In this document: in pieces, positions 1-64,000 of the stretch | Layout: each line of letters begins with the position of its first letter | Position numbering within the stretch: position 1 is the first letter of the stretch | Assembly (NCBI RefSeq): GCF_028869115.1 | Contig: NZ_CP079800.1 | Location: forward strand, 62,001-126,000 | Source: Pseudemcibacter aquimaris | Lineage (GTDB): Bacteria > Pseudomonadota > Alphaproteobacteria > Sphingomonadales > Emcibacteraceae | DNA length: 64,000 nucleotides | Reading direction: 5' to 3' | Made by a program: the position numbers and the translations under genes | Notes under the pieces: model-generated | What the model was told of the DNA's origin: nothing | Databases searched by the model: none | Seen by the model: only the letters and a program-made list of their open reading frames with translations

Positions 1-42
1 GAAGATGAGTTTATGCCAATCTTGGAAAGTCTTTCACAATGA
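1..42 (+). CDS. 3' end of an upstream gene, probably ccmG/dsbE (partial)
   Basis: Frame 1 is open from the first base to a TGA at 40-42, giving the last 13 residues of a protein (ending ESLSQ). The stop overlaps the next start in an ATGA arrangement, which indicates translational coupling with ccmH. In cytochrome c maturation operons the gene before ccmH is normally ccmG (thiol:disulfide interchange protein DsbE), so that identity is inferred from position only. Too little sequence is present to confirm it. Confidence 0.4.
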   Translation, partial: EDEFMPILESLSQ

Positions 43-503
43 GAATGTTTGCAAGCCTCATACTTTGGATCATGATGTCATTAACGGTATTGGCTGTTGG
101 TGTTGATGAAAAACGTCTTGCAAATCCGGCTGATGAGGCCCGCGCCCAAGAAATTATGAAACAATTAAGATGTCTGGTCTGTCAAAACCAGTCTGTTGTG
201 GATAGTGACGCAGGTCTTGCCAAGGATATCAGAATTATTGTGCGTGAGCGCGTGGCGCTTGGCGAAGATGAAGCAACAGTGCTTAAATATATGACCGACC
301 GGTATGGTGACTGGGTATTATTGAAACCACCCTTTGACGGTGCGACGGTGATCTTATGGTTATCACCAGCGTTACTGGTGCTGATTGGTTTCTTTTTGGT
401 TTACCGAAATATGAAATCCAGGAAACTTGCGGCGGTGGCGCCACTTTCCGATGATGAAAAAGCAAGGTTAGATGCGCTTTTAAATGATGGGGGTAAGGAA
501 TAA
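39..503 (+). CDS. ccmH: Cytochrome c maturation protein CcmH (CycL)
   Basis: CcmH is a periplasmic, membrane-anchored thiol oxidoreductase that reduces the CxxCH cysteines of apocytochrome c before haem attachment. The 154-residue protein has an N-terminal signal segment (about 1-20), the diagnostic LRCLVCQNQ motif with redox cysteines C45 and C48, and a C-terminal membrane helix at about 103-122. Length is typical of the one-domain form. The start ATG overlaps the upstream stop (ATGA), and the stop overlaps the ccmI start (TAATG), so three ccm genes appear translationally coupled. Confidence 0.95.
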   Translation: MRMFASLILWIMMSLTVLAVGVDEKRLANPADEARAQEIMKQLRCLVCQNQSVVDSDAGLAKDIRIIVRERVALGEDEATVLKYMTDRYGDWVLLKPPFDGATVILWLSPALLVLIGFFLVYRNMKSRKLAAVAPLSDDEKARLDALLNDGGKE

Positions 504-1636
504 TGTATATCGTTGCTCTTGTTGTTCTTAGCCTTATCGCCATTTTATTTCTTTTGGTTCCTTATTACAGGGCAAAAGACGTAAAACTTATCGAAGCACC
601 GGACATCAGTGTCTATAAAGCACAGTTAAAAGAGCTTGCAAATGATCATGCGAGCGGCCTTTTGGATGATGAAGAAGCCGCAAGAACCAAAACAGAAATT
701 GAACGCCGTATTTTAAAGGTCGCGGAAACGGGATCGGTCACATCATTTGATGCACCAAATATGCCGGTCATGATTTCATTGGTGACGATCATTTTATTTT
801 CGGCCGCCTTTTATGCCGTCATCGGTACACCGGGTATGCCTGATTTCCCGATTGAGGATCACAAGGCCGCACAAAGCTCACCGGAAAGGTTAGCTGCACT
901 GGCGGAAACAGATGCTATGATTGACCGCGTAACGGCCCGACTTGCCACCAACCCAGATGAGGTTCAGGGCTGGGCTTATCTCGCCAATTTGGAAATGAGC
1001 AAGGGCAATTTCCAAAATGCAGCGGAGGCACTCTATAACGCGCACTTGCTAGCCCCCGATACATTTGATTATCAGCTTATGTATGCGGAAAGTCTTATTA
1101 TGGCGGCAAATGAACGGGTGACACCGGCGGCACTTATTATTTTAAACGAAGCCGCCAAGAAAGCCCCTGATCATGCAGGACCAAAATATTATCTGGCGTT
1201 GGCGGATTTCCAAAATGGTGATGTTGATGTCGCCCTTGATAAATGGAAAAGCGTTCAAATCGGTCTTGCAGATGATGATCCGTTAATGCCGCTTATCAAT
1301 GTATGGATTAACCGTGCGGAAGTATCACTAGGACTTGCAGAACCACTACCGCAAACACGTGCACCATCGATTACAGCGGAACAAGCCGAAACCATCCAGA
1401 ATATGTCCGAAGATGAACAGGCAGAACTTATTCGTCAAATGGTTATGCAGCTTGCGGATAAGCAAGCAGAAAATCCAACCAACATTGAAGGGTGGATCAG
1501 ACTATCCCGTGCTTATATGGTACTGGGTGAACGTGAACAGGCGATTGCCGCTATGCAATCGGCTGTGGATAATGCACCAGACGGTCAAAAGGCAGCACTT
1601 CAGAAAGAAGTGGAAAAATTAACCATATTAGAGTAG
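503..1636 (+). CDS. ccmI: Cytochrome c biogenesis protein CcmI (CycH), TPR protein
   Basis: CcmI is the apocytochrome c chaperone of the Ccm haem-ligation complex. It binds the C-terminus of apocytochromes through tetratricopeptide repeats and delivers them to CcmFH. The 377-residue protein has an N-terminal membrane helix (about 3-20), a coiled cytoplasmic loop, a second helix near 90-110 (MPVMISLVTIILFSAAFYAV), and TPR-like repeats through the rest (for example GWAYLANLEMSKGNFQNAAEA and GWIRLSRAYMVLGEREQAIAA). It overlaps ccmH by one base and is the last gene of the operon. Confidence 0.9.
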   Translation: MYIVALVVLSLIAILFLLVPYYRAKDVKLIEAPDISVYKAQLKELANDHASGLLDDEEAARTKTEIERRILKVAETGSVTSFDAPNMPVMISLVTIILFSAAFYAVIGTPGMPDFPIEDHKAAQSSPERLAALAETDAMIDRVTARLATNPDEVQGWAYLANLEMSKGNFQNAAEALYNAHLLAPDTFDYQLMYAESLIMAANERVTPAALIILNEAAKKAPDHAGPKYYLALADFQNGDVDVALDKWKSVQIGLADDDPLMPLINVWINRAEVSLGLAEPLPQTRAPSITAEQAETIQNMSEDEQAELIRQMVMQLADKQAENPTNIEGWIRLSRAYMVLGEREQAIAAMQSAVDNAPDGQKAALQKEVEKLTILE

Positions 1637-1752
1637 AATCCGATTCTATCGCCGCAGAAAAGTGGCATTCCCGATAAGGCAGAAAGTCAGAATGATATCG
1701 GCTATCAAGTATTTTTGGTGGGCTGATGATGATTTTTGTGTTGGAATGATTT

Positions 1753-2151
1753 ATGAAAGTAGGACCAGAGCAACAATCGCTCGTATCGTTATCATCGTTA
1801 ATTGATGCTGCCAAACAGCAGCAACAGGTGAACCGCGAAAACCAGCAAGAAAAGAAGCTGAACGAGGAAAATTCCCGTGATGCTCGTATTGCTGCGCGTA
1901 AGCAAGAACGTCAGGAACTCATTCAACAAAATAGAAATGCTTTACAAAAAGCACAAACAGAACTTAAACAGCGTAATCTGGCTGCATTAAGCGCTGAATA
2001 TGAACCAACGGAAATTACAAGTACGGATGCCTCCGATGAAACGGAAAGCCCGATTAATATCAATTTCCGTGAAAGCCTTGGTTCAACAGGCCGTGCACCA
2101 GGCCAGCCGGAATTTCAAAAACTGGGTCAGATCATTAATATTCTGGTTTAA
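1753..2151 (+). CDS. Uncharacterised polar, coiled-coil-rich protein (132 aa)
   Basis: I do not recognise the family. The protein has no signal peptide or membrane helix. Residues about 15-80 are very rich in Gln, Glu, Lys and Arg and should form a long helix or coiled coil. The last 20 residues (GRAPGQPEFQKLGQIINILV) are Gly/Pro-containing then hydrophobic, and look like a conserved tail. It lies 116 bp after ccmI, so it may have its own promoter. Its TAA stop interlocks with the stop of the convergent yciB gene (4-bp tail-to-tail overlap). Composition and a clear ATG support a real gene, but function is unknown. Confidence 0.6.
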   Translation: MKVGPEQQSLVSLSSLIDAAKQQQQVNRENQQEKKLNEENSRDARIAARKQERQELIQQNRNALQKAQTELKQRNLAALSAEYEPTEITSTDASDETESPININFRESLGSTGRAPGQPEFQKLGQIINILV

Positions 2152-2759
2152 TCGTCCACATTTTCTTCTTCGATTTGATGCTTCATCATAACAGGCACTT
2201 GCGTAAATGCGAATACAAAACTCAGAGGTATAAACAACCACAACTTAGCCCATAACCAATCCGCAAAAGAGAAATTGCGCCAAATTATTTCATTTAATAT
2301 TGCGCAAATAAGAAAGTATATTCCCCAGTTTCGGCTTAATATAAGCCAACCTTCGTCTTTCATAGGAGGAAGGCCCATTTTAAAAACGTTTTTTAGAAAT
2401 GCTTTTTTCCCCAATACGCCCCCTAGAAGTACAGTCGCAAAAATTCCATATAAAACAGTGGGTTTAATTTTCATGAAAAACTCATCATCAAAATAGATAG
2501 ACAAAGCACCAAAGAATCCTACTAATGCACCTGATGCCAAAAGCATTCTGGATATTTTTCCTAAATAAATTTTTGATGCGATTAGAGATATTGCCATTGC
2601 TATCATAAAGACTTTGATCGCAGGAACGGCACCGCCCATTCCGTTCTCATCCGAATAATGTTTGTTGGCCCAGATAAAGACGAAAACTGGTCCAATTTCA
2701 ATTAGCAACTTAATGAACTGTTGTTTAACATCTTGTTCTTGGTTTGGAAGATTGCTCAT
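2148..2759 (-). CDS. yciB: Inner-membrane septation protein YciB (IspZ/septation protein A family)
   Basis: YciB-family proteins are polytopic inner-membrane proteins linked to cell-envelope synthesis and septation. The 203-residue protein shows the family hallmarks: an N-terminal ELGPVFVFIWAN-like segment (here IEIGPVFVFIWANKHY), about five hydrophobic helices, the conserved NWGIYFLICAILNEIIWR region, and an FAFTQVPVMMKH-like C-terminus. It lies 10 bp downstream of ftsY in a minus-strand mtaB-ftsY-yciB operon. This arrangement recurs in alphaproteobacteria, often close to ccm genes as seen here. Confidence 0.9.
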   Translation of the reverse strand: MSNLPNQEQDVKQQFIKLLIEIGPVFVFIWANKHYSDENGMGGAVPAIKVFMIAMAISLIASKIYLGKISRMLLASGALVGFFGALSIYFDDEFFMKIKPTVLYGIFATVLLGGVLGKKAFLKNVFKMGLPPMKDEGWLILSRNWGIYFLICAILNEIIWRNFSFADWLWAKLWLFIPLSFVFAFTQVPVMMKHQIEEENVDD

Positions 2760-2769
2760 CTAATACCCT

Positions 2770-3711
2770 TTAATTTATTTCCACGCCCACAAGCATTTTT
2801 GAAAAATCATTTGGATCAAATGCTTGTAAGTCGTCAATACTTTCGCCAACGCCGATCGCATGGATTGGTAATTTAAATTTTTCTGCACATGCCACAAGAA
2901 CACCACCACGGGCGGTGCCGTCAAGCTTGGTCATGATCAGTCCGCTTACACCCGCCATTTCCATGAATACTTCTGTTTGAAGAACCGCATTTTGACCTGT
3001 AGTCGCATCAAGGATCAGAACCGTATCATGCGGTGCATCTTCATCGAATTTATGAATGACGCGGACGATTTTTTTAAGCTCATCCATCAGATGGCTTTTA
3101 TTTTGTAATCGCCCTGCTGTATCAATTAGCAGAATATCTGTATTTGAATTTTTGGCTTGCTCAAGCGCGTCATATGCAAGTCCTGCTGCATCACACCCTT
3201 CTTTACCGCTGACCACGGAAACATCATTACGGTCGCCCCAGACCTTAAGCTGTTCAACGGCCGCTGCACGGAATGTATCACAGGCGGCAAGCATGACTGA
3301 TTTGCCGTCATTTTTAAATTGTTTCGCAAGCTTGCCGATGGTGGTGGTTTTACCGGCACCATTGACACCGACCATTAAAATAACATGCGGGCTATTTTCT
3401 GAATTGATCACCAGTGGTTTGGCGACATTTTCCATAATTTCACCAATTTCTTCGGCGAGGGCTTGTTGAACCTCTTCCGCGGAAATGGATTTATCAAAAC
3501 GGTTTTTTGATAGGCGGTCACAGACACGTGCGCTTACCGAAACACCAAGATCAGACATGATCAGCAGGTCTTCTAATTCCTCTAATGTCGAGGCATCAAG
3601 ACGTTTTTTGGTAAAAATCCCCGTGATCCCTTCGGTAAGGGCGTTTGAGCTTTTCTTTAGTCCCTGCTTAAGGCGACCAAACCAGCTTAATTTTTTTTCT
3701 TCTTCAGACAT
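2770..3711 (-). CDS. ftsY: Signal recognition particle receptor FtsY
   Basis: FtsY is the membrane-associated SRP receptor GTPase that pairs with Ffh to deliver ribosome-nascent-chain complexes to the translocon. The 313-residue protein has the N domain (about 1-100) and the G domain with P-loop GVNGAGKTTT (from G115), DTFRAAAVEQL, DTAGRLQNKSHLMDEL and TKLDGTARGG. It lacks the long acidic A domain of the E. coli protein, as is usual in alphaproteobacteria. It overlaps mtaB by 8 bp. Its partner gene ffh is encoded about 4.7 kb away at 7432-8793. Confidence 0.97.
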   Translation of the reverse strand: MSEEEKKLSWFGRLKQGLKKSSNALTEGITGIFTKKRLDASTLEELEDLLIMSDLGVSVSARVCDRLSKNRFDKSISAEEVQQALAEEIGEIMENVAKPLVINSENSPHVILMVGVNGAGKTTTIGKLAKQFKNDGKSVMLAACDTFRAAAVEQLKVWGDRNDVSVVSGKEGCDAAGLAYDALEQAKNSNTDILLIDTAGRLQNKSHLMDELKKIVRVIHKFDEDAPHDTVLILDATTGQNAVLQTEVFMEMAGVSGLIMTKLDGTARGGVLVACAEKFKLPIHAIGVGESIDDLQAFDPNDFSKMLVGVEIN

Positions 3712-4987
3712 CCATTACTTCCGTTATCAATATACCATCTTGATAGCCCGTCACGCGTGCTTTGGCAATATGGCCTGTTGGGATATTGCCCATAATTTTT
3801 GCCGGTGCAAAATGTTCCGTGTGGCCAATGACAGCATTTTGATTTTTAAGTGGTTTTTCCACCAAAATACTGACTTCTTGACCCACTTGAGAGGACAGAA
3901 GATTTCTAACCTTTTCTTCGCCAAGCGCTCTTAATCTTCCGGCGCGTTCTTTACGGATGCTTTTGTCCATCTGCGGCATTTTTGCTGCTGGCGTGCCTTC
4001 GCGTTCGGAATAGGGGAACACATGCAGATATGTCAGATTGCAATCTTCCACTAATTTTAGTGAATTTTGAAACATTTCTTCTGTTTCCGTGGGAAATCCC
4101 GCGATGATATCGGCGCCAAAAACCACGTCAGGGCGGGCAGCGAGCACACGATTGCAAAATTCAATGGAATCCTCACGGGTGTGGCGGCGTTTCATGCGTT
4201 TTAGGATCATATTATCGCCAGCCTGTAATGATAAATGCAGATGCGGCATCATGCGTTTGTCGCTTGTGATAATATCAAATAACGCTTCGTCCGTTTCAAT
4301 ACTATCAATGGAACTAAGGCGTAATCGTTCAAGGTCCGGCACATTGGTGAGAACTTTTTCACATAATGATCCAAGTGTTGCATTACCAGGCAGGTCAGGA
4401 CCATATGATGTGATATCAACGCCTGTGATGATCACTTCTTTGTAACCGTTATCCACCAATCGTTTAATTTGATCTATTACTTCGCCTGCCGGAACAGAAC
4501 GGCTGTTACCACGGCCATAAGGAATGATGCAAAATGTGCAGCGATGGTCGCAGCCATTTTGTACCTGAACGAAAGCACGGGATCGTTCCTCAAACCCATC
4601 GATTAAGTGAGGGGCGGTTTTCTTAACCGACATAATGTCATTGACCGCGACCTTTTCAGAATTTGATAAACCAAAATCCTGATAACTTTTTGAGTCCAGT
4701 TTTTCCTCGTTGCCGATGATGCGGTCAACCTCATCCATTCCGGCAAATTGCGCAGGATCGATCTGCGCGGCACAGCCGGTTACAATGATTTCTGCATCCG
4801 GGTTATCGCGGCGCATGCGTCTGATGGATTGTTTGGCCTGACGGGTGGCTTCTGCGGTCACGGCACAGGTATTGAAAATGACAGCATTATTTAACCCCGC
4901 CTGGGCGGCGTTGTTTTTAATAATTTCTGATTCATATGTGTTTAGCCTGCACCCAAAGGTGACGACCTCTGTTTTCCTGTCGCTCAT
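3704..4987 (-). CDS. mtaB: tRNA t6A37 methylthiotransferase MtaB
   Basis: MtaB is a radical-SAM enzyme that converts t6A to ms2t6A at tRNA position 37. The 427-residue protein has the N-terminal UPF0004 domain, whose three cysteines bind the auxiliary cluster (C13 in TFGCRLN, C41 in NTCAV, C72 in TGCAAQ). The radical-SAM motif is C146-x3-C150-x2-C153 in NGCDHRCTFC, followed by IPYGRGNSRS, and a C-terminal TRAM-like region comes last. The FGCRLN and NTCAVT motifs favour MtaB over MiaB or RimO. First gene of the mtaB-ftsY-yciB operon. Confidence 0.95.
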   Translation of the reverse strand: MSDRKTEVVTFGCRLNTYESEIIKNNAAQAGLNNAVIFNTCAVTAEATRQAKQSIRRMRRDNPDAEIIVTGCAAQIDPAQFAGMDEVDRIIGNEEKLDSKSYQDFGLSNSEKVAVNDIMSVKKTAPHLIDGFEERSRAFVQVQNGCDHRCTFCIIPYGRGNSRSVPAGEVIDQIKRLVDNGYKEVIITGVDITSYGPDLPGNATLGSLCEKVLTNVPDLERLRLSSIDSIETDEALFDIITSDKRMMPHLHLSLQAGDNMILKRMKRRHTREDSIEFCNRVLAARPDVVFGADIIAGFPTETEEMFQNSLKLVEDCNLTYLHVFPYSEREGTPAAKMPQMDKSIRKERAGRLRALGEEKVRNLLSSQVGQEVSILVEKPLKNQNAVIGHTEHFAPAKIMGNIPTGHIAKARVTGYQDGILITEVMDV

Positions 4988-5037
4988 ATGGCCTTATATG
5001 GGCGTGTTTGATGAAATGTCCAGTGGATTCGGCGTTT

Positions 5038-6483
5038 TCAGCCAAAAATAACCGGAACCAATAGATAACTTGAACCCGTTATGGCGAAAATAGCGAATAA
5101 ATTCAGGCGGAACCCTGCATTGGCCATTTGCGGTATGGTGACTTCGCCACTGGAATAAACAACCGCATTGGGGGCGGTCGCGACGGGTAACATAAATGCA
5201 CAGCTTGCTGATACTGCGACGGGTACAAACAACATCATTGGGTCAATGCCTGTTGCAACGGAAAGCGCCCCAAGAATAGGCAGCAACGTGGCCACAGTCG
5301 CCGTATTACTGGTTAGTTCGGTTAAAAATACGACCAGCGCTACAAGAATTAAAACGATAAAGATCAGTTCCAATGAACCAATGGCACCAAGTTCATTGCC
5401 GATCCAAACAGCAAGGCCAGTTGATTTAACGGCCGCAGCAAGGCTTAATCCACCACCAAACAGTAATAATACACCCCACGGAATGGTATCGGCCGTTTTC
5501 CAGTTTAATAGTGTCGCGTGCTTTTGGTCTTTTGCACCCGCAGGAATCATGAACATGATCATGGCGCCACCAACGGAAATAAGCGCGTCACTTAACCATG
5601 GAAGTATTCCCAATTCATTTTGAATAGGTGTTCTGAATATCCAGCAGCTGGCAACAAAAGCAAATGTCAGCGCCATGCGTTTTTCCGGAGTTGTCATTGG
5701 ACCCATTTCATCCAGTTCTTCTTGCAATAAATCCTGCGCTACTGAATTGGCATCCAGTTTAAAGGGATATGCCCATTTGGTCAGAACAAAAATCGCCACA
5801 GGCAACATAATCAGAATAGCCGGAACACCAAACATCATCCAGGAAAGGAAACTAACATCAATATTGTATGTTTCTTTCATAAAGGCAACCACAAGCAGGT
5901 TAGGCGGCGTACCAATCGGCGTGCCAAAGCCGCCAATATTGGCACCATAGGCAACCCCAAGGACAAGACATAATGTAAAGCCATACGTCTGTTCTGTTTT
6001 TTCTTTTACAACTTCGCTGGCAAGGGAAATGGCAATCGGCAACATCATGATGGTGCTGGCTGTATTACTGATCCACATGGAAATCATCGACGTAACACCC
6101 ATGAATCCACCGATCAGGGCCGTAGGGTTATTACCAACCCGAACCAGAACCATAAGCGCGATACGGCGATGAAGATTCCAACGCGCCAAAGCCGTTGCCA
6201 TAATAAATCCACCCATCAGCAGAAAAATCGTCGGTGCTGCATAAGGGGCGGTCGCCGCACCAATGCTCGATATTCCAAGCATAGGGAAACAAACAATGGG
6301 AAGCAGTGATGTAATCGGAACGGGTAATGCTTCTGTTGACCACCAACAGGCAAGAAGAACAGTAACCGCGGCAACGCGCCATGCGCTGATGCTCATGCCA
6401 TCAGGCGCGGGTAGTATGAGCATGATGATAAAAAGCATCATGCCCAACAGCATATAAACGTTCTTTGCCCCGATTTTTTCCAT
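5038..6483 (-). CDS. DASS/SLC13-family sodium:anion symporter
   Basis: Members of this family import di- and tricarboxylates, or sometimes sulfate, with sodium across the inner membrane. The 481-residue protein has about 11-12 hydrophobic helices and two family signature regions: NTASTIMMLPIAISLA with GFGTPIGTPPNLLVV in the first half, and ELTSNTATVATLLPILGALS with PVATAPNAVVYSSG in the second. The SNT and SNTA motifs are the substrate/sodium hairpin signatures. The substrate cannot be read from sequence, though C4-dicarboxylates are most likely. It stands alone, 51 bp upstream of the mtaB start and in the same direction. Confidence 0.85.
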   Translation of the reverse strand: MEKIGAKNVYMLLGMMLFIIMLILPAPDGMSISAWRVAAVTVLLACWWSTEALPVPITSLLPIVCFPMLGISSIGAATAPYAAPTIFLLMGGFIMATALARWNLHRRIALMVLVRVGNNPTALIGGFMGVTSMISMWISNTASTIMMLPIAISLASEVVKEKTEQTYGFTLCLVLGVAYGANIGGFGTPIGTPPNLLVVAFMKETYNIDVSFLSWMMFGVPAILIMLPVAIFVLTKWAYPFKLDANSVAQDLLQEELDEMGPMTTPEKRMALTFAFVASCWIFRTPIQNELGILPWLSDALISVGGAMIMFMIPAGAKDQKHATLLNWKTADTIPWGVLLLFGGGLSLAAAVKSTGLAVWIGNELGAIGSLELIFIVLILVALVVFLTELTSNTATVATLLPILGALSVATGIDPMMLFVPVAVSASCAFMLPVATAPNAVVYSSGEVTIPQMANAGFRLNLFAIFAITGSSYLLVPVIFG

Positions 6484-6507
6484 ACCCTATACCCTGATAC
6501 TTTGTTC

Positions 6508-7209
6508 TTAGTACATATGAAGTACTGCACTTACCAGGATGCGGGATGTTTTTGGTTTGAATGTAAATTCGTCTGACCCGTCGCGGTAAACGGCGTCATT
6601 CACGCTTTGACGGGTATATTCAGCACGTAACGCGATGTTTTCCATAATGGCAACTTCAACACCACCACCATATTGGAAGGCTGTCACACGTGTATTATAA
6701 TCAAGACGATCCGCGCGCTGTTCATTAACACCTTTGGATTTCAGGTTTAGACCAGAATAACCAATCAAACCGAATACTAGTGCCTTATCGGCAAGTGTGA
6801 AGCCGACACGGCCATTGATATCGAATGTATTACTTTTATTGATTTTAATGGTATTTGATCCATCCGAATAAATGGAATGTCCTTTATCGATGATAAAAGC
6901 CGCCTCAGCACCAAGATAAAGTGGACCATAATTTAGGCCGTATCCCGCAAGCATTCCGGCACCATAACTGTCTTTTGATGTGCCGCTGGTAATGCCGGTA
7001 AAATTACTTGGAAAATCATCGTTCGGTTTTTCAAGGTAAGAAGCCGTCGTTTCGAATGTGTTTTTGGTTGTCACCAGGCCTAAATAAAGGCCTTCAAATG
7101 GACTGCCATCCGGTCCAGCAAGCGCTGGTGAAATTGTAAGATAGGAAATAGCAGATATCATTAATATTTTAATGGTTTTCAGGTTCATTGGTCTGTTGTC
7201 CATGATCAT
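6508..7209 (-). CDS. Outer-membrane beta-barrel protein (OmpA/Opa-like barrel)
   Basis: The protein begins with a Sec signal peptide ending in SPALA/GPDG. It continues as alternating amphipathic strands with recurring YLG, GRVGF and ALRAEYTRQ segments and a terminal aromatic residue (LVSAVLHMY), typical of small 8-stranded barrels. ALRAEYTRQSVNDAVY resembles the last strands of alphaproteobacterial Omp25/porin-family proteins. The start is uncertain: ATG at 7209, 7203 or 7188 are possible, and 7188 gives the cleanest signal peptide (MNLKTIKILMISAIS). No function beyond outer-membrane location can be assigned. Confidence 0.75.
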   Translation of the reverse strand: MIMDNRPMNLKTIKILMISAISYLTISPALAGPDGSPFEGLYLGLVTTKNTFETTASYLEKPNDDFPSNFTGITSGTSKDSYGAGMLAGYGLNYGPLYLGAEAAFIIDKGHSIYSDGSNTIKINKSNTFDINGRVGFTLADKALVFGLIGYSGLNLKSKGVNEQRADRLDYNTRVTAFQYGGGVEVAIMENIALRAEYTRQSVNDAVYRDGSDEFTFKPKTSRILVSAVLHMY

Positions 7210-7266
7210 TAGAACTAAAATTTATGACATCATATTACATTTTTTAAAGCCACCGTAAACAATAAC

Positions 7267-7295
7267 TTGACTCTTACGGGGAATCCTCATATTTT
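7267..7295 (+). promoter_or_regulatory. Putative sigma-70 promoter of the ffh operon
   Basis: TTGACT (7267-7272) and TATTTT (7290-7295) are separated by exactly 17 bp. They match 5 of 6 and 4 of 6 consensus positions. Transcription would start near 7302, leaving a leader of about 130 nt before ffh. Confidence 0.4.
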
Positions 7296-7342
7296 CCGCT
7301 CGTTCCCGAATGGATCGTACATAATATGTGTCCAAGGATACC

Positions 7343-7372
7343 CACCAGTCAGCGAAGGTTCGCCCACTGGTG
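7343..7372 (+). other. Hairpin in the ffh leader
   Basis: CACCAGT (7343-7349) pairs with ACTGGTG (7366-7372). Inside it, after a 2x2 internal loop, GCGA (7352-7355) pairs with TCGC (7360-7363) around an AGGT tetraloop. The following TGTTTGTGTT is only weakly U-rich, so a terminator is possible but not convincing. It lies 59 bp before the ffh start codon. Confidence 0.45.
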
Positions 7373-7431
7373 TGTTTGTGTTATGAAAAATTCATTAGGC
7401 AAATTTAAGGCAACTAAAAATAGAGAGCGAT

Positions 7432-8793
7432 ATGTTCGATAGTTTAAGTGATAAACTTGGTGGTATATTTGATAAGCTGAAACAGCGTGGTTCATTAAGT
7501 GAATCCCATGTTGATGAAGCCATGCGTGAAGTGCGTCTTGCACTTCTTGAAGCGGATGTTGCCTTACCTGTTGTTAAAAACTTTATTTCCAAGGTTAAAG
7601 AAGCCGCAGTTGGTCAAGAGGTTGTGAAATCTGTGACCCCAGGCCAGATGGTTGTTAAAATTGTTAATGACCAACTTGTTGAAATGCTTGGTGGTGATGC
7701 GCAGACGATTGATCTAAATGCGCCGTCGCCTGTTCCAATGCTGATGGTTGGTCTTCAGGGTTCTGGTAAAACAACATCGACCGCGAAAATTGCCAAACGC
7801 CTTAAAGATAAGAATAAGAAAAAAGTTCTTATGGCGTCCCTTGACGTTCAACGTCCAGCGGCGATGGAACAGCTTGAAATACTTGGTAAACAAATTGATG
7901 TAGCGACACTTCCGATTATCCCGGGCCAAATGCCGGTTGATATCGCGAATCGCGCCATGACAGCTGCGAAACTTCAGGGTTTTGATGTTGTGATGCTTGA
8001 TACAGCGGGTCGTTTGCATGTTGACCAAAGCCTTATGGCAGAGGTTGTCGCGGTACGTAACGCCGTAAACCCACATGAAACGCTTCTTGTTGTTGATGCC
8101 TTAACCGGTCAGGACGCAGTGAATGTGGCGGAACAGTTTGGTGATCAGGTTGGTGTAACCGGTGTGATCCTAACCCGTATGGACGGTGATGGTCGTGGTG
8201 GTGCCGCGCTTAGTATGCGTGCGGTTACTGGAAAACCGATCAAGCTTGTCGGTGTCGGCGAAAAAATCGAAGACATGGAAGAATTCCATCCGGAACGTGT
8301 TGCATCACGTATTCTCGGGATGGGCGATGTGGTTTCACTCGTTGAAAAAGCCGCGGAAACCATTGAGGCTGAAGAAGCCGAAAAAATGATCAAAAAGATG
8401 AAGAAGGGAAGATTTGATTTTGATGATCTTCGTTCCCAGCTTCAGCAAATGAAAAAAATTGGCGGAATGGGCAGTATTCTTGGCATGCTTCCTGGTCTTG
8501 GCAAAATGCAAAAGCAAATGGCCGCCGCCAAGGTTGATGACAAGGTTCTACTAAGACAGGAAGCCATCATTAACAGTATGACACCAAAAGAACGCGCCAA
8601 TCCGAAACTAATGAATGCATCACGTAAAAAACGTATTGCAGCAGGGGCGGGCGTCAGCGTTCAGGATGTCAACAAGTTGATGAAAATGCAAAAGCAAATG
8701 GCAACCATGATGAAGAAATTAGGCAAACAGGGCGGACGCATGCCGATGCCCGGACAATTGCCGCCTGGAATGGATGGTTTGCTTCCGAAATAA
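7432..8793 (+). CDS. ffh: Signal recognition particle protein Ffh (SRP54)
   Basis: Ffh is the GTPase and signal-sequence-binding subunit of bacterial SRP. The 453-residue protein has the NG domain with P-loop GLQGSGKTT (from G107), DVQRPAAMEQLEILG, DTAGRLHVDQSLM and TRMDGDGRGGAALS. A Met-rich M domain follows, including GGMGSILGMLPGLGKM and SMTPKERANPKLMNASRKKRIAAGAG, which bind signal peptide and 4.5S RNA. It heads the classic ffh-rpsP-rimM-trmD-rplS gene order. Confidence 0.98.
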   Translation: MFDSLSDKLGGIFDKLKQRGSLSESHVDEAMREVRLALLEADVALPVVKNFISKVKEAAVGQEVVKSVTPGQMVVKIVNDQLVEMLGGDAQTIDLNAPSPVPMLMVGLQGSGKTTSTAKIAKRLKDKNKKKVLMASLDVQRPAAMEQLEILGKQIDVATLPIIPGQMPVDIANRAMTAAKLQGFDVVMLDTAGRLHVDQSLMAEVVAVRNAVNPHETLLVVDALTGQDAVNVAEQFGDQVGVTGVILTRMDGDGRGGAALSMRAVTGKPIKLVGVGEKIEDMEEFHPERVASRILGMGDVVSLVEKAAETIEAEEAEKMIKKMKKGRFDFDDLRSQLQQMKKIGGMGSILGMLPGLGKMQKQMAAAKVDDKVLLRQEAIINSMTPKERANPKLMNASRKKRIAAGAGVSVQDVNKLMKMQKQMATMMKKLGKQGGRMPMPGQLPPGMDGLLPK

Positions 8794-8854
8794 GCAGGCT
8801 TTCTGAAAATATTAAAACCAATTAAACGATTTAAATAAGCTAAAGGAAAATTAA

Positions 8855-9313
8855 ATGGCTGTTAAAATTAGACTTGCACGTGGTGGTGCAAAAAAACGTC
8901 CTTACTACCGTGTTGTTGTGGCTGATAGCCGCGCACCTCGCGATGGTAAATACATTGAAAAAGTAGGTACACATAACCCACTTCTTCCAAAAGATCACGA
9001 AGACCGCATTAAGCTTGATGCAGAGCGTGTTCAATACTGGCTAGGTCAAGGCGCAAAGCCAACTGACCGTGTTGCTCGTTTTCTTGACGCTGCTGGCCTT
9101 ATGAAGCGTGAAGAGCGTAACAACCCGAACAAAGGTAAGCCAGGTGCAAAAGCGCTAGAGCGTATCGAAGAGAAAAAAGAAAAAGAAGCTGCTGCTGCTG
9201 AAGCTGCTGCGGAAGCAGAAGCCGCTGCAAAAGCTGCTGAAGAAGAAGCAAAAGCTGCCGCTGAAGCTCCTGCAGAAGAAGCACCAGCTGAAGAAGCTGC
9301 TGCTGAAGAATAA
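8855..9313 (+). CDS. rpsP: 30S ribosomal protein S16 with an Ala/Glu-rich C-terminal tail
   Basis: S16 is a small-subunit protein needed for 30S assembly. Residues 1 to about 85 carry the conserved S16 core ([26 protein letters not shown] with [14 protein letters not shown]). The protein is 152 residues, nearly double the usual 80-90. The extra part is a low-complexity Ala/Glu/Lys tail (repeats of [10 protein letters not shown] and [10 protein letters not shown] type). Such tails occur in several alphaproteobacterial S16 proteins. A good AAGGAAA ribosome-binding site precedes the ATG. rimM begins 5 bp after the stop. Confidence 0.97.
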
Positions 9314-9318
9314 GGTTT

Positions 9319-9906
9319 ATGGCACACCCGCGTAAATATGATGATGAGGCCCCACGCGAAGACTTAATTTGTCTTGGGGCGGTATTTGGGGCATCTGGTA
9401 TACGCGGTGCTGTAAGGCTTAAGGTTTTTACCGAGGATTTAAAAGCCATTTCCCAATATGGTCCGGTGACGATATTCAGTCAGGATCACAAAGATGGCAA
9501 AAAATATAAGGTAAAAATCCTGCATGAAGTTAAAGGCGGTGTTGCGGCGACACTAAAAGGTGTGAATGATCGCAATAAAGCCGAAGCTTTAAAAGGCGCG
9601 AAGCTCTATATTGAAAGATCGGCCTTACCGGACATTGAAGAAGAAGACGGTTTCTATTTCGAAGATCTGGTGGGGCTTATGGCAAGAGATACGGAGGGTA
9701 GCCAGTTTGGTAAGGTTGAAGGCGTTTATAATTTTGGCGCCGGTGACATTATCGAAGTGAACCTTTCAAAGGAAAAAGGGAAACGCATGTATCCTTTTTC
9801 TGATGAAGTGGTTCCGGAAGTGAATATCGAAGAAGGTTACATCGTCGTTAACCGTGATGCGTTTAATGACGGTGAAGAAGACAGGGAAAATTCTAAGAAA
9901 GGGTAA
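9319..9906 (+). CDS. rimM: Ribosome maturation factor RimM
   Basis: RimM assists 30S head assembly by binding S19. The 195-residue protein has the N-terminal RimM domain (LGAVFGASGIRGAVRLKVFTE, about 19-100) and a C-terminal PRC barrel (DGFYFEDLVGLMARD through FSDEVVPEVNIEEGYIVV). Its position between rpsP and trmD is the conserved bacterial order. The spacers of 5 bp and 3 bp indicate one transcript. Confidence 0.96.
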   Translation: MAHPRKYDDEAPREDLICLGAVFGASGIRGAVRLKVFTEDLKAISQYGPVTIFSQDHKDGKKYKVKILHEVKGGVAATLKGVNDRNKAEALKGAKLYIERSALPDIEEEDGFYFEDLVGLMARDTEGSQFGKVEGVYNFGAGDIIEVNLSKEKGKRMYPFSDEVVPEVNIEEGYIVVNRDAFNDGEEDRENSKKG

Positions 9907-9909
9907 CAT

Positions 9910-10653
9910 ATGTGGCAGGCACAGATACTAACCCTTTTTCCGGAAATGTTTCCCGGCCCACTTGGATTATCACTGGCGGGTAAGGCGCTTAAAAATAATT
10001 TATGGGGCATGGATGTGATGCAGATTCGCGACCATGCTACGGACAAACACCGTTCGGTGGACGATACCCCTGCTGGGGGTGGTGCGGGAATGGTGCTTCG
10101 GGCGGATGTGATGGGCCGTGCAATTGATGCGGCCGTCCATAAGCGCCCCGAAGGAACGGCAAAAGAAGACTGGCCGCTCATATATTTGTCCCCCCGCGGC
10201 AAAAGACTGGATCAGAAAATGGTTCATGAATTTGCGAATAAGAAAGGCATCACATTAATTTGTGGGCGTTTCGAAGGACTTGATGAAAGGGTTCTTGAAA
10301 AGAAAGAAGTGATGGAAGTCTCGTTAGGGGATTTCGTGCTTTCCGGCGGTGAAATTGCCGCCATGATGCTGATGGATGCGGTCGTAAGGCTTATTCCTGG
10401 GGTAATTGGAGAGCCGGATACGCTACTGGAAGAGAGTTTTTCAAGCGGATTACTTGAGTATCCGCAATATACCCGACCACAAATGTGGGAGGGACTCGGA
10501 ATACCGGATGTTCTGACATCAGGACATCATGGAAAAATTAAGGACTGGCGCCTTAAAAAGTCTGAAAAATTGACTGAAAAAAGACGCCCAGACCTGTGGA
10601 AAGAATATATTGAGGCGAAAAATAAAGATTCGCACAATAAAAGTGATGATTGA
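9910..10653 (+). CDS. trmD: tRNA (guanine-N1)-methyltransferase TrmD
   Basis: TrmD methylates G37 of tRNAs reading CNN, CCN and CGN codons, preventing +1 frameshifts. It is a SPOUT enzyme with a trefoil knot. The 247-residue protein shows all family motifs: GGGAGMVLRADV, YLSPRGKRLDQ, LICGRFEGLDERV, SLGDFVLSGGEIAAM and GLLEYPQYTRP with the conserved SGHH. Length is typical. Confidence 0.97.
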   Translation: MWQAQILTLFPEMFPGPLGLSLAGKALKNNLWGMDVMQIRDHATDKHRSVDDTPAGGGAGMVLRADVMGRAIDAAVHKRPEGTAKEDWPLIYLSPRGKRLDQKMVHEFANKKGITLICGRFEGLDERVLEKKEVMEVSLGDFVLSGGEIAAMMLMDAVVRLIPGVIGEPDTLLEESFSSGLLEYPQYTRPQMWEGLGIPDVLTSGHHGKIKDWRLKKSEKLTEKRRPDLWKEYIEAKNKDSHNKSDD

Positions 10654-10708
10654 TATTGAAATATGGCTCAAACTTGTTTAAAAGGGCCGCCGTATAAGGA
10701 TAAATGTT

Positions 10709-11089
10709 ATGAATATTATTGAAAAACTAGAAAATGAGCAAATCGCTCAATTAACAGACGGCAAAGACATTCCAGAATTTGCTCCTGGTGATACTGTTAA
10801 AGTTAACGTGAAGGTTGTTGAAGGTTCACGTGAACGTATTCAGGCGTATGAAGGCGTATGCATTGCACGTTCAAACCGTGCTCTTAACTCTTCATTTACA
10901 GTACGTAAAATTTCATACGGTGAAGGTGTGGAACGTGTATTCCCACTTTACTCACCAAATGTAGACAGCATTGAAGTTATTCGTCGCGGTCGTGTTCGTC
11001 GCGCGAAACTATACTACCTTCGTGGTCTGCGTGGTAAGAAAGCCCGTATTGCTGAAAAAACGGATTATCACAAGAAGTCTGCGAATTAA
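10709..11089 (+). CDS. rplS: 50S ribosomal protein L19
   Basis: L19 lies at the 30S-50S interface. The 126-residue protein shows the signature [40 protein letters not shown] and [18 protein letters not shown]. It is separated from trmD by 55 bp and followed by a strong terminator-like hairpin (11141-11174), which marks the end of the ribosomal operon or a control point before leuC. Confidence 0.98.
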
Positions 11090-11114
11090 GACCTGACCGT
11101 CTAATATCGAATTC

Positions 11115-11174
11115 GAGGCTTCAAGAAAATGAGCCTCAGCAAAATGAGGCTCGGGAAACGGAGCCTCATTTTTT
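11115..11174 (+). terminator. Terminator with attenuator-like alternative stems between rplS and leuC
   Basis: The 3' hairpin pairs AAAATGAGGCTC (11141-11152) with GAGCCTCATTTT (11161-11172), 12 perfect base pairs with an 8-nt loop, running into TTTTTT at 11169-11174. It is a textbook Rho-independent terminator. Two further arms lie upstream: GAGGCT (11115-11120) and TGAGCCTCA (11130-11138). The second can pair with the first, or with TGAGGCTC (11145-11152), which would disrupt the terminator. The possible leuC regulation is discussed as a finding. Confidence 0.8.
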
Positions 11175-11206
11175 GTGTTTATAGAAGAAAAATAAGGATA
11201 AGCGAA

Positions 11207-12616
11207 ATGACAAGTCCGCGTACAATGTATGACAAGATATGGGATGCCCATGTTGTTGAAGAACAACAAAGCGGCAACACTCTTGTTTATATCGATCGCC
11301 ATATCGTCCACGAAGTAACAAGCCCGCAAGCCTTTGAAGGTCTGCGTATGGCTGGCCGTTCACTGCGCCGGGTGGAAACTATTCTCGCTGTTCCTGATCA
11401 TAACGTGCCGACAACATCTGACCGTGAAACACGTGTTGATAGTATCGAAAGTAAAAATCAACTTGATGCGCTTGAAAGAAACGCAAAAGAATTTGATCTT
11501 GATTATATCCCGATGATGGATGCCCGTCAGGGGATTGTCCATATTGTTGGACCGGAACAGGGTTTTACCTTACCGGGCACAACAATCGTTTGTGGTGATA
11601 GCCATACGGCGACACACGGTGCGTTTGGTGCGCTTGCGTTCGGTATCGGTACATCCGAAGTTGAACATGTGATGGCGACCAATACACTGATCCTGAAGCG
11701 TTCAAAGAACCTTCGTATTGATGTAAGCGGTGAACTTGGTGCGGGTGTTACCGCAAAAGACGTGGCGCTTGCTGTGATCGGTCATATCGGCACTGCGGGC
11801 GGTACGGGTTCCGTGATTGAATTTACCGGTTCTGCCATTAAAGGTTTAAGCATGGAAGGGCGTATGACCCTTTGTAACATGGCGATTGAGGGCGGCGCGC
11901 GTGCCGGTCTTGTTGAGCCGGATGAAAAGACATACGAATATATCAAAGGCCGTCCGAAAGCACCAAAGGGTGCTGAATTTGAAATGGCGGTGAATTACTG
12001 GAACAGCTTAAAATCCGATGACGGTGCAAAATACGACAACGAAGTGTTTATCAATGCCGCTGAAATCGTACCGCAAGTAACATGGGGCAACAGCCCTGAA
12101 GATGTGGTTCCGATCACTGGGGCGGTTCCAAACCCGGCTGATATGGCTGATGCGGATAAAAAGGCGGCCGCAGAACGTGCCCTTGAATATATGGGGCTTG
12201 AGGCCGGCACAAATATGACTGATATTTCCGTTGATAAAGTTTTCATCGGATCATGCACCAATGGCCGTATCGAAGATATGCGTGCCGTAGCAGACGTTGT
12301 TAAAGGCAAAAAGATCGCGGACAATATTAAAGAAGCATTGATCGTACCGGGTAGTGGCCTTGTGAAATTACAAGCCGAAGAAGAAGGTCTTGATAAGATT
12401 TTTGTTGATGCCGGTTTTGACTGGCGCGAGCCAGGATGTTCAATGTGTCTTGCCATGAATGCGGATAAATTATTACCGGGTGAGCGCTGCGCATCGACAT
12501 CAAACCGTAACTTCGAAGGACGCCAAGGTCCAAAATCACGTACGCATTTGGTTAGCCCGGCAATGGCTGCTGCGGCTGCGATCACGGGTCATTTAGCGGA
12601 TGTAAGGGAGCTATAA
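11207..12616 (+). CDS. leuC: 3-isopropylmalate dehydratase large subunit LeuC
   Basis: LeuC with LeuD isomerises 2-isopropylmalate to 3-isopropylmalate in leucine synthesis. The 469-residue protein has the aconitase-type [4Fe-4S] ligands C350 (FIGSCTNGR), C411 and C414 (CSMCLAMN), plus the family sequence [21 protein letters not shown] chose ATG 11207 ([17 protein letters not shown]), which has AAGGAT upstream and matches known N-termini. A longer in-frame start at 11129 lies inside the terminator arms and is rejected. Confidence 0.97.
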
Positions 12617-12620
12617 TCAC

Positions 12621-13232
12621 ATGGAAAAATTTACTAAAATTCGTGCGGTTGCAGCACCACTTCCGATGACCAATGTTGATACGGATATGATCATCCCGCA
12701 AAACTTCCTGCGCACAATTGAACGTACCGGTCTTGGCAAGCATGCCTTTACGAACATCCGTTATTTTGACGATGGTTCTGAAAATCCGGAATTCATTATG
12801 AATAAACCGGCATATCGTGATGCAAAAATCCTAATCACGGGTGAGAATTTCGGTTGTGGATCAAGCCGTGAGCATGCGCCGTGGGCATTGATGGATATGG
12901 GCCTTCGCTGCATTATCGCGCCAAGCTTTGCTGATATTTTTTATGGCAACTGTTTTAAAAATGGTTTGTTACCGATCAAGCTGCCACAAGAAGTAATCGA
13001 TGATTTGATGGCGGACGCGGATAAAGGTGCCAATGCGGTATTTACCGTTGATCTTGAAAATCTTGAAATCACTCGTCCTGACGGCGAAGTGGTGAAATTT
13101 GAAATGGATGGATTCCGGCAGCATTCAATGGTCAATGGCCTTGATGATATCGGCATTACCATGGAAAAGGGCGCGAAGATTTCAGAATTTGAAGCCAAGC
13201 AAAAGGCCGAGCAGCCTTGGTTATATAAATAA
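12621..13232 (+). CDS. leuD: 3-isopropylmalate dehydratase small subunit LeuD
   Basis: LeuD is the swivel-domain subunit of isopropylmalate isomerase. The 203-residue protein contains the family signatures [14 protein letters not shown] near the N-terminus and [17 protein letters not shown] in the centre, and ends at the usual length for the bacterial form. It begins 4 bp after leuC, consistent with coupled expression of the heterodimer. Confidence 0.97.
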
Positions 13233-13250
13233 GAATAAGAAGAGAATAAA

Positions 13251-14348
13251 ATGAGCAAAAAACACAGCATGTTAATTCTACCGGGTGATGGTATTGGCCC
13301 GGAAGCAATGGTTGAAGTGAAAAAGGTCGTTGCATGGCTTACCGCAAATAAGGGTATCGAATTTGATATTTCCGAAGACGAAGTGGGCGGTGCGGCATAT
13401 GATAAATACGGCACATCACTTGCTGATCATACCCTTGAAAAAGCAAAAGAAGTTGATGCTGTGATGTTCGGTGCAGTGGGTGGCCCAAAATGGGACGGTG
13501 TTGAATATAGCCTTCGTCCGGAAGCGGGTCTTTTAAAACTGCGTAAAGAATTAAACCTTTTTGCAAACTTGCGTCCGGCTCTTTGTTTCGAACCACTTGT
13601 TGATGCATCAAGTCTTAAGCCGGAACTGGTGAGCGGTCTTGATATCATGATCCTTCGTGAACTAACTGGCGGTGTTTATTTCGGTGAGCCGCGCGGTATT
13701 GAAGAACTGACAAACGGTCAACGTCGCGGCGTTAACACACAAGTTTATGAAACATATGAAATTCACCGCATCGGTCATGTGGCCTTTGATCTTGCTCGTA
13801 AAAGAAACGGCAAGGTAACGTCATCTGAAAAAGCCAACGTGATGGAAAGCGGCCTTTTATGGCGCGAAGAAATGGAGCTGATCGCCAAAGATTATCCGGA
13901 TGTGGAATATGAAAATATGCTTGCGGATAACTGTGGCATGCAGTTGGTGCGTGCACCAAAACAGTTCGACGTGATTGTAACGGATAACCTGTTTGGTGAC
14001 ATGCTATCTGATGTTGCGGCGATGCTTACAGGTTCGCTTGGTATGCTTCCGTCAGCATCCCTTGGTGAAAAGGGTAAAGGTGCCCTTTATGAACCGGTTC
14101 ATGGCAGTGCCCCTGATATCGCAGGGCAGGGCAAAGCAAACCCAATCGCAACGATTTTAAGTTTCGCAATGGCGCTTCGTTATACATATGACGAGGGTGA
14201 TGCCGCAGATTTAATTGAGAACGCAGTGAATGAGGTTCTCGCTAACGATATTCGCACGGCTGATATTAACCAGCCTGGAATGACGCTTGTATCCACAAGC
14301 GAGATGGGTAGCCACATTGTGGATGCCATGGAAAAACTAAGTAACTAA
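13251..14348 (+). CDS. leuB: 3-isopropylmalate dehydrogenase LeuB
   Basis: LeuB oxidatively decarboxylates 3-isopropylmalate with NAD+ to give 2-oxoisocaproate. The 365-residue protein has LPGDGIGPE at the N-terminus, the substrate loop [22 protein letters not shown], the [12 protein letters not shown] motif, [20 protein letters not shown] for the metal site, and the NAD-binding [19 protein letters not shown]. All catalytic regions are intact. No leuA is present in the window. Confidence 0.97.
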
Positions 14349-14392
14349 AATCTAATTAAACAAAAACAACTTAATACATACTGGAGAGTATA

Positions 14393-15412
14393 ATGTCCTA
14401 TAAAGTAGCCGTCGTGGGAGCGACTGGCAACGTTGGCCGAGAAATGCTGAATATCCTGCATGAACGCCAATTCCCCGTTTCAGAAGTAGTCGCATTGGCG
14501 TCACGTCGTTCCATTGGTTCCGAAGTGACCTTTGGCGACACGACGATTAAATGCAAATGTCTTGATGACTATGACTTCACGGGTACGGACATTGCGCTTA
14601 TGTCTGCTGGTGGGTCAATTTCTGCCAAGTTCGCCGATAAAATCGCGGCGGCTGGTTGTGTTGTGATCGATAACAGCTCACATTTCCGTATGGATCCTGA
14701 TGTTCCATTGATCGTACCGGAAGTAAACGGTGACGCCATCGCCGGATACACAAAGAAAGGCATCATTGCCAATCCGAACTGTTCAACGGCACAAATGATG
14801 GTTGCGCTTAAGCCGCTTCATGATGCGGCGGTGATTAAACGTTGTGTGGTTTCAACTTACCAGTCAGTTTCCGGTTCCGGTAAAGCGGCGATGGAAGAGT
14901 TATGGTCACAAACACGTGCGATTTTTGTGAATGACCCGGTTGAAAACGAAGTTTACACAAAACAAATCGCGTTTAACTGTATCCCACATATTGATGTGTT
15001 TATGGATAATGGTGACACCAAAGAAGAATGGAAAATGGTTGTGGAAACAGGCAAGATCCTTGATCCTGATATCCGTGTTACAGCTACATGTGTGCGTGTA
15101 CCGGTATTCCTTTCACATTCTGAAAGCATCAACCTTGAATTTGAACGTGAAATTACACCGGAACGTGCGCTTGAAATTCTACGCGAAGCACCGGGTATCA
15201 TGGTTGTTGATAAACGCGAAGACGGTGGTTACATCACACCTGTCGAAGCCGCAGGCGAATTCGCCACATACATCAGCCGTATGCGTAAAGATGAAACAGT
15301 GAAGCACGGCCTTAATTTCTGGTGTGTGTCTGATAACCTTCTTAAAGGTGCAGCACTAAACGCCGTACAGATCGCTGAAGTTCTTTGCCGCGATCATCTT
15401 AAAAAGGGTTAA
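14393..15412 (+). CDS. asd: Aspartate-semialdehyde dehydrogenase
   Basis: Asd reduces aspartyl phosphate to aspartate semialdehyde, the branch point for lysine, diaminopimelate, methionine and threonine. The 339-residue protein has the N-terminal NADP motif VAVVGATGNVGREML, the catalytic cysteine C130 in ANPNCSTAQMMVAL, and the conserved QSVSGSGKAAMEEL. It lies 44 bp after leuB in the same direction and is followed by a strong terminator, so it likely ends the leuCDB-asd transcript. The same order occurs in other alphaproteobacteria. Confidence 0.97.
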   Translation: MSYKVAVVGATGNVGREMLNILHERQFPVSEVVALASRRSIGSEVTFGDTTIKCKCLDDYDFTGTDIALMSAGGSISAKFADKIAAAGCVVIDNSSHFRMDPDVPLIVPEVNGDAIAGYTKKGIIANPNCSTAQMMVALKPLHDAAVIKRCVVSTYQSVSGSGKAAMEELWSQTRAIFVNDPVENEVYTKQIAFNCIPHIDVFMDNGDTKEEWKMVVETGKILDPDIRVTATCVRVPVFLSHSESINLEFEREITPERALEILREAPGIMVVDKREDGGYITPVEAAGEFATYISRMRKDETVKHGLNFWCVSDNLLKGAALNAVQIAEVLCRDHLKKG

Positions 15413-15436
15413 GTCACTTTTTAGGTAAAGCATTAA

Positions 15437-15470
15437 AAAGGCCGGGTCATTTGATCCGGCCTTTTCTTTT
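15437..15470. terminator. Bidirectional terminator after asd
   Basis: AAAAGGCCGG (15437-15446) pairs with CCGGCCTTTT (15455-15464) around a 10-nt loop. It is followed by CTTTTTT-type sequence on the plus strand and by TTTTTAAT when read on the minus strand. It sits between convergent asd and the NIPSNAP gene and can serve both. Confidence 0.85.
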
Positions 15471-15492
15471 TTCATAGGTATATGGGCGTTTC

Positions 15493-15801
15493 TTATTCAT
15501 TTAAGATAGGTCTTAAAAAATGACGATCATATCGTTTGATGCAGTCAGTCTCTTCTGCATATTTGAAAGCTTTTAAGCATTCCTCATCTTTTAAGCTGTC
15601 TGTACGGTATTGCTCGTAATCAGCAAGTGATGGGAATGAGAATAAACATACTGCAAGATCATTAGGACTTTCGTGGGGTAGAAAATATCCATGATGGTTG
15701 CCGCCAAATTTTTCAACCAATGGAATCCACATACGGGCGTATTCTTCAAATTCATTTATTTTAGATGGATTTATTTCATATTGAATATAGCAAGTAATCA
15801 A
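15493..15801 (-). CDS. NIPSNAP-family protein
   Basis: NIPSNAP proteins are small ferredoxin-like alpha/beta-barrel dimers; their bacterial roles are mostly undefined. The 102-residue protein has the usual pattern: an initial strand (MITCYIQYEINPSKINEFEEY), the helix leading to WIPLVEKFGGNHHGYFLP, and the FPSLADYEQYR segment. No signal peptide. It is a single gene between convergent asd and the end of the sdh operon, with no informative neighbours. Confidence 0.8.
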   Translation of the reverse strand: MITCYIQYEINPSKINEFEEYARMWIPLVEKFGGNHHGYFLPHESPNDLAVCLFSFPSLADYEQYRTDSLKDEECLKAFKYAEETDCIKRYDRHFLRPILNE

Positions 15802-15852
15802 AGCGTATCTCCATTAGGTGTATGTTCGTTGTCTTTAAAATATCACATCAAA

Positions 15853-15885
15853 TAAAAAAGGCCCGCTGAATGAGCGAGCCTTTAA
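15853..15885 (-). terminator. Terminator of the sdh operon
   Basis: On the minus strand the sequence AAAGGCTCGCT-CATTC-AGCGGGCCTTTTTT forms a stem with one mismatch, followed directly by a T run. It begins about 20 bp after the sdhB stop codon, the expected place for the sdhCDAB terminator. Confidence 0.75.
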
Positions 15886-15904
15886 ATTTCTTATAGGATT
15901 TTAT

Positions 15905-16687
15905 TTATCCCTGACGCTCGACCATCATTTTTTTGATCTCGGCGATTGCCTTGGCCGGGTTAAGGCCTTTTGGACATGTGTTTGTACAGTTCATGATCGT
16001 GTGACAACGGTAAAGACGGAATGGGTCTTCAAGGTTATCAAGACGCTCACCAGTATTTTCATCACGTGTATCCACAAGCCAGCGATATGCTTGTAGAAGC
16101 ACGGCTGGACCAAGGTAACGATCACTGTTCCACCAGTAACTCGGGCATGATGTTGAACAACATGCACAAAGCACACATTCATAAAGGCCGTCTAATTTTT
16201 CACGGTCTTCCGGGCTTTGTAGGCGTTCTGTGCCAGATGGTGTTGGTGTTTGCGTTTGCATCCATGGTTTGATGGACGCGTATTGCGCGTAAAAGTTGGT
16301 TAGATCAGGAACCAAATCCTTCACCACATCCATATGCGGAAGAGGGAAGATGTTCACATCACCCTTATATGACGCAATGTCAATGGTACACGCCAGCGTG
16401 TTTTTACCACCAATATTCATCGCACATGAACCACACACACCCTCACGACAAGAACGACGGAACGTCAGTGTTGGATCAATTTCATTTTTAATTTTGATCA
16501 GTGCATCAAGAACCATCGGGCCACATTTATCCAGATCGACTTCGTATGTGTCGATGCGTGGATTTTCACCGTCGTCTTCGTTCCAGCGATAAATGTTGAA
16601 ACGTTTTACATTGGTTGCGCCCGCTTCCGCAGGCCAAGTTTTCCCTTTAGTATAAGTAGAGTTCTTGGGAAGTTTAAATTCTGCCAT
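15905..16687 (-). CDS. sdhB: Succinate dehydrogenase iron-sulfur subunit
   Basis: SdhB carries electrons from SdhA to the membrane quinone site through three clusters. The 260-residue protein has the [2Fe-2S] ligands C80, C85, C88 and C100 ([13 protein letters not shown]). The [4Fe-4S] and [3Fe-4S] ligands lie in [12 protein letters not shown] (C171, C174, C177, C181) and [17 protein letters not shown] (C228, C234, C238). It is the last gene of the sdhCDAB operon, 17 bp after sdhA. Confidence 0.98.
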
Positions 16688-16704
16688 TTTTCTATTCCCT
16701 TCCC

Positions 16705-18492
16705 TTAGTAAACACGTGGCTTAGGTTTGATGTATTCAACTTCGTCCGTGAGCGTATAGTCATGAACCGGGCGGTAGCTGATTTCAACCTTGTTATCATT
16801 TAAATGAGCAACGGTATGTTTCATCCAATCGTCATCATTACGGTCCGGGTAGTCCTCATGCATGTGGGCACCACGGCTTTCTTTACGGTTGGCGGCACAG
16901 TGCATTGTGACTTGTGCTTGCCCCATAAGGTTCTCAAGCTCCATCGCCTCAATAAGATCACTGTTCCAAACAAGCGAACGATCGAATGTTTTGATGTCTG
17001 GTAACAGACCCGCAATCTCGTCGATCTTGACTTTACCTTCTTCAAGAACTTCTTCGGTTCTAAAGACGGCGCAGTTTGCTTGCATTGTGCGTTGCATCTT
17101 GTCACGGATTTCAGCGGTTGATAGTTCACCATCCGCATAACGAAGACGGTCAAGACGACCAAGCGCCATGTCAGCATGGCTTTCTGAAAGTTTCGCATGT
17201 GGCGCGCCAGCTGTTACCACATCGGCAACACGTTGCGCGGCCGCGCGGCCAAACACAACAAGGTCAATCAGTGAATTTGATCCAAGACGGTTGGCACCAT
17301 GAACGGATACACAGGCCGCTTCACCAATGGCCATAAGGCCCGGCACGATACGGTCTGGGTCATCTTCTGATGGGTTAAGCACTTCACCGTGATAATTGGT
17401 TGGAATACCACCCATGTTATAGTGAACAGTCGGAAGAACCGGAATTGGTTCTTTGTTCACGTCAACACCGGCGAAAATTTTCGCTGATTCTGAAATGCCC
17501 GGTAGACGGCTTGCCAATGTTTCCGCATCAAGATGATCAAGATGTAGGAAAATATGATCGCCATGTTCACCAACACCGCGTCCTTCTCGGATTTCATATG
17601 ACATGGAACGGGACACAACGTCACGTGATGCAAGGTCCTTGGCTGATGGTGCGTAACGTTCCATGAAACGTTCACCTTTTGAGTTCACAAGGTAACCACC
17701 TTCACCGCGGGCACCTTCCGTGATCAATACACCTGCGCCGTAAATGCCGGTTGGGTGGAACTGAACGAATTCAAGATCCTGCATCGGCAGTCCGGCACGT
17801 TGAACCATGCCGCCACCATCACCAGTACAGGTATGCGCTGATGTTGCAGAGAAGTACGCACGACCATAACCACCTGTTGCCAGTGTTGTTGAATGAGCGC
17901 GGAAACGGTGAAGTTTACCCGTATTCATATCAAGGGCGATCACACCGCGACATTCACCGTCTTCCATGATCAGATCGATGGCGAAATATTCAACATAAAA
18001 GTCTGTGTCATATTTAAGTGATTGTTGATAAAGCGAATGAAGCATCGCGTGACCGGTACGGTCAGCGGCGGCACATGTACGCTGTGCTGCTGGCCCTTCG
18101 CCAAATTCTGTTGTCATACCGCCGAATGGGCGTTGGTAAATGCGGCCTTCTTCGGTACGGCTGAACGGAACACCGAAATGTTCAAGTTCATATACGGCCT
18201 CTGGTGCTTGACGAACCATATATTCAATGGCGTCTTGGTCACCAAGCCAGTCGGAACCTTTCACGGTGTCATACATATGCCACTGCCATTTATCCGGCCC
18301 CATGTTACCAAGGGATGCGGCGATACCACCCTGCGCCGCAACGGTGTGCGAACGGGTTGGGAATACTTTTGTAATACATGCGGTTTTAAGGCCGCTTTCG
18401 GCGATGCCCATGGCCGCACGAAGACCGGCACCGCCAGCCCCCACTACGATCGCATCATAGACATGATCTTCTATTTCATATGCTTTAGTCAT
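16705..18492 (-). CDS. sdhA: Succinate dehydrogenase flavoprotein subunit
   Basis: SdhA oxidises succinate to fumarate with covalently bound FAD. The 595-residue protein has the dinucleotide motif [13 protein letters not shown]49 in [10 protein letters not shown] as the FAD-linked histidine, the substrate region [11 protein letters not shown], and the catalytic-domain sequence [11 protein letters not shown]. Length is typical of the proteobacterial enzyme. It lies 11 bp downstream of sdhD. Confidence 0.98.
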
Positions 18493-18503
18493 TTAAACGT
18501 ACC

Positions 18504-18878
18504 TTAAAGCGCAATTTTTAAAATGGAGAATACGGCCAGCGTACCAACAAGCACACAGCCAAAAGTAACAAGCATCTGAAGGGCGATTTTCTGACCTTCA
18601 GAATGGATATAATCTTCGATGATTACCTGAAGGCCAAGCTTCAGATGGTAAATACCTGTTACGATAAATAATGTCAGCAGTACTGCAACGACAGGGGAAC
18701 TCATCCATTTAAGGACGGTTGCGTAATCGGCCTGTGTCATTTGTACGACGCTGGAAACAAACCAGATTGTTAGCGGGATAAGTGCAACCGCAGTTACCTT
18801 TTGCATCCACCAGTGATGCGTCCCGTTCTTTGCAGAACCAAGACCGCGAACTTTTCCAAGAGGGGAACGTAAACTCAT
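18504..18878 (-). CDS. sdhD: Succinate dehydrogenase membrane anchor subunit SdhD
   Basis: SdhD with SdhC anchors the enzyme and binds haem b and ubiquinone. The 124-residue protein has three membrane helices (about 27-48, 61-80, 98-122). It also has the alphaproteobacterial anchor signature GSAKNGTHHWWMQKVTAVAL near the N-terminus and YHLKLGLQVIIEDY, whose H78 is the expected haem ligand. It sits between sdhC and sdhA with 11-bp spacers on each side. Confidence 0.93.
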   Translation of the reverse strand: MSLRSPLGKVRGLGSAKNGTHHWWMQKVTAVALIPLTIWFVSSVVQMTQADYATVLKWMSSPVVAVLLTLFIVTGIYHLKLGLQVIIEDYIHSEGQKIALQMLVTFGCVLVGTLAVFSILKIAL

Positions 18879-18889
18879 TTATTCTCTCC

Positions 18890-19276
18890 CTATACCAGGC
18901 CGTAACCGATAACCCAGCTAAGGATTGTCAGTACTGCAGATGAAATGAATACGACACGGCTGGAACGGTGAGTATCTTCAAGGTCGAAACCTTTACCCAT
19001 ATCCCAGAATAAATGACGGATACCGTTACAAAGGTGAATCATAAGGGCATATGTAAAACCAAAAAGAAAGACTTTACCAATGATGCTGCCCATAATGTCG
19101 CTGAACTGTGCGTAGGCCTCTGGCCCGGATGCGATGGCGATTACCCACCATGTAATAAGAAGTGCGCCACCGGTTAAAGCTGCGCCAGAAGCACGATGGA
19201 GAATGGACAAGGCCATCTCGAGGCTCCATGAATATACCTGCAGATGCGGCGAGGTAGGCCGCTTGGTTTGAGACAT
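18890..19276 (-). CDS. sdhC: Succinate dehydrogenase cytochrome b556 subunit SdhC
   Basis: The first gene of the sdh operon. The 128-residue protein carries the family signature RPTSPHLQVYSWSLEMALSI, then the quinone-pocket HRASG segment (about 27-31) and HLCNGIRHLFWD, in which H81 is the predicted haem b ligand. Three membrane helices are evident. The 5' leader contains a short GGAGG/CCTCC inverted repeat about 30 bp upstream of the ATG. Confidence 0.95.
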   Translation of the reverse strand: MSQTKRPTSPHLQVYSWSLEMALSILHRASGAALTGGALLITWWVIAIASGPEAYAQFSDIMGSIIGKVFLFGFTYALMIHLCNGIRHLFWDMGKGFDLEDTHRSSRVVFISSAVLTILSWVIGYGLV

Positions 19277-19466
19277 CTGCTACTCCCTCTAGAGATTAAA
19301 TTTTTAAGGAGGCTATATTACCTCCCCTTCCACAGACTGTTTTTAGCATAATGAAGCGATAGAGCAAGGATTTAGGCACTTAAAAATCACAGAAACATCC
19401 TTTTTTTTGTAGTTCACGGAAAAATAAGTGTATATTTCGAAAAAACTAACGATGACGGGCCTCTAT

Positions 19467-21629
19467 ATGAATAAACAACTTATATCAGTTTTATCCGCAG
19501 TCATGCTGCTTTCCGCTTGTGCCGATAATTCAGCACCCGATTCCAATAATGAAATGAGTAACAATATGAATTCAGAAGCAATGCCACCAGTTGCCAAAAA
19601 AATTCCACACGAAATGGAAATCCACGGACATACACGAATCGATGATTATTACTGGATGCGCGATGATGAACGTAAAGATCCTGAAATGCTTGCACATTTG
19701 GAAGCGGAAAATAAATATCTAAAATCTGTGATGAAACACACAGAAGATTTTCAGAAAAAACTGTATGATGAAATTGTTGGCCGTATTAAAAAAGACGATA
19801 GTAGCGTTCCTGTAAAAAGACGTGGGTTTTGGTATCAATCGCAATTTGATGGTTCAAGTGAGTATCCCGTTCATGTTCGCTGGCTTGACGGAACAGAAGC
19901 CCAGGAAATTTTATTTGATGAAAATAAAATGGCAGAAGGACACGGTTATTTCCGGCTTGGCGCATATTCAGTATCTGAAAATAATATGATGGCAGCTTTT
20001 AGCACCGATACAGTAAGCAGACGGCAATATACAATTCAGATTAAGGATTTAAATTCAGGTGAAATTCTATCTGATAAAATCGTGAATACTGAAGGGTCAC
20101 CGGTCTGGGCCAATGACAATCAGCATATTTTTTACATAAGTAAAGACCCGCAAACATTACTTGGGAACGAAGTTTACCGTCATAAAATCGGCACTGACCA
20201 AAGCGAAGATGTGCTGATGTACCGCGAAGATGACGAAACATATTATACCTATCTTTCGAAATCGCGTGATGGGTCGGTCATTTATATTCATCATTCCAGC
20301 ACAACGACAACCGGGGTATCAATTCTTTCTGCGGATGATCCGATGGGAAGTTTTGAGCCGTTCCTGCCGCTTGAAGATAATCTTGAATATGCGGTCGAAA
20401 AGCTAAGGGATACTTATTATATCTATACCAATTGGGATGCTAATAATTTCCGTATTATGAGTGTATCTAAGGATAAAACATCCGATAAATCGGCGTGGCA
20501 GGATGTGGTTGCGCACCGTGAAGACGTATTCCTGCAGGATTTATCGGCTTTTGATGATGCGCTTGTAATTAAAGAAAAAGAAAACGGTGTCATCAGAATG
20601 CGTGTACTTACCTTAAGCACAGGTGAAAGTAAGAACCTTTCATTTGATGATCCGGTCTTTAGTGCAAATATTTCAAATAATCCGGAAGTATCAAGTGAAG
20701 TTGTGCGCATTGGTTATAGTTCCATGACAACACCATCAAGTGTTTATGAATTTAATTTAAAAAGCGGTGAACGCGCATTGTTAAAACAGGATGAGGTTCT
20801 TGGTGGATTTAAAGCGGAAAATTACCAAAGCGAGCGTATTTTTGTAGAAGCCAGAGATGGCAAGCAGGTTCCGGTTTCCATCGTATACCGTAAAGACATG
20901 TATAATGCGGATGGTACAAATCCACTGTTTCAATATGCATATGGATCATATGGCGCGACAATTGACCCGTCCTTTAGTGGACCGCGGTTAAGTTTGCTTG
21001 ACCGTGGTGTTGTGTATGCCATCGCTCACATCCGCGGCAGCCAGATGCTGGGCCGCCCGTGGTATGAGGATGGTAAGCTTTATAATAAAAAGAACAGTTT
21101 TTATGATTTCATTGATGTGACAAAGGGATTAACCGCATTGAAATACGGTCACCCGGAAAAGATTTACGCCATGGGCGGAAGCGCGGGTGGCTTGCTTATG
21201 GGTGGTGTTCTTAATATGGCACCGGAACTTTATCTTGGGGTTGGGGCACATGTGCCATTTGTTGATGTTGTAACAACCATGCTTGATGAATCCATTCCAC
21301 TTACAACCGGTGAATGGGATGAGTGGGGCAAACCGGCCCAGAAAGGATATTATGATTATATGCTTTCTTATTCACCCTATGATCAGGTTGAACGAAAAGA
21401 TTATCCGAATATTCTCGTCACAACCGGCCTTTGGGATAGCCAGGTACAATATTTCGAACCCATGAAATGGGTCGCGAAGCTGCGTGATTATAAAACAGAT
21501 GATAATTTGCTGGTTTTTGAAACCGATATGGAAGCGGGCCACGGCGGTGCATCTGGCAGGTTCAAAAGATATAAACAAACGGCCCTTGAATATGCGTTCT
21601 TTTTTGATCTTCTGGGGATAACTGAATAG
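19467..21629 (+). CDS. Oligopeptidase B-like S9A serine peptidase with a lipoprotein signal
   Basis: Oligopeptidase B cleaves short peptides after Arg or Lys. The protein has an N-terminal beta-propeller (IDDYYWMRDDERKDPEMLAHL is the family start) and a C-terminal alpha/beta hydrolase domain. The catalytic triad is S572 (MGGSAGGLLMGG), D657 (GLWDSQVQY) and H692 (GHGGASGR), counted from ATG 19467. I prefer this start over 19428 because it gives a clean lipoprotein signal, MNKQLISVLSAVMLLSAC, with the lipidated cysteine at 18. Most family members are cytosolic, so export is unusual. Confidence 0.88.
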   Translation: MNKQLISVLSAVMLLSACADNSAPDSNNEMSNNMNSEAMPPVAKKIPHEMEIHGHTRIDDYYWMRDDERKDPEMLAHLEAENKYLKSVMKHTEDFQKKLYDEIVGRIKKDDSSVPVKRRGFWYQSQFDGSSEYPVHVRWLDGTEAQEILFDENKMAEGHGYFRLGAYSVSENNMMAAFSTDTVSRRQYTIQIKDLNSGEILSDKIVNTEGSPVWANDNQHIFYISKDPQTLLGNEVYRHKIGTDQSEDVLMYREDDETYYTYLSKSRDGSVIYIHHSSTTTTGVSILSADDPMGSFEPFLPLEDNLEYAVEKLRDTYYIYTNWDANNFRIMSVSKDKTSDKSAWQDVVAHREDVFLQDLSAFDDALVIKEKENGVIRMRVLTLSTGESKNLSFDDPVFSANISNNPEVSSEVVRIGYSSMTTPSSVYEFNLKSGERALLKQDEVLGGFKAENYQSERIFVEARDGKQVPVSIVYRKDMYNADGTNPLFQYAYGSYGATIDPSFSGPRLSLLDRGVVYAIAHIRGSQMLGRPWYEDGKLYNKKNSFYDFIDVTKGLTALKYGHPEKIYAMGGSAGGLLMGGVLNMAPELYLGVGAHVPFVDVVTTMLDESIPLTTGEWDEWGKPAQKGYYDYMLSYSPYDQVERKDYPNILVTTGLWDSQVQYFEPMKWVAKLRDYKTDDNLLVFETDMEAGHGGASGRFKRYKQTALEYAFFFDLLGITE

Positions 21630-21656
21630 TCACTTTTGACTTTCATGCTTAACTTG

Positions 21657-21694
21657 TTATTCTCTCCCATCAAATAATTTATGGGAGAGAATAA
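21657..21694 (+). promoter_or_regulatory. Perfect 14-bp inverted repeat enclosing the ribosome-binding site of the M28 peptidase gene
   Basis: TTATTCTCTCCCAT (21657-21670) and ATGGGAGAGAATAA (21681-21694) are exact reverse complements separated by 10 nt. The 3' arm contains the GGGAGAG Shine-Dalgarno sequence and ends on the A of the ATG start codon. As RNA the stem would hide the ribosome-binding site. As DNA it could be an operator. It has no T tract, so a terminator for the upstream gene is less likely. Confidence 0.8.
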
Positions 21695-23091
21695 TGAAGA
21701 AATTTGCGCTTATCGCACTTGCCAGTATGGCAGTTTCATTTTCATCTGTTGCACAGGAAAGCCCCCTGACACAGGAAATGAAGGATCATGCCGTTAAAAT
21801 TGGTGAGGCCGCATATAAATCAAACCTTACAAAAGATTTGATCACGTCCCTGACTACAGAAGTGGGGCATCGCTTGGCGGGAACGGCCAACGATAAAAAG
21901 GGCCGCGAGTGGGCCATGCGTAAAATGCGTGAAATGGGTTTTGACCGTGTATGGGAAGAACCAGTTGATTTCCCACTTTGGCACCGCGGTTCAGCCAGTC
22001 TTGAAATGACGGCGCCATTTGAACACGACCTACACATTGTGGCGCTTGGTACCAGTATCGGTACACCGGAAGGCGGCTTGACTGCCGAGGTCGTTCAGTT
22101 TGATGAATATAAAGACTTGGTAGAGGCCGAGCCAAACAGCCTTGACGGTAAGATTGCATATGTTTCATTGCGTATGGCGAAAACTGGTCTTAAAGGATAT
22201 GGCTATGCGGGGCAGGCTCGCCGTATGGGTTCTGTAGCCGCGGCAAAGGCCGGTGCGTCGGCCATCATTATCCGTTCAATTGGAACAGATGATAACCGCA
22301 CGCCACATACAGGCAGCATGAATTATGAGGATGGTGTTACAAAAATTCCTGCCGCCGCGCTTTCAAATCCAGATGCGGACCTTCTTGATAATGCACTTAA
22401 GTATGGAGAGCCAGTAACATTAAAGCTAGAAATGTCATCCCATTCCCATGATCCAGTGGTGACTTATAACGTGCTTGGTGAAATCACTGGTTCGGAAGAT
22501 CCGGAAAAAGCTGTACTTATAGGTGCTCATCTTGATAGTTGGGATCTTGGAACAGGGGCCCTTGATGATGGCACTGGCGTATCCATTGTAATGTCAGCGG
22601 CGAAACATATCCTTGATGGCGGTAAGCGCCCGAAACGTTCTGTTCGTGTGATCCTTTTCGCGGCTGAGGAAGAAGGATTAATCGGTGCGCGAGAATATGT
22701 TCGTGCCCATAAAGAAGACCATAAGGATTTTGATAATATTCTGCTTGGTGCGGAATGGGATAGCGGCACAGGACGCATTATAAATTTTGCACCGGGTGTC
22801 GGGCCAACATCGCTTAGCGTCGCCCGTGAAATTGGCTACGTGCTTGCGCCATATGGTGTAGCAACCTTAATGACCAATACGGCCAAAGGGCAGTCTGACA
22901 TGTCACTACTTGGAAATGCAGGTATGCCTGCGGTTAATTTAGGGATGGAGCCAACAAATTATTTTGATTTCCATCACACGGCCAATGACACCCTTGATAA
23001 GGTCGATATGGATGCAATTACTCATAATGCTGCAATCTATGCCATGTTTAGTTATATGGCCGCGGACGTCGATGTGGATTTTACAAAATAA
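21694..23091 (+). CDS. Secreted M28-family metallopeptidase (carboxypeptidase Q-like)
   Basis: M28 peptidases are co-catalytic dizinc aminopeptidases or carboxypeptidases. The 465-residue protein has a Sec signal peptide (MKKFALIALASMAVSFSSVAQ) and a PA-type insert (about 130-235, including AAAKAGASAIIIRS). The zinc core is H279 in GAHLDSWDLG, D291 in ALDDG, E325-E327 in AAEEEG, D in AEWDSG, and H in DFHHTANDTLD. The order PA domain then zinc core is as in plasma glutamate carboxypeptidase homologues. Start follows an SD sequence inside a strong hairpin. Confidence 0.9.
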   Translation: MKKFALIALASMAVSFSSVAQESPLTQEMKDHAVKIGEAAYKSNLTKDLITSLTTEVGHRLAGTANDKKGREWAMRKMREMGFDRVWEEPVDFPLWHRGSASLEMTAPFEHDLHIVALGTSIGTPEGGLTAEVVQFDEYKDLVEAEPNSLDGKIAYVSLRMAKTGLKGYGYAGQARRMGSVAAAKAGASAIIIRSIGTDDNRTPHTGSMNYEDGVTKIPAAALSNPDADLLDNALKYGEPVTLKLEMSSHSHDPVVTYNVLGEITGSEDPEKAVLIGAHLDSWDLGTGALDDGTGVSIVMSAAKHILDGGKRPKRSVRVILFAAEEEGLIGAREYVRAHKEDHKDFDNILLGAEWDSGTGRIINFAPGVGPTSLSVAREIGYVLAPYGVATLMTNTAKGQSDMSLLGNAGMPAVNLGMEPTNYFDFHHTANDTLDKVDMDAITHNAAIYAMFSYMAADVDVDFTK

Positions 23092-23516
23092 TGAATGGCA
23101 TTGATCGATTAAAAGGTATGATGGCGGGGGACATTCCTCCGCCAACAATGGCGAAAACCATGTCGACGAAACTTGTTGGTGTGGATGATGGATTTGTTCG
23201 TTTTATTGTGACGGCCGATGACAGGTTGCTTAATTTAATGGGGGGTGTTCATGGCGGCTTTAGTGCGACAGTGATGGATACCGTTACGGGCTGCGCGGTT
23301 AGTACATTACTCGATGAAAATACGGGCTTTGCAACCACGGACCTTAATGTCAAAATGGTAAGACCAATTCAAGTCGGGCAGGAACTGATTGCGGAAGGGC
23401 GCGTGATCAATAAATCCCGCAGGCTTGCAATCGCCGACGGGAAAATCATTGATGAAAATGGCAAAATTTATGCAACAGGGTCAGCGAGTTGCATGATCCT
23501 TAGCAAAGACTGTTAA
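23091..23516 (+). CDS. PaaI/YdiI-like hotdog-fold thioesterase
   Basis: PaaI-type thioesterases hydrolyse acyl-CoA thioesters in the cytoplasm. The 141-residue protein has the hotdog signature NLMGGVHGGFSATVMDTVTGCAV, which includes the HGG turn and catalytic acidic residue on the central helix, and ends with VYATGSASCMIL-like strands. Its ATG overlaps the stop of the M28 peptidase (TAATG), so the two are cotranscribed and probably coupled, though a functional link is not obvious. The substrate is unknown. Confidence 0.85.
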   Translation: MNGIDRLKGMMAGDIPPPTMAKTMSTKLVGVDDGFVRFIVTADDRLLNLMGGVHGGFSATVMDTVTGCAVSTLLDENTGFATTDLNVKMVRPIQVGQELIAEGRVINKSRRLAIADGKIIDENGKIYATGSASCMILSKDC

Positions 23517-23526
23517 TATCACTTTA

Positions 23527-24195
23527 TTAATATCCGGGACGTTTTCCGAAAACGGCGGTGCCCACACGTACGTGGGTGGCGCCGTGTTCGATGGCTTTTT
23601 CAAAATCGCCACTCATGCCCATTGAAATGATTTCTATGTTATTTCTATCTGCGATGGATTTTAACAATTTGAAATGATCTGTGGGGTCTTCATCAAAAGG
23701 CGGAATACACATGACGCCGGTTACATTTAATCCAAGTTCATCACGGCACAGGGCAATAAATTCATCGGCGTCTTCAGGGTTGATGCCAGCTTTTTGGTTT
23801 TCCATCCCGGTATTAACCTGTACATATACATCACAGTATTTATTTTCTTCTTTAAAAATACGTGCGAGCGCTCGCGCAAGTTTCGGCCTATCCACTGTTT
23901 CAATGACATCAAAAAGGTGAATGGCTTGCCGTACTTTATTGGTTTGAAGAGGGCCGATGAGATGTAGTACCACATCATCAAAATCTTCTTTCATCGCCGG
24001 CCATTTTTCGGCGGCCTCCTGAACGCGGTTTTCACCGAAAATACGTTGGCCGGCTTCAAGCACAGGGCGGATAGTTTCAGCAACATGGACTTTTGACACG
24101 GCAACGAGTGTTACGTCACCTTCATTGCGTCCTGATTTTTCTTCTGCGGTTCTGATTTTTTCATTTATGTTTTTCAGATTGCTGGTCATCGACAC
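23527..24195 (-). CDS. PLP homeostasis protein (YggS/PROSC family)
   Basis: This family binds pyridoxal 5'-phosphate and maintains PLP and amino-acid balance without known enzymatic activity. The 222-residue protein shows the alanine-racemase-like barrel with PLP lysine K35 (LVAVSKVH), GENRVQEA, HLIGPLQTNK, and the phosphate-binding C-terminal MGMSGDFEKAIEHGATHVRVGTAVFG. It is convergent with the thioesterase gene and divergent from the ThiE-like gene. Confidence 0.95.
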   Translation of the reverse strand: MSMTSNLKNINEKIRTAEEKSGRNEGDVTLVAVSKVHVAETIRPVLEAGQRIFGENRVQEAAEKWPAMKEDFDDVVLHLIGPLQTNKVRQAIHLFDVIETVDRPKLARALARIFKEENKYCDVYVQVNTGMENQKAGINPEDADEFIALCRDELGLNVTGVMCIPPFDEDPTDHFKLLKSIADRNNIEIISMGMSGDFEKAIEHGATHVRVGTAVFGKRPGY

Positions 24196-24218
24196 TGTCT
24201 TCCATTAAAGTCTGGGAT

Positions 24219-24830
24219 ATGAAACGAAACCTAACAGAGATTGCATTGGAGCTCAATCGCGAAAGTCGCTTTGACGATTTGCCGCGATTGATTTTTATGA
24301 CCGATAAAAAGGCGCAACCTTTACCGGAAGAGGTAATCGAAAGAATGCCGTCCGGATCAATGGTGATCTTAAGAGATTATGATCATGAAAACCGGGCAGA
24401 ACTCGCCAAGGCGCTTTGTTATATATGTCGCGTCAAGGGGATTAAATTTATGGTGGCTGGTGATTTGACGCTTGCTCTCATGGTTCAGGCAGACGGCATT
24501 CATTTGCCGGAATATATGCTTGATCAGATTGCGACCATTAAAAGAGAGAATCCGGATTTTACAGTCACGGTTTCTGCACATGATCACTCAGCGGTGCGTA
24601 AAGCGGAAAAATCGGACGCAGATGGCGTGCTTTTGGCCCCTGTGTTTCCAACCTATAGCCATCCTGAAACATTTGACGACCCATCAAAAACGATTGGTAC
24701 GGACAAACTGGCCAATATTTGTGCCAAACAGAAAATTGCAATTTATGCACTTGGTGGCATCAATATTGATACAGCTTTATCATTAAAGGATACAGGTATA
24801 GCCGGGATAGCCGCAATTCGCGGGATATAA
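24219..24830 (+). CDS. Thiamine phosphate synthase-like protein (ThiE/TenI family)
   Basis: ThiE couples hydroxymethylpyrimidine diphosphate to thiazole phosphate; TenI relatives are thiazole tautomerases. The 203-residue TIM-barrel protein has LIFMTDKK at the start, the ADGIHLPEY strand, SAHDHSAVRKAEKSDADGVLLAPVF with TYSHP, and ALGGINIDTALSLKDTGIAGIAAIRGI at the end. The phosphate-binding GGI and GIAAI elements are present. No other thi genes are nearby and there is no TPP riboswitch upstream, so exact activity is uncertain. Confidence 0.75.
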   Translation: MKRNLTEIALELNRESRFDDLPRLIFMTDKKAQPLPEEVIERMPSGSMVILRDYDHENRAELAKALCYICRVKGIKFMVAGDLTLALMVQADGIHLPEYMLDQIATIKRENPDFTVTVSAHDHSAVRKAEKSDADGVLLAPVFPTYSHPETFDDPSKTIGTDKLANICAKQKIAIYALGGINIDTALSLKDTGIAGIAAIRGI

Positions 24831-24834
24831 AGGA

Positions 24835-25773
24835 TTAGAAGCTTACGTTTGTGCCAAACATAAGTGATTTGACATCTTCGATGGCGAGTGAATCAACCTC
24901 TGCACCATATGAATAATATGTGAAGCGGCCAGTTAAGCTGATGTTCGGGAACAGACGATATGCAGCACCAAGTTCATAAGCAGAAATAGTATCAAATACA
25001 TCATATTCTGAATTAAGAAGGATTGAATTGGTGCGGTTATATTCAGCCATTCTTAAATTTGCTGACCATCTATCGGCAAAATAACCGATGCCAACATCAT
25101 AACCGGACAAGTCGGCAGCAATTCTATTTTCATTGCGGCTAAATGATGCACCCAATCTAAAGCCGGAATATCCAATACCAAGTGACAGGTTATAGGCTTG
25201 CTGTGTGAAGATGCCATTGTTTAGCAACATGGCATAACGGCTTTCTGCTGATCTCATGAAGCTAGAACCGATACGTACGCTTAATGCCTTGCTATCGTTT
25301 TTCACTAGCGTATTTGGATCAGAAGATTCTAATGACAGGACAATTTCAGAACCGCCAACAGCCCTAGATAAGATCGAAGGGTTCGCTGCGCTGGCCATGG
25401 CATCTGTCATGCCAAATGAAAGCGACGGTGAATATGTATATTCCTGATTCAGTGTCAGAACTGATTCTGGTTTCTTTTCCGGGTTAAGGGTGATTAACGG
25501 TTTTTGCCCATCTTCAGGATCTTTGAGCAGGATATACTGGCCATCATCGTTTGATTTATTTAAAAACTGGTCAAATTCTTCACTAATTTCACCGGAGATA
25601 ATGTCGTTATTACCGATCACTGGGTTTTGATCGGTCGGCCCCTTATAGTTTGGATTTAAACGAATCTGTTCTTGTGCACTCGCCGTAGTCACCGAACCGA
25701 TAACTCCAAGCACACTAATAACAGTCGCTAACAAGCGTATTTTACCGCAATTAAAAGTCACTTTCCAAACCAA
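24835..25773 (-). CDS. Predicted outer-membrane beta-barrel protein, unknown function
   Basis: After a hydrophobic signal segment ending VTTASAQ, residues about 35-110 are polar and probably disordered (GPTDQNPVIGNNDIISGEIS). The remaining 200 residues alternate as amphipathic strands (AYNLSLGIGYSGFRLGASFSR) and end in a terminal Phe (GTNVSF), the barrel-assembly signature. The start is uncertain: TTG at 25773 or GTG at 25761. I do not recognise the family; porin or capsule-type barrel is possible. Confidence 0.65.
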   Translation of the reverse strand: MVWKVTFNCGKIRLLATVISVLGVIGSVTTASAQEQIRLNPNYKGPTDQNPVIGNNDIISGEISEEFDQFLNKSNDDGQYILLKDPEDGQKPLITLNPEKKPESVLTLNQEYTYSPSLSFGMTDAMASAANPSILSRAVGGSEIVLSLESSDPNTLVKNDSKALSVRIGSSFMRSAESRYAMLLNNGIFTQQAYNLSLGIGYSGFRLGASFSRNENRIAADLSGYDVGIGYFADRWSANLRMAEYNRTNSILLNSEYDVFDTISAYELGAAYRLFPNISLTGRFTYYSYGAEVDSLAIEDVKSLMFGTNVSF

Positions 25774-26074
25774 TATAATTTACATAACACATTATAAATC
25801 AAGAACTTAGCAATATTTGCCAGTTTTTGACTTTGTGAAATTCTCATTATTTTTTAAATCGTATTTTACGACTCATCCTCTAAGTATATAGAATTAATAT
25901 ATAATTTCAATATGCTCTCATAAAAAACTGTTTTTTTTTGGTGAAACAATAAAAACATGTGCAAAAGCCGATAAACAGCTTTATCTAACAAGTTGCAATG
26001 GTTATGATGCAACAAAATGTGATGGCATTCATGACACGTTCATATGATGCATGTATCAAAGGAAAATATTTTAA
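25774..26074. other. AT-rich intergenic region upstream of the DUF3576-leuS operon
   Basis: These 301 bp separate divergent genes and are strikingly AT-rich, with a run of nine T near 25930. One operator-like inverted repeat is visible: GTTGCA (25992-25997) and TGCAAC (26008-26013), 10 bp apart. I see no open reading frame or RNA gene with support. Promoters for both flanking genes must lie here, but no clear -35/-10 pair stands out. Confidence 0.5.
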
Positions 26075-26098
26075 ATGAATAAATTGCAGGAAGTATCA

Positions 26099-26548
26099 AT
26101 GAAAAGTCTGGCGACAATATTGATGATATTCTCTACCATTTTGGTATCTGGTTGTGATACGCGTAGTGAAATTGGTGAGCCGCGTATGAATATTACTGCG
26201 GCTGAAGAAGTTTATACAATTGGTGTAAATGCCTATATCTGGCGCGCAGCTCTGGACACACTTTCTTTTATGCCGTTGGTTTCCGCAGAACCAACAAGTG
26301 GTATTATTATTACAGACTGGAAAGTTAACCCTTCTGATGCAAATGAAAGAACAAAAGTTGATGTCTATATCGTAGGCAGTGAACTACGTGCTGATTCAAT
26401 GAACGTAACTGTGCACCGTGAAACTATGCAAAACGGTAACTGGGTATCTGTTGAACCACGTCCGAATGCAGCATCACAAATCGTTCAGGCAATTACAATT
26501 CAGGCAAGACTGCTTCGCCGCGATAATGCGCCTGTAACGTCGTTCTAA
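26099..26548 (+). CDS. DUF3576 lipoprotein
   Basis: A conserved alphaproteobacterial lipoprotein of unknown function, characteristically encoded just before leuS. From ATG 26099 the protein has signal MKSLATILMIFSTILVSGC with the lipidated cysteine at 19. The DUF3576 core follows (IGVNAYIWRAALDTLSFMPL, GIIITDWKVNP, AITIQARLLRR). A GGAAG ribosome-binding site lies just upstream of this ATG; an alternative in-frame ATG is at 26075. leuS follows by 31 bp. The linkage with lptE suggests an envelope role. Confidence 0.85.
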   Translation: MKSLATILMIFSTILVSGCDTRSEIGEPRMNITAAEEVYTIGVNAYIWRAALDTLSFMPLVSAEPTSGIIITDWKVNPSDANERTKVDVYIVGSELRADSMNVTVHRETMQNGNWVSVEPRPNAASQIVQAITIQARLLRRDNAPVTSF

Positions 26549-26579
26549 TAATATATTTATTTTCTAGAGAGTAAAAGTA

Positions 26580-29144
26580 ATGACACGCTATAACGCCGGT
26601 GCAACTGAGGCAAAATGGCAACAAATTTGGGCGGAAAAAGACACGTTCAAAGTCGGTGAAGATCGTTCAAAACCAAAATATTACGTGCTTGAGATGTTCC
26701 CGTATCCATCTGGTAAAATTCACATGGGACACGTGCGTAACTATACGCAAGGTGACGTTGTTGCCAGATATAAGCGCGCAAAAGGATTTAATGTTCTTCA
26801 TCCAATGGGGTGGGATGCTTTTGGAATGCCTGCAGAAAATGCGGCGATGGAACATAATGTTCACCCGGCCAAATGGACATATGAAAATATTGACCATATG
26901 AAAAACCAGTTAAAACGAATTGGTTTTTCTTTTGACTGGTCGCGTGAACTGGCGACTTGTGATCCAGAATATTATGGTAAAGAACAAGCCATGTTCATAG
27001 ATTTCATGGAAGCAGGCATAGTTTACCGTAAAGAATCATGGGTGAACTGGGATCCTGTAGACAATACGGTTCTTGCAAATGAACAGGTTATTGACGGTAA
27101 AGGCTGGCGCAGTGGCGCGGTGGTTGAACGTAGAAAATTAAATCAGTGGTTCTTAAAAATTACGGATGCCGCAGACGATCTTGATGCTGAACTTGATAAT
27201 CTGCCGAGATGGCCGGAAAAAGTTCGCACCATGCAGAAAAACTGGATCGGAAAATCCAAGGGTATGTTGCTGACGTTTTCGGCTAGCGAGAATGATGAAA
27301 AAGTAACCGTTTATACTACGCGACCTGACACGATTTTCGGCGCGTCATTTGTTGCGATTGCTGCGGATCATCCATTAAGTTTAAAAATCGCCGAAGAGAA
27401 TTCAGAGCTCGCAGATTTTATCGAAGAGTGCCGGAAATTAGGCACCAGTGAAGAAGCATTAGAAAAGGCAGAGAAAAAAGGCTTTAAGCTTGATCTTCAT
27501 ATGCAGCATCCATTCATTGATGATTGCAAGTTGCCTGTATATGTGGCGAATTTCGTGTTGATGGAATATGGAACAGGCGCTGTATTTGGTTGTCCTGCCC
27601 ATGACCAGCGTGACCTTGATTTCGCACGTAAATATGACCTTAATGTACAGGCGGTTGTTATTCCGGATGGCGAAGACCCATCCACATTTGCTATTGAAAA
27701 TGTCGCCTATACGGATGCCGGTACTATTGGCAATTCGGATTTCCTTGACGGTATGGCCGTTGAAGATGCGAAAGCAAAAGTCATTGCCCTTGGTGAAGGG
27801 GGCGGTTTTGGTGAAGCCAAAATTAATTACCGTCTTCGTGATTGGGGCGTAAGCCGCCAGCGTTACTGGGGCGCACCAATTCCAATGATTTATTGTGATG
27901 ATTGTGGTGTGGTGCCTGTACCGAAAGCTGATCTTCCGGTTGTGTTACCAGAAGACATCACCTTTGATAAACCGGGTAATCCGCTTGATCATCATCCAAC
28001 CTGGAAACATGTTAACTGTCCGAATTGTTCGAAACCCGCCGTTCGTGAAACGGATACTTTCGATACATTTATTGATAGTTCGTGGTATTTCGCCCGTTTT
28101 GCGTCACCGCATTCAGATGCACCATATGATAAAGAAGCCGGTGATTACTGGCTTCCGGTTGATCAATATGTTGGTGGTGTCGAACATGCTATTCTTCATC
28201 TATTATATTCACGCTTTTATACACGTGCGATGAAAGAAGTGGGTCTTTGTGATGTTAAGGAACCGTTTGACGGTCTCTTTACTCAAGGGATGGTTTGCCA
28301 TGAAACTTATCAGGATAAAAATGGTGACTGGGTTAACCCGGAAGATCTGACCAAACAATCTGACGGCAGTTATGTTTTGACCAAAACCGGCGAAGAAATT
28401 ACCGTCGGCCGTTCGGTGAAAATGTCAAAATCCAAGAAAAACGTGGTTGATCCGACAGCGATTATTGATACTTACGGTGCAGATACGGCCCGTTGGTTCA
28501 TGCTATCAGATAGCCCGCCGGAACGTGACCTTGAATGGACGGAAGAAGGCGTCGAAGGCGCATGGCGTTTCACTCAACGTCTATGGCGTACAGTCACGAC
28601 ATCGCTTGATGAAAGTGCGATCGGTATGGAAGAGCCAAAAGAATTTGGCAAAGCTGCAAAAGACCTTCGTCGCATGACGCATCTATCGATAGAACAAATC
28701 GGTAAAGATATTGAAAATTTCCATTTCAATGCATCGGTTGCGCAGTGTTATAAATTTGCCAATGCGATTGCCGCGTTTAAACCGGATGGATCAGATGGTG
28801 ATAAATATGCGCTTTATGAAGCGATAGAAACAATCATTCTAATTACCGCACCTATGATGCCGCATTTATCAGAAGAAATGTGGACACTTATTGGTGGTGA
28901 AGGATTAATTTCTGATGCGGCCTGGCCTGTTGCGCGCCCTGAATTAATGCAAGAATCATCCGTGACTGTGGTGGTTCAAGTTCAGGGCAAATTACGAGAT
29001 AAACTTGAGGTTGCCAAAGATATGGACAAAACAGAACTTGAAGCGCTTGCGCTTGCGTCTGAAAAAGTTCAGCAATTTGTCGGTGACAAGGAAATCCGTA
29101 AAATCATTGTCGTGCCAAACAAAATTGTTAATATCGTTGTCTAG
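26580..29144 (+). CDS. leuS: Leucyl-tRNA synthetase
   Basis: LeuRS charges tRNA-Leu. The 854-residue class I synthetase has the HIGH-type motif in [20 protein letters not shown], the CP1 editing domain with [16 protein letters not shown] and [16 protein letters not shown], and the KMSKS loop in [12 protein letters not shown]. The C-terminal anticodon-binding region includes [12 protein letters not shown]. Length is typical of bacterial LeuRS. Confidence 0.99.
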
Positions 29145-29167
29145 GAAACATCCATATAGGACCGTTA

Positions 29168-29713
29168 ATGCAAGTAATATTTAAATCCATAAGATCAGTA
29201 CTCGGCATATCATTAATCGTTATGCTCGCTGCTTGTGGATTTAAACCGATGTACGGGCAAGGTTCTTCGAATTCATCGAGCCTTGCGCAGGTAATGGCGA
29301 ATATTCAGGTTGATCCGGTTAGAAGTCCGGCTGGAAGGCAAGAACGCCTTTCGCAACTGATTGAGAATAATCTGAAAGATCGTATTTCCCCCTTAAGCAA
29401 AAGCGGTGAAACACAATATATCTTAAAAGCGATGTATGAAGTCACTGAGCAAGGATACGGTATCCGGGAAGACGAATCTGTAACTTTGCAAAACTTAAGA
29501 CTGTCTGTTGCTTTTCAGCTTGTTGATGTGGCCAGTGATGAACCGATTATGGACGGCACCGCGAGAGCCATTGTGACATATGATCTGGTTCAGTCGGATT
29601 TATCAAACATGACGGCAAGACAATCGTCACTTGAAAGGCTCGCGGAAGAGGCCGCCAATCAAGTCGTTACCAGAATCGGTACCTATTTAAGTAATAATCA
29701 GGGAACACTTTAA
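29168..29713 (+). CDS. lptE: LPS assembly lipoprotein LptE
   Basis: LptE plugs the LptD barrel that inserts lipopolysaccharide in the outer leaflet. The 181-residue protein has a lipoprotein signal with lipobox LAAC (C23) followed by GFKPMYG, the signature start of this family. The remainder shows the alpha/beta sandwich pattern (ENNLKDRI, LQNLRLSVAFQLVD, SLERLAEEAANQVVTRIGTYL). It lies 23 bp after leuS and overlaps holA by TAATG, the usual leuS-lptE-holA order. Confidence 0.93.
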   Translation: MQVIFKSIRSVLGISLIVMLAACGFKPMYGQGSSNSSSLAQVMANIQVDPVRSPAGRQERLSQLIENNLKDRISPLSKSGETQYILKAMYEVTEQGYGIREDESVTLQNLRLSVAFQLVDVASDEPIMDGTARAIVTYDLVQSDLSNMTARQSSLERLAEEAANQVVTRIGTYLSNNQGTL

Positions 29714-30747
29714 TGAAGATTGGCTACCGTGATATTGATGCGCAGATTAAATCCCTGTCACCACAATATCAGGCGGTATTGGTCTTTGGCCCGGATGAAG
29801 GACTTGTTAGAGAACGTGCAACGAAAATTGCCAAACAGGTGGTTGAAGATCTTCAAGATCCATTTCTGGTCGCGAACCTTGACCCTGATACATTGAAATC
29901 TGAACCGGGTATCCTTGCTGATGAAGTAGCTGCCATTTCAATGATGGGCGGCAGGCGCGTAATCCGTGTTGAAGGTGCAGCTGAAAACACAACAAAGGCC
30001 GCAACAAATTTCCTTGAAAATCCGGTTGGGGATGGACTGATTGTTATCACAGCAGGTAATTTAAGGCCCACATCGGGGCTTCGGAAACTTTTTGAAAAAT
30101 CAAAAAATGCTGCCGCTATTCCTTGTTATGAAGATAACCAAGCATCACTTGATGCACTTATTCATGAAGTCATGCGGGAAAATGGATTATCCATTGATCC
30201 CGATGCGGCGTCATTTTTACAAATGAATCTTGGCAGTGACAGACTTGTTTCCAGAAGCGAGCTTAATAAACTTGCTATTTATATGGGGCCACAAGGCAAA
30301 CGTGAAAGCGATATGGTGACGCTTGATGATGTGGCGAAATGTGTTGGTGATAGCGGTGCACTTAGCATTGACACGATCACAAGTGCCACAATCAGTGGTG
30401 ATTTGAAACGGCTTGATGACACGCTTTTTAAAGCCTTTAACCGCGGCGAAAATGCAATTGCGGTGCTTAGGTCGTTATCCAGAAAAATTAACCGTATGCA
30501 TCTCGCACGCGGCTATATGGACCAGGGGTTTTCTGCGGATCAAGCCATGGGAAAACTCGTGCCAAAAGTATTCGCGATGGAAGCCCGCAGATTTAAAGCG
30601 GATCTTTCAAAATGGACGACTGGCAGACTTGCCAGTGCCATGTCGATTACATCTGCCGCAGAAGAAGACTGTAAAACCACAGGCATGCCGGTTGAGGCGA
30701 TATGCGCACGTGCTTGTCTTCGTATTGCCAACGCTGCGAAACGATAA
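29713..30747 (+). CDS. holA: DNA polymerase III subunit delta
   Basis: HolA is the clamp-loader subunit that opens the beta clamp. The 344-residue protein starts with the family pattern VLVFGPDEGLVRERA. It has the AAA-like middle region (RRVIRVEGAAENTTKAATNFL, IPCYEDNQASLDALI) and the C-terminal collar domain (KRLDDTLFKAFNRGENAIAVLRSLSRKINRM). The start overlaps the lptE stop. It ends the DUF3576-leuS-lptE-holA operon and is convergent with the molybdoenzyme gene. Confidence 0.93.
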   Translation: MKIGYRDIDAQIKSLSPQYQAVLVFGPDEGLVRERATKIAKQVVEDLQDPFLVANLDPDTLKSEPGILADEVAAISMMGGRRVIRVEGAAENTTKAATNFLENPVGDGLIVITAGNLRPTSGLRKLFEKSKNAAAIPCYEDNQASLDALIHEVMRENGLSIDPDAASFLQMNLGSDRLVSRSELNKLAIYMGPQGKRESDMVTLDDVAKCVGDSGALSIDTITSATISGDLKRLDDTLFKAFNRGENAIAVLRSLSRKINRMHLARGYMDQGFSADQAMGKLVPKVFAMEARRFKADLSKWTTGRLASAMSITSAAEEDCKTTGMPVEAICARACLRIANAAKR

Positions 30748-30763
30748 TTTTATAGCAGCAGGT

Positions 30764-32902
30764 TTATGCTAGGTTCTTGATAGGAATACCGTTTACTTCT
30801 TCATCAGTTAATTTTTCAATGGCGTTTGCGATGGCTGGCTGAATTCCAGCTTGCATTTTTTCACCGCATCCCATTGGGTGTGCACCATTATCCAGAAGCT
30901 TAATGTGAATTTTTTCTGGCCCTTCACCGATTAGGGAAACCGGATAATCATCAAAATTGCCTTGTTCAATCTGACCATTTTTTACGGTAATTTCACCGCT
31001 ACGCATCATTGAAAGGGCAAAATATATTGATCCGTTGATTTGTTTTTTGAATCCGTGAGGATTAATGATGCGACCATGGTCGGCAACAACCCATATTTTA
31101 TGCACTTTAATTTGGCCATCATCCAGTTTTCTGACATCAGCCATATGGGCGCTATAATATTGATAATCTATAACTGGCCTACCTTCATATGCAAAAGCAA
31201 ACCCGCGGGACATTCCTTCTGTTACGGGGTTTTCAGAATTTAATTTCTGAAGTTCGGTAATAACAGTGTGAGCTCGCCTATTTTCAACTAATAACTCTGC
31301 ACGAAGCTCAAGCGGGTCTCTATTGGCAATTTTTGCAAGCCTTTCAATCATGACTTCAATGGAGAAATTTGTATATCCATGAGATATGCCACGAAGAATT
31401 CCAACAGTAATAGGAAGGTCGAGCATGCCAAACTCTAAATATCTATTGGGAATATTATAAGCGGGATCAATGCCCGCTAATCCAATGCCGTTCCCTCTTC
31501 TCGTACCTCGATTTTCAGGAATAAAATGATACGGGTTTGTGTTTATGAAACTAAGATCGGCATCCCATGCAAGTAATTTTCCATCATCATCCATTTTGGC
31601 TTCGATTTTCATGGTGCTGCAAGAACGGTAATAATCATGACGCATATCATCTTCTCGCGTCCAGATTAACTTTACAGGGTAGCCAGATTTCCTTGATGCA
31701 TCGACGGCTTCCAGAACAAAGTCTTCTTGTGCTCGTCTGCCAAATCCGCCGCCACAAAGGGTGCGATGGAATGTGATATCTTTTGTCTGACGATTTAGAA
31801 GTTTTGCAACTTCTTCCTGGGCTATAATCATGCTTTGCGTAGGAGACCAGATTTCGCATTTATCATCTGTGACCCATGCCGTTGTATTCATCGGCTCCAT
31901 AGTAACATGAGCTACGAGAGGGAAATCAAATTCGCCTGTTAATTTTTTCCCGCCTTCTTGTTGAAGGACGGTTTTTGCTTCACCCGGTTCTGGGTTTTTG
32001 TCAACGGGCGGTTCATCCAAATTTCTTTTCAGCATTTGTTTAAGGGATGCTGACGAAGTATCTTTTAATTCACCATGATCCCATTCTATTATAAGGGCAT
32101 CGCGCCCTTTTTTAGCGGCCCAAAATCCTTCGGCGATGACGGCAACCCCGTTATAAATCTCAACGACAGAAAGGACGCCTTTAATCTTCATCGCATCTTC
32201 ACTGTTAAAGGATTTCAATGTTCCTCCAAAAGTGGGGCAACGCTCAACCATTGCTACTTTTAACCCTGGAAAATGAATATCCATACCGTATATCGCTTCG
32301 CCAGTGACACGTTTATTCGGAAATAGTTGCGGGAACGGTTTACCAATCAGATTTGACTGTTCTTTTGTTTTATATTCAGGATCATTAGGTAAATAAAGAC
32401 CCGTCAGGCTGTTAATGAGTTCATGATAATGAAATATTTTTCCATTTTCTGGATCAATCACCTTACTTTTATCGGTTGTTAAGCGGTTGACGTCAACTTG
32501 CCAAAGTCCGGATGCGGCCAACTTAAAACCTTCACGCATACTGGCGCCTGCTTTACGGTAAGTTCTCCAACCTTCAAACATACTTATCGCGCCAACAGTA
32601 ACAAGATCATCACCGTAAACGTCAGCACTTGATGCAGTTGCTTCTTTGGTTGCGACAAGTTTATCCCAATCTGCATTCATTTCATCCAGCACGATTTGCG
32701 CTAGAGATGTTAACGATCCTTGTCCCATATCGGATCTTGGGCTGATGAAAGTAATATCGCCATTTGGCGCCATTTCAATGATAGGCATAGGGTTCGCATC
32801 ACGTCCTTTTGGATTCGCGTGTGCACCAATATGGGCATAAACAAGCAGGCTTCCTGTTGTGGTTACCGTGGCCTTTAAAAATGATCTTCTTGAAATATCC
32901 AT
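30764..32902 (-). CDS. IorB-like molybdopterin-binding oxidoreductase subunit, Tat-exported (locus 1)
   Basis: The large subunit of a two-subunit xanthine-dehydrogenase-family enzyme (isoquinoline 1-oxidoreductase or aldehyde dehydrogenase type). The 712-residue protein starts with a twin-arginine signal (MDISRRSFLKATVTTTGSLL). It has molybdopterin-binding segments such as CGGGFGRRAQEDFVLEAV and WTREDDMRHDYY. The C-terminal active-site loop reads GCGEKMQAG, keeping the catalytic Glu but differing from the canonical GxGExGxPP. It overlaps the 2Fe-2S subunit by TAATG. Substrate unknown. Confidence 0.88.
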   Translation of the reverse strand: MDISRRSFLKATVTTTGSLLVYAHIGAHANPKGRDANPMPIIEMAPNGDITFISPRSDMGQGSLTSLAQIVLDEMNADWDKLVATKEATASSADVYGDDLVTVGAISMFEGWRTYRKAGASMREGFKLAASGLWQVDVNRLTTDKSKVIDPENGKIFHYHELINSLTGLYLPNDPEYKTKEQSNLIGKPFPQLFPNKRVTGEAIYGMDIHFPGLKVAMVERCPTFGGTLKSFNSEDAMKIKGVLSVVEIYNGVAVIAEGFWAAKKGRDALIIEWDHGELKDTSSASLKQMLKRNLDEPPVDKNPEPGEAKTVLQQEGGKKLTGEFDFPLVAHVTMEPMNTTAWVTDDKCEIWSPTQSMIIAQEEVAKLLNRQTKDITFHRTLCGGGFGRRAQEDFVLEAVDASRKSGYPVKLIWTREDDMRHDYYRSCSTMKIEAKMDDDGKLLAWDADLSFINTNPYHFIPENRGTRRGNGIGLAGIDPAYNIPNRYLEFGMLDLPITVGILRGISHGYTNFSIEVMIERLAKIANRDPLELRAELLVENRRAHTVITELQKLNSENPVTEGMSRGFAFAYEGRPVIDYQYYSAHMADVRKLDDGQIKVHKIWVVADHGRIINPHGFKKQINGSIYFALSMMRSGEITVKNGQIEQGNFDDYPVSLIGEGPEKIHIKLLDNGAHPMGCGEKMQAGIQPAIANAIEKLTDEEVNGIPIKNLA

Positions 32903-33369
32903 TATGCGGCCCCCTCCGACTTAAGCTTCGCGGCCAAATGAATAGCGCGCCTCATCTCTTCATAAGAACCACAACGACAAATATTGGTATGGTAATTATT
33001 GATGTCTTCATTGGTGGGGTTTGGGAATTCTTCCAAGAATTTTACGGTTGCCATGATTTGCCCGGATTGGCAATAACCGCATTGGGGAACATCTTCTTCA
33101 ATCCAAGCGCGTTGAACGAAATGAAGTTTTTCACCGTCGCTTATTGATTCAATGGTCTTGATATCAGCATCTTTAGCTTCAGCCATTGGTATGGTGCAGC
33201 TTCTGACCGCTTCGCCGTCAATATGAACTGTGCAGGCGCCACATTGACCAATGCCGCAACCATATTTTGTCCCTGTTAATTCAGCATTCTCACGAATAAA
33301 CCAAAGCAGTGGCATATCTTCATCACCATCATATGAGAAGCTTTTACCGTTTACTGATAATTCTATCAT
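32902..33369 (-). CDS. IorA-like (2Fe-2S) subunit (locus 1)
   Basis: The small subunit passes electrons from the molybdenum site through two [2Fe-2S] clusters. The 155-residue protein has the plant-ferredoxin motif GCGIGQCGACTVHIDGEAV plus a later Cys, and the helical-domain cluster motif CGYCQSGQIM with CRCGSYEEMRRA. It has no signal peptide and would be co-exported with the Tat-bearing partner. There is no FAD subunit gene, which sets this class apart from classical xanthine dehydrogenases. Confidence 0.92.
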   Translation of the reverse strand: MIELSVNGKSFSYDGDEDMPLLWFIRENAELTGTKYGCGIGQCGACTVHIDGEAVRSCTIPMAEAKDADIKTIESISDGEKLHFVQRAWIEEDVPQCGYCQSGQIMATVKFLEEFPNPTNEDINNYHTNICRCGSYEEMRRAIHLAAKLKSEGAA

Positions 33370-33497
33370 CCCTAATTCCCCCTTAGGATATTATGATTTC
33401 TATTTTTTCGATAATGCGGGTTTCTGAGATGAGAGGTCGTGCCATGCCCCGAATTAAAATAGAATATGAACCCTTGTGAAAAAATTAGAAATCAAAT

Positions 33498-33517
33498 GTG
33501 CCGAAATTAAGGCACAA
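33498..33517. promoter_or_regulatory. Operator-like inverted repeat between the molybdoenzyme and symporter genes
   Basis: TGTGCC (33498-33503) and GGCACA (33512-33517) are perfect inverted repeats separated by 8 bp, inside the 221-bp divergent intergenic region. The geometry fits a dimeric repressor site, but no regulator gene is adjacent. Confidence 0.35.
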
Positions 33518-33590
33518 TTATTTTATGGACGTACTAGTTATGAACCATTACGTTAGGGGCTTATATAAAAATAATTATCGGGAGTTTTAA

Positions 33591-34970
33591 GTGGCACATG
33601 TAACTCAGGAAAAATGGTCGTCGGGTACGGCGTTTCTTCTTGCTGCGATTGGTAGCGCGGTTGGCCTTGGCAATATTTATCGTTTTCCATATGTGGTTGG
33701 TGAAAATGGCGGCGGCGCCTTTGTAATCCTTTATTTGGGGATTGTTTTATTCTTTGGTATTCCGCTTGTAATGACGGAACTCACCATTGGCCGTAGAAGA
33801 CAATTACCACCAGTAACAGCATTCACCGAGCTTTCAGAAGGCAAGAAAAGCCAACCATTTTGGAAATTTATCGGTTTTACCAGTATTTTAACCCCACTTG
33901 GCATTTTAGGTTTTTACTTTGTGATTGCCGGCTGGACGTTGAATTATGTGGTCAGCATTGTTACCGGACAGCTTAGTGACCTTCAGGAAGGGCAGACGCA
34001 GGCCGTTTTTGCCGATATGATGGAAAGCCCGGGTACGCTTATATTCTGGATGACATTAAGTGTTGGTATCACGGCCTTTATCATTTCACGTGGCATTAAA
34101 GCGGGCCTTGAAAAAGCCGTTAATATCTTAATGCCGATGCTTTTCTTAATCCTTGTCTCACTGGTGATTTATTCCTTCTTTAATGGTGGCACCAAAGAAA
34201 CATTTGAATTTATGTTCACGCCTGATTTTGAAAAGATCAATATGAAAACCGTGCTTGAAGCAACAGGACAGGCTTTCTTCTCGCTCTCTTTGGGTAGTGC
34301 GACGATGCTTGTATATGGTTCATATTTGCCGAAAAATGAAAGCATTCCAAAGCTTGCATGTGGTGTGGCATTTGCGGATACATTTGTGGCATTGATTGCC
34401 GGTTTTGCGATTTTCCCGATTATCTTTACGAATGGTCTTGAACTTGATAGTGGTCCAAATCTTGTGTTTGTGACGCTTCCAGTGATTTTTGATCAAATGC
34501 CATTTGGTCAGGTATTTGGAATTTTATTCTTCCTGCTTCTTGCCTTTGCAGCGATTACATCAACAATTTCACTGTTTGAACCTGCGGTTTCTAACCTTGA
34601 AGAACGTGGTATTTTCACACGCCGTAAAGCATCACTTGTTGTTGGTTTTGGACTTTGGTGTCTGGCTGCACTATCGGCCCTTTCAATGAATGTGCTGTCG
34701 GATGTGCGCCTGTTGACATTTAATGATACGGTCGCGAGCAAGAACATCATGGACTTGCTTGAATATATGTCGGCAAATGGAATGATGCTGTTTAATTCAC
34801 TGTTTGCCGGAATTTTCCTTGGTTGGATTATGCACCGTAAAGAGGCGCTCGAGGAACTTGGGCTTGGTGACAGTACATTGTTTAAATTCTGGCGTGCGAT
34901 CATCAGGTTTGTGGTACCGATTGTGGTTGGTTACCTGATTATTGATTTCCTAGGATACGGATTTATTTAA
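33591..34970 (+). CDS. Sodium:neurotransmitter/amino-acid symporter (NSS/SNF family)
   Basis: Bacterial NSS proteins (LeuT, TnaT, MhsT types) import amino acids with sodium. The 459-residue protein carries the signature WSSGTAFLLAAIGSAVGLGN followed by IYRFPYVVGENGGGAF, with the sodium and substrate residues of helix 1, and shows about 11-12 helices. Translation begins at a GTG, with GGGAG 6 bp upstream. The next gene, an amino-acid-oxidase-like flavoprotein, starts 5 bp later, which hints that the imported amino acid is its substrate. The hut cluster lies just beyond. Confidence 0.9.
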   Translation: MAHVTQEKWSSGTAFLLAAIGSAVGLGNIYRFPYVVGENGGGAFVILYLGIVLFFGIPLVMTELTIGRRRQLPPVTAFTELSEGKKSQPFWKFIGFTSILTPLGILGFYFVIAGWTLNYVVSIVTGQLSDLQEGQTQAVFADMMESPGTLIFWMTLSVGITAFIISRGIKAGLEKAVNILMPMLFLILVSLVIYSFFNGGTKETFEFMFTPDFEKINMKTVLEATGQAFFSLSLGSATMLVYGSYLPKNESIPKLACGVAFADTFVALIAGFAIFPIIFTNGLELDSGPNLVFVTLPVIFDQMPFGQVFGILFFLLLAFAAITSTISLFEPAVSNLEERGIFTRRKASLVVGFGLWCLAALSALSMNVLSDVRLLTFNDTVASKNIMDLLEYMSANGMMLFNSLFAGIFLGWIMHRKEALEELGLGDSTLFKFWRAIIRFVVPIVVGYLIIDFLGYGFI

Positions 34971-34975
34971 CAAGA

Positions 34976-36115
34976 ATGATCAAATCTGATTTTATTATCA
35001 TAGGCGCCGGCATTGCTGGCGCCTCTGTTGCTTATGAGCTTAGCAAGCATGGAAAGGCGATTATCCTAGAAGCAGAAAGTCAGCCCGGTTATCACACCAC
35101 GGGGCGTAGTGCCGCCATTTTTGAAACCACATATGGTGGAGGCGATCCAATTATCCGTGCAATTGTTCTGGCGAGTGGGAAGTTTTTAAGAAACCCGCCG
35201 GATGGTTTTACAGAACATGATCTGCTTCATCCGCGTGATATGATTTATATCGCCCCGAAAAGTGACCGTGAAAAACTTACCCAAGCTTATGAAAAACTAA
35301 GAAAACAATCCGATAACGTTAGGCTTATTGAAAAACAAGAAATCAATAAATTAATTCCTATACTCAATGAAAATTATGGTGATCTTGCCTTTATCATGGA
35401 AAATGAAATTGCCGATATTGATGTCCATGCCCTGCATGAAGGATACTTAAAAGGGGCAAGGTCAAATGGTTCAGATCTTCATACAAATAGCAAAGTCGTT
35501 GAAATTGATAAAACTGGTGATCAATGGATTATTAAAACAGAAAGTGGTGAATTTTCAGCACCCATTATTATCAATGCTGCGGGGGCGTGGGTTGATGAAA
35601 TAGCCCAATTGGCAGGGGTAAAGGAAATCGGTATCGAGCCATTAAGACGCACCGTGATTACCATCGACGCGCCAGCGGGAATAGATAGTATTGATCACTG
35701 GCCAATGATCAATGAACTTGCGGAAGTATTTTATTTCAAACCGGATGCAGGTAAGGTATTGATTAGTCCTTGTGATAAAACATTATCGGAACCCTGTGAT
35801 GCACAACCAGAAGAAATTGATGTGGCATACGCAGCCCATTATTTTCAGGAATGCACAGACATCGAGGTCCGCAAAATTGATCATAAATGGGCCGGTCTTC
35901 GTAACCGGACCAAAGATGGTTACCCTGCCATTGGGTATGATCCGGAGGCGGAAGGTTTTTTCTGGCTTGCAGGACAAGAAGGGATTGGCATCATGACGTC
36001 ACCGGCGTTATCACGCATTGCCGCGTCCATGGTACTTGGCCATGATATTCCGGATGATATAAAAGAAATCGGTATTGATGATGCGGGCTTAAATGTCGCA
36101 AGGTTTTTAAAATAG
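34976..36115 (+). CDS. FAD-dependent oxidoreductase of the D-amino-acid oxidase (DAO) family
   Basis: DAO-family flavoenzymes oxidise the C-N bond of amino acids or N-methyl amino acids. The 379-residue protein has the FAD Rossmann motif DFIIIGAGIAGASVAYELSK, a GYHTTGRSAAIF segment after the second strand, the central NAAGAWVDEIAQLAG motif, and a C-terminal FAD contact region (WAGLRNRTKDGYPAIGYDPE). It follows the symporter by 5 bp and is convergent with hutI, 7 bp away. Substrate unknown. Confidence 0.85.
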   Translation: MIKSDFIIIGAGIAGASVAYELSKHGKAIILEAESQPGYHTTGRSAAIFETTYGGGDPIIRAIVLASGKFLRNPPDGFTEHDLLHPRDMIYIAPKSDREKLTQAYEKLRKQSDNVRLIEKQEINKLIPILNENYGDLAFIMENEIADIDVHALHEGYLKGARSNGSDLHTNSKVVEIDKTGDQWIIKTESGEFSAPIIINAAGAWVDEIAQLAGVKEIGIEPLRRTVITIDAPAGIDSIDHWPMINELAEVFYFKPDAGKVLISPCDKTLSEPCDAQPEEIDVAYAAHYFQECTDIEVRKIDHKWAGLRNRTKDGYPAIGYDPEAEGFFWLAGQEGIGIMTSPALSRIAASMVLGHDIPDDIKEIGIDDAGLNVARFLK

Positions 36116-36122
36116 TTTGGCT

Positions 36123-37331
36123 TTAAAGAACTTGTTCGCCGTTTTTATAAACGGCTTTTACCTGATTACCACCAAAGTGATAAGCGAGTTCAGCCGGGTG
36201 GCTGATATCCCATCTGACCAGATCAGCGAGCATGCCTTCTTTAATCATACCGCGGTCATTTAATCCAAGGGCCTTTGCTGCATTTCTGGTGACACCTGCG
36301 AGCGCCTCTTCCGGTGTTAATTTAAACAGCGTCGTTGCCATATTAATCATCAGCTTTAATGAAAGGGCGGGTGATGATCCTGGGTTGCTGTCACTTGCAA
36401 CCGCCATTGGAACATCATGCTTTCTTAAAAGATCAATGGGCGGACATTTTGTGTCACGCAAGAAATAAAATGCACCGGGAAGTAGCACTGCGGTGGTACC
36501 CGCTTCTTTCATTTGGATAATGCTTTCTTCCGTTAAATGTTCCAGATGATCGGCGGAAAGGGCGCCATATTTTGCCGCGAGTGCAGCGCCTTGTTGATCG
36601 GATAACTGTTCCGCATGAAGTTTTAAATCAAACCCAAGTTCTTTGGCACGGGTAAAAATTTGTTCCATTTCGGGGTAAGTAAAACCGATATTTTCACAAA
36701 AGCCATCGACGGCTTTCGTCATGTTCAATTCGGCAATCTTTGGCAGCATCTCTTCTACGATTAAATCGATGTAACCCTGACGGTTATCTTTAAATTCCGG
36801 TGGCAAGGCATGGGCACCAAGGAAAGTAGGGATCACGTCAATTGCGGGACTAATGTTAAGCGCACGGGCAGCAGATAACATTTTTAATTCCGTATCCAGA
36901 TCAAGACCATATCCGGATTTAATTTCAATGGTGGTGACGCCTTCAGATTTGAAATGAGTAAGTCTTTTCTTTGCGCTTTCGATTAGGTCCCCTTCGGTGG
37001 CGGCACGCGTTGCGTTTACGGTAGAAAGAATGCCGCCGCCGGATTTGGCGATTTCTTCGTATGATGCCCCTTTTAACCTTAATTCAAATTCATCAATGCG
37101 GTTTCCGCCATAAATCAGATGGGTGTGACAATCGATAAGCCCCGGTGTCATATAATCGCCATCTGTGCTTTCCATTTCATAGTCATAATGATTGGGGATT
37201 TCTTCTTCCGGTCCGATCCATGCGATATAATCATGTTCAATCACCATCGATACATTTTCCATAAGGCCGTAAGCGTGCCCATTATCCTGCATGGTGATTA
37301 GATTGACATTGGTCCAGATTTTATCGGCCAT
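36123..37331 (-). CDS. hutI: Imidazolonepropionase HutI
   Basis: HutI hydrolyses imidazolone-5-propionate to N-formimidoyl-L-glutamate, the third step of histidine breakdown. The 402-residue amidohydrolase has the metal motif DCHTHLIYGGNR (H69, H71), EIKSGYGLDLDTELKML, FLGAHALPPEF, HAEQLSDQQGA and ASDSNPGSSP, all diagnostic of HutI. It is transcribed divergently from hutF, with a HutC operator between them. Confidence 0.97.
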   Translation of the reverse strand: MADKIWTNVNLITMQDNGHAYGLMENVSMVIEHDYIAWIGPEEEIPNHYDYEMESTDGDYMTPGLIDCHTHLIYGGNRIDEFELRLKGASYEEIAKSGGGILSTVNATRAATEGDLIESAKKRLTHFKSEGVTTIEIKSGYGLDLDTELKMLSAARALNISPAIDVIPTFLGAHALPPEFKDNRQGYIDLIVEEMLPKIAELNMTKAVDGFCENIGFTYPEMEQIFTRAKELGFDLKLHAEQLSDQQGAALAAKYGALSADHLEHLTEESIIQMKEAGTTAVLLPGAFYFLRDTKCPPIDLLRKHDVPMAVASDSNPGSSPALSLKLMINMATTLFKLTPEEALAGVTRNAAKALGLNDRGMIKEGMLADLVRWDISHPAELAYHFGGNQVKAVYKNGEQVL

Positions 37332-37382
37332 TTGCGATTGTTCCGTTTCGAATTGACAATTAAAATATTTGAGTTAAGCTAA

Positions 37383-37396
37383 CTTGTATATACAAC
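37383..37396. promoter_or_regulatory. HutC operator, hutI/hutF divergent promoter region
   Basis: CTTGTATATACAAC contains the perfect 12-bp palindrome TTGTATATACAA. It matches the known proteobacterial HutC site type (CTTGTATxTACAAG). It lies 52 bp from the hutI start and 20 bp before the hutF ATG, so one site can repress both. Confidence 0.85.
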
Positions 37397-37416
37397 TATA
37401 TCCAGAAGCATCGTAA

Positions 37417-38763
37417 ATGAAAAGTATATTCTTAAAAAAGGCATATTTAAAGGACGGATGGGCAGATAATGTCCAGCTTGATATTGATGATGCGGGCATC
37501 GTTCATTCGATAAATGAAAATGTTGAAACATCAGGCCATTTCATTGCCGGGTTTGCATTGCCGGGTGTTAATAATATCCATAGTCATGCGTTCCAGCGTG
37601 CGATGGCGGGCCTTGCAGAATATTCAACATCAAGTGAAGACAGCTTTTGGACATGGCGGGATATTATGTACCGGTTTGCGGGCATTATTTCCGATAAAGA
37701 TTTGCGTGCGATTGCGGCGCAGCTTTATATGGAAATGTTAAAGGCCGGATATGTCAGCGTTTCTGAATTTCATTATCTTCATGGCGGAAGAAGAAATGCG
37801 GTTCAAATGTCAAATGCGATACTTTCGGCGGCCCATGATGTGGGTATTGGTTTATGTCATTTACCGGTGCTTTATATGTCGTCCGGCTTTGGTGATCAGC
37901 CACTCAATGACAGGCAAAGACAATTTGGCCTTTCGGTTGATGAATATTTAAAACTTCAGAATGATTTGGAACTACTGAATGATAACCAGCATATTGGTAC
38001 ATGTTTTCATAGTTTACGTGCCGTACCCGAAGGGGCAATGAAAGACGTGCTTGAAAACACCGAATGCAAAGGCCCCATCCATATTCATATTGCCGAACAA
38101 ATGGCGGAAGTGAATGATTCAATTGAATTTTCTGGAAAACGGCCCGTTGAATGGCTTTATGATAATGTTGATGTGGATGATCGATGGTGCCTCATTCACG
38201 CGACCCATTTAAATGATGATGAAACCCGTATGATTGCGGCGTCGGGCGCGGTTGCGGGACTTTGTCCAACCACAGAAGCAAATTTGGGGGACGGGTTATT
38301 TCCATTAACAGAATTTTTGGACAGACAAGGAACAATGGCCATCGGATCCGATAGCCATGTGTCGATAAGTGTCAGCGAAGAATTACGCCTTCTTGAATAT
38401 GGTCAGCGTTTATCAAAGCAGGGGCGCAACATTGCTGTGAATGAAGATGAAATTCATACGGGAACCAACCTTTATAATCAGGTGTTAATGGGCGGCGCGC
38501 AAGCAAGCGGGTTTAATAATGGTGTGATCGAGGTTGGAAAGCGCGCTGATTTAATCGTGCTTGATGATAACAAATCCACCATGGTTGGAACGCCGGATAA
38601 AAACATTATCGACCGATTTATTTTTAATGGAAATCAGAATGTTGTTAAAGATGTTTTCGTTGGTGGCAATCATGTCATCAATGATTACCATCATATCAGC
38701 GAAGTGCGGATTTTCGAAAAATTTAAAGCCGTTGTGGAACGATTGAAAATTCATCTTGACTAA
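37417..38763 (+). CDS. hutF: Formimidoylglutamate deiminase HutF
   Basis: HutF deaminates N-formimidoyl-glutamate to N-formyl-glutamate plus ammonia, defining the five-step histidine pathway used with HutG. The 448-residue amidohydrolase has the metal motif NNIHSHAFQRAMAG (H55, H57), HIHIAEQMAEVNDS, LIHATHLNDDE, CPTTEANLGDG and AIGSDSHVSIS. These are typical of HutF rather than guanine or cytosine deaminases. Divergent from hutI. Confidence 0.95.
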   Translation: MKSIFLKKAYLKDGWADNVQLDIDDAGIVHSINENVETSGHFIAGFALPGVNNIHSHAFQRAMAGLAEYSTSSEDSFWTWRDIMYRFAGIISDKDLRAIAAQLYMEMLKAGYVSVSEFHYLHGGRRNAVQMSNAILSAAHDVGIGLCHLPVLYMSSGFGDQPLNDRQRQFGLSVDEYLKLQNDLELLNDNQHIGTCFHSLRAVPEGAMKDVLENTECKGPIHIHIAEQMAEVNDSIEFSGKRPVEWLYDNVDVDDRWCLIHATHLNDDETRMIAASGAVAGLCPTTEANLGDGLFPLTEFLDRQGTMAIGSDSHVSISVSEELRLLEYGQRLSKQGRNIAVNEDEIHTGTNLYNQVLMGGAQASGFNNGVIEVGKRADLIVLDDNKSTMVGTPDKNIIDRFIFNGNQNVVKDVFVGGNHVINDYHHISEVRIFEKFKAVVERLKIHLD

Positions 38764-38777
38764 GCTGTATATACAAG
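38764..38777. promoter_or_regulatory. HutC operator upstream of hutC
   Basis: GCTGTATATACAAG begins on the base after the hutF stop codon and lies 32 bp before the hutC ATG. The right half is consensus and the left half has two mismatches. Its place suggests autoregulation of hutC. Confidence 0.8.
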
Positions 38778-38808
38778 TGCATAATTTATCGGTTCATAGG
38801 AGACCATA

Positions 38809-39528
38809 ATGACCACAGACGTAAAGTCAGAACCATTATACCTGAAAATCAAGAACCACATTCTTGACCGTATTGATAGCGGCGAATGGGGTGCTTCCAT
38901 GCGAGTGCCCTCTGAAAATGAATTGGTGAAGGAATTCTCCGTTTCACGCATGACGACGAATCGTGCATTACGTGAGCTTACCGATGAAGGATATTTGATC
39001 CGTGTAGCGGGCGTGGGGACATTTGTTGCGGAACTTAGGGCCAAAAGCAATCCGTTGGAAATTCATAACATCGCCGATGAAATCCGTGCCCGACATCATG
39101 AACATTCCGCAGACGTGCTAAAGGTCGAAGTCATTAAAGCCAATGAGAAAATCGCCACCATTATGAATATTGAGGTCGGTGATCAATTAACCCACACACA
39201 AATTGTACATAAAGAACAAGGTATTCCTATTCAGCTCGAAGACCGCCTTGTGAATGAGAGGATCGTACCGGGTTACGGCGAACAGGATTACACCGAACAA
39301 ACACCATATGAATACTTAATTAAAAAAGCCCCACTGCAAAAAGTGGAACATATTGTGAAGGCCATTATTCCGACCCAGGGCATAAAAGAATTGCTTGATA
39401 TGTCGGATGATGATGCATGTTTACTTGTGGAAAGACGCACCTGGACAAAGGGCCAAGTGGCGTCAACAGCGAAACTTTACCACCCCGGCTCACGGTATGA
39501 GCTATCAGGGTTATTTAAACCGGAATAA
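38809..39528 (+). CDS. hutC: Histidine utilisation repressor HutC (GntR family)
   Basis: HutC represses hut genes and is released by urocanate. The 239-residue protein has an N-terminal GntR winged helix (about 10-75: RVPSENELVKEFSVSRMTTNRALRELTDEGYL) and a C-terminal UTRA effector domain (about 95-235: LEIHNIADEIRARHHEHSADVL). The motif EDRLVNERIVPGY is typical of HutC. The start has an AGGAGA ribosome-binding site. Three HutC-type operators lie in this cluster. Confidence 0.95.
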   Translation: MTTDVKSEPLYLKIKNHILDRIDSGEWGASMRVPSENELVKEFSVSRMTTNRALRELTDEGYLIRVAGVGTFVAELRAKSNPLEIHNIADEIRARHHEHSADVLKVEVIKANEKIATIMNIEVGDQLTHTQIVHKEQGIPIQLEDRLVNERIVPGYGEQDYTEQTPYEYLIKKAPLQKVEHIVKAIIPTQGIKELLDMSDDDACLLVERRTWTKGQVASTAKLYHPGSRYELSGLFKPE

Positions 39529-39576
39529 TTTTTAATTTTATAAAGAATCGGACATGGAATTAGTCTGAAATTTTAA

Positions 39577-39590
39577 CTTGTATATACAGG
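39577..39590. promoter_or_regulatory. HutC operator overlapping the hutU ribosome-binding site
   Basis: CTTGTATATACAGG has a consensus left half and one mismatch in the right half. Its last bases, together with the next A, form AGGA, the likely Shine-Dalgarno sequence for the hutU ATG at 39600. Bound HutC would therefore sit over the start of the hutUHG leader DNA. Confidence 0.8.
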
Positions 39591-39599
39591 ATGAAAAAA

Positions 39600-41261
39600 A
39601 TGAGTAAAAACACACGAATTATCAAGGCGCCAACTGGCACAGAATTAAATGCAAAACACTGGGCCGCGGAAGCGCCACTGCGCATGATGATGAATAACCT
39701 TGATCCGGATGTTGCAGAACGTCCGGAAGATCTGGTTGTTTATGGCGGTATCGGAAAAGCAGCCAGAAACTGGGAATGTTTTGATAAGATTGTGGAAAGT
39801 CTTAAAAACTTAGAAGAAAATGAAACATTACTCGTTCAATCCGGCAAGCCGGTTGGTGTTTTTAGAACCCACGAAGATGCGCCGCGCGTATTAATCGCCA
39901 ATTCAAACCTTGTGCCACATTGGGCCAATTGGGATCATTTCAATGAATTGGATCAAAAGGGTTTGATGATGTATGGCCAGATGACCGCCGGCAGCTGGAT
40001 CTACATCGGCAGCCAAGGGATCGTGCAGGGCACATACGAAACATTCGTTGAAATGGGCCGTCAGCATTTTGATGGCAATTTAAAAGGAAAATGGATTTTA
40101 ACAGGCGGCCTTGGCGGTATGGGTGGCGCACAACCGCTTGCTGCGACCATGGCCGGTGCATCGATGCTTGCCATCGAATGCCGCAGTGACCGAATTGATT
40201 TCAGACTACGTACAAGATATCTGGATAAACGCGCTGAAACACTGGACGAAGCCATGGCGATGATTAATGATGCCACCAGTAAGGGTGAGGCGGTATCAGT
40301 CGGCCTGCTTGGTAATGCAGCGGAAATCATCCCTGAAATGATCAAGCGAGGCATTAAGCCGGATGCGGTAACCGATCAAACATCGGCCCATGACCCGGTA
40401 AATGGATATCTTCCAATAGGATGGACCGTTGATGAATGGGAAAGCAAAATTGAAAGCGCACCCAAGGAAGTGGAATTAGAGGCCAAAAAAGCAATGGCCG
40501 TTCACGTGGAAGCCATGCTTGAATATCATAAAATGGGCATTCCAACCTTTGATTACGGTAATAACATTCGCCAAGTGGCCTTTGATGAGGGCGTTGAAAA
40601 TGCGTTTGATTTCCCTGGATTTGTACCCGCATATGTAAGACCGCTATTCTGCCGCGGTATCGGGCCGTTCCGCTGGGCGGCGCTTAGCGGTGACCCGGAA
40701 GATATCTATAAAACCGATCAAAAGGTAAAAGAGCTTATCCCTGATAATCCGCATCTACATAACTGGCTTGATATGGCCCGTGACCGTATTCAGTTCCAAG
40801 GGTTACCGGCGCGTATTTGCTGGGTTGGTCTTGGTGAACGTCATAAGTTAGGTCTCGCGTTTAATGAAATGGTGAAAAACGGTGAATTAAAAGCACCAGT
40901 TGTCATCGGCCGAGATCATTTGGATAGCGGATCGGTTGCCAGCCCGAACCGTGAAACCGAAAGCATGATGGACGGTTCAGATGCCGTTTCTGATTGGCCT
41001 TTGCTGAATGCGCTTCTTAATACGGCAAGTGGTGCAACGTGGGTATCGCTTCACCATGGTGGCGGTGTTGGTATGGGCTTCTCACAACATAGTGGCGTGG
41101 TGATTATGTGTGACGGAACGGATAAAGCCGCTGAGCGTATTGGCCGTGTGCTTTGGAATGATCCGGCAACGGGTGTGATGCGCCACGCTGATGCGGGTTA
41201 TGAAATTGCCAAAGATTGTGCCCGCGAAAAGGGCTTAAACCTACCGATGATGGAGGGATAA
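39600..41261 (+). CDS. hutU: Urocanate hydratase HutU
   Basis: HutU converts urocanate to imidazolone propionate using tightly bound NAD+. The protein (553 residues from this start) has the family sequences [62 protein letters not shown] and [25 protein letters not shown] 39591 (MKKMSK) is also in frame. I prefer 39600 because AGGA lies 8 bp upstream, whereas 39591 directly abuts that sequence. hutH follows by 4 bp. Confidence 0.97.
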
Positions 41262-41265
41262 TCAG

Positions 41266-42795
41266 ATGAGTTTTCAAATCAATCCGGGTCAGATGACGCT
41301 GAAAGAATTACGTGGTCTTTACCGTAATGAAGCAAACCTTTCCTTAAATGATGACGCATGGGATGTGGTTAGAGCTTCCCGTAAGGTGGTTGATGATATC
41401 ACCGATCAGGGTAAAACCGTTTACGGCATTAACACCGGGTTTGGACTTCTTGCACAGACATCAATTGCTGATGATGAGCTGGAGCTGCTTCAAACTAATT
41501 TAGTGTTATCCCACAGTACAGGTGTGGGAAGGCCGTTAACCGATGATGTAGTACGCCTGATTTACGCGCTTAAAATTTCAAGTCTCGCGCAAGGATATTC
41601 AGGCATTCGTGCATCGACCATTGAAACGTTTTTAAAATTTGTCAATGCGGGAATCATTGCGGAAATCCCACGAAAGGGTTCGGTTGGTGCGTCCGGTGAT
41701 TTATCACCGCTTGCCCATATGACAGCCGCGATTATGGGTGAAGGGTTCGTTAGATTAAAAGGCGAACGCATGAGCGCGAAAGAGGGACTAGAAAAATGTG
41801 GACTTAAGCCATTATCCCTTAGTTCAAAAGAGGGGCTGGCCTTTTTAAACGGGACACAGGTTTCAACCGCCCTTGCGTTAAAAGGACTATTTCAAGCCGA
41901 AGATGTGTTTGCATCCGCCGTTGTAGCAGGGTCAATGAGCATCGATGCCTTAATGGGCAGCGTTGCGCCATTTGATGAACGCATCCATATTGCCCGCGGC
42001 CAACCGGGGCAGATCACGGTTTCTAAAAAATATCTTTCATTACTTAAGAACAGTGAAATTAATCTTGCCCATCATGACTGCGAAAAGGTGCAGGACCCAT
42101 ATTCATTAAGGTGCCAACCGCAAGTCATGGGTGCGGCTCTTGATATTATTAATAATGCAGCGAATACTTTATTGATCGAGGCCAACGCGGTAACAGATAA
42201 CCCGCTTATTTTCACCGATAATGGGGACGTGATTTCTGGCGGTAATTTCCATGCGGAACCGGTTGCCTTTGCAGCGGATATTCTGGCGATGGCAATTTGT
42301 GAAATCGCCAGCATTTCAGAACGCAGGCTTTCCATTCTTGTTGATCCGAAAATGAGCGACTTACCCGCATTCCTCGTGAAAAACAGTGGGGTTAATTCCG
42401 GTTTTATGATCGCACAAGTTTCGGCGGCGGCGCTTGTTTCTGAAAATAAAACCATGTCCCACCCATCCAGTGTCGATAGCATCCCCACCAGCGCAAATCA
42501 GGAAGACCACGTTAGCATGGCCACCTATGGCGCGCGTAGATTAACCGATCTTGCCTTTAACAGTGCGACGGTGATTGGTGTTGAATTGATGGCGGCGGCG
42601 CAAGGCGTTGATTTCAGGGCGCCACATAAAACATCACCGATACTTCAAAAAGTACATAAAAAAATCCGCGATAAAGTACCGCATTATACGGTGGATCGCT
42701 TTTTTGCGCCGGACATGGATCAGGCCACAAATATGGTGCTTGGTGGTGATTTCTCGGATCATATTATGGATATCTTGCCGTCAGGAAATATGTAA
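41266..42795 (+). CDS. hutH: Histidine ammonia-lyase HutH
   Basis: HutH removes ammonia from histidine to give urocanate. The 509-residue protein has the MIO prosthetic-group triad A142-S143-G144 in GSVGASGDLSPLAHM, the active-site Tyr region YGINTGFG, SLRCQPQVMGA, and the C-terminal QEDHVSMATYGARR. It lies 4 bp after hutU and overlaps the hutG start by one base (TAATG), indicating coupled translation. Confidence 0.98.
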   Translation: MSFQINPGQMTLKELRGLYRNEANLSLNDDAWDVVRASRKVVDDITDQGKTVYGINTGFGLLAQTSIADDELELLQTNLVLSHSTGVGRPLTDDVVRLIYALKISSLAQGYSGIRASTIETFLKFVNAGIIAEIPRKGSVGASGDLSPLAHMTAAIMGEGFVRLKGERMSAKEGLEKCGLKPLSLSSKEGLAFLNGTQVSTALALKGLFQAEDVFASAVVAGSMSIDALMGSVAPFDERIHIARGQPGQITVSKKYLSLLKNSEINLAHHDCEKVQDPYSLRCQPQVMGAALDIINNAANTLLIEANAVTDNPLIFTDNGDVISGGNFHAEPVAFAADILAMAICEIASISERRLSILVDPKMSDLPAFLVKNSGVNSGFMIAQVSAAALVSENKTMSHPSSVDSIPTSANQEDHVSMATYGARRLTDLAFNSATVIGVELMAAAQGVDFRAPHKTSPILQKVHKKIRDKVPHYTVDRFFAPDMDQATNMVLGGDFSDHIMDILPSGNM

Positions 42796-43565
42796 TGGAA
42801 GCATTTCATTATAAAAAGGGCGAAAGTCCACTGATCGTAAGTATGCCGCATATTGGTCTTGAAATTCCAGATGATATCAAGGCCCATATGACGGATGCGG
42901 GAAAAGAAATGGTTGATACCGATTGGAATATTGACCGTCTTTATGATTTTTTGTGGGCAATGGATGTCACCATTATCGGCGCGAAGTATAGCCGTTATGT
43001 GGTTGATCTTAACCGTGGTACGGATGGGGTTAGCCTATACCCCGGGCAAACGGTAACGACCCTTTGCCCAACACATACGTTTAATGGTGATCCGCTTTAT
43101 CAGGATGGTTATGAGATCGATGAAGCAGACAGGATTAATAAATACTGGCTTCCTTATCATGAAATGCTTGCAAAGGAATTGCGCCGATTAAAAGAAAAAC
43201 ACGGTTACGTTCGTCTTTGGGATGCCCATTCCATCAAAAGCCACGTTCCGGAACTGTTTGATGGTCGATTACCGGATTTAAACCTTGGAACAGGCAATGG
43301 CATATCGGCGGATCATGCCCTTGTGGAAAAGTTAGAAAATATTGTGCGCACGTCTGATTATAGCAGTGTGCTCAACGGCCGTTTCAAGGGCGGCTATATC
43401 ACCCGCCATTACGGGGATCCCAAAAATCAAATCCATGCCGTACAGCTGGAAATTTCCCAGATCACTTATATGAATGAATTGAGTAATGAATTTGATCAGG
43501 ATAAAGTAGAAAAATTACGAAATATATTAAAAGCGTTGATTAAAATAATGTCGGGAAGCCCTTAA
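42795..43565 (+). CDS. hutG: N-formylglutamate deformylase HutG
   Basis: This enzyme hydrolyses N-formyl-L-glutamate to glutamate and formate, the last step after HutF. The 256-residue protein shows the N-formylglutamate amidohydrolase family pattern: SMPHIGLEIPDDI, DTDWNIDRLYDF, VVDLNRGTDGVSLYPGQ, RLWDAHSIKSHVPELFDGRL and FKGGYITRHYG. It belongs to the FGase type of hutG, not the arginase-like formiminoglutamase. Confidence 0.95.
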   Translation: MEAFHYKKGESPLIVSMPHIGLEIPDDIKAHMTDAGKEMVDTDWNIDRLYDFLWAMDVTIIGAKYSRYVVDLNRGTDGVSLYPGQTVTTLCPTHTFNGDPLYQDGYEIDEADRINKYWLPYHEMLAKELRRLKEKHGYVRLWDAHSIKSHVPELFDGRLPDLNLGTGNGISADHALVEKLENIVRTSDYSSVLNGRFKGGYITRHYGDPKNQIHAVQLEISQITYMNELSNEFDQDKVEKLRNILKALIKIMSGSP

Positions 43566-43566
43566 A

Positions 43567-43947
43567 ATGATAATGATCGAAATTGACCGTGATAGCGTGC
43601 ATCCAGCGGATGATATGGATGATCATGGTGTTTCGGTTGAACTATCCGGCAATTCGGATGTATCTGAATTATTGCAAATCGCACAAGATGCATGCCCGTT
43701 ACCGAAAATTTCCGGAGGAAAAGCAACGTGGATTATTTATGCAGGGGACAATGACCTTCACTGCTTAGGTGTTTTGGCGCAACAATGGTCAGTTCCTCAT
43801 TTTCTGATTTCTGCAAATGAAAAAATTAACACCATTTTTACTGATCAACCCGCTAAATTGATGTTTCGTTATTGGTGTCAGTCAAACCCTGATGACGTGT
43901 TGAAAGCCCTTAAAAACAAGACCGATCTGCCGAGCAAATATGGGTAA
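43567..43947 (+). CDS. Uncharacterised protein at the end of the hut operon (126 aa)
   Basis: I do not recognise this family. It starts one base after the hutG stop (ATG 43567 or 43573), so it is almost certainly in the hutUHG transcript. There is no signal peptide or membrane helix. Visible features are RDSVHPADDMDDHG near the N-terminus, a ISGGKATWIIYAG strand-turn, and SVPHFLISANEKIN. The overall pattern is a small soluble alpha/beta protein. Linkage suggests a role in histidine catabolism or its control. Confidence 0.75.
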   Translation: MIMIEIDRDSVHPADDMDDHGVSVELSGNSDVSELLQIAQDACPLPKISGGKATWIIYAGDNDLHCLGVLAQQWSVPHFLISANEKINTIFTDQPAKLMFRYWCQSNPDDVLKALKNKTDLPSKYG

Positions 43948-43973
43948 TCTTTAGTGCTTCTATGATAATACTG

Positions 43974-45512
43974 TCAATCAATTGGGAATTCTAACTTAAC
44001 AGTTGTACCAACATCCTTTTCTGAATGAATGGTCATTTTGCCACCAAGCAAGTCCATAAATTTAATAACCAATGGCAATCCTAAACCTGTACCTTGAAAA
44101 CTTCTGGAATAGCCGGATTGTACTTGTCCGAATTCTTCTAGTGCCACTTTAAGTTCGTCCTCGCTCATGCCTATTCCTGTATCTGAAATTATTATACATG
44201 AATGGCCGTTTATACATTCATTTTTGATAGAGATACTTCCACCGGAAGGCGTAAACTTTATTGCATTTGAAAGGATATTTCGAACAATCTGGCGAAGTAA
44301 TTTTTGATCCGTGATGAGGTTCATCTCTTGTAATTCGGTCTCTATTAATACACCGCTTTGGTCTGACATAACAGACATGGTTGCAATACAGTTTTCTAAA
44401 ACTTCAATTACATCAACATCTTCTTCCAGGATTTCAATTTGGCCTGCTTCAATTTTTGAAATATCAAGAATATCATTGATAATACCCAACAAATGTTGGC
44501 CGCTTTCATTAATGTAACCAAGATATTCATTTTTGTTTTTGGCTAAAGTGGGGTTTTTATCTTTTGTCATTAATAAGTCGCTAAAGCCAATAATTGCATT
44601 TAAAGGAGTGCGAATTTCATGACTCATGTTTGCTAAGAAACTTGATTTAGTTTGATTAGCATTTTCTAATGCAGAAAATAATTTTGATACATTGAGATAG
44701 AAATATATAAGTGCGGCTATCGTTAGTAAAATGACAATGGTTAAGGGCAAAAGAATATTTTGTATCAGGTCTGACCCTGGTCTTTTTGGTTCCCAAATAA
44801 TAGAAAGCTGGTCATCATCGGCAAAAAGTAAAGGAGAGAGGTTTTCATCTATTGATAAAAAATTCTCCATTGCATCTTCATCAGAATTTATTTGAAGTCC
44901 TTCTAAGTCAAAATTAGTACCATAGCTATCAAGACGGGCTTGGGTGATTTCGTACACATACACAAGTACAGGCCGTCTTTCAGGGCTTATCGTTGTTTGA
45001 TCAGTATTTTGCGAGCGTTGAACAAGGCTAGCGCCAAATAAAAAGAGGCGTTTATTTTTTTGAATAATCCCTGAAAAAATTAAAGGATTGTAATAATCAC
45101 TAACCTCTAAGGTTTTTAGATAATCTTCTAATCCTGTATCTAATAAAAGGTCGGCGCTTGGTGCATGATCAATTGAATATTCATATAACACTTGATTTTC
45201 TACGCCGTATAAAAATGCGGTATCGATATCATCAATTGTTTTTCCTGTTTCCCCAATACTATTATGTACCCATTCGGGATCATATGCGACGAACATTTTG
45301 GTATAAGCATCGTCCCACCATGCGGAATCTGCTGCTAAAATAGCCAAATTAGATTTAATTTGATTAATGTGAATCTGTAAAACGCGTTCGTTGTTATTTA
45401 AGGAGATAAGGTCGACATTTTTTATCTGCGAATTTAGAAATATGAAAAAACTCCCAAAAGATAATATTATGATAGCAACTATCGGCAACATTATCTGTTG
45501 AAGGTTCTTCAT
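43974..45512 (-). CDS. Sensor histidine kinase with periplasmic CHASE4-like domain
   Basis: The 512-residue protein has membrane helices at about 7-27 and 250-272, flanking a periplasmic region whose DSAWWDDAY motif (62-70) is typical of CHASE4 sensors. The cytoplasmic part has a HisKA domain with H298 in [24 protein letters not shown]. An HATPase domain follows ([15 protein letters not shown] for the N box, [13 protein letters not shown], and [15 protein letters not shown]). There is no HAMP, PAS or receiver domain. No response-regulator gene is adjacent, so the partner is elsewhere. Signal unknown. Confidence 0.88.
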
Positions 45513-45614
45513 TTACTTCCTTTATATTAACTATTGCGAAATTACATTTCTAGGTGATGTATAAGGTATCGGTTAAAATAAAAATATCAAGTATATCGTT
45601 ATGATTTTTATACG

Positions 45615-45642
45615 AATAATTGGTTTTGTTCGAACAATTATT
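45615..45642. promoter_or_regulatory. Nested inverted repeats upstream of the RAM protein gene
   Basis: AATAATTG (45615-45622) and CAATTATT (45635-45642) are perfect 8-bp arms. Inside lies the perfect 12-bp palindrome TTGTTCGAACAA (45626-45637). A further ATTGT/ACAAT repeat follows near 45650. The cluster lies about 80-110 bp before the RAM gene and is an operator candidate for an unidentified regulator. Confidence 0.4.
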
Positions 45643-45723
45643 AAATTGTATTGTCAAACAATGATTGAATAAAAATACAAAGTTTTTTATGATGCGCTAT
45701 CAATTGGAAATGGAATTAAAGTC

Positions 45724-45966
45724 ATGCAAAATATCTTCGTACAAATTAAATGTGAACTCGGTAAAGTCTATGATGTAGCGGAAGCGCTTGTTGATAATAT
45801 CGAGGAAACAGAAGATCTATACTCCATTTCCGGCGCTTTTGACCTGATGATCAAATTTCACCTTGAAGATGACATTGATATTGGCCGTTTTATCAATGAA
45901 AAAGTGCAAACTGTTCCAGGTATTCAGGATACCTTTACGATTATGACTTTCAAAGCATTTAAGTAA
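45724..45966 (+). CDS. Stand-alone Lrp/AsnC ligand-binding (RAM) domain protein
   Basis: The 80-residue protein is only the C-terminal effector domain of Lrp/AsnC regulators, with no helix-turn-helix. It shows the RAM pattern: IFVQIKCELGKVYDVAEALV, then DLYSISGAFDLMIKF with the conserved G-x-(F/Y)D, and VQTVPGIQDTFTIMTF. Such stand-alone domains form small-molecule-binding oligomers, but their roles are poorly known. It lies 69 bp upstream of hemN. A site resembling an FNR box separates them. Confidence 0.88.
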   Translation: MQNIFVQIKCELGKVYDVAEALVDNIEETEDLYSISGAFDLMIKFHLEDDIDIGRFINEKVQTVPGIQDTFTIMTFKAFK

Positions 45967-45987
45967 TTTAATAAAAATCCCGCTTTT

Positions 45988-46001
45988 CTGACATAGATCA
46001 A
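45988..46001 (+). promoter_or_regulatory. FNR/FixK-type box upstream of hemN
   Basis: CTGACATAGATCAA matches the TTGAT-N4-ATCAA consensus with a perfect right half and three of five in the left (TGA retained). It is centred about 41 bp before the hemN ATG. Oxygen-independent coproporphyrinogen oxidase genes are classic FNR/FnrL targets, so the call fits its neighbour. Confidence 0.65.
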
Positions 46002-46035
46002 TTATTTTAAAAAGCCTTTCTCCTATAAAGTCAGC

Positions 46036-47418
46036 ATGACTCAGGAGAAAACAGTGCTTAAAAACAAGGTAAATACTGCGGCGCGTCCAAAACGCCTGCC
46101 CAGGTATACGAGTTATCCAACCGCGCTTGAATTTGGCCCGATGGATGGCAGCAAAAATGATGAATGGTTTAAATCGCTTCCGATTTGTGAGCCGGTCAGC
46201 CTATATTTCCATATTCCTTATTGTGATAAATTATGCTGGTTCTGTGGTTGTTTCACGACAATCAGCAATAAATATGAACCGGTACAAAAATTCCTTGAAG
46301 TACTGAAAAATGAAATAAAACAAACGGCAAAGAAAACGGGCCGTTTAAAAGTAAGCCATATTCATTTTGGCGGTGGATCGCCGTCCATACTTGAACCGGA
46401 TGATTTCTTATCACTGATTGATGTTCTTAAAGAATGTTATGACATCAGTGACGCAAAAGAATTCGCGGTGGAAATCGACCCGCGTACGGTTGACCAGGAA
46501 AAAATCAAGGCATACGCATCAGCGGGTGTAAACCGTGCCAGCCTTGGTATTCAGGATTTCAATATCAAAACACAGGAAGCCATTAATCGCATCCAAAGCG
46601 AGGAACTAATCGAAGAAGTGATGGGTTACCTACGTGATAGTGGTATTGAACGTATTAATTTTGATTTGATTTATGGCTTGCCTTATCAAACCATTGAAAC
46701 AATCACTGAAACAGTGGCGAAGACGCTTGCCTTTAAACCGAGCCGGATTGCGTTATTTGGATATGCGCATGTGCCGCATATGAAAAAACATCAACAGCTT
46801 GTTGGTAAACACAGCCTTCCGGAACAGAAACATCGACAAGCCCAATTTGAATGGGCCAGCAAAATGTTAAAAGAAAGCGGATATCGTTCAATTGGCCTTG
46901 ATCATTTTGCATTGCCGGATGATCAATTATTTGTTTCATATGATAATGGAAAATTGAAACGTAATTTCCAAGGATATACGGATGATGCAGCGGATAGCTT
47001 GATTGGTTTTGGACCTTCTGCTATAAGCAGCCTACCTGATGGGTATTCGCAGAATATTCCATCAATCAAAGAGTATGTCGAAAAAGTAACAGGGGGGGCT
47101 TCACCAGTGGTGAGAGGGCTTGCAATTGATGGTCACGATAAAATGTTCCGTGACGTTATTTCCACATTAATGTGTTATTTCGAAGTTGATCCAGTCAAAG
47201 TCGCGATGGAACATGGCATTCATTATAACTTTGATAAAGAAATTGATGATCTGTCGAAGCTGGTTGATGCGGATTATATGGTTCGTGACGGCAATTCATT
47301 TAGAATTACCGAAAGCGGCAAGCCATTCCTTCGTGCAATTGCGACGATCTTTGACCAATATTTTGATCAAAATTCATCGGATATTATTGACCGCTGTATT
47401 CACGAAAGCGAAGGGTAA
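46036..47418 (+). CDS. hemN: Oxygen-independent coproporphyrinogen III oxidase HemN
   Basis: HemN decarboxylates coproporphyrinogen III to protoporphyrinogen IX without oxygen. The 460-residue radical-SAM protein has the HemN-type cluster motif PYCDKLCWFCGC (C63, C67, C70, then C72), the YTSYPTALEF N-terminal signature, FGGGSPSIL and GIQDFNIKTQEAINRIQ. The GCFT context and the length fit true HemN rather than HemW. An FNR-type box precedes it. Its stop abuts the stop of the convergent marR gene. Confidence 0.95.
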   Translation: MTQEKTVLKNKVNTAARPKRLPRYTSYPTALEFGPMDGSKNDEWFKSLPICEPVSLYFHIPYCDKLCWFCGCFTTISNKYEPVQKFLEVLKNEIKQTAKKTGRLKVSHIHFGGGSPSILEPDDFLSLIDVLKECYDISDAKEFAVEIDPRTVDQEKIKAYASAGVNRASLGIQDFNIKTQEAINRIQSEELIEEVMGYLRDSGIERINFDLIYGLPYQTIETITETVAKTLAFKPSRIALFGYAHVPHMKKHQQLVGKHSLPEQKHRQAQFEWASKMLKESGYRSIGLDHFALPDDQLFVSYDNGKLKRNFQGYTDDAADSLIGFGPSAISSLPDGYSQNIPSIKEYVEKVTGGASPVVRGLAIDGHDKMFRDVISTLMCYFEVDPVKVAMEHGIHYNFDKEIDDLSKLVDADYMVRDGNSFRITESGKPFLRAIATIFDQYFDQNSSDIIDRCIHESEG

Positions 47419-47862
47419 TTATTTTTCCCTGATATAGCCTGTCAACTTGGTAAGGATATTGGTTAATTGTTCCTGTTCGTTTTTGCTTAGGGATTGAAGT
47501 ATTTCATTTTCATATTTTAATACCATTGGCACAATCGCTTTATAGGTTTCTTGTCCTTTTTCAGATAGGGCAAGTTCGGAACGTCTTTTATCGTCATCTG
47601 AAAAACAACGGGTGACTAGACCGTTTTTAATCATGTTATTGATGGCGCGACTTACGGCCACCTTATCCATTGCGGTTTTTTCAGCAACCAATCCTGCCGA
47701 AACACCACTGGATACACCGAGAACAGCCATCACACGCCATTCCGTATGGGCAATGCCGAATTTTTCGGTGTAAAGTTTTGCAAGATCACTACTGATTAAA
47801 TTGGTAAGATAGGAAAGTTTATACGGTAAAAATTCTTCCAGAAGCAGTGTGTTTTTTGTCAT
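47419..47862 (-). CDS. MarR-family transcriptional regulator
   Basis: A 147-residue winged-helix regulator (from ATG 47862; an upstream in-frame start at 47892 would overlap the operator). Helical dimerisation ends flank the DNA-binding core WRVMAVLGVSSGVSAGLVAEKTAMDKVAVSRAINNMIKNGLVTR with the wing FSDDDKRRSELALSEKG. These are standard MarR features. It is divergent from fumarylacetoacetase, with an 18-bp palindrome between them that also occurs before the deiodinase-like gene. I infer it is the local repressor, with an aromatic catabolite as possible ligand. Confidence 0.9.
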   Translation of the reverse strand: MTKNTLLLEEFLPYKLSYLTNLISSDLAKLYTEKFGIAHTEWRVMAVLGVSSGVSAGLVAEKTAMDKVAVSRAINNMIKNGLVTRCFSDDDKRRSELALSEKGQETYKAIVPMVLKYENEILQSLSKNEQEQLTNILTKLTGYIREK

Positions 47863-47893
47863 TTTGATTTCTTTTTTATAATTTACTTGCAAT

Positions 47894-47911
47894 TAGTTTC
47901 ATTTGTAACTA
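47894..47911. promoter_or_regulatory. Putative MarR operator, marR/fah intergenic region
   Basis: TAGTTTCATTTGTAACTA is an imperfect palindrome (arms TAGTTTC and GTAACTA, 6 of 7 paired, 4-bp centre). It lies 31 bp upstream of marR and 58 bp upstream of fah. A 16/18 identical copy lies at 57690-57707. Confidence 0.6.
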
Positions 47912-47969
47912 TTATATATTCATCAATTCAATAGGTCAATATTATATAATTTGTAAGAAAGAGCAAACC

Positions 47970-48953
47970 ATGAAACTGGCATCATTAAAACAGGGTAGAG
48001 ACGGCAAGCTGGTCGTCGTATCAAAAGATCTTTCAAAATATGTGGGTGCGGGTGATATTGCCCCGACCATGCAAGCCGCACTGGATGATTGGGAAAACAC
48101 TGAACCAAAGTTGGTCGCGCTTTATGATGCGCTGCAAAATGGTGATGTCGAAGGCAGTGATTTTAACCCGTGTGAATGTGATGCGCCGCTGCCGCGTTCT
48201 TATCATTGGGTTGATGGCAGTGCTTATGTAACCCATGTTGAATTGGTGCGTAAGGCACGTGGTGCAGAATTACCACCAAGTTTTTGGGAAGATCCACTTG
48301 TTTATATGGGGGCATCTGATGCTTTTATTGGTCCATGTGACGATATTGAGGCCGGATCGGAAGAATGGGGCATCGATCTTGAAGCCGAAGTCGCGGTAAT
48401 TACCGACGACGTGCCAGCAGGCACAAAGGGTGAAGACGCCAAAAAACATATTAAGCTTGTCTCAATTTTAAATGATGTATCATTGCGTAATTTGATCCCG
48501 GCGGAACTTGGGAAACAATTTGGTTTTTATCAATCAAAACCATGGACGGCATTTGCGCCTGTGTTTGCGACACCTGATGAATTGGGTGATGCATGGGACG
48601 GTGCAAAAGTACATTTGCCATTACATGCAATTTTAAACGGTGAAAAAATCGGTTCACCAAATGCCGGTATTGATATGACATTTGATTTCGCGGAACTGAT
48701 TGAACATTGTGCAAAATCACGCTCGCTTGTGGCGGGTACTGTAATTGGTTCCGGTACCGTATCGAATAAAGGTTCTCATGATGGATCATGCTGTCTTGCA
48801 GAAGTGCGTTGTCTAGAAACCATTGCTGACGGAAAACCGACAACACCGTTTATGAGCTTTGGTGACCGTGTTGAAATCGATATGTTTGATGCGGATGGAA
48901 ACACAATTTTTGGCCGCATTGACCAAAAAGTGGTGCCATTTAACGAAGCATAA
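47970..48953 (+). CDS. Fumarylacetoacetase-family hydrolase
   Basis: Fumarylacetoacetase cleaves fumarylacetoacetate to fumarate and acetoacetate, the last step of tyrosine/homogentisate degradation. The 327-residue protein has the N-terminal domain typical of bacterial fumarylacetoacetases (MKLASLKQGRDGKLVVVSKD, IAPTMQAALDDW) and the FAH catalytic fold. The latter includes the metal-site region IDLEAEVAVITDDVPAGT, GFYQSKPWTAFAPVF and GTVSNKGSHDGSCCLAE. No other homogentisate genes adjoin it. The divergent MarR gene is its likely regulator, and the gene is followed by a terminator. Confidence 0.85.
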   Translation: MKLASLKQGRDGKLVVVSKDLSKYVGAGDIAPTMQAALDDWENTEPKLVALYDALQNGDVEGSDFNPCECDAPLPRSYHWVDGSAYVTHVELVRKARGAELPPSFWEDPLVYMGASDAFIGPCDDIEAGSEEWGIDLEAEVAVITDDVPAGTKGEDAKKHIKLVSILNDVSLRNLIPAELGKQFGFYQSKPWTAFAPVFATPDELGDAWDGAKVHLPLHAILNGEKIGSPNAGIDMTFDFAELIEHCAKSRSLVAGTVIGSGTVSNKGSHDGSCCLAEVRCLETIADGKPTTPFMSFGDRVEIDMFDADGNTIFGRIDQKVVPFNEA

Positions 48954-48979
48954 TAAAAAAATATATAGTGATTATGATT

Positions 48980-49015
48980 AAGGCTCGTTACTATAGCGGG
49001 CCTTATTTATTTTTA
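48980..49015 (+). terminator. Terminator after fumarylacetoacetase
   Basis: AAGGCTCG (48980-48987) pairs with CGGGCCTT (48997-49004), including one G-U pair, around a 9-nt loop. It is followed by ATTTATTTTT. It lies 27 bp after the stop codon. Confidence 0.7.
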
Positions 49016-49050
49016 GCTATGATTAATATTTTAGAATTGAAACAGCATCT

Positions 49051-50130
49051 ATGAACCATAAAGCATTAAAATATTTAGATCCACATAAGGGATATTTTTA
49101 TGCAATCCAAATTGTGCTTTGGGTTTTATATGGTTTGATATTCCGCCTTATATGGGTTGGTTATGATCAATATACCCCGCCTGAGCCAGCATGGTACATT
49201 GTCTATAATACCGGTGGCTTTATCTGTAGTTCATTTCTGGCGCTAATATTATGGAAATGTAAGGATAAAGAATTTTATTCCCAATGTATCATTGCCCTTT
49301 TTTGTGCAATGATTGTCGCGGTAATTTGGCGATATACATTCAATTATATTGATATCCATATTTTACTTGGTAAACAGCCAAAGGAAATTGACTTTTTCAA
49401 ATATATTATTGGGGGAATGTCATCATTCATACAGCTCTTGGCGTGGAGCATCGGGTATCTGTTAATCCTGTTTTATATTAAATACGAAGATCAACAGGCG
49501 CGCGCAGCGAAGGCAGAATTGCAGGCAAAAGAAGCGATCATCAAACAACTTCATCAACAAATTAGCCCGCATTTTCTTTTTAATGTCTTGAATAGCGTTG
49601 ATACCATGCTGATGAAAGAGGATGTCGGTGAGGCCAGATCAATGGTCGCGAAATTAAGTGAATATTTAAGACAGTCTTTAAAAAATAAAAATGAATATAG
49701 CACCACCTTAAAAGAAGAAATAAGCAGCGCCGCCAAATATCTTGAAATTGAAAAGGTGCGTTTTAAAGATAAATTGGATATTCGGTTTTCAAATGAACAA
49801 GATACCAATGATTTTCTGGTTCCAAGATTGATACTGCAGCCGCTTTTGGAAAATGCCATTAAGCATTCCATTAATTACAATATTCATGGGGGCATGATTG
49901 AAATCGGTAGCCGTCTTAATCAGAACACACTTGTCATTTATGTAAAAAATACCGCGAGAGATCATGAAAATGGTCAGGACGTGAAAAATGAAAAACATGG
50001 TATCGGGCTTGATAATACAAAAGCACGTATTGCCGTCTTTTATGGGGAAAAAGCCCACGTGGATATTGTTAGTAATGCTGAAGAATTTAAAGTGACTATA
50101 ACCATTCCGATGGACAGTTTTGATCAATGA
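49051..50130 (+). CDS. LytS/YehU-type sensor histidine kinase
   Basis: The 359-residue protein has about four membrane helices in the first 150 residues. A short coiled segment (ARAAKAELQAKEAIIKQL) leads to the His_kinase domain with the phosphoacceptor in QISPHFLFNVLNSVDTML. The ATPase part has LILQPLLENAIKHSINY and GIGLDNTKARIAVFYG. Histidine kinases of this class pair with LytTR response regulators. The next gene is one, overlapping by 4 bp. No extracytoplasmic sensor domain is evident, so the signal may be membrane-borne. Confidence 0.93.
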   Translation: MNHKALKYLDPHKGYFYAIQIVLWVLYGLIFRLIWVGYDQYTPPEPAWYIVYNTGGFICSSFLALILWKCKDKEFYSQCIIALFCAMIVAVIWRYTFNYIDIHILLGKQPKEIDFFKYIIGGMSSFIQLLAWSIGYLLILFYIKYEDQQARAAKAELQAKEAIIKQLHQQISPHFLFNVLNSVDTMLMKEDVGEARSMVAKLSEYLRQSLKNKNEYSTTLKEEISSAAKYLEIEKVRFKDKLDIRFSNEQDTNDFLVPRLILQPLLENAIKHSINYNIHGGMIEIGSRLNQNTLVIYVKNTARDHENGQDVKNEKHGIGLDNTKARIAVFYGEKAHVDIVSNAEEFKVTITIPMDSFDQ

Positions 50131-50864
50131 TAAGAACATTAATAATTGATGATGAAATTCTTGCCAGAGAAAACATAATTTTACGCCTTGAAAAAGAGGA
50201 TGGTTTTGAAATTGTCGGTCAGGCCGACAACGGCAATGATGCAGTATTACTGGTGGACCGATTAAAACCGGATTTAATTTTCCTTGATATAAATATGCCG
50301 GGAATGAACGGCTTAGATGCTGCGAAAGAATTATCAGAATATGCGGATGTCATGATTATTTTTGTGACCGCATATGATGATCACGCAGTTGAAGCTTTTC
50401 AGGTAGATGCGCTTGATTATCTGTTAAAACCGATCAATGACGAACTTTTTAAAGAAACCATTGAACGTGTGAAAAACAGATCGGTTCAAATAAGCAGTGC
50501 AAAAAATAATAAACCGTCTAAATCAATATCATATCTCAAAAGATTAGGGATCAGAGACAAGAATAATATCTATATGATTGATGTTGAAAAAATTGAAACG
50601 GTTGAAGTCGCAGGTGATTATCTTTGTATCACGGCGGGTGGGGATACCTATATTCACAGACAACCATTATCATCGCTGTTGGATATGCTAAATCCGGATA
50701 AATTCATCAGACTTCACCGGTCCCATGCCGTCAATGAAAATTATCTGGAATCATTCGTCGATAAGGACGGATATCATGTTCAGATGAAGAACGGAAAACA
50801 GCTTCCCGTCAGTCGCAGATATCAAAAACAGGTCAAAGATTTTCTAATTGAAAAACTGAATTGA
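50127..50864 (+). CDS. LytTR-family response regulator
   Basis: The 245-residue protein has a receiver domain (phosphoacceptor D54 in LIFLDINMPGMNG, K101 in YLLKPIND, acidic IIDDE at the N-terminus). A C-terminal LytTR DNA-binding domain follows (about 135-245: IETVEVAGDYLCITAGGDTYIHRQPLSSLL, FIRLHRSHAVN, LPVSRRYQKQVKDFL). It is coupled to the LytS-like kinase. Its stop codon is the first three bases of a 13-bp direct repeat that matches the LytTR consensus, so its target is probably the next operon. Confidence 0.95.
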   Translation: MIRTLIIDDEILARENIILRLEKEDGFEIVGQADNGNDAVLLVDRLKPDLIFLDINMPGMNGLDAAKELSEYADVMIIFVTAYDDHAVEAFQVDALDYLLKPINDELFKETIERVKNRSVQISSAKNNKPSKSISYLKRLGIRDKNNIYMIDVEKIETVEVAGDYLCITAGGDTYIHRQPLSSLLDMLNPDKFIRLHRSHAVNENYLESFVDKDGYHVQMKNGKQLPVSRRYQKQVKDFLIEKLN

Positions 50865-50895
50865 CCGCTTGGCGTCCCGTAATGACCGTTTAGCG
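50862..50895 (+). promoter_or_regulatory. Tandem LytTR binding site upstream of the second molybdoenzyme operon
   Basis: TGACCGCTTGGCG (50862-50874) and TGACCGTTTAGCG (50883-50895) are direct repeats, 11 of 13 identical, with a period of 21 bp, two helical turns. Inside them ACCGTTTAG fully matches the published LytTR half-site pattern [TA][AC][CA]GTTN[AG][TG], and ACCGCTTGG misses by one. The site lies about 80-115 bp before the 2Fe-2S subunit gene. Confidence 0.75.
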
Positions 50896-50976
50896 CAAAG
50901 CTGCCCACACTTACTGTACATTGTTATGTGATCATATTACCAAATGAATGTTTGATAATTTTATCTGGAGCATTCA

Positions 50977-51444
50977 ATGGTCAGCTTAAAAATAAACGGT
51001 AAAAATCATGACTTTAATGGCGATGAAGAAATGCCGTTATTGTGGTATCTGCGTGAAGAAATAAATCTGTCTGGCGCCAAATTTGGTTGCGGAATTGGTT
51101 CGTGCGGTGCCTGCACGGTCAATATCGACGGCCAAGCGGTTAGATCATGCATCATTTCCGTAAAGGACGCAGAAGACGCAAATATCACGACCATTGAAGG
51201 GCTTGAAAAAGAAAATAACCTGCATCCGGTTCAGCGTGCGTGGATTGATGAAGATGTTGCCCAGTGTGGATATTGTCAATCAGGACAAATCATGGCGACG
51301 GTGGCTTTTTTAAATGATCATCCAAATCCAACAGACCAAGACATAAACGAAAATATTTCAAATCTTTGCAGGTGTGCGACTTATTCACGCATCAGAAAAG
51401 CCATTCATAAATCCGCAGAATATATGGCGGAGGAAAAATCATGA
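50977..51444 (+). CDS. IorA-like (2Fe-2S) subunit (locus 2)
   Basis: The 155-residue small subunit of a second molybdenum hydroxylase, paralogous to 32902-33369. It has the ferredoxin motif GCGIGSCGACTVNIDGQAV and the second-cluster motif CGYCQSGQIM with CRCATYSRIRKA. No signal peptide is present, so export would depend on the partner subunit. A clear TCTGGAG ribosome-binding site precedes the ATG. The gene overlaps the large-subunit gene by 4 bp (ATGA) and starts 112 bp after the LytTR gene. Confidence 0.92.
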   Translation: MVSLKINGKNHDFNGDEEMPLLWYLREEINLSGAKFGCGIGSCGACTVNIDGQAVRSCIISVKDAEDANITTIEGLEKENNLHPVQRAWIDEDVAQCGYCQSGQIMATVAFLNDHPNPTDQDINENISNLCRCATYSRIRKAIHKSAEYMAEEKS

Positions 51445-53654
51445 ATAACGGCGCACAAACAACATCAAGACGTAATTTCTTAAAATCATCTTTTGCCATG
51501 GGGGCGCTTGTTCTTAGTTGCCCATTAAAAACCTTGGCAGATGTAACAGGCAATATCCTTCCGGATATTGTTGAGGGCGATCTGGGTATTTTTTTGAAAA
51601 TCTCATCAGCAAATATAATTACCATCGGATCGCCCATTCCTGATATGGGGCAGGGGGTAAGCACTGCCGTTCCTATGCTGCTCGCGGATGAGCTTGACGC
51701 AGATTGGGATCAAGTCAAAATTGAAAAATTAAAGCCTTACTTAACAATGATAAAGGGGCGGGTTGAAGAAAAAAATATCAGACAAAACGCCGGCGGTAGT
51801 CAGGGTATCAGAGAAGTATGGCTCGCCATGCGAGAGGCGGGTGCGATCGCCAGAAAACAATTATTAATGGCTGCATCCAAAAAAATGAATGTGGGATTGG
51901 ATGAGCTTTACACAGAAAAAAGCCATGTCATTCATAAAACAGATGGTCGCAAGATAGCATATGGTGATTTGATTGAAGAAGCCGCAAAAATTGATATTGG
52001 TGATGAAATTCCGCCTTTAAAAACCGCAGATCAATTTCACATTATCGGTCAGGAAATTAAAAATGAAATTTCCCCTGATATCGTAAGGGGTGTGCCCACT
52101 TTTGGCATAGATATGAAAATCGATAACATGCGTTATGCGATGATCAAAAGAAGCCCCTATTCAGAAGGAAGCGTTCAGGATTTTAATAGAGCCGAGATCG
52201 AAAATATGCCTGGCATTGATCATGTCACCGTATTTAACCGCATCCCCGAAGATCACACTAAAGCCCGTATCATGTCTGCTGGTGTGGCCATCATCGGCGA
52301 CAGTTTCTGGAATGTTAAAAAAGCATATGATGCAGTGGACGTCGTGTGGAACAAAGGACCCAATGCCCACAAAAGCAATGAATGGCTGGATGAACAATTT
52401 GATATTTTAGAAAAACAGGGCGGTCATGAGGTTCTATATGAATCAGGCGATGTTGATCAAGCCTTCAGCGATGCCGATCAAATTTTTGAAGCAACCTATG
52501 AAAACCCATATTGGGCGCATGTGTGTATGGAACCGCACGGCTGTATCGCGGATATCCGTGATGATGGTGCCGACATCATTGTATCCCATCAAACAACAGC
52601 GCGTGTGGCGAGAATTACACATGAATTAACGGACATCGATCTTAAAAACATCAATGTTAAAATGGCAAGAATGGGTACAGGCCTTGGCCGAAAATCACAT
52701 CGTGATTTTGTTTATGAAGCGGTCCTTTTATCCAAAGAAATTAATAAACCAGTTAAGGTTTACTGGACCCGTGAAGATGAAATTGAACAGGATTACTTTA
52801 ACCCGAAAGCACGACATATATTAAAAGCAGGCCTTGACCAGAATGGCAACATCAGTGGTATGACATATACGCTTCTTTGCGCCAATAATAACACCATCGC
52901 GTCAGAAGCTTTTCCGGCACATGCCATAGAAAATTTTAGAGCAAGCTTTGCTGTGGCAGAAGGATTGCAAACAGGCCCGTGGCGTGGCCCCATGGAAAAT
53001 TTGGCTGGATTTACCAATCAATCATTCCTTGATGAAATTGCGGTTACAACGGGGCAAGACCCATTTGAATTTAAAAGAAACCTTTTATCCGGTAAAGGGC
53101 AGGCCCAATATGACACATGGGATAACTTGCCGGTTAATCATGACCGGTTATTAGGTGTACTGGAACTTGCCGCCGAAAAAGCAAATTGGCAAGTGAATGC
53201 CAAAAAAGCAAGCGGGTATGGCCGTGGCATTGCCTGTCACTTTACTTTCGGCGGGTATGCAGCATGGGTTGTTGATGTCAAAATTGATCCTGATGGCACA
53301 TTACATATTTTAAAAGCAGTTGGCGCCATTGATTGCGGCATTGCTGTTAATAAGCTTGGGGTTAAAGCGCAAATGGAAGGGGGCGCACTTGATGGTTTCA
53401 GTGCCGCCTTAAACCAAAGTGTTGATTTTAAGGACGGCATGGCTGTTTCCAACAATTATGATCAGTATCAAATGGCACGGATCGGTGAATTGGAACCGGA
53501 AATAGAGGTGCATTTCGTTGAAAATGATCATCACCCAACAGGCGCGGGCGAAATCGGATTACCGCCTGCGATACCGGCGCTATTAAATGCGATTTATGAC
53601 GCAAGCGGTATTCGCATACGCAAACTTCCAATTGCGGATCAGCTTAAAAAATAA
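51441..53654 (+). CDS. IorB-like molybdopterin-binding subunit, Tat-exported (locus 2)
   Basis: The 737-residue catalytic subunit begins with a twin-arginine signal (SRRNFLKSSFAMGALVLS). It has the usual two-part molybdopterin-binding fold, with GSPIDMGQGV-type start (GSPIPDMGQGVSTAVPM), GTGLGRKSHRDFVYEAV, WTREDEIEQDYF, QTGPWRGPMENL, and the canonical active-site loop GAGEIGLPPAIPALLNAI. It keeps the GxGExGxPP motif that locus 1 has altered. Substrates in this family include N-heterocycles and aldehydes; which applies here is not visible. Confidence 0.9.
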   Translation: MNNGAQTTSRRNFLKSSFAMGALVLSCPLKTLADVTGNILPDIVEGDLGIFLKISSANIITIGSPIPDMGQGVSTAVPMLLADELDADWDQVKIEKLKPYLTMIKGRVEEKNIRQNAGGSQGIREVWLAMREAGAIARKQLLMAASKKMNVGLDELYTEKSHVIHKTDGRKIAYGDLIEEAAKIDIGDEIPPLKTADQFHIIGQEIKNEISPDIVRGVPTFGIDMKIDNMRYAMIKRSPYSEGSVQDFNRAEIENMPGIDHVTVFNRIPEDHTKARIMSAGVAIIGDSFWNVKKAYDAVDVVWNKGPNAHKSNEWLDEQFDILEKQGGHEVLYESGDVDQAFSDADQIFEATYENPYWAHVCMEPHGCIADIRDDGADIIVSHQTTARVARITHELTDIDLKNINVKMARMGTGLGRKSHRDFVYEAVLLSKEINKPVKVYWTREDEIEQDYFNPKARHILKAGLDQNGNISGMTYTLLCANNNTIASEAFPAHAIENFRASFAVAEGLQTGPWRGPMENLAGFTNQSFLDEIAVTTGQDPFEFKRNLLSGKGQAQYDTWDNLPVNHDRLLGVLELAAEKANWQVNAKKASGYGRGIACHFTFGGYAAWVVDVKIDPDGTLHILKAVGAIDCGIAVNKLGVKAQMEGGALDGFSAALNQSVDFKDGMAVSNNYDQYQMARIGELEPEIEVHFVENDHHPTGAGEIGLPPAIPALLNAIYDASGIRIRKLPIADQLKK

Positions 53655-53668
53655 TTAGGGGAACTTTA

Positions 53669-54085
53669 ATGAGCGTAAATCAAGCATTACAAAATAAAAT
53701 TCAAATATCGCTTTTTTTAATGCGGGTGAGCATTTTTCTCGTCATGTTTGTCTGGACTGTGGATAAGTTTACCGACACAAATATGGCAATCCAGATTTAT
53801 GAAGCTTTTTATTTCATAGGCGGCGTCAGCACAGAAATTATGCTGGCACTTGGTGCGATCGAAATGGTTTTAATTTTGGCCTTTGTGGCAGGTCTATGGA
53901 AAAATATTACTTATTCGGCCGTGCTGGTTTTACACGGCATTAGCACCCTGTCTTCATGGAAGCAATATATAAACATGGAACTGCTTTTTTATGCGGCATG
54001 GCCGATGTTTGCAGGATGCATCATGCTTTATCTGCTTCGTGATCTGGACACAAAGTTTATTTTAAAATTGCCTGAAAAAAATTAA
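53669..54085 (+). CDS. DoxX-like four-helix membrane protein
   Basis: The 138-residue protein has four hydrophobic helices (about 12-32, 50-72, 74-94, 104-122) with a DoxX-like pattern (RVSIFLVMFVWTVDKFTDTN, GAIEMVLILAFVAGLWKN). It lies 14 bp after the IorB-like gene and is thus probably the third gene of a LytTR-controlled operon. DoxX proteins are often associated with membrane redox enzymes, so it might link the periplasmic molybdoenzyme to the membrane. That role is inference. Confidence 0.7.
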   Translation: MSVNQALQNKIQISLFLMRVSIFLVMFVWTVDKFTDTNMAIQIYEAFYFIGGVSTEIMLALGAIEMVLILAFVAGLWKNITYSAVLVLHGISTLSSWKQYINMELLFYAAWPMFAGCIMLYLLRDLDTKFILKLPEKN

Positions 54086-55206
54086 AGGCGCTCAAGCACT
54101 GCGTATAACGCATCAAGCGAACTATGCCCTAATTTAATACTGCGTTCAGGGGACCATCCGGTTTCCTGATTTGGGCTGTCGACTGTGTCTTTAAATGGCA
54201 TTTCCAGTGTCATGGCAACTGCGTCATAACGGTCAGCGATATGATTGGTGCTCATTCCTAAATTAGCGGTGCCTGGTGCGCTTTTGGTATATCCCTTTTC
54301 ATTTTGGAAATCAGGATTTACGCGTTCCAGTTCGCGGCCAAACATATAGGCCGTATCAAGATTATATTGATTAAGGTTTGGAACCCCTTCGAAACAAGCA
54401 ATGAAATTATAAGGAAGCGCTTCATCACCGTGGCAATCCAATGAAAAATCAAGCCCCTTTTCATCCATCTTATTCCTAAGGTGGAATACTTCCGGGCTGA
54501 CATCAGGATCAGGATCGGCCCAATCGCGGTTCAGATTCTGACCTTTTGCATTGGTTCTTAAATGACCACGAATGCTGCCATCTGGGTTAGCATTCGGCAT
54601 TACATAAAACACACATTGATTAAGCAGTTCTCTTGAAAGCGCGTCATCATCATCAAGTAAGCGGTTCAAAATTCCCTCAACCATCCATTCGGCCATGCTT
54701 TCACCTGGATGCTGGCGGGCGAAAATCCATATTTTTTTCTTTTCATCACGTTCTTCGCCGATGGTCAGTAAATCAAGATCCCGTCCGTCACATGTTTCGC
54801 CGATTACATCCAGCTTCACACGTGGATGCGTTGCTGCCGTTGAAACCAGTTCCTGATGACGGTCATAACTATAGGGTGCAAAATATGCATAATAAACGCT
54901 ATCTGTTTCCGGAACGTGTTGGATGGTTAATGTGCCGTCTTTGTAAACGGTGCTCACTCTAAACCATGTTTCATGGTCATATGATGCACATGCCTGATAA
55001 TCTTCCCAGCCACCCGGATATGCTGCGCCTTCCGCATTTTCGATGTTCAGTGCGCATAGCTGCCCTTTGGCACCCGTAAGGCGGAAATGAAACCATTGAT
55101 AAAAATCAGAATTGTTATCTTTATTAATTGAAAGGCGGATATTGGCAGGGTTGCTTGCATCAATTACATTGATATTGCCGCTGTCGAAATTGCTGCTGAT
55201 TTTCAT
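54082..55206 (-). CDS. M14-family zinc carboxypeptidase (cytosolic carboxypeptidase-like)
   Basis: The 374-residue protein has an N-terminal beta-sandwich domain (FRLTGAKGQLCALNIENAEG, VYYAYFAPYSYDRHQEL) typical of the CCP/Nna1-like M14 subfamily. A carboxypeptidase domain follows with zinc ligands H166 and E169 (RQHPGESMAEW) and H259 (LDCHGDE). It also has the NPDGSIRGHLRTNAKGQNLNRDW substrate segment and catalytic E335 (TLEMPFKD). No signal peptide, so it acts in the cytoplasm. It is divergent from the peptide permease, which suggests joint peptide use. Confidence 0.93.
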   Translation of the reverse strand: MKISSNFDSGNINVIDASNPANIRLSINKDNNSDFYQWFHFRLTGAKGQLCALNIENAEGAAYPGGWEDYQACASYDHETWFRVSTVYKDGTLTIQHVPETDSVYYAYFAPYSYDRHQELVSTAATHPRVKLDVIGETCDGRDLDLLTIGEERDEKKKIWIFARQHPGESMAEWMVEGILNRLLDDDDALSRELLNQCVFYVMPNANPDGSIRGHLRTNAKGQNLNRDWADPDPDVSPEVFHLRNKMDEKGLDFSLDCHGDEALPYNFIACFEGVPNLNQYNLDTAYMFGRELERVNPDFQNEKGYTKSAPGTANLGMSTNHIADRYDAVAMTLEMPFKDTVDSPNQETGWSPERSIKLGHSSLDALYAVLERL

Positions 55207-55327
55207 GATGGTCTCTCATTTGTTGTTCTTGATTGTATTTATAATCTTAATTCTTTGAAACGTAAACGTGACATTTTGAAAATCTTCTGGCACAGTAGCG
55301 ACAAACAAAATGTATTAGGGAGTAAGG

Positions 55328-56875
55328 ATGTCTGACACGACCGAAGAAATGTATAAAGGCTCGCAAGAACGAAACTTGATGGGCCATCCAATTGGGTTAT
55401 CGATCTGTTTTTTGACAGAAATGTGGGAACGTTTTTCCTATTATGGGATGCGTGCCATCCTTATACTTTATCTAACGAAATATCATCTGTTTGGTGCCGA
55501 TAAAGCAAATATGATTTATGGTGCCTATATGGGCATGGTTTATATGATGCCAATCATCGGTGGATATATGGCCGATAGATATCTCGGTAGCCGTAAAGCC
55601 GTAACATATGGCGCAATTTTACTGGTTGCGGGACATGGGTTGATGGGCTTTCATGGCCCTGCTGCCTATATGGATGGTGATATCGTTGTTAGAGATGAAT
55701 TTTATATCAATATTTTCTTCTTATCACTTGCATTAATTATTACGGGTGTCGGTTTTCTGAAGGCTAATATTTCTACCGTGGTTGGCGCCTTATATGGCCC
55801 AAATGATCCACGTCGTGATGGTGGCTTTTCCATTTTTTATATGGGCATTAACCTTGGATCTCTTTTCTCGATGGGCCTAGTTGGTTATGTCGGTGAAACA
55901 TACGGTTGGAATTATGGATTTTCCATTGCCGGTATTGGCATGTTTTTTGGTCTTTGTGTCTTTCTATGGGGGCAGAAATACCTTGATGGAAGAGGTGATC
56001 CAGCGAACCCAGAGGTCTTAAAAGAAAAATCCCCGATTGGATTAAATAAAGAAAATACAATTTATTTGTTTGGTATGGGTCTGGTCGCGGCCAGTTATAT
56101 AATGATGAAATATGATGAACTTGTCATTCAGTTTGTCGGTATTTCAGGTTTGATAATGGTATCCATTATCTTGTTTTATTCCTTTTCTCAATGTGAAAAA
56201 GAGGACAGAGAAAGACTTTGGGTCGCACTAATATTGATTGCGGTGCAAAGTGTCTTCTGGGCGCTCTTTGAGCAGCAGGGAGCAAGTCTAACATTGCTTA
56301 CGGATCAGCAATTTAATCTTACGTTTCTTGGTATAACGTTTAAAGCGTCGCAAGTGCAGCTTTTAAATGCTCTCTTTATTGTAATGCTGGCTCCGGTGAT
56401 GGCATGGCTTTGGCTGGCACTTGCAAAGCGAAATCTTGAGCCATCGACGCCTGCTAAATTTGGATATGCACTGCTTATTATTGGTGCGGGTTTTATTATA
56501 TTCTCATGGGCGCTGACATTAGATGATACATCAAATAAAGATTTTATCTGGCTGGTGTTTATTTATCTTATGGTGACTTTGGCGGAATTATTCTTAAGTC
56601 CGGTTGGACTTTCCATGGTAACGAAATTAAGTGTGCCGAAAATCGTTGGTATGATGATGGGAACTTGGTTCTTGTTTACTGCACTCGGTAGTAACCTTGC
56701 TGGCGTCATTAGTTCATTAATGGGAAGTGGTGAACATGGTGCCGCTGCTGGAACATTGGATATGGCAGCGACCGTTGAGCTTTATACCATGATCGGTGTG
56801 TTTAGTGCCGGTGTTGGTTTATTCATATTATTATTGGCCCCCATTATGAAAAAATGGATGCACGGCGTTCATTAA
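55328..56875 (+). CDS. POT-family proton-coupled peptide permease
   Basis: Imports di- and tripeptides with protons. The 515-residue MFS protein has the family-defining ExxERFxYYG motif at E31-G40 (EMWERFSYYG), followed by MRAILILYLTKY. It has about 12-14 helices, FLKANISTVVGALYGPNDPRRDGGFSIFYMGINLGSLF (POT signature 2) and FWALFEQQGASLTLL. Length is typical. It ends at a bidirectional terminator shared with the convergent deiodinase-like gene. Confidence 0.95.
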   Translation: MSDTTEEMYKGSQERNLMGHPIGLSICFLTEMWERFSYYGMRAILILYLTKYHLFGADKANMIYGAYMGMVYMMPIIGGYMADRYLGSRKAVTYGAILLVAGHGLMGFHGPAAYMDGDIVVRDEFYINIFFLSLALIITGVGFLKANISTVVGALYGPNDPRRDGGFSIFYMGINLGSLFSMGLVGYVGETYGWNYGFSIAGIGMFFGLCVFLWGQKYLDGRGDPANPEVLKEKSPIGLNKENTIYLFGMGLVAASYIMMKYDELVIQFVGISGLIMVSIILFYSFSQCEKEDRERLWVALILIAVQSVFWALFEQQGASLTLLTDQQFNLTFLGITFKASQVQLLNALFIVMLAPVMAWLWLALAKRNLEPSTPAKFGYALLIIGAGFIIFSWALTLDDTSNKDFIWLVFIYLMVTLAELFLSPVGLSMVTKLSVPKIVGMMMGTWFLFTALGSNLAGVISSLMGSGEHGAAAGTLDMAATVELYTMIGVFSAGVGLFILLLAPIMKKWMHGVH

Positions 56876-56895
56876 TATTAAAGATTTTAATAAAG

Positions 56896-56922
56896 AAAAG
56901 GCCCCGGATAGGGGCCTTTTTT
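56896..56922. terminator. Bidirectional terminator between the peptide permease and deiodinase-like genes
   Basis: AAAAGGCCCC pairs with GGGGCCTTTT around a short GGATA loop, followed by TTTTTTATT. The symmetric A/T flanks allow it to work for both convergent genes. Confidence 0.85.
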
Positions 56923-56928
56923 ATTGCT

Positions 56929-57645
56929 TTAAAACACTGTCATGATTTCATCAAGCGGCTTTTTCCATTTGGCGTGTACGGGTACAGTTGCCTTTTCATC
57001 AGGATGGCCTACCACCAAAATCATTTCCGGTTTTTCGCTTGCCGGACGGTCACAAAGTTCATTTAAGAACTTCATCGGGTTTGGTGTATGGGTCAGTGTG
57101 CTAAGTCCTGCTTTATGAAGCGCGGTGATTAGGAACCCTGTGGCAATACCAACGGATTCATTGACATAATAATTTTTAAATTTGCGACCATTTCGGTCAA
57201 CACTCGTACGCTGCGCAAAGATAACGATTAACCACGGTGCTTCGGTTAGATGCGGTTTATGATCATTGGTGCCGATTGGCTCAAGTGCACCCAACCATTC
57301 ATCGCTGGCGCGTCCTGCGTAAAATGTACGTTCTTCTTCCTCAGCGGCGTCGCGGATTTTTTGTTTATGTTCCGGACTTTCAATTACAGCAAAATGCCAC
57401 GGTTGATGATTTGCGCCACTTGGGGCAAGGCCGGCCGCTTTAATGCAGTTTTCGATGACTTCACGTGGTACAGGACGTGATGAATATTCACGGACTGTGT
57501 GTCGTGTTTTCATTAGCTCATAAAATTCTTCTGATTTTGCGATCATTTCGTCATCGCTCATGTCCCAACGATCGGGAATTGGCAATGCTTTATATTCATG
57601 ATCAAGCGGTATTGATGATTGATATTTTTTATCGTTTTCTGACAT
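56929..57645 (-). CDS. Iodotyrosine deiodinase-like flavin reductase (nitroreductase fold)
   Basis: The 238-residue protein belongs to the nitroreductase superfamily (RHTVREYSSRPVPREVI, AAGLAPSGANHQPWHFAVI). Its middle matches iodotyrosine deiodinase: E105 and Y109 in AEEEERTFY and K130 in GTNDHKP align with human E157, Y161 and K182 with identical spacing. Those residues close a lid over the halotyrosine. The end, RPASEKPEMILVVGHPDEKATVP, also follows the deiodinase. I chose ATG 57645 (GGAGGG ribosome site) over 57717. A MarR-type site lies about 45-60 bp upstream. Activity is inferred. Confidence 0.85.
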   Translation of the reverse strand: MSENDKKYQSSIPLDHEYKALPIPDRWDMSDDEMIAKSEEFYELMKTRHTVREYSSRPVPREVIENCIKAAGLAPSGANHQPWHFAVIESPEHKQKIRDAAEEEERTFYAGRASDEWLGALEPIGTNDHKPHLTEAPWLIVIFAQRTSVDRNGRKFKNYYVNESVGIATGFLITALHKAGLSTLTHTPNPMKFLNELCDRPASEKPEMILVVGHPDEKATVPVHAKWKKPLDEIMTVF

Positions 57646-57689
57646 TTGTGGCCCTCCATTTATTTGATTATTCAAATGATAACAGCATT

Positions 57690-57707
57690 TTGTTTCATTT
57701 GCAACTA
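57690..57707. promoter_or_regulatory. Putative MarR operator upstream of the deiodinase-like gene
   Basis: TTGTTTCATTTGCAACTA is identical at 16 of 18 positions to TAGTTTCATTTGTAACTA in the marR/fah intergenic region, about 9.8 kb away. It lies 44 bp upstream of the ATG at 57645, a suitable repressor position. Confidence 0.55.
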
Positions 57708-57747
57708 ATTGCCTCATATGCGCATTGAAACATATCAGTCATAAAAT

Positions 57748-57763
57748 TATCAAGTAATTGATA
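57748..57763. promoter_or_regulatory. Inverted repeat upstream of the TonB receptor gene
   Basis: TATCAA and TTGATA form a perfect 6-bp inverted repeat with a 4-bp spacer (TATCAAGTAATTGATA). It lies 148 bp before the TonB-receptor ATG, in the region shared with the deiodinase-like gene. Operator candidate only. Confidence 0.3.
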
Positions 57764-57868
57764 TATTTTTTGCACATATCTGAAAGAAACACGTCAACTT
57801 ATATTCATTTTTACTCAATTAAGCTGAAACAAACTCCTCTTAGAACCATCGCTGATAAGCAAAAGCAA

Positions 57869-57886
57869 TATGTGCTTTCGCACATA
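57869..57886 (+). other. Hairpin in the TonB-receptor leader
   Basis: TATGTGC and GCACATA pair perfectly around a TTTC loop, ending 25 bp before the ATG at 57912 and just upstream of the AGAGGAAA ribosome-binding site. It could stabilise the mRNA or affect initiation. Confidence 0.45.
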
Positions 57887-57911
57887 AAAATATATATTAG
57901 AGGAAATTCAA

Positions 57912-60728
57912 ATGGCTTTTTCAAAGAAGAAGTGTCGCCTTGCCCTTATGGCAGGTATCAGCTCTTATGCATTAATGGCTGCGAGTGCACATGCGGCGGA
58001 TGTAACAGGACGTGTTGTAGCAAAAAGTGATAACAACGGCCTTGAAGGCGCAATCGTATCAGTATCAGATTCAAACTACCGTGCGACAACAGAACGTGAT
58101 GGTTCGTTTAGAATTCCAAATCTGCCAACGGGTCAACATACGCTTGTTGTAAAATATATTGGTGCGGATAGCATCGCAAAGACAATCGATGTTGTTGATG
58201 GTGAAAGTGCACCGGTTGAAATCGCCCTTTCAGCTGCGGGCGCGGTGGACCATATTCTGGTTGTTGGTCAGCGCGGAAGTCTGAACAGCTCGATTTCAAA
58301 ACAGCGTGCGGCTGATAATATATCAAACTTTCTAACTGCGGATAATGCCGGTAACTTCCCAGACCAAAATATCGCTGAAGCCGCCCGCCGTCTTGTTGGT
58401 CTTTCCGTTGAAAATGACCAGGGCGAGGGACGCTATATCGTTGTACGTGGTCTTGATAGTAATTTAAACTCAACATCATTTAACGGTGTAAGTCTTCCGT
58501 CACCAGAGGGCGATACACGTAAAGTGGCGCTTGATGTTATTCCAAGTGACATGCTTGAAACAGTAGAGGTCACCAAATCCGCAACACCGGATATGGATGG
58601 TAACTTTATTGGTGGTAACGTTGAAGTTCGCACCATTTCCGGTTTTGACCGTGAAGAGCTTTTCTTAAAAGGGAAATTGGAACTTGGTTATAACGATCTT
58701 GAAGATGCATATAACCCAATGGGCAGTTTTACATTTGCTAATCCATTAAGTGAGCAATTCGCGGTTTCTGGCGGCATTAGTTATAAAAGCCGTAAGTTTG
58801 GTGCGACCAATTTTGAATCCGGTGGTGAATATGCCGATGAAGATGATCTGGATGTTCCAGCGATGGAAGAGCTTGAATTTAGAGATTATAAAGTGACACG
58901 TGACCGTATTGGTGCGGCTTTCAATATTGATATTCGTCCGGACGAAGACAACGAACTTTATATCCGTTCAATGTACACTGATTTCAAAGACGAAGAATAC
59001 CGCGACCGTATGGAAGTATCATTCGGTAAAGGTGATATTGATTTTGATAACAGCAGTGGCAGCACAGTTAATTTCACGGATTTCCGTGTTGACCGTGAAC
59101 TAAAAGACCGTCTTGAAACACAGAAAATCTATTCTGTAATCACGGGTGGTGAAAGCTACGTTGATAATTTCAAATTTGAATATTCAGCGTCTTATGCCCA
59201 TGCAGAAGAAACAGAGCCAGACCGACTAGATATAGCCTACCGTCAAAAAGATCTTTCCGGTGGTATCAATCTTGCTGATCCAATGATGCCTATGCTTGCA
59301 TTTGATAATGACCAATTAGCAGCATTAAATGACCTGTCGGCATATGAATTAGACGGCATTGAATGGATTGACGGCATCACAGAAGATAAGCAATGGACCT
59401 TTAAATTCGATATGACATATGAAACGGACTTAAATGGTGTTCAGGCAGCCTTTAAATTCGGTACCAAATATGCGACGCGTGAAAAAGTGCGTGATGTATC
59501 GTTCGTTGAATATGAAGATTTTGATGAAGGTGATTTTGTAGGTACTGTTTTTGATGGCATGACGCTTGCTGATGTATCGGCACCTATTGATCATAATATT
59601 GACACGACCACTTTTAACAATGGCGTAAGAACTGACTGGAGCAAAGAATATCTTTCTGCATTACAAACTGCGGGTGGAACATTTGATCCTGACGATGCCC
59701 ATGAAGATGCCATTCTTGATGATTATAAAGTAGAAGAAGATATCTTCGCTGCATATGCGATGGGTACATTCAATGTTGATGATTTTACCATCATCGGTGG
59801 CGTACGCTGGGAACAAACCAAGGTTGATACATTTGGTAACGTACTACAGGAAGGTGATGATGAAGGTTTTCAGGAATTCACAAGAAGCAGAAAATATGAC
59901 AACTTCCTTCCAAGTCTGAACATCAAATATTCGCCGTCAGATGATTTGGTGATCAGGGGTGCATATTACCGCACAGTGGTACGCCCTAACTTCTCTGATA
60001 TGGTGCCGTCAGGTACAATTGAATATGAAGATGGTATTCGTTCCGGATCGCTCGGTAATCCGGATTTAAGTCCATATAAAGCTGACAACTTTGATTTCGG
60101 TATTGAATATTACCCGAATAACAAAAGCATTCTTTCTGCGGGTATTTTCCATAAAAAACTTGGCAGCTTTATCTATGAACAGGGCTTAAGTGATACGAAT
60201 TATCTTGGTCGTTTTTATGATGATCTAAGCATTCCAAATAACGGTGAAGAAGCAGAAGTAACAGGTGTTGAGCTTAACGCACAAACACAACTGTCATCAC
60301 TTCCTGCGCCGTTTGATGGTGTGATACTTGGTGTTAACTATACATATGTTGACAGTAGCGCAAGCATCGAAGATGGTGATGGAAATCCGTATCTAACACC
60401 ACTTCCAAAAACTTCAAGCAACATTGCCAACTTTATCATCGGTTATGAAAAAGGCGGGTTTGCAGCAAGATTTGCAGTGTCATACCAAAGCGAATATCTG
60501 GATGAAGTATTCTCGGAAGGTGATGACGATAGATATGTCCTTGATCACGTTCAAATTGACGCCCAAGCATCATATGAATTTTTCGAAGGTTTCGAGGTTT
60601 ATGCGCAAGTATCAAACTTGAACAATCGTAATTTCCGTGCGGCCCTTAGACATGGTTCAACGGATTACCTAAGTCAGCGTGATGAATTTGGCTGGACAGG
60701 TAACACAGGTATTAAATTCAAATACTAA
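57912..60728 (+). CDS. TonB-dependent receptor with N-terminal carboxypeptidase-regulatory-like domain
   Basis: An outer-membrane active transporter. The 938-residue protein has a signal peptide ending SAHA (28) and a carboxypeptidase-regulatory-like beta domain (about 30-105: VTGRVVAKSDNNGLEGAIVSV). The plug (about 110-235) shows ADNAGNFPDQNIAEAARRLVG and the VENDQGEGRYIVVRGLD motif typical of the TIGR01782 group common in Caulobacter and sphingomonads. The 22-strand barrel ends in GNTGIKFKY with a terminal aromatic residue. A phytase gene follows by 73 bp, suggesting an inositol-phosphate-related substrate. Confidence 0.93.
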   Translation: MAFSKKKCRLALMAGISSYALMAASAHAADVTGRVVAKSDNNGLEGAIVSVSDSNYRATTERDGSFRIPNLPTGQHTLVVKYIGADSIAKTIDVVDGESAPVEIALSAAGAVDHILVVGQRGSLNSSISKQRAADNISNFLTADNAGNFPDQNIAEAARRLVGLSVENDQGEGRYIVVRGLDSNLNSTSFNGVSLPSPEGDTRKVALDVIPSDMLETVEVTKSATPDMDGNFIGGNVEVRTISGFDREELFLKGKLELGYNDLEDAYNPMGSFTFANPLSEQFAVSGGISYKSRKFGATNFESGGEYADEDDLDVPAMEELEFRDYKVTRDRIGAAFNIDIRPDEDNELYIRSMYTDFKDEEYRDRMEVSFGKGDIDFDNSSGSTVNFTDFRVDRELKDRLETQKIYSVITGGESYVDNFKFEYSASYAHAEETEPDRLDIAYRQKDLSGGINLADPMMPMLAFDNDQLAALNDLSAYELDGIEWIDGITEDKQWTFKFDMTYETDLNGVQAAFKFGTKYATREKVRDVSFVEYEDFDEGDFVGTVFDGMTLADVSAPIDHNIDTTTFNNGVRTDWSKEYLSALQTAGGTFDPDDAHEDAILDDYKVEEDIFAAYAMGTFNVDDFTIIGGVRWEQTKVDTFGNVLQEGDDEGFQEFTRSRKYDNFLPSLNIKYSPSDDLVIRGAYYRTVVRPNFSDMVPSGTIEYEDGIRSGSLGNPDLSPYKADNFDFGIEYYPNNKSILSAGIFHKKLGSFIYEQGLSDTNYLGRFYDDLSIPNNGEEAEVTGVELNAQTQLSSLPAPFDGVILGVNYTYVDSSASIEDGDGNPYLTPLPKTSSNIANFIIGYEKGGFAARFAVSYQSEYLDEVFSEGDDDRYVLDHVQIDAQASYEFFEGFEVYAQVSNLNNRNFRAALRHGSTDYLSQRDEFGWTGNTGIKFKY

Positions 60729-60801
60729 AAATCCACATTTTATTTCTGGAATGAGCGGGGTGTTAACCGCTCATTCCTTTTCAGTTTAGAGAGGCGGAAA
60801 A

Positions 60802-61869
60802 ATGATTAAACATTCACTGTTATTAAGTATGGTTTTTGCAGTTGCGGCATGTTCCGGTGGTGAACATCAATCCAGACAGATGGAAGGTGAAGCCAACATG
60901 GATGTGGTTTCAATTACGGCGGACCTGGAAACAGCACCTGTGAAAAGTGATGATGACGCGGCAGATGATCCTGCGATCTGGATCAATCATGAACATCCTG
61001 AAAATTCATACATTATCGGTACTGATAAGAAATCAGGCTTGCTTGTTTATAATCTGGATGGTGAAATCGTTGATTATCAACCATACGGCAATGAAAATAA
61101 TGTGGATTTAAGACAGAACCTAACTGGTGATCAGTTTGGCGGATATGACACATTAATGGCATCATCAAACAGAACAACCAATACGGTTGATATTATGACA
61201 ATGGGCCCGTCAGGAAAATTATCATTTCTTGGAACCTATCCCACAAACGCTGATCCATACGGTTTATGTGTTGGCCTACCTGCTGATAAGAAGGCGTTAC
61301 GTGTCCTGTTGAATTATAAAGACGGCCTTGTTCAAATTACCGATGTCAGTTTTGACGGGCAGGAAATGAAATATGAAAGACTGGCAGAATTTACGATGCC
61401 GGGTCAGCTTGAAGGCTGTGTTTTTGATGATCAGGCACAGGAATTTTTCCTTGGACAAGAAGATGGTGGTGTATGGCGTTTTCCAATGAATAATCCAGAA
61501 GGAAAAGGCGAATTACAAGCGGAAATTGGCCCAAGAACTGGCCTCGTGATCGACGTTGAAGGTATGGATATTTATCACGGCGAACATAAGAAAACATTGG
61601 TTGTATCCAGTCAGGGTGATTTTACATTTGTTGCTTTCGATATTACTGAAAATTCATTGGTTCCACTTACCAAGTTCAGAATTGCCGATAGACCGGAATT
61701 AAATATTGATGGTGTTCAGGAAACGGATGGCCTCGCTGTGACAAACTTCCCGTTATCCGCCAAATATCCAGAAGGCATTCTGGTGGTTCAGGACGGTGAA
61801 AACGAGGGCGGTATTCAGAACTTTAAAGTCATAGATTGGTTAAAGGTCGGTAATTTACTGTCGAAATAA
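60802..61869 (+). CDS. Beta-propeller phytase (lipoprotein)
   Basis: Hydrolyses phytate (inositol hexakisphosphate) in a calcium-dependent six-bladed propeller. The 355-residue protein has a lipoprotein signal (MIKHSLLLSMVFAVAAC, C17). The family sequences are DDAADDPAIWINHEHPENSYI, IGTDKKSGLLVYNLDGE and NNVDLR, then LEGCVFDDQAQEFFLGQEDGGVWRF and the C-terminal ETDGLAVTN and GILVVQDGEN. It is the partner of the preceding TonB receptor; the pairing of the two genes is known from other phytate-using proteobacteria. Confidence 0.93.
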   Translation: MIKHSLLLSMVFAVAACSGGEHQSRQMEGEANMDVVSITADLETAPVKSDDDAADDPAIWINHEHPENSYIIGTDKKSGLLVYNLDGEIVDYQPYGNENNVDLRQNLTGDQFGGYDTLMASSNRTTNTVDIMTMGPSGKLSFLGTYPTNADPYGLCVGLPADKKALRVLLNYKDGLVQITDVSFDGQEMKYERLAEFTMPGQLEGCVFDDQAQEFFLGQEDGGVWRFPMNNPEGKGELQAEIGPRTGLVIDVEGMDIYHGEHKKTLVVSSQGDFTFVAFDITENSLVPLTKFRIADRPELNIDGVQETDGLAVTNFPLSAKYPEGILVVQDGENEGGIQNFKVIDWLKVGNLLSK

Positions 61870-61875
61870 AAATTG

Positions 61876-61911
61876 ATGATGGAAGGATTGTTATTCCAGT
61901 TCTTCCATCAT
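61876..61911. terminator. Possible terminator between phytase and the convergent ABC-F gene
   Basis: ATGATGGAAG (61876-61885) is the exact reverse complement of CTTCCATCAT (61902-61911), with a 16-nt loop. It is followed by TATTT on the plus strand. The right arm lies in the last codons of the ABC-F gene. The poor T run makes the call weak. Confidence 0.35.
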
Positions 61912-63693
61912 TATTTCCAGCTCTAAAAGCTCTTCTTCTTTTTCTTCTAACTGTAAGGTTAACTTTTCTAGCTCCGCGGAACATTTATTAAAAAGTTCTG
62001 GGTCTTTATTATAAAAATCTGGTTCGGAGATTTTTTCTTCAAACATTTTAATGTTTTTTTCAATTTTCGCGATTTCTTTTGGCAGATTTTCCAGCGCGAA
62101 TTTATGTTTGTAACTTATTTTTTTCGCGGGTGCTTTTTCCGTCGGTTGTTCCGGCTTTTTCTCTTTTGGTTTTGCCGCTGTTTTTACAGAGGCATCTTTC
62201 CTGTTTTTACGTTGCCTGACATAATCGCTATATCCACCCGGATATTCAATTACGTCACCATTTCCTTCCATCACGATGGTGGATGTGACAAGGCGGTCAA
62301 GAAAATCACGGTCATGGCTGACCAGCAAAAGCGTGCCGTTATATTCACTAAGGACATCTTGTAATAAATCAAGCGTATCCATATCAAGGTCGTTGGTAGG
62401 TTCATCAAGGATCAAAAGATTGGTTGGCTGCGCCAGTGTTTTGGCAAGCAGTAACCTGTTTCGTTCCCCACCGGATAATGACCCGACAGGGCTGTGGGCT
62501 TGTGACGCATCAAAAAGGAAATCTTTAATATAGGATATAATATGTTTTGAATGACCACGAACCATAATATGATCGCTGCCATCGCTTAAGGTTTCCCATA
62601 CGGTATCTGTATCCTTGATCAATGTTCTGTTTTGATCAAGATATGTCGCTTCCAGATTTGTGCCGAGCTTCACGCGGCCCTGATCAGGGTCCAAATCACC
62701 GGTCAGAATTTTTAAAAGTGTCGATTTACCCGCACCATTTGGGCCGATAATGCCAACACGGTCACCCCGTAATATTTTGGTGTTAAAGTTTTTAAGGATC
62801 ACCTTATCATCATAGGATTTATATACTTTGTGCGCTTCGATGACTTTTTTACCGGATGTTTTATCGGTTTCTGTGGATAATTTTACGGTACCTTGTACGG
62901 CGATCTGCTGTTCACGTTGATGACGTAATTCCCAAAGCCTGCGCATCCGGCCCATATTACGTTTTCGTCTTGCGGTGATGCCTTTATGGGACCAATCAGT
63001 TTCCTTGGCGATTAATTTATCAAGCTTTTCTTTCTCGGCTGTTTCCTGTTCAAGGATCGTGTTTGACCATTCTTCAAAATGGGCAAATCCTTTATCCAGT
63101 CTTCTGACCAGTCCACGGTCGAGCCAGAATGTCGTATTGGTCAGGTTATTCAAAAATGTTCTATCATGACTGATGAGAACCAGCGCGCCACGCCATGATT
63201 TTAACTTGCTCTCCAGCCATTCAATGGTGGCGATATCAAGATGGTTTGTTGGCTCGTCCAATAATAATATGTCGGTTTCACTGATCAGCGCTCTTGCGAT
63301 GGCGGCGCGTCTTTTTTCACCGCCGGACATATTCGCCGTTTCCATTTTGCCTTCAAGGCCAATTTCAGCAAGGATGATATCCGCTTGGAAATGATCATGT
63401 TCTGAACTATGGACAAGGCCGCTAATCACATAATCATGGGCTGTTTTATAACGGCTTAAATCAGGATCCTGTTCCAGATAAGTAACATGGGTACCGGGTT
63501 TTACAAATCGTTCACCGCTATCAAATTCAACGGAACCATGAATGATTTTCATCAGTGTTGATTTACCGGCACCGTTACGGCCCACTAGTGAAATACGGTC
63601 TGTTTCCCCAATAGATAGCTCAACCCCGCGAAAGAGAGGGTCGGGACCATACCGTAAGGCCATATCGGTTAATGTCAGTAGTGGCGGCGCCAT
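61891..63693 (-). CDS. ABC-F family ATPase, Uup-like
   Basis: ABC-F proteins act on ribosomes or translation rather than transport. The 600-residue protein has two ABC domains and no membrane segments. Walker A sites are GRNGAGKSTLMKI (about 38) and GPNGAGKSTLLKI. Signatures are MSGGEKRRAAIARAL and LSGGERNRLLLAKTL, with Walker B LLLDEPTNHLD and LILDEPTNDLD. An interdomain linker of charged helices and a C-terminal coiled coil (about 525-600, LEKLTLQLEEKEEELLELEI) match Uup, which binds DNA and ribosomes and affects transposon excision in E. coli. Confidence 0.93.
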   Translation of the reverse strand: MAPPLLTLTDMALRYGPDPLFRGVELSIGETDRISLVGRNGAGKSTLMKIIHGSVEFDSGERFVKPGTHVTYLEQDPDLSRYKTAHDYVISGLVHSSEHDHFQADIILAEIGLEGKMETANMSGGEKRRAAIARALISETDILLLDEPTNHLDIATIEWLESKLKSWRGALVLISHDRTFLNNLTNTTFWLDRGLVRRLDKGFAHFEEWSNTILEQETAEKEKLDKLIAKETDWSHKGITARRKRNMGRMRRLWELRHQREQQIAVQGTVKLSTETDKTSGKKVIEAHKVYKSYDDKVILKNFNTKILRGDRVGIIGPNGAGKSTLLKILTGDLDPDQGRVKLGTNLEATYLDQNRTLIKDTDTVWETLSDGSDHIMVRGHSKHIISYIKDFLFDASQAHSPVGSLSGGERNRLLLAKTLAQPTNLLILDEPTNDLDMDTLDLLQDVLSEYNGTLLLVSHDRDFLDRLVTSTIVMEGNGDVIEYPGGYSDYVRQRKNRKDASVKTAAKPKEKKPEQPTEKAPAKKISYKHKFALENLPKEIAKIEKNIKMFEEKISEPDFYNKDPELFNKCSAELEKLTLQLEEKEEELLELEIMMEELE

Positions 63694-63826
63694 ATTTTTG
63701 TTTCCTGATGATTAGTTTTTATGCCAATAACATAAATGTGATATGCTGTTAATAGCGCAGAACATATTTTAGACATATATAAAAAATACTAGTTTAAAAG
63801 TAAGCGATAATAAATCAGGTAATGAC

Positions 63827-64000
63827 ATGTTAATCAAATCCAGAAATTCTTGGGACATAACAGAAAATCAAGTAACCACAATGGCCGAGTATAAAACCCG
63901 TCGTGATTTTATTAAGGCGGCCGGTATCGTTGGTGCTGGCGTTGCAGGATCGATGTTGATGCCCGGTATGGCACAATCAAAAACATTAAATGCCGCGGCA
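63827..64000 (+). CDS. msrP: Protein-methionine-sulfoxide reductase catalytic subunit MsrP (5' part)
   Basis: Only the first 58 codons are present; the gene runs off the window. The start MLIKSRNSWDITENQVTTMA and the following twin-arginine signal (YKTRRDFIKAAGIVGAGVAG, ending MPGMAQS) match MsrP/YedY, the periplasmic molybdopterin enzyme that repairs oxidised methionine. Its partner MsrQ would be expected downstream. ATG 63827 is the only reasonable start; the ATG five bases earlier meets a stop at once. Confidence 0.85.
   Translation, partial: MLIKSRNSWDITENQVTTMAEYKTRRDFIKAAGIVGAGVAGSMLMPGMAQSKTLNAAA

Follow-up and report, generated by a model that had tools for sequence, protein, structure and literature searches.

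A rare operator shared by a marR gene, homogentisate-pathway genes and an iodotyrosine deiodinase-like gene in Pseudemcibacter aquimaris

The window (the whole stretch of 64,000 nucleotides analysed here, bases 62001-126000 of the single-contig 3,369,470-base genome of Pseudemcibacter aquimaris) contains a marR gene (47419-47862, minus strand), whose 147-aa product scores over the cut-off for Pfam MarR_2 and MarR and is the likely repressor of the regulon described below. Divergent from it lies the gene of a fumarylacetoacetase-type hydrolase, FAH (47970-48953, plus strand, 327 aa; Pfam FAA_hydrolase and FAA_hydro_N_2). No NCBIfam equivalog above cut-off was found for either product, and an alternative TTG start at 47892 would lengthen the MarR protein to 157 aa. 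Further along are found the genes of an M14 carboxypeptidase (54082-55206, minus strand; Pfam M14 and an N-terminal domain), a POT-family peptide:H+ symporter (55328-56875, plus strand; TIGR00924 over cut-off), and a 238-aa flavoenzyme resembling iodotyrosine deiodinase (IYD) (56929-57645, minus strand; Pfam Nitroreductase, PF00881). The symporter gene is convergent with the IYD-like gene and has no operator, while the carboxypeptidase gene, divergent from that of the symporter, is a neighbour only.

Two copies of one sequence tie these genes together. The first, TAGTTTCATTTGTAACTA (47894-47911), occupies the intergenic space between marR (ATG 47862) and the divergent FAH gene (ATG 47970), and the second, TTGTTTCATTTGCAACTA (57690-57707), is identical to it at 16 of 18 positions and is separated by 44 bases from the downstream start codon of the IYD-like gene (ATG 57645); both placements were reported in the preliminary description and were confirmed. 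A scan of the window allowing up to three mismatches returned just these two sites, against a mean of 0.08 in dinucleotide shuffles (at least two sites in 1 of 100 shuffles). The longest open reading frame of the IYD-like gene begins at 57717, a start that would place the second site within the gene; because the same-genus relatives (L066-L076) align from query residue 1 of the 57645 start, the site is taken to be upstream of the gene and not inside it. Promoter-like hexamers overlap or flank both sites at a frequency no higher than in shuffles.

Genome-wide, the palindrome TWGTTNCANNTGNAACWA is not one of many random copies: just four exact sites exist in the complete 3.37-Mb genome, at marR/FAH, the IYD-like gene, scoAB, and a gene for a 177-aa VOC protein of the glyoxalase superfamily (C1:6523-7056, outside the window), versus none for the reversed pattern. 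The absence of a third copy noted in the preliminary description therefore holds for the window but not for the genome, where a scan with up to three mismatches found an exact third copy 36 bases before the VOC gene (C1:7093-7110) and a fourth with one mismatch 21 bases before the scoA ATG (C1:373555-373572). A longer, TTG-started scoA reading frame would include the latter site. The FAH and scoAB sites score 28.7 and 21.2 with the PWM, and the IYD site, at 15.3, is the weakest of these. Four further genomic sites with three mismatches score 7.1, 7.2, 13.9, and 7.9; the one at 13.9 (C1:2010179), near the score of the IYD site, precedes a 205-aa reading frame in which inspection revealed no link to tyrosine. 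Three sites matching TWGTTNCANNTGNAACWA with one mismatch (upstream of a MATE-like transporter, inside a reading frame, and between reading frames) were set aside, the reversed control giving just as many sites with zero or one mismatch (7 vs 7).

Across 13 genomes of the genus, including the present one, 28 exact TWGTTNCANNTGNAACWA sites were found, spread over 11 genomes, and the reversed pattern gave a single exact site. All 28 precede the same four genes, namely VOC (11), scoAB (8), marR/FAH (6), and IYD (3); 17 were assigned by tblastn on loci, 3 on further loci, 4 via distance to listed gene matches, and 4 belong to the present genome. Sites with PWM scores of 16-30 also stand near marR in L175, L182, L183, L185, L186, and L187. 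The shared operator is real, rare, and specific in both the genome and the genus.

FAH yields fumarate and acetoacetate, and scoAB, represented here by two genes that match TIGR02429 and TIGR02428 over cut-off, activates acetoacetate; both are therefore in keeping with the homogentisate end of tyrosine degradation. In relatives, FAH adjoins VOC or HmgA, HPPD, and maiA. The HPPD gene of the present genome (408 bits) adjoins an Lrp-type gene, and a maiA-type gene (261 bits) is located elsewhere, in a cluster that also encodes a flavin reductase and an FAH-family hydrolase of 228 aa; neither HPPD nor maiA has an operator site nearby in the genome scans, whether with up to three mismatches or for the palindrome. 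Profile searches of the genome (rated 100% complete) with TIGR01015 and PF20510 gave no match for HmgA, and hmgA was dropped as a regulon member. PF20510 does detect a short type of HmgA in relatives. The genome-wide survey suggested in the preliminary description, which looked towards hmgA, hppD, and maiA, thus found no site at any of these, and the sites it did bring to light belong to VOC and scoAB.

The reading favoured here, and thought probable, is that of a homogentisate-pathway regulon under a local MarR-type repressor, with the VOC dioxygenase, FAH, scoAB, and the IYD-like enzyme among its members. The pathway is named because the VOC type has been solved as a homogentisate 1,2-dioxygenase (see below) and scoAB are members; as judged from sequence, a MarR gene with its own operator stands at homogentisate genes. 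MarR regulators usually repress as dimers at promoter palindromes. By this pattern, the MarR protein would occupy the palindrome at all four promoters when no inducer is present and depart when the pathway is needed; binding to the sites, repression, and the inducer are here predicted, the last perhaps being homogentisate, as it is for HmgR in Pseudomonas putida. Release would allow the VOC-type homogentisate 1,2-dioxygenase to take the part of HmgA in ring opening, FAH to be made together with MarR itself, scoAB to activate the acetoacetate from FAH, and the IYD-like flavoenzyme to convert iodo-, bromo-, or chlorotyrosine into tyrosine for the same pathway.

Two known systems invite comparison. 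PMC5343134 describes HmgR of P. putida, a repressor that acts locally on the homogentisate genes and is relieved by homogentisate, and HmgS, a MarR-family regulator whose control of hmgAB is a prediction for Alteromonadales and Pseudoalteromonadales. With HmgR/hmgABC the present system would share local repression of the pathway, but HmgR belongs to the IclR family and the dioxygenase there is HmgA. With HmgS it has in common the MarR family and the putative local control of homogentisate genes; the VOC-type dioxygenase, scoAB, and the IYD-like gene set the present regulon apart.

To our knowledge, the purpose of IYD-like enzymes in bacteria is unsettled, and the common operator, by linking such an enzyme to tyrosine catabolism, makes the question testable. 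No report of control of a bacterial IYD jointly with tyrosine catabolism, nor any paper on a bacterial IYD with homogentisate, was among the matches listed in the open-licence PMC literature. By phmmer against the PDB, the protein matches 5ko7 first (2e-64), which we take to be the Haliscomenobacter IYD (named Nitroreductase in the PDB), followed by animal IYDs (around 1e-47) and 6pz0 (3e-26), with other nitroreductases at 1e-14 or weaker. It is a PF00881 protein that ranks nearer to the IYDs than to other members of the Nitroreductase family. It has in common with bacterial 5ko7 four active-site residues, E91, Y95, K116, and T173, which correspond to E105, Y109, K130, and T187, and the clamp region aligns gap-free; the first three presumably form the substrate clamp and T173 the flavin side. 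The four residues are kept in 19, 19, 19, and 18 of 19 aligned relatives, respectively (19 of 30 IYD loci gave a usable frame, possibly including the present locus).

The most serious alternative is a plain homogentisate regulon in which this nitroreductase-family protein performs no dehalogenation and reduces, for instance, benzoquinone acetate (oxidised homogentisate) or nitrotyrosine. Proteins of the family reduce many quinones and nitro compounds and no NCBIfam IYD model claims the present one, but the conservation of the clamp in all 19 aligned relatives and a ranking in which IYD structures stand over 30 orders of magnitude ahead of the remaining nitroreductases make this explanation fairly unlikely. 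A halotyrosine is the predicted in vivo substrate of the IYD-like protein, and putative halotyrosine breakdown is the most economical reading of its place in the regulon.

The VOC protein seems to replace HmgA at the ring-opening step. Among 296 genomes of the order, VOC orthologues were found in 186, HmgA in 97 (77 canonical and 20 of the short type, which is divergent and spans 347-406 aa in its open frames), both in 3 (61 expected), and neither in 16; thresholds were E<1e-60 for VOC (22 of 208 weaker matches dropped), and one HmgA match (G178, E 3.9e-4) was dropped. The Fisher p value of 7e-56 for this exclusion is overstated since the genomes are related. Among the 246 genomes with FAH, the counts were 172 with VOC only, 62 with HmgA only, 3 with both, and 9 with neither. 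The operator was present upstream of VOC in 22/22 other loci containing the upstream region (L016-L037; L036 with N). VOC adjoins HPPD, and in several loci also FAH and maiA, and HmgA is placed likewise in relatives: in L054, marR is divergent from HPPD-VOC-FAH-maiA-phenylalanine hydroxylase, and in L183 from HPPD-HmgA-FAH (L182 is alike, with a gap before FAH). A same-strand HPPD gene no more than 2.6 kb away was located in 47 of 97 distinct VOC loci (100 minus 3 duplicates), 32 of them with close-type, 8 with middle-type, and 7 with far-type HPPD. As for the three genomes of the order with both genes, the VOC copy of G062 adjoins a flavoprotein hydroxylase (L061); in G015, VOC is under an operator and a short HmgA adjoins FAH (L050, L175); and the VOC locus of the third, G295, lies outside the inspected set.

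That the VOC protein has another role in the pathway, with an unrecognised enzyme cleaving homogentisate, draws its support from genomes outside the order set, where 50 of 55 VOC genomes were covered by the HmgA search and nine of the 50 also carry HmgA. Six of these nine have a far-type HPPD neighbour, two a flavoprotein hydroxylase, and one neither; for far-type HPPD beside VOC, HmgA was present in all six tested genomes. Azotobacter beijerinckii holds VOC and HmgA within one cluster, and an Ideonella locus (L141) also has the two together. VOC copies coexisting with HmgA fall mostly into separate clades, in a tree that is unsettled in bootstrap. Set against this are the near exclusion within the order, the count of HmgA where VOC adjoins a close- or middle-type HPPD (0/25 genomes tested), and the lack of any ring-cleaving dioxygenase among the reading frames of at least 140 aa beside maiA in the present genome.

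Structural comparison also speaks against such another role. The VOC protein of P. aquimaris matches 9u42 at 8e-67 (phmmer, where the entry bears the name Glyoxalase), and the model of a homologue (L095, ~90% identical; mean pLDDT 89.2) has 9u42 as its best PDB match, with 59% identity, TM 0.86/0.91, and a Foldseek value of 2.3e-23. The title of that entry, released on 2025-07-23, is "Crystal Structure of Homogentisate 1,2-Dioxygenase from Acinetobacter in Complex with Zn ion"; the likeness is one of sequence and fold, compared as protein alone. The next named dioxygenase in the Foldseek list is the L-DOPA dioxygenase 6on3. H6, H7, H84, and E132 are invariant in all ten aligned VOC sequences and are putative His/His/Glu metal ligands. 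With these data, a different pathway role for the VOC protein is considered improbable. The dioxygenase role had first been proposed from the operator and the exclusion of HmgA, before the match to 9u42 was seen.

The dioxygenase type is thus already named in the PDB, and what is added here is its place in the regulon, to which the same operator points and which concerns a protein with orthologues in those 186 genomes. Standard NCBIfam and Pfam annotation would miss the ring-opening step because the protein has no NCBIfam equivalog and matches the general Glyoxalase family alone in Pfam. No paper on a VOC-type homogentisate dioxygenase was among the matches listed in the open-licence PMC literature. 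In PMC7646211, Acinetobacter baumannii AB4353 is described as having no hmgA homologue; between hmgC and hmgR it carries a gene, considered inactive there, whose product has a ring-cleaving dioxygenase domain of type I. PMC9431530 describes a pigmented strain in which a transposon disrupts hmgA, and loss of the pigment on overexpression of hmgA.

The operator upstream of IYD was followed in relatives with strands set by tblastn; L079 was excluded, since its match lies at the end of a contig and begins with residue 64. Within the genus, 7 of 11 other IYD loci have a site with PWM >=4 at -60 to -78, and such a site occurred anywhere in 41 of 5500 shuffled IYD upstream regions; L075 retains a decayed relic and L072, L074, and L076 have none. 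No operator with PWM >=4 was found in 17 IYD loci outside the genus, the best scoring 2.1 at -244 (L093). That the 57690 site resembles the operator by accident and the IYD-like gene stands outside the regulon is very improbable. Despite its two mismatches to the 47894 copy, its absence or decay in those four same-genus loci, the failure to find it in the 17 outside, and the nearly equal score of the C1:2010179 site before an unrelated frame, the site fits TWGTTNCANNTGNAACWA exactly, a match that this genome never gives for the reversed pattern, and it recurs in the same place in most same-genus relatives. The IYD-like gene is a predicted member of the regulon across most of the genus. Of the 296 genomes of the order, 150 carry IYD orthologues (E<=1e-50), and most of these are probably outside the control of this operator. 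The single regulon proposed in the preliminary description is partly supported: one operator does tie marR, FAH, and the IYD-like gene, and both the marR and the IYD sites recur in the genus, but the IYD site is weaker, partial within the genus, and confined to it among the loci scanned.

The VOC-type dioxygenase fold is also used by chlorohydroquinone dioxygenases. A broader, tentative proposal, held with somewhat less than even confidence, is that bacterial IYD is catabolic in this genus: halotyrosines, perhaps imported within peptides through the POT symporter and then released by the M14 carboxypeptidase, would be dehalogenated and burned, and the VOC enzyme might tolerate halogenated homogentisate. 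The symporter gene adjoins IYD in 13/13 same-genus loci and in 0/17 other loci within ~1.5 kb, and the gene order M14-POT-IYD is also seen in L185.

The putative homogentisate 1,2-dioxygenase of the glyoxalase superfamily (VOC) and canonical HmgA were found to co-occur in Azotobacter beijerinckii, where a single cluster (L139:5887-12500) comprises HPPD, VOC, a TIGR01266-type fumarylacetoacetase, maiA, HmgA, and scoAB, with both dioxygenase types represented. At three other loci, the HmgA position next to HPPD or the fumarylacetoacetase-type hydrolase (FAH) is occupied by a short divergent HmgA (L182:6201, L183:6914, and L175:6384), with open frames of 347-406 aa across 20 genomes and only a weak match to PF20510. 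Bins carrying the labels Gemmatimonadetes, Planctomycetaceae, and Krumholzibacteriia also contain VOC orthologues (L110, L113, and L132), which reflects either transfer or mis-binning.

A second genomic context of the putative VOC dioxygenase gene was observed, in which it is adjoined by a 557-aa FAD hydroxylase (NF006002), namely at L052:4545-8979, L057:5965-10379, and L061:5094-8500, and further at L112, L118, L121, L123, and L153. Part of these loci also encode a metallo-beta-lactamase-fold protein and an FAH. The enzyme may act here on another para-hydroquinone, or homogentisate may be produced from a hydroxyphenyl acid.

At L195:7739-10013, a maiA-type gene is found together with one encoding an FAH-family hydrolase (228 aa) and another whose 305-aa product carries an N-terminal flavin-reductase domain. 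By eye, the C-terminal half of this product appears MarR-like, without a confirming Pfam match.

Within the window, an M14 carboxypeptidase, a POT peptide symporter, and the iodotyrosine-deiodinase-like (IYD-like) gene lie next to one another (54082-57645). The symporter adjoins IYD in all 13 of the 13 same-genus loci. The window also holds a TonB-dependent receptor with a phytase (PF02333) after it (57912-61869).
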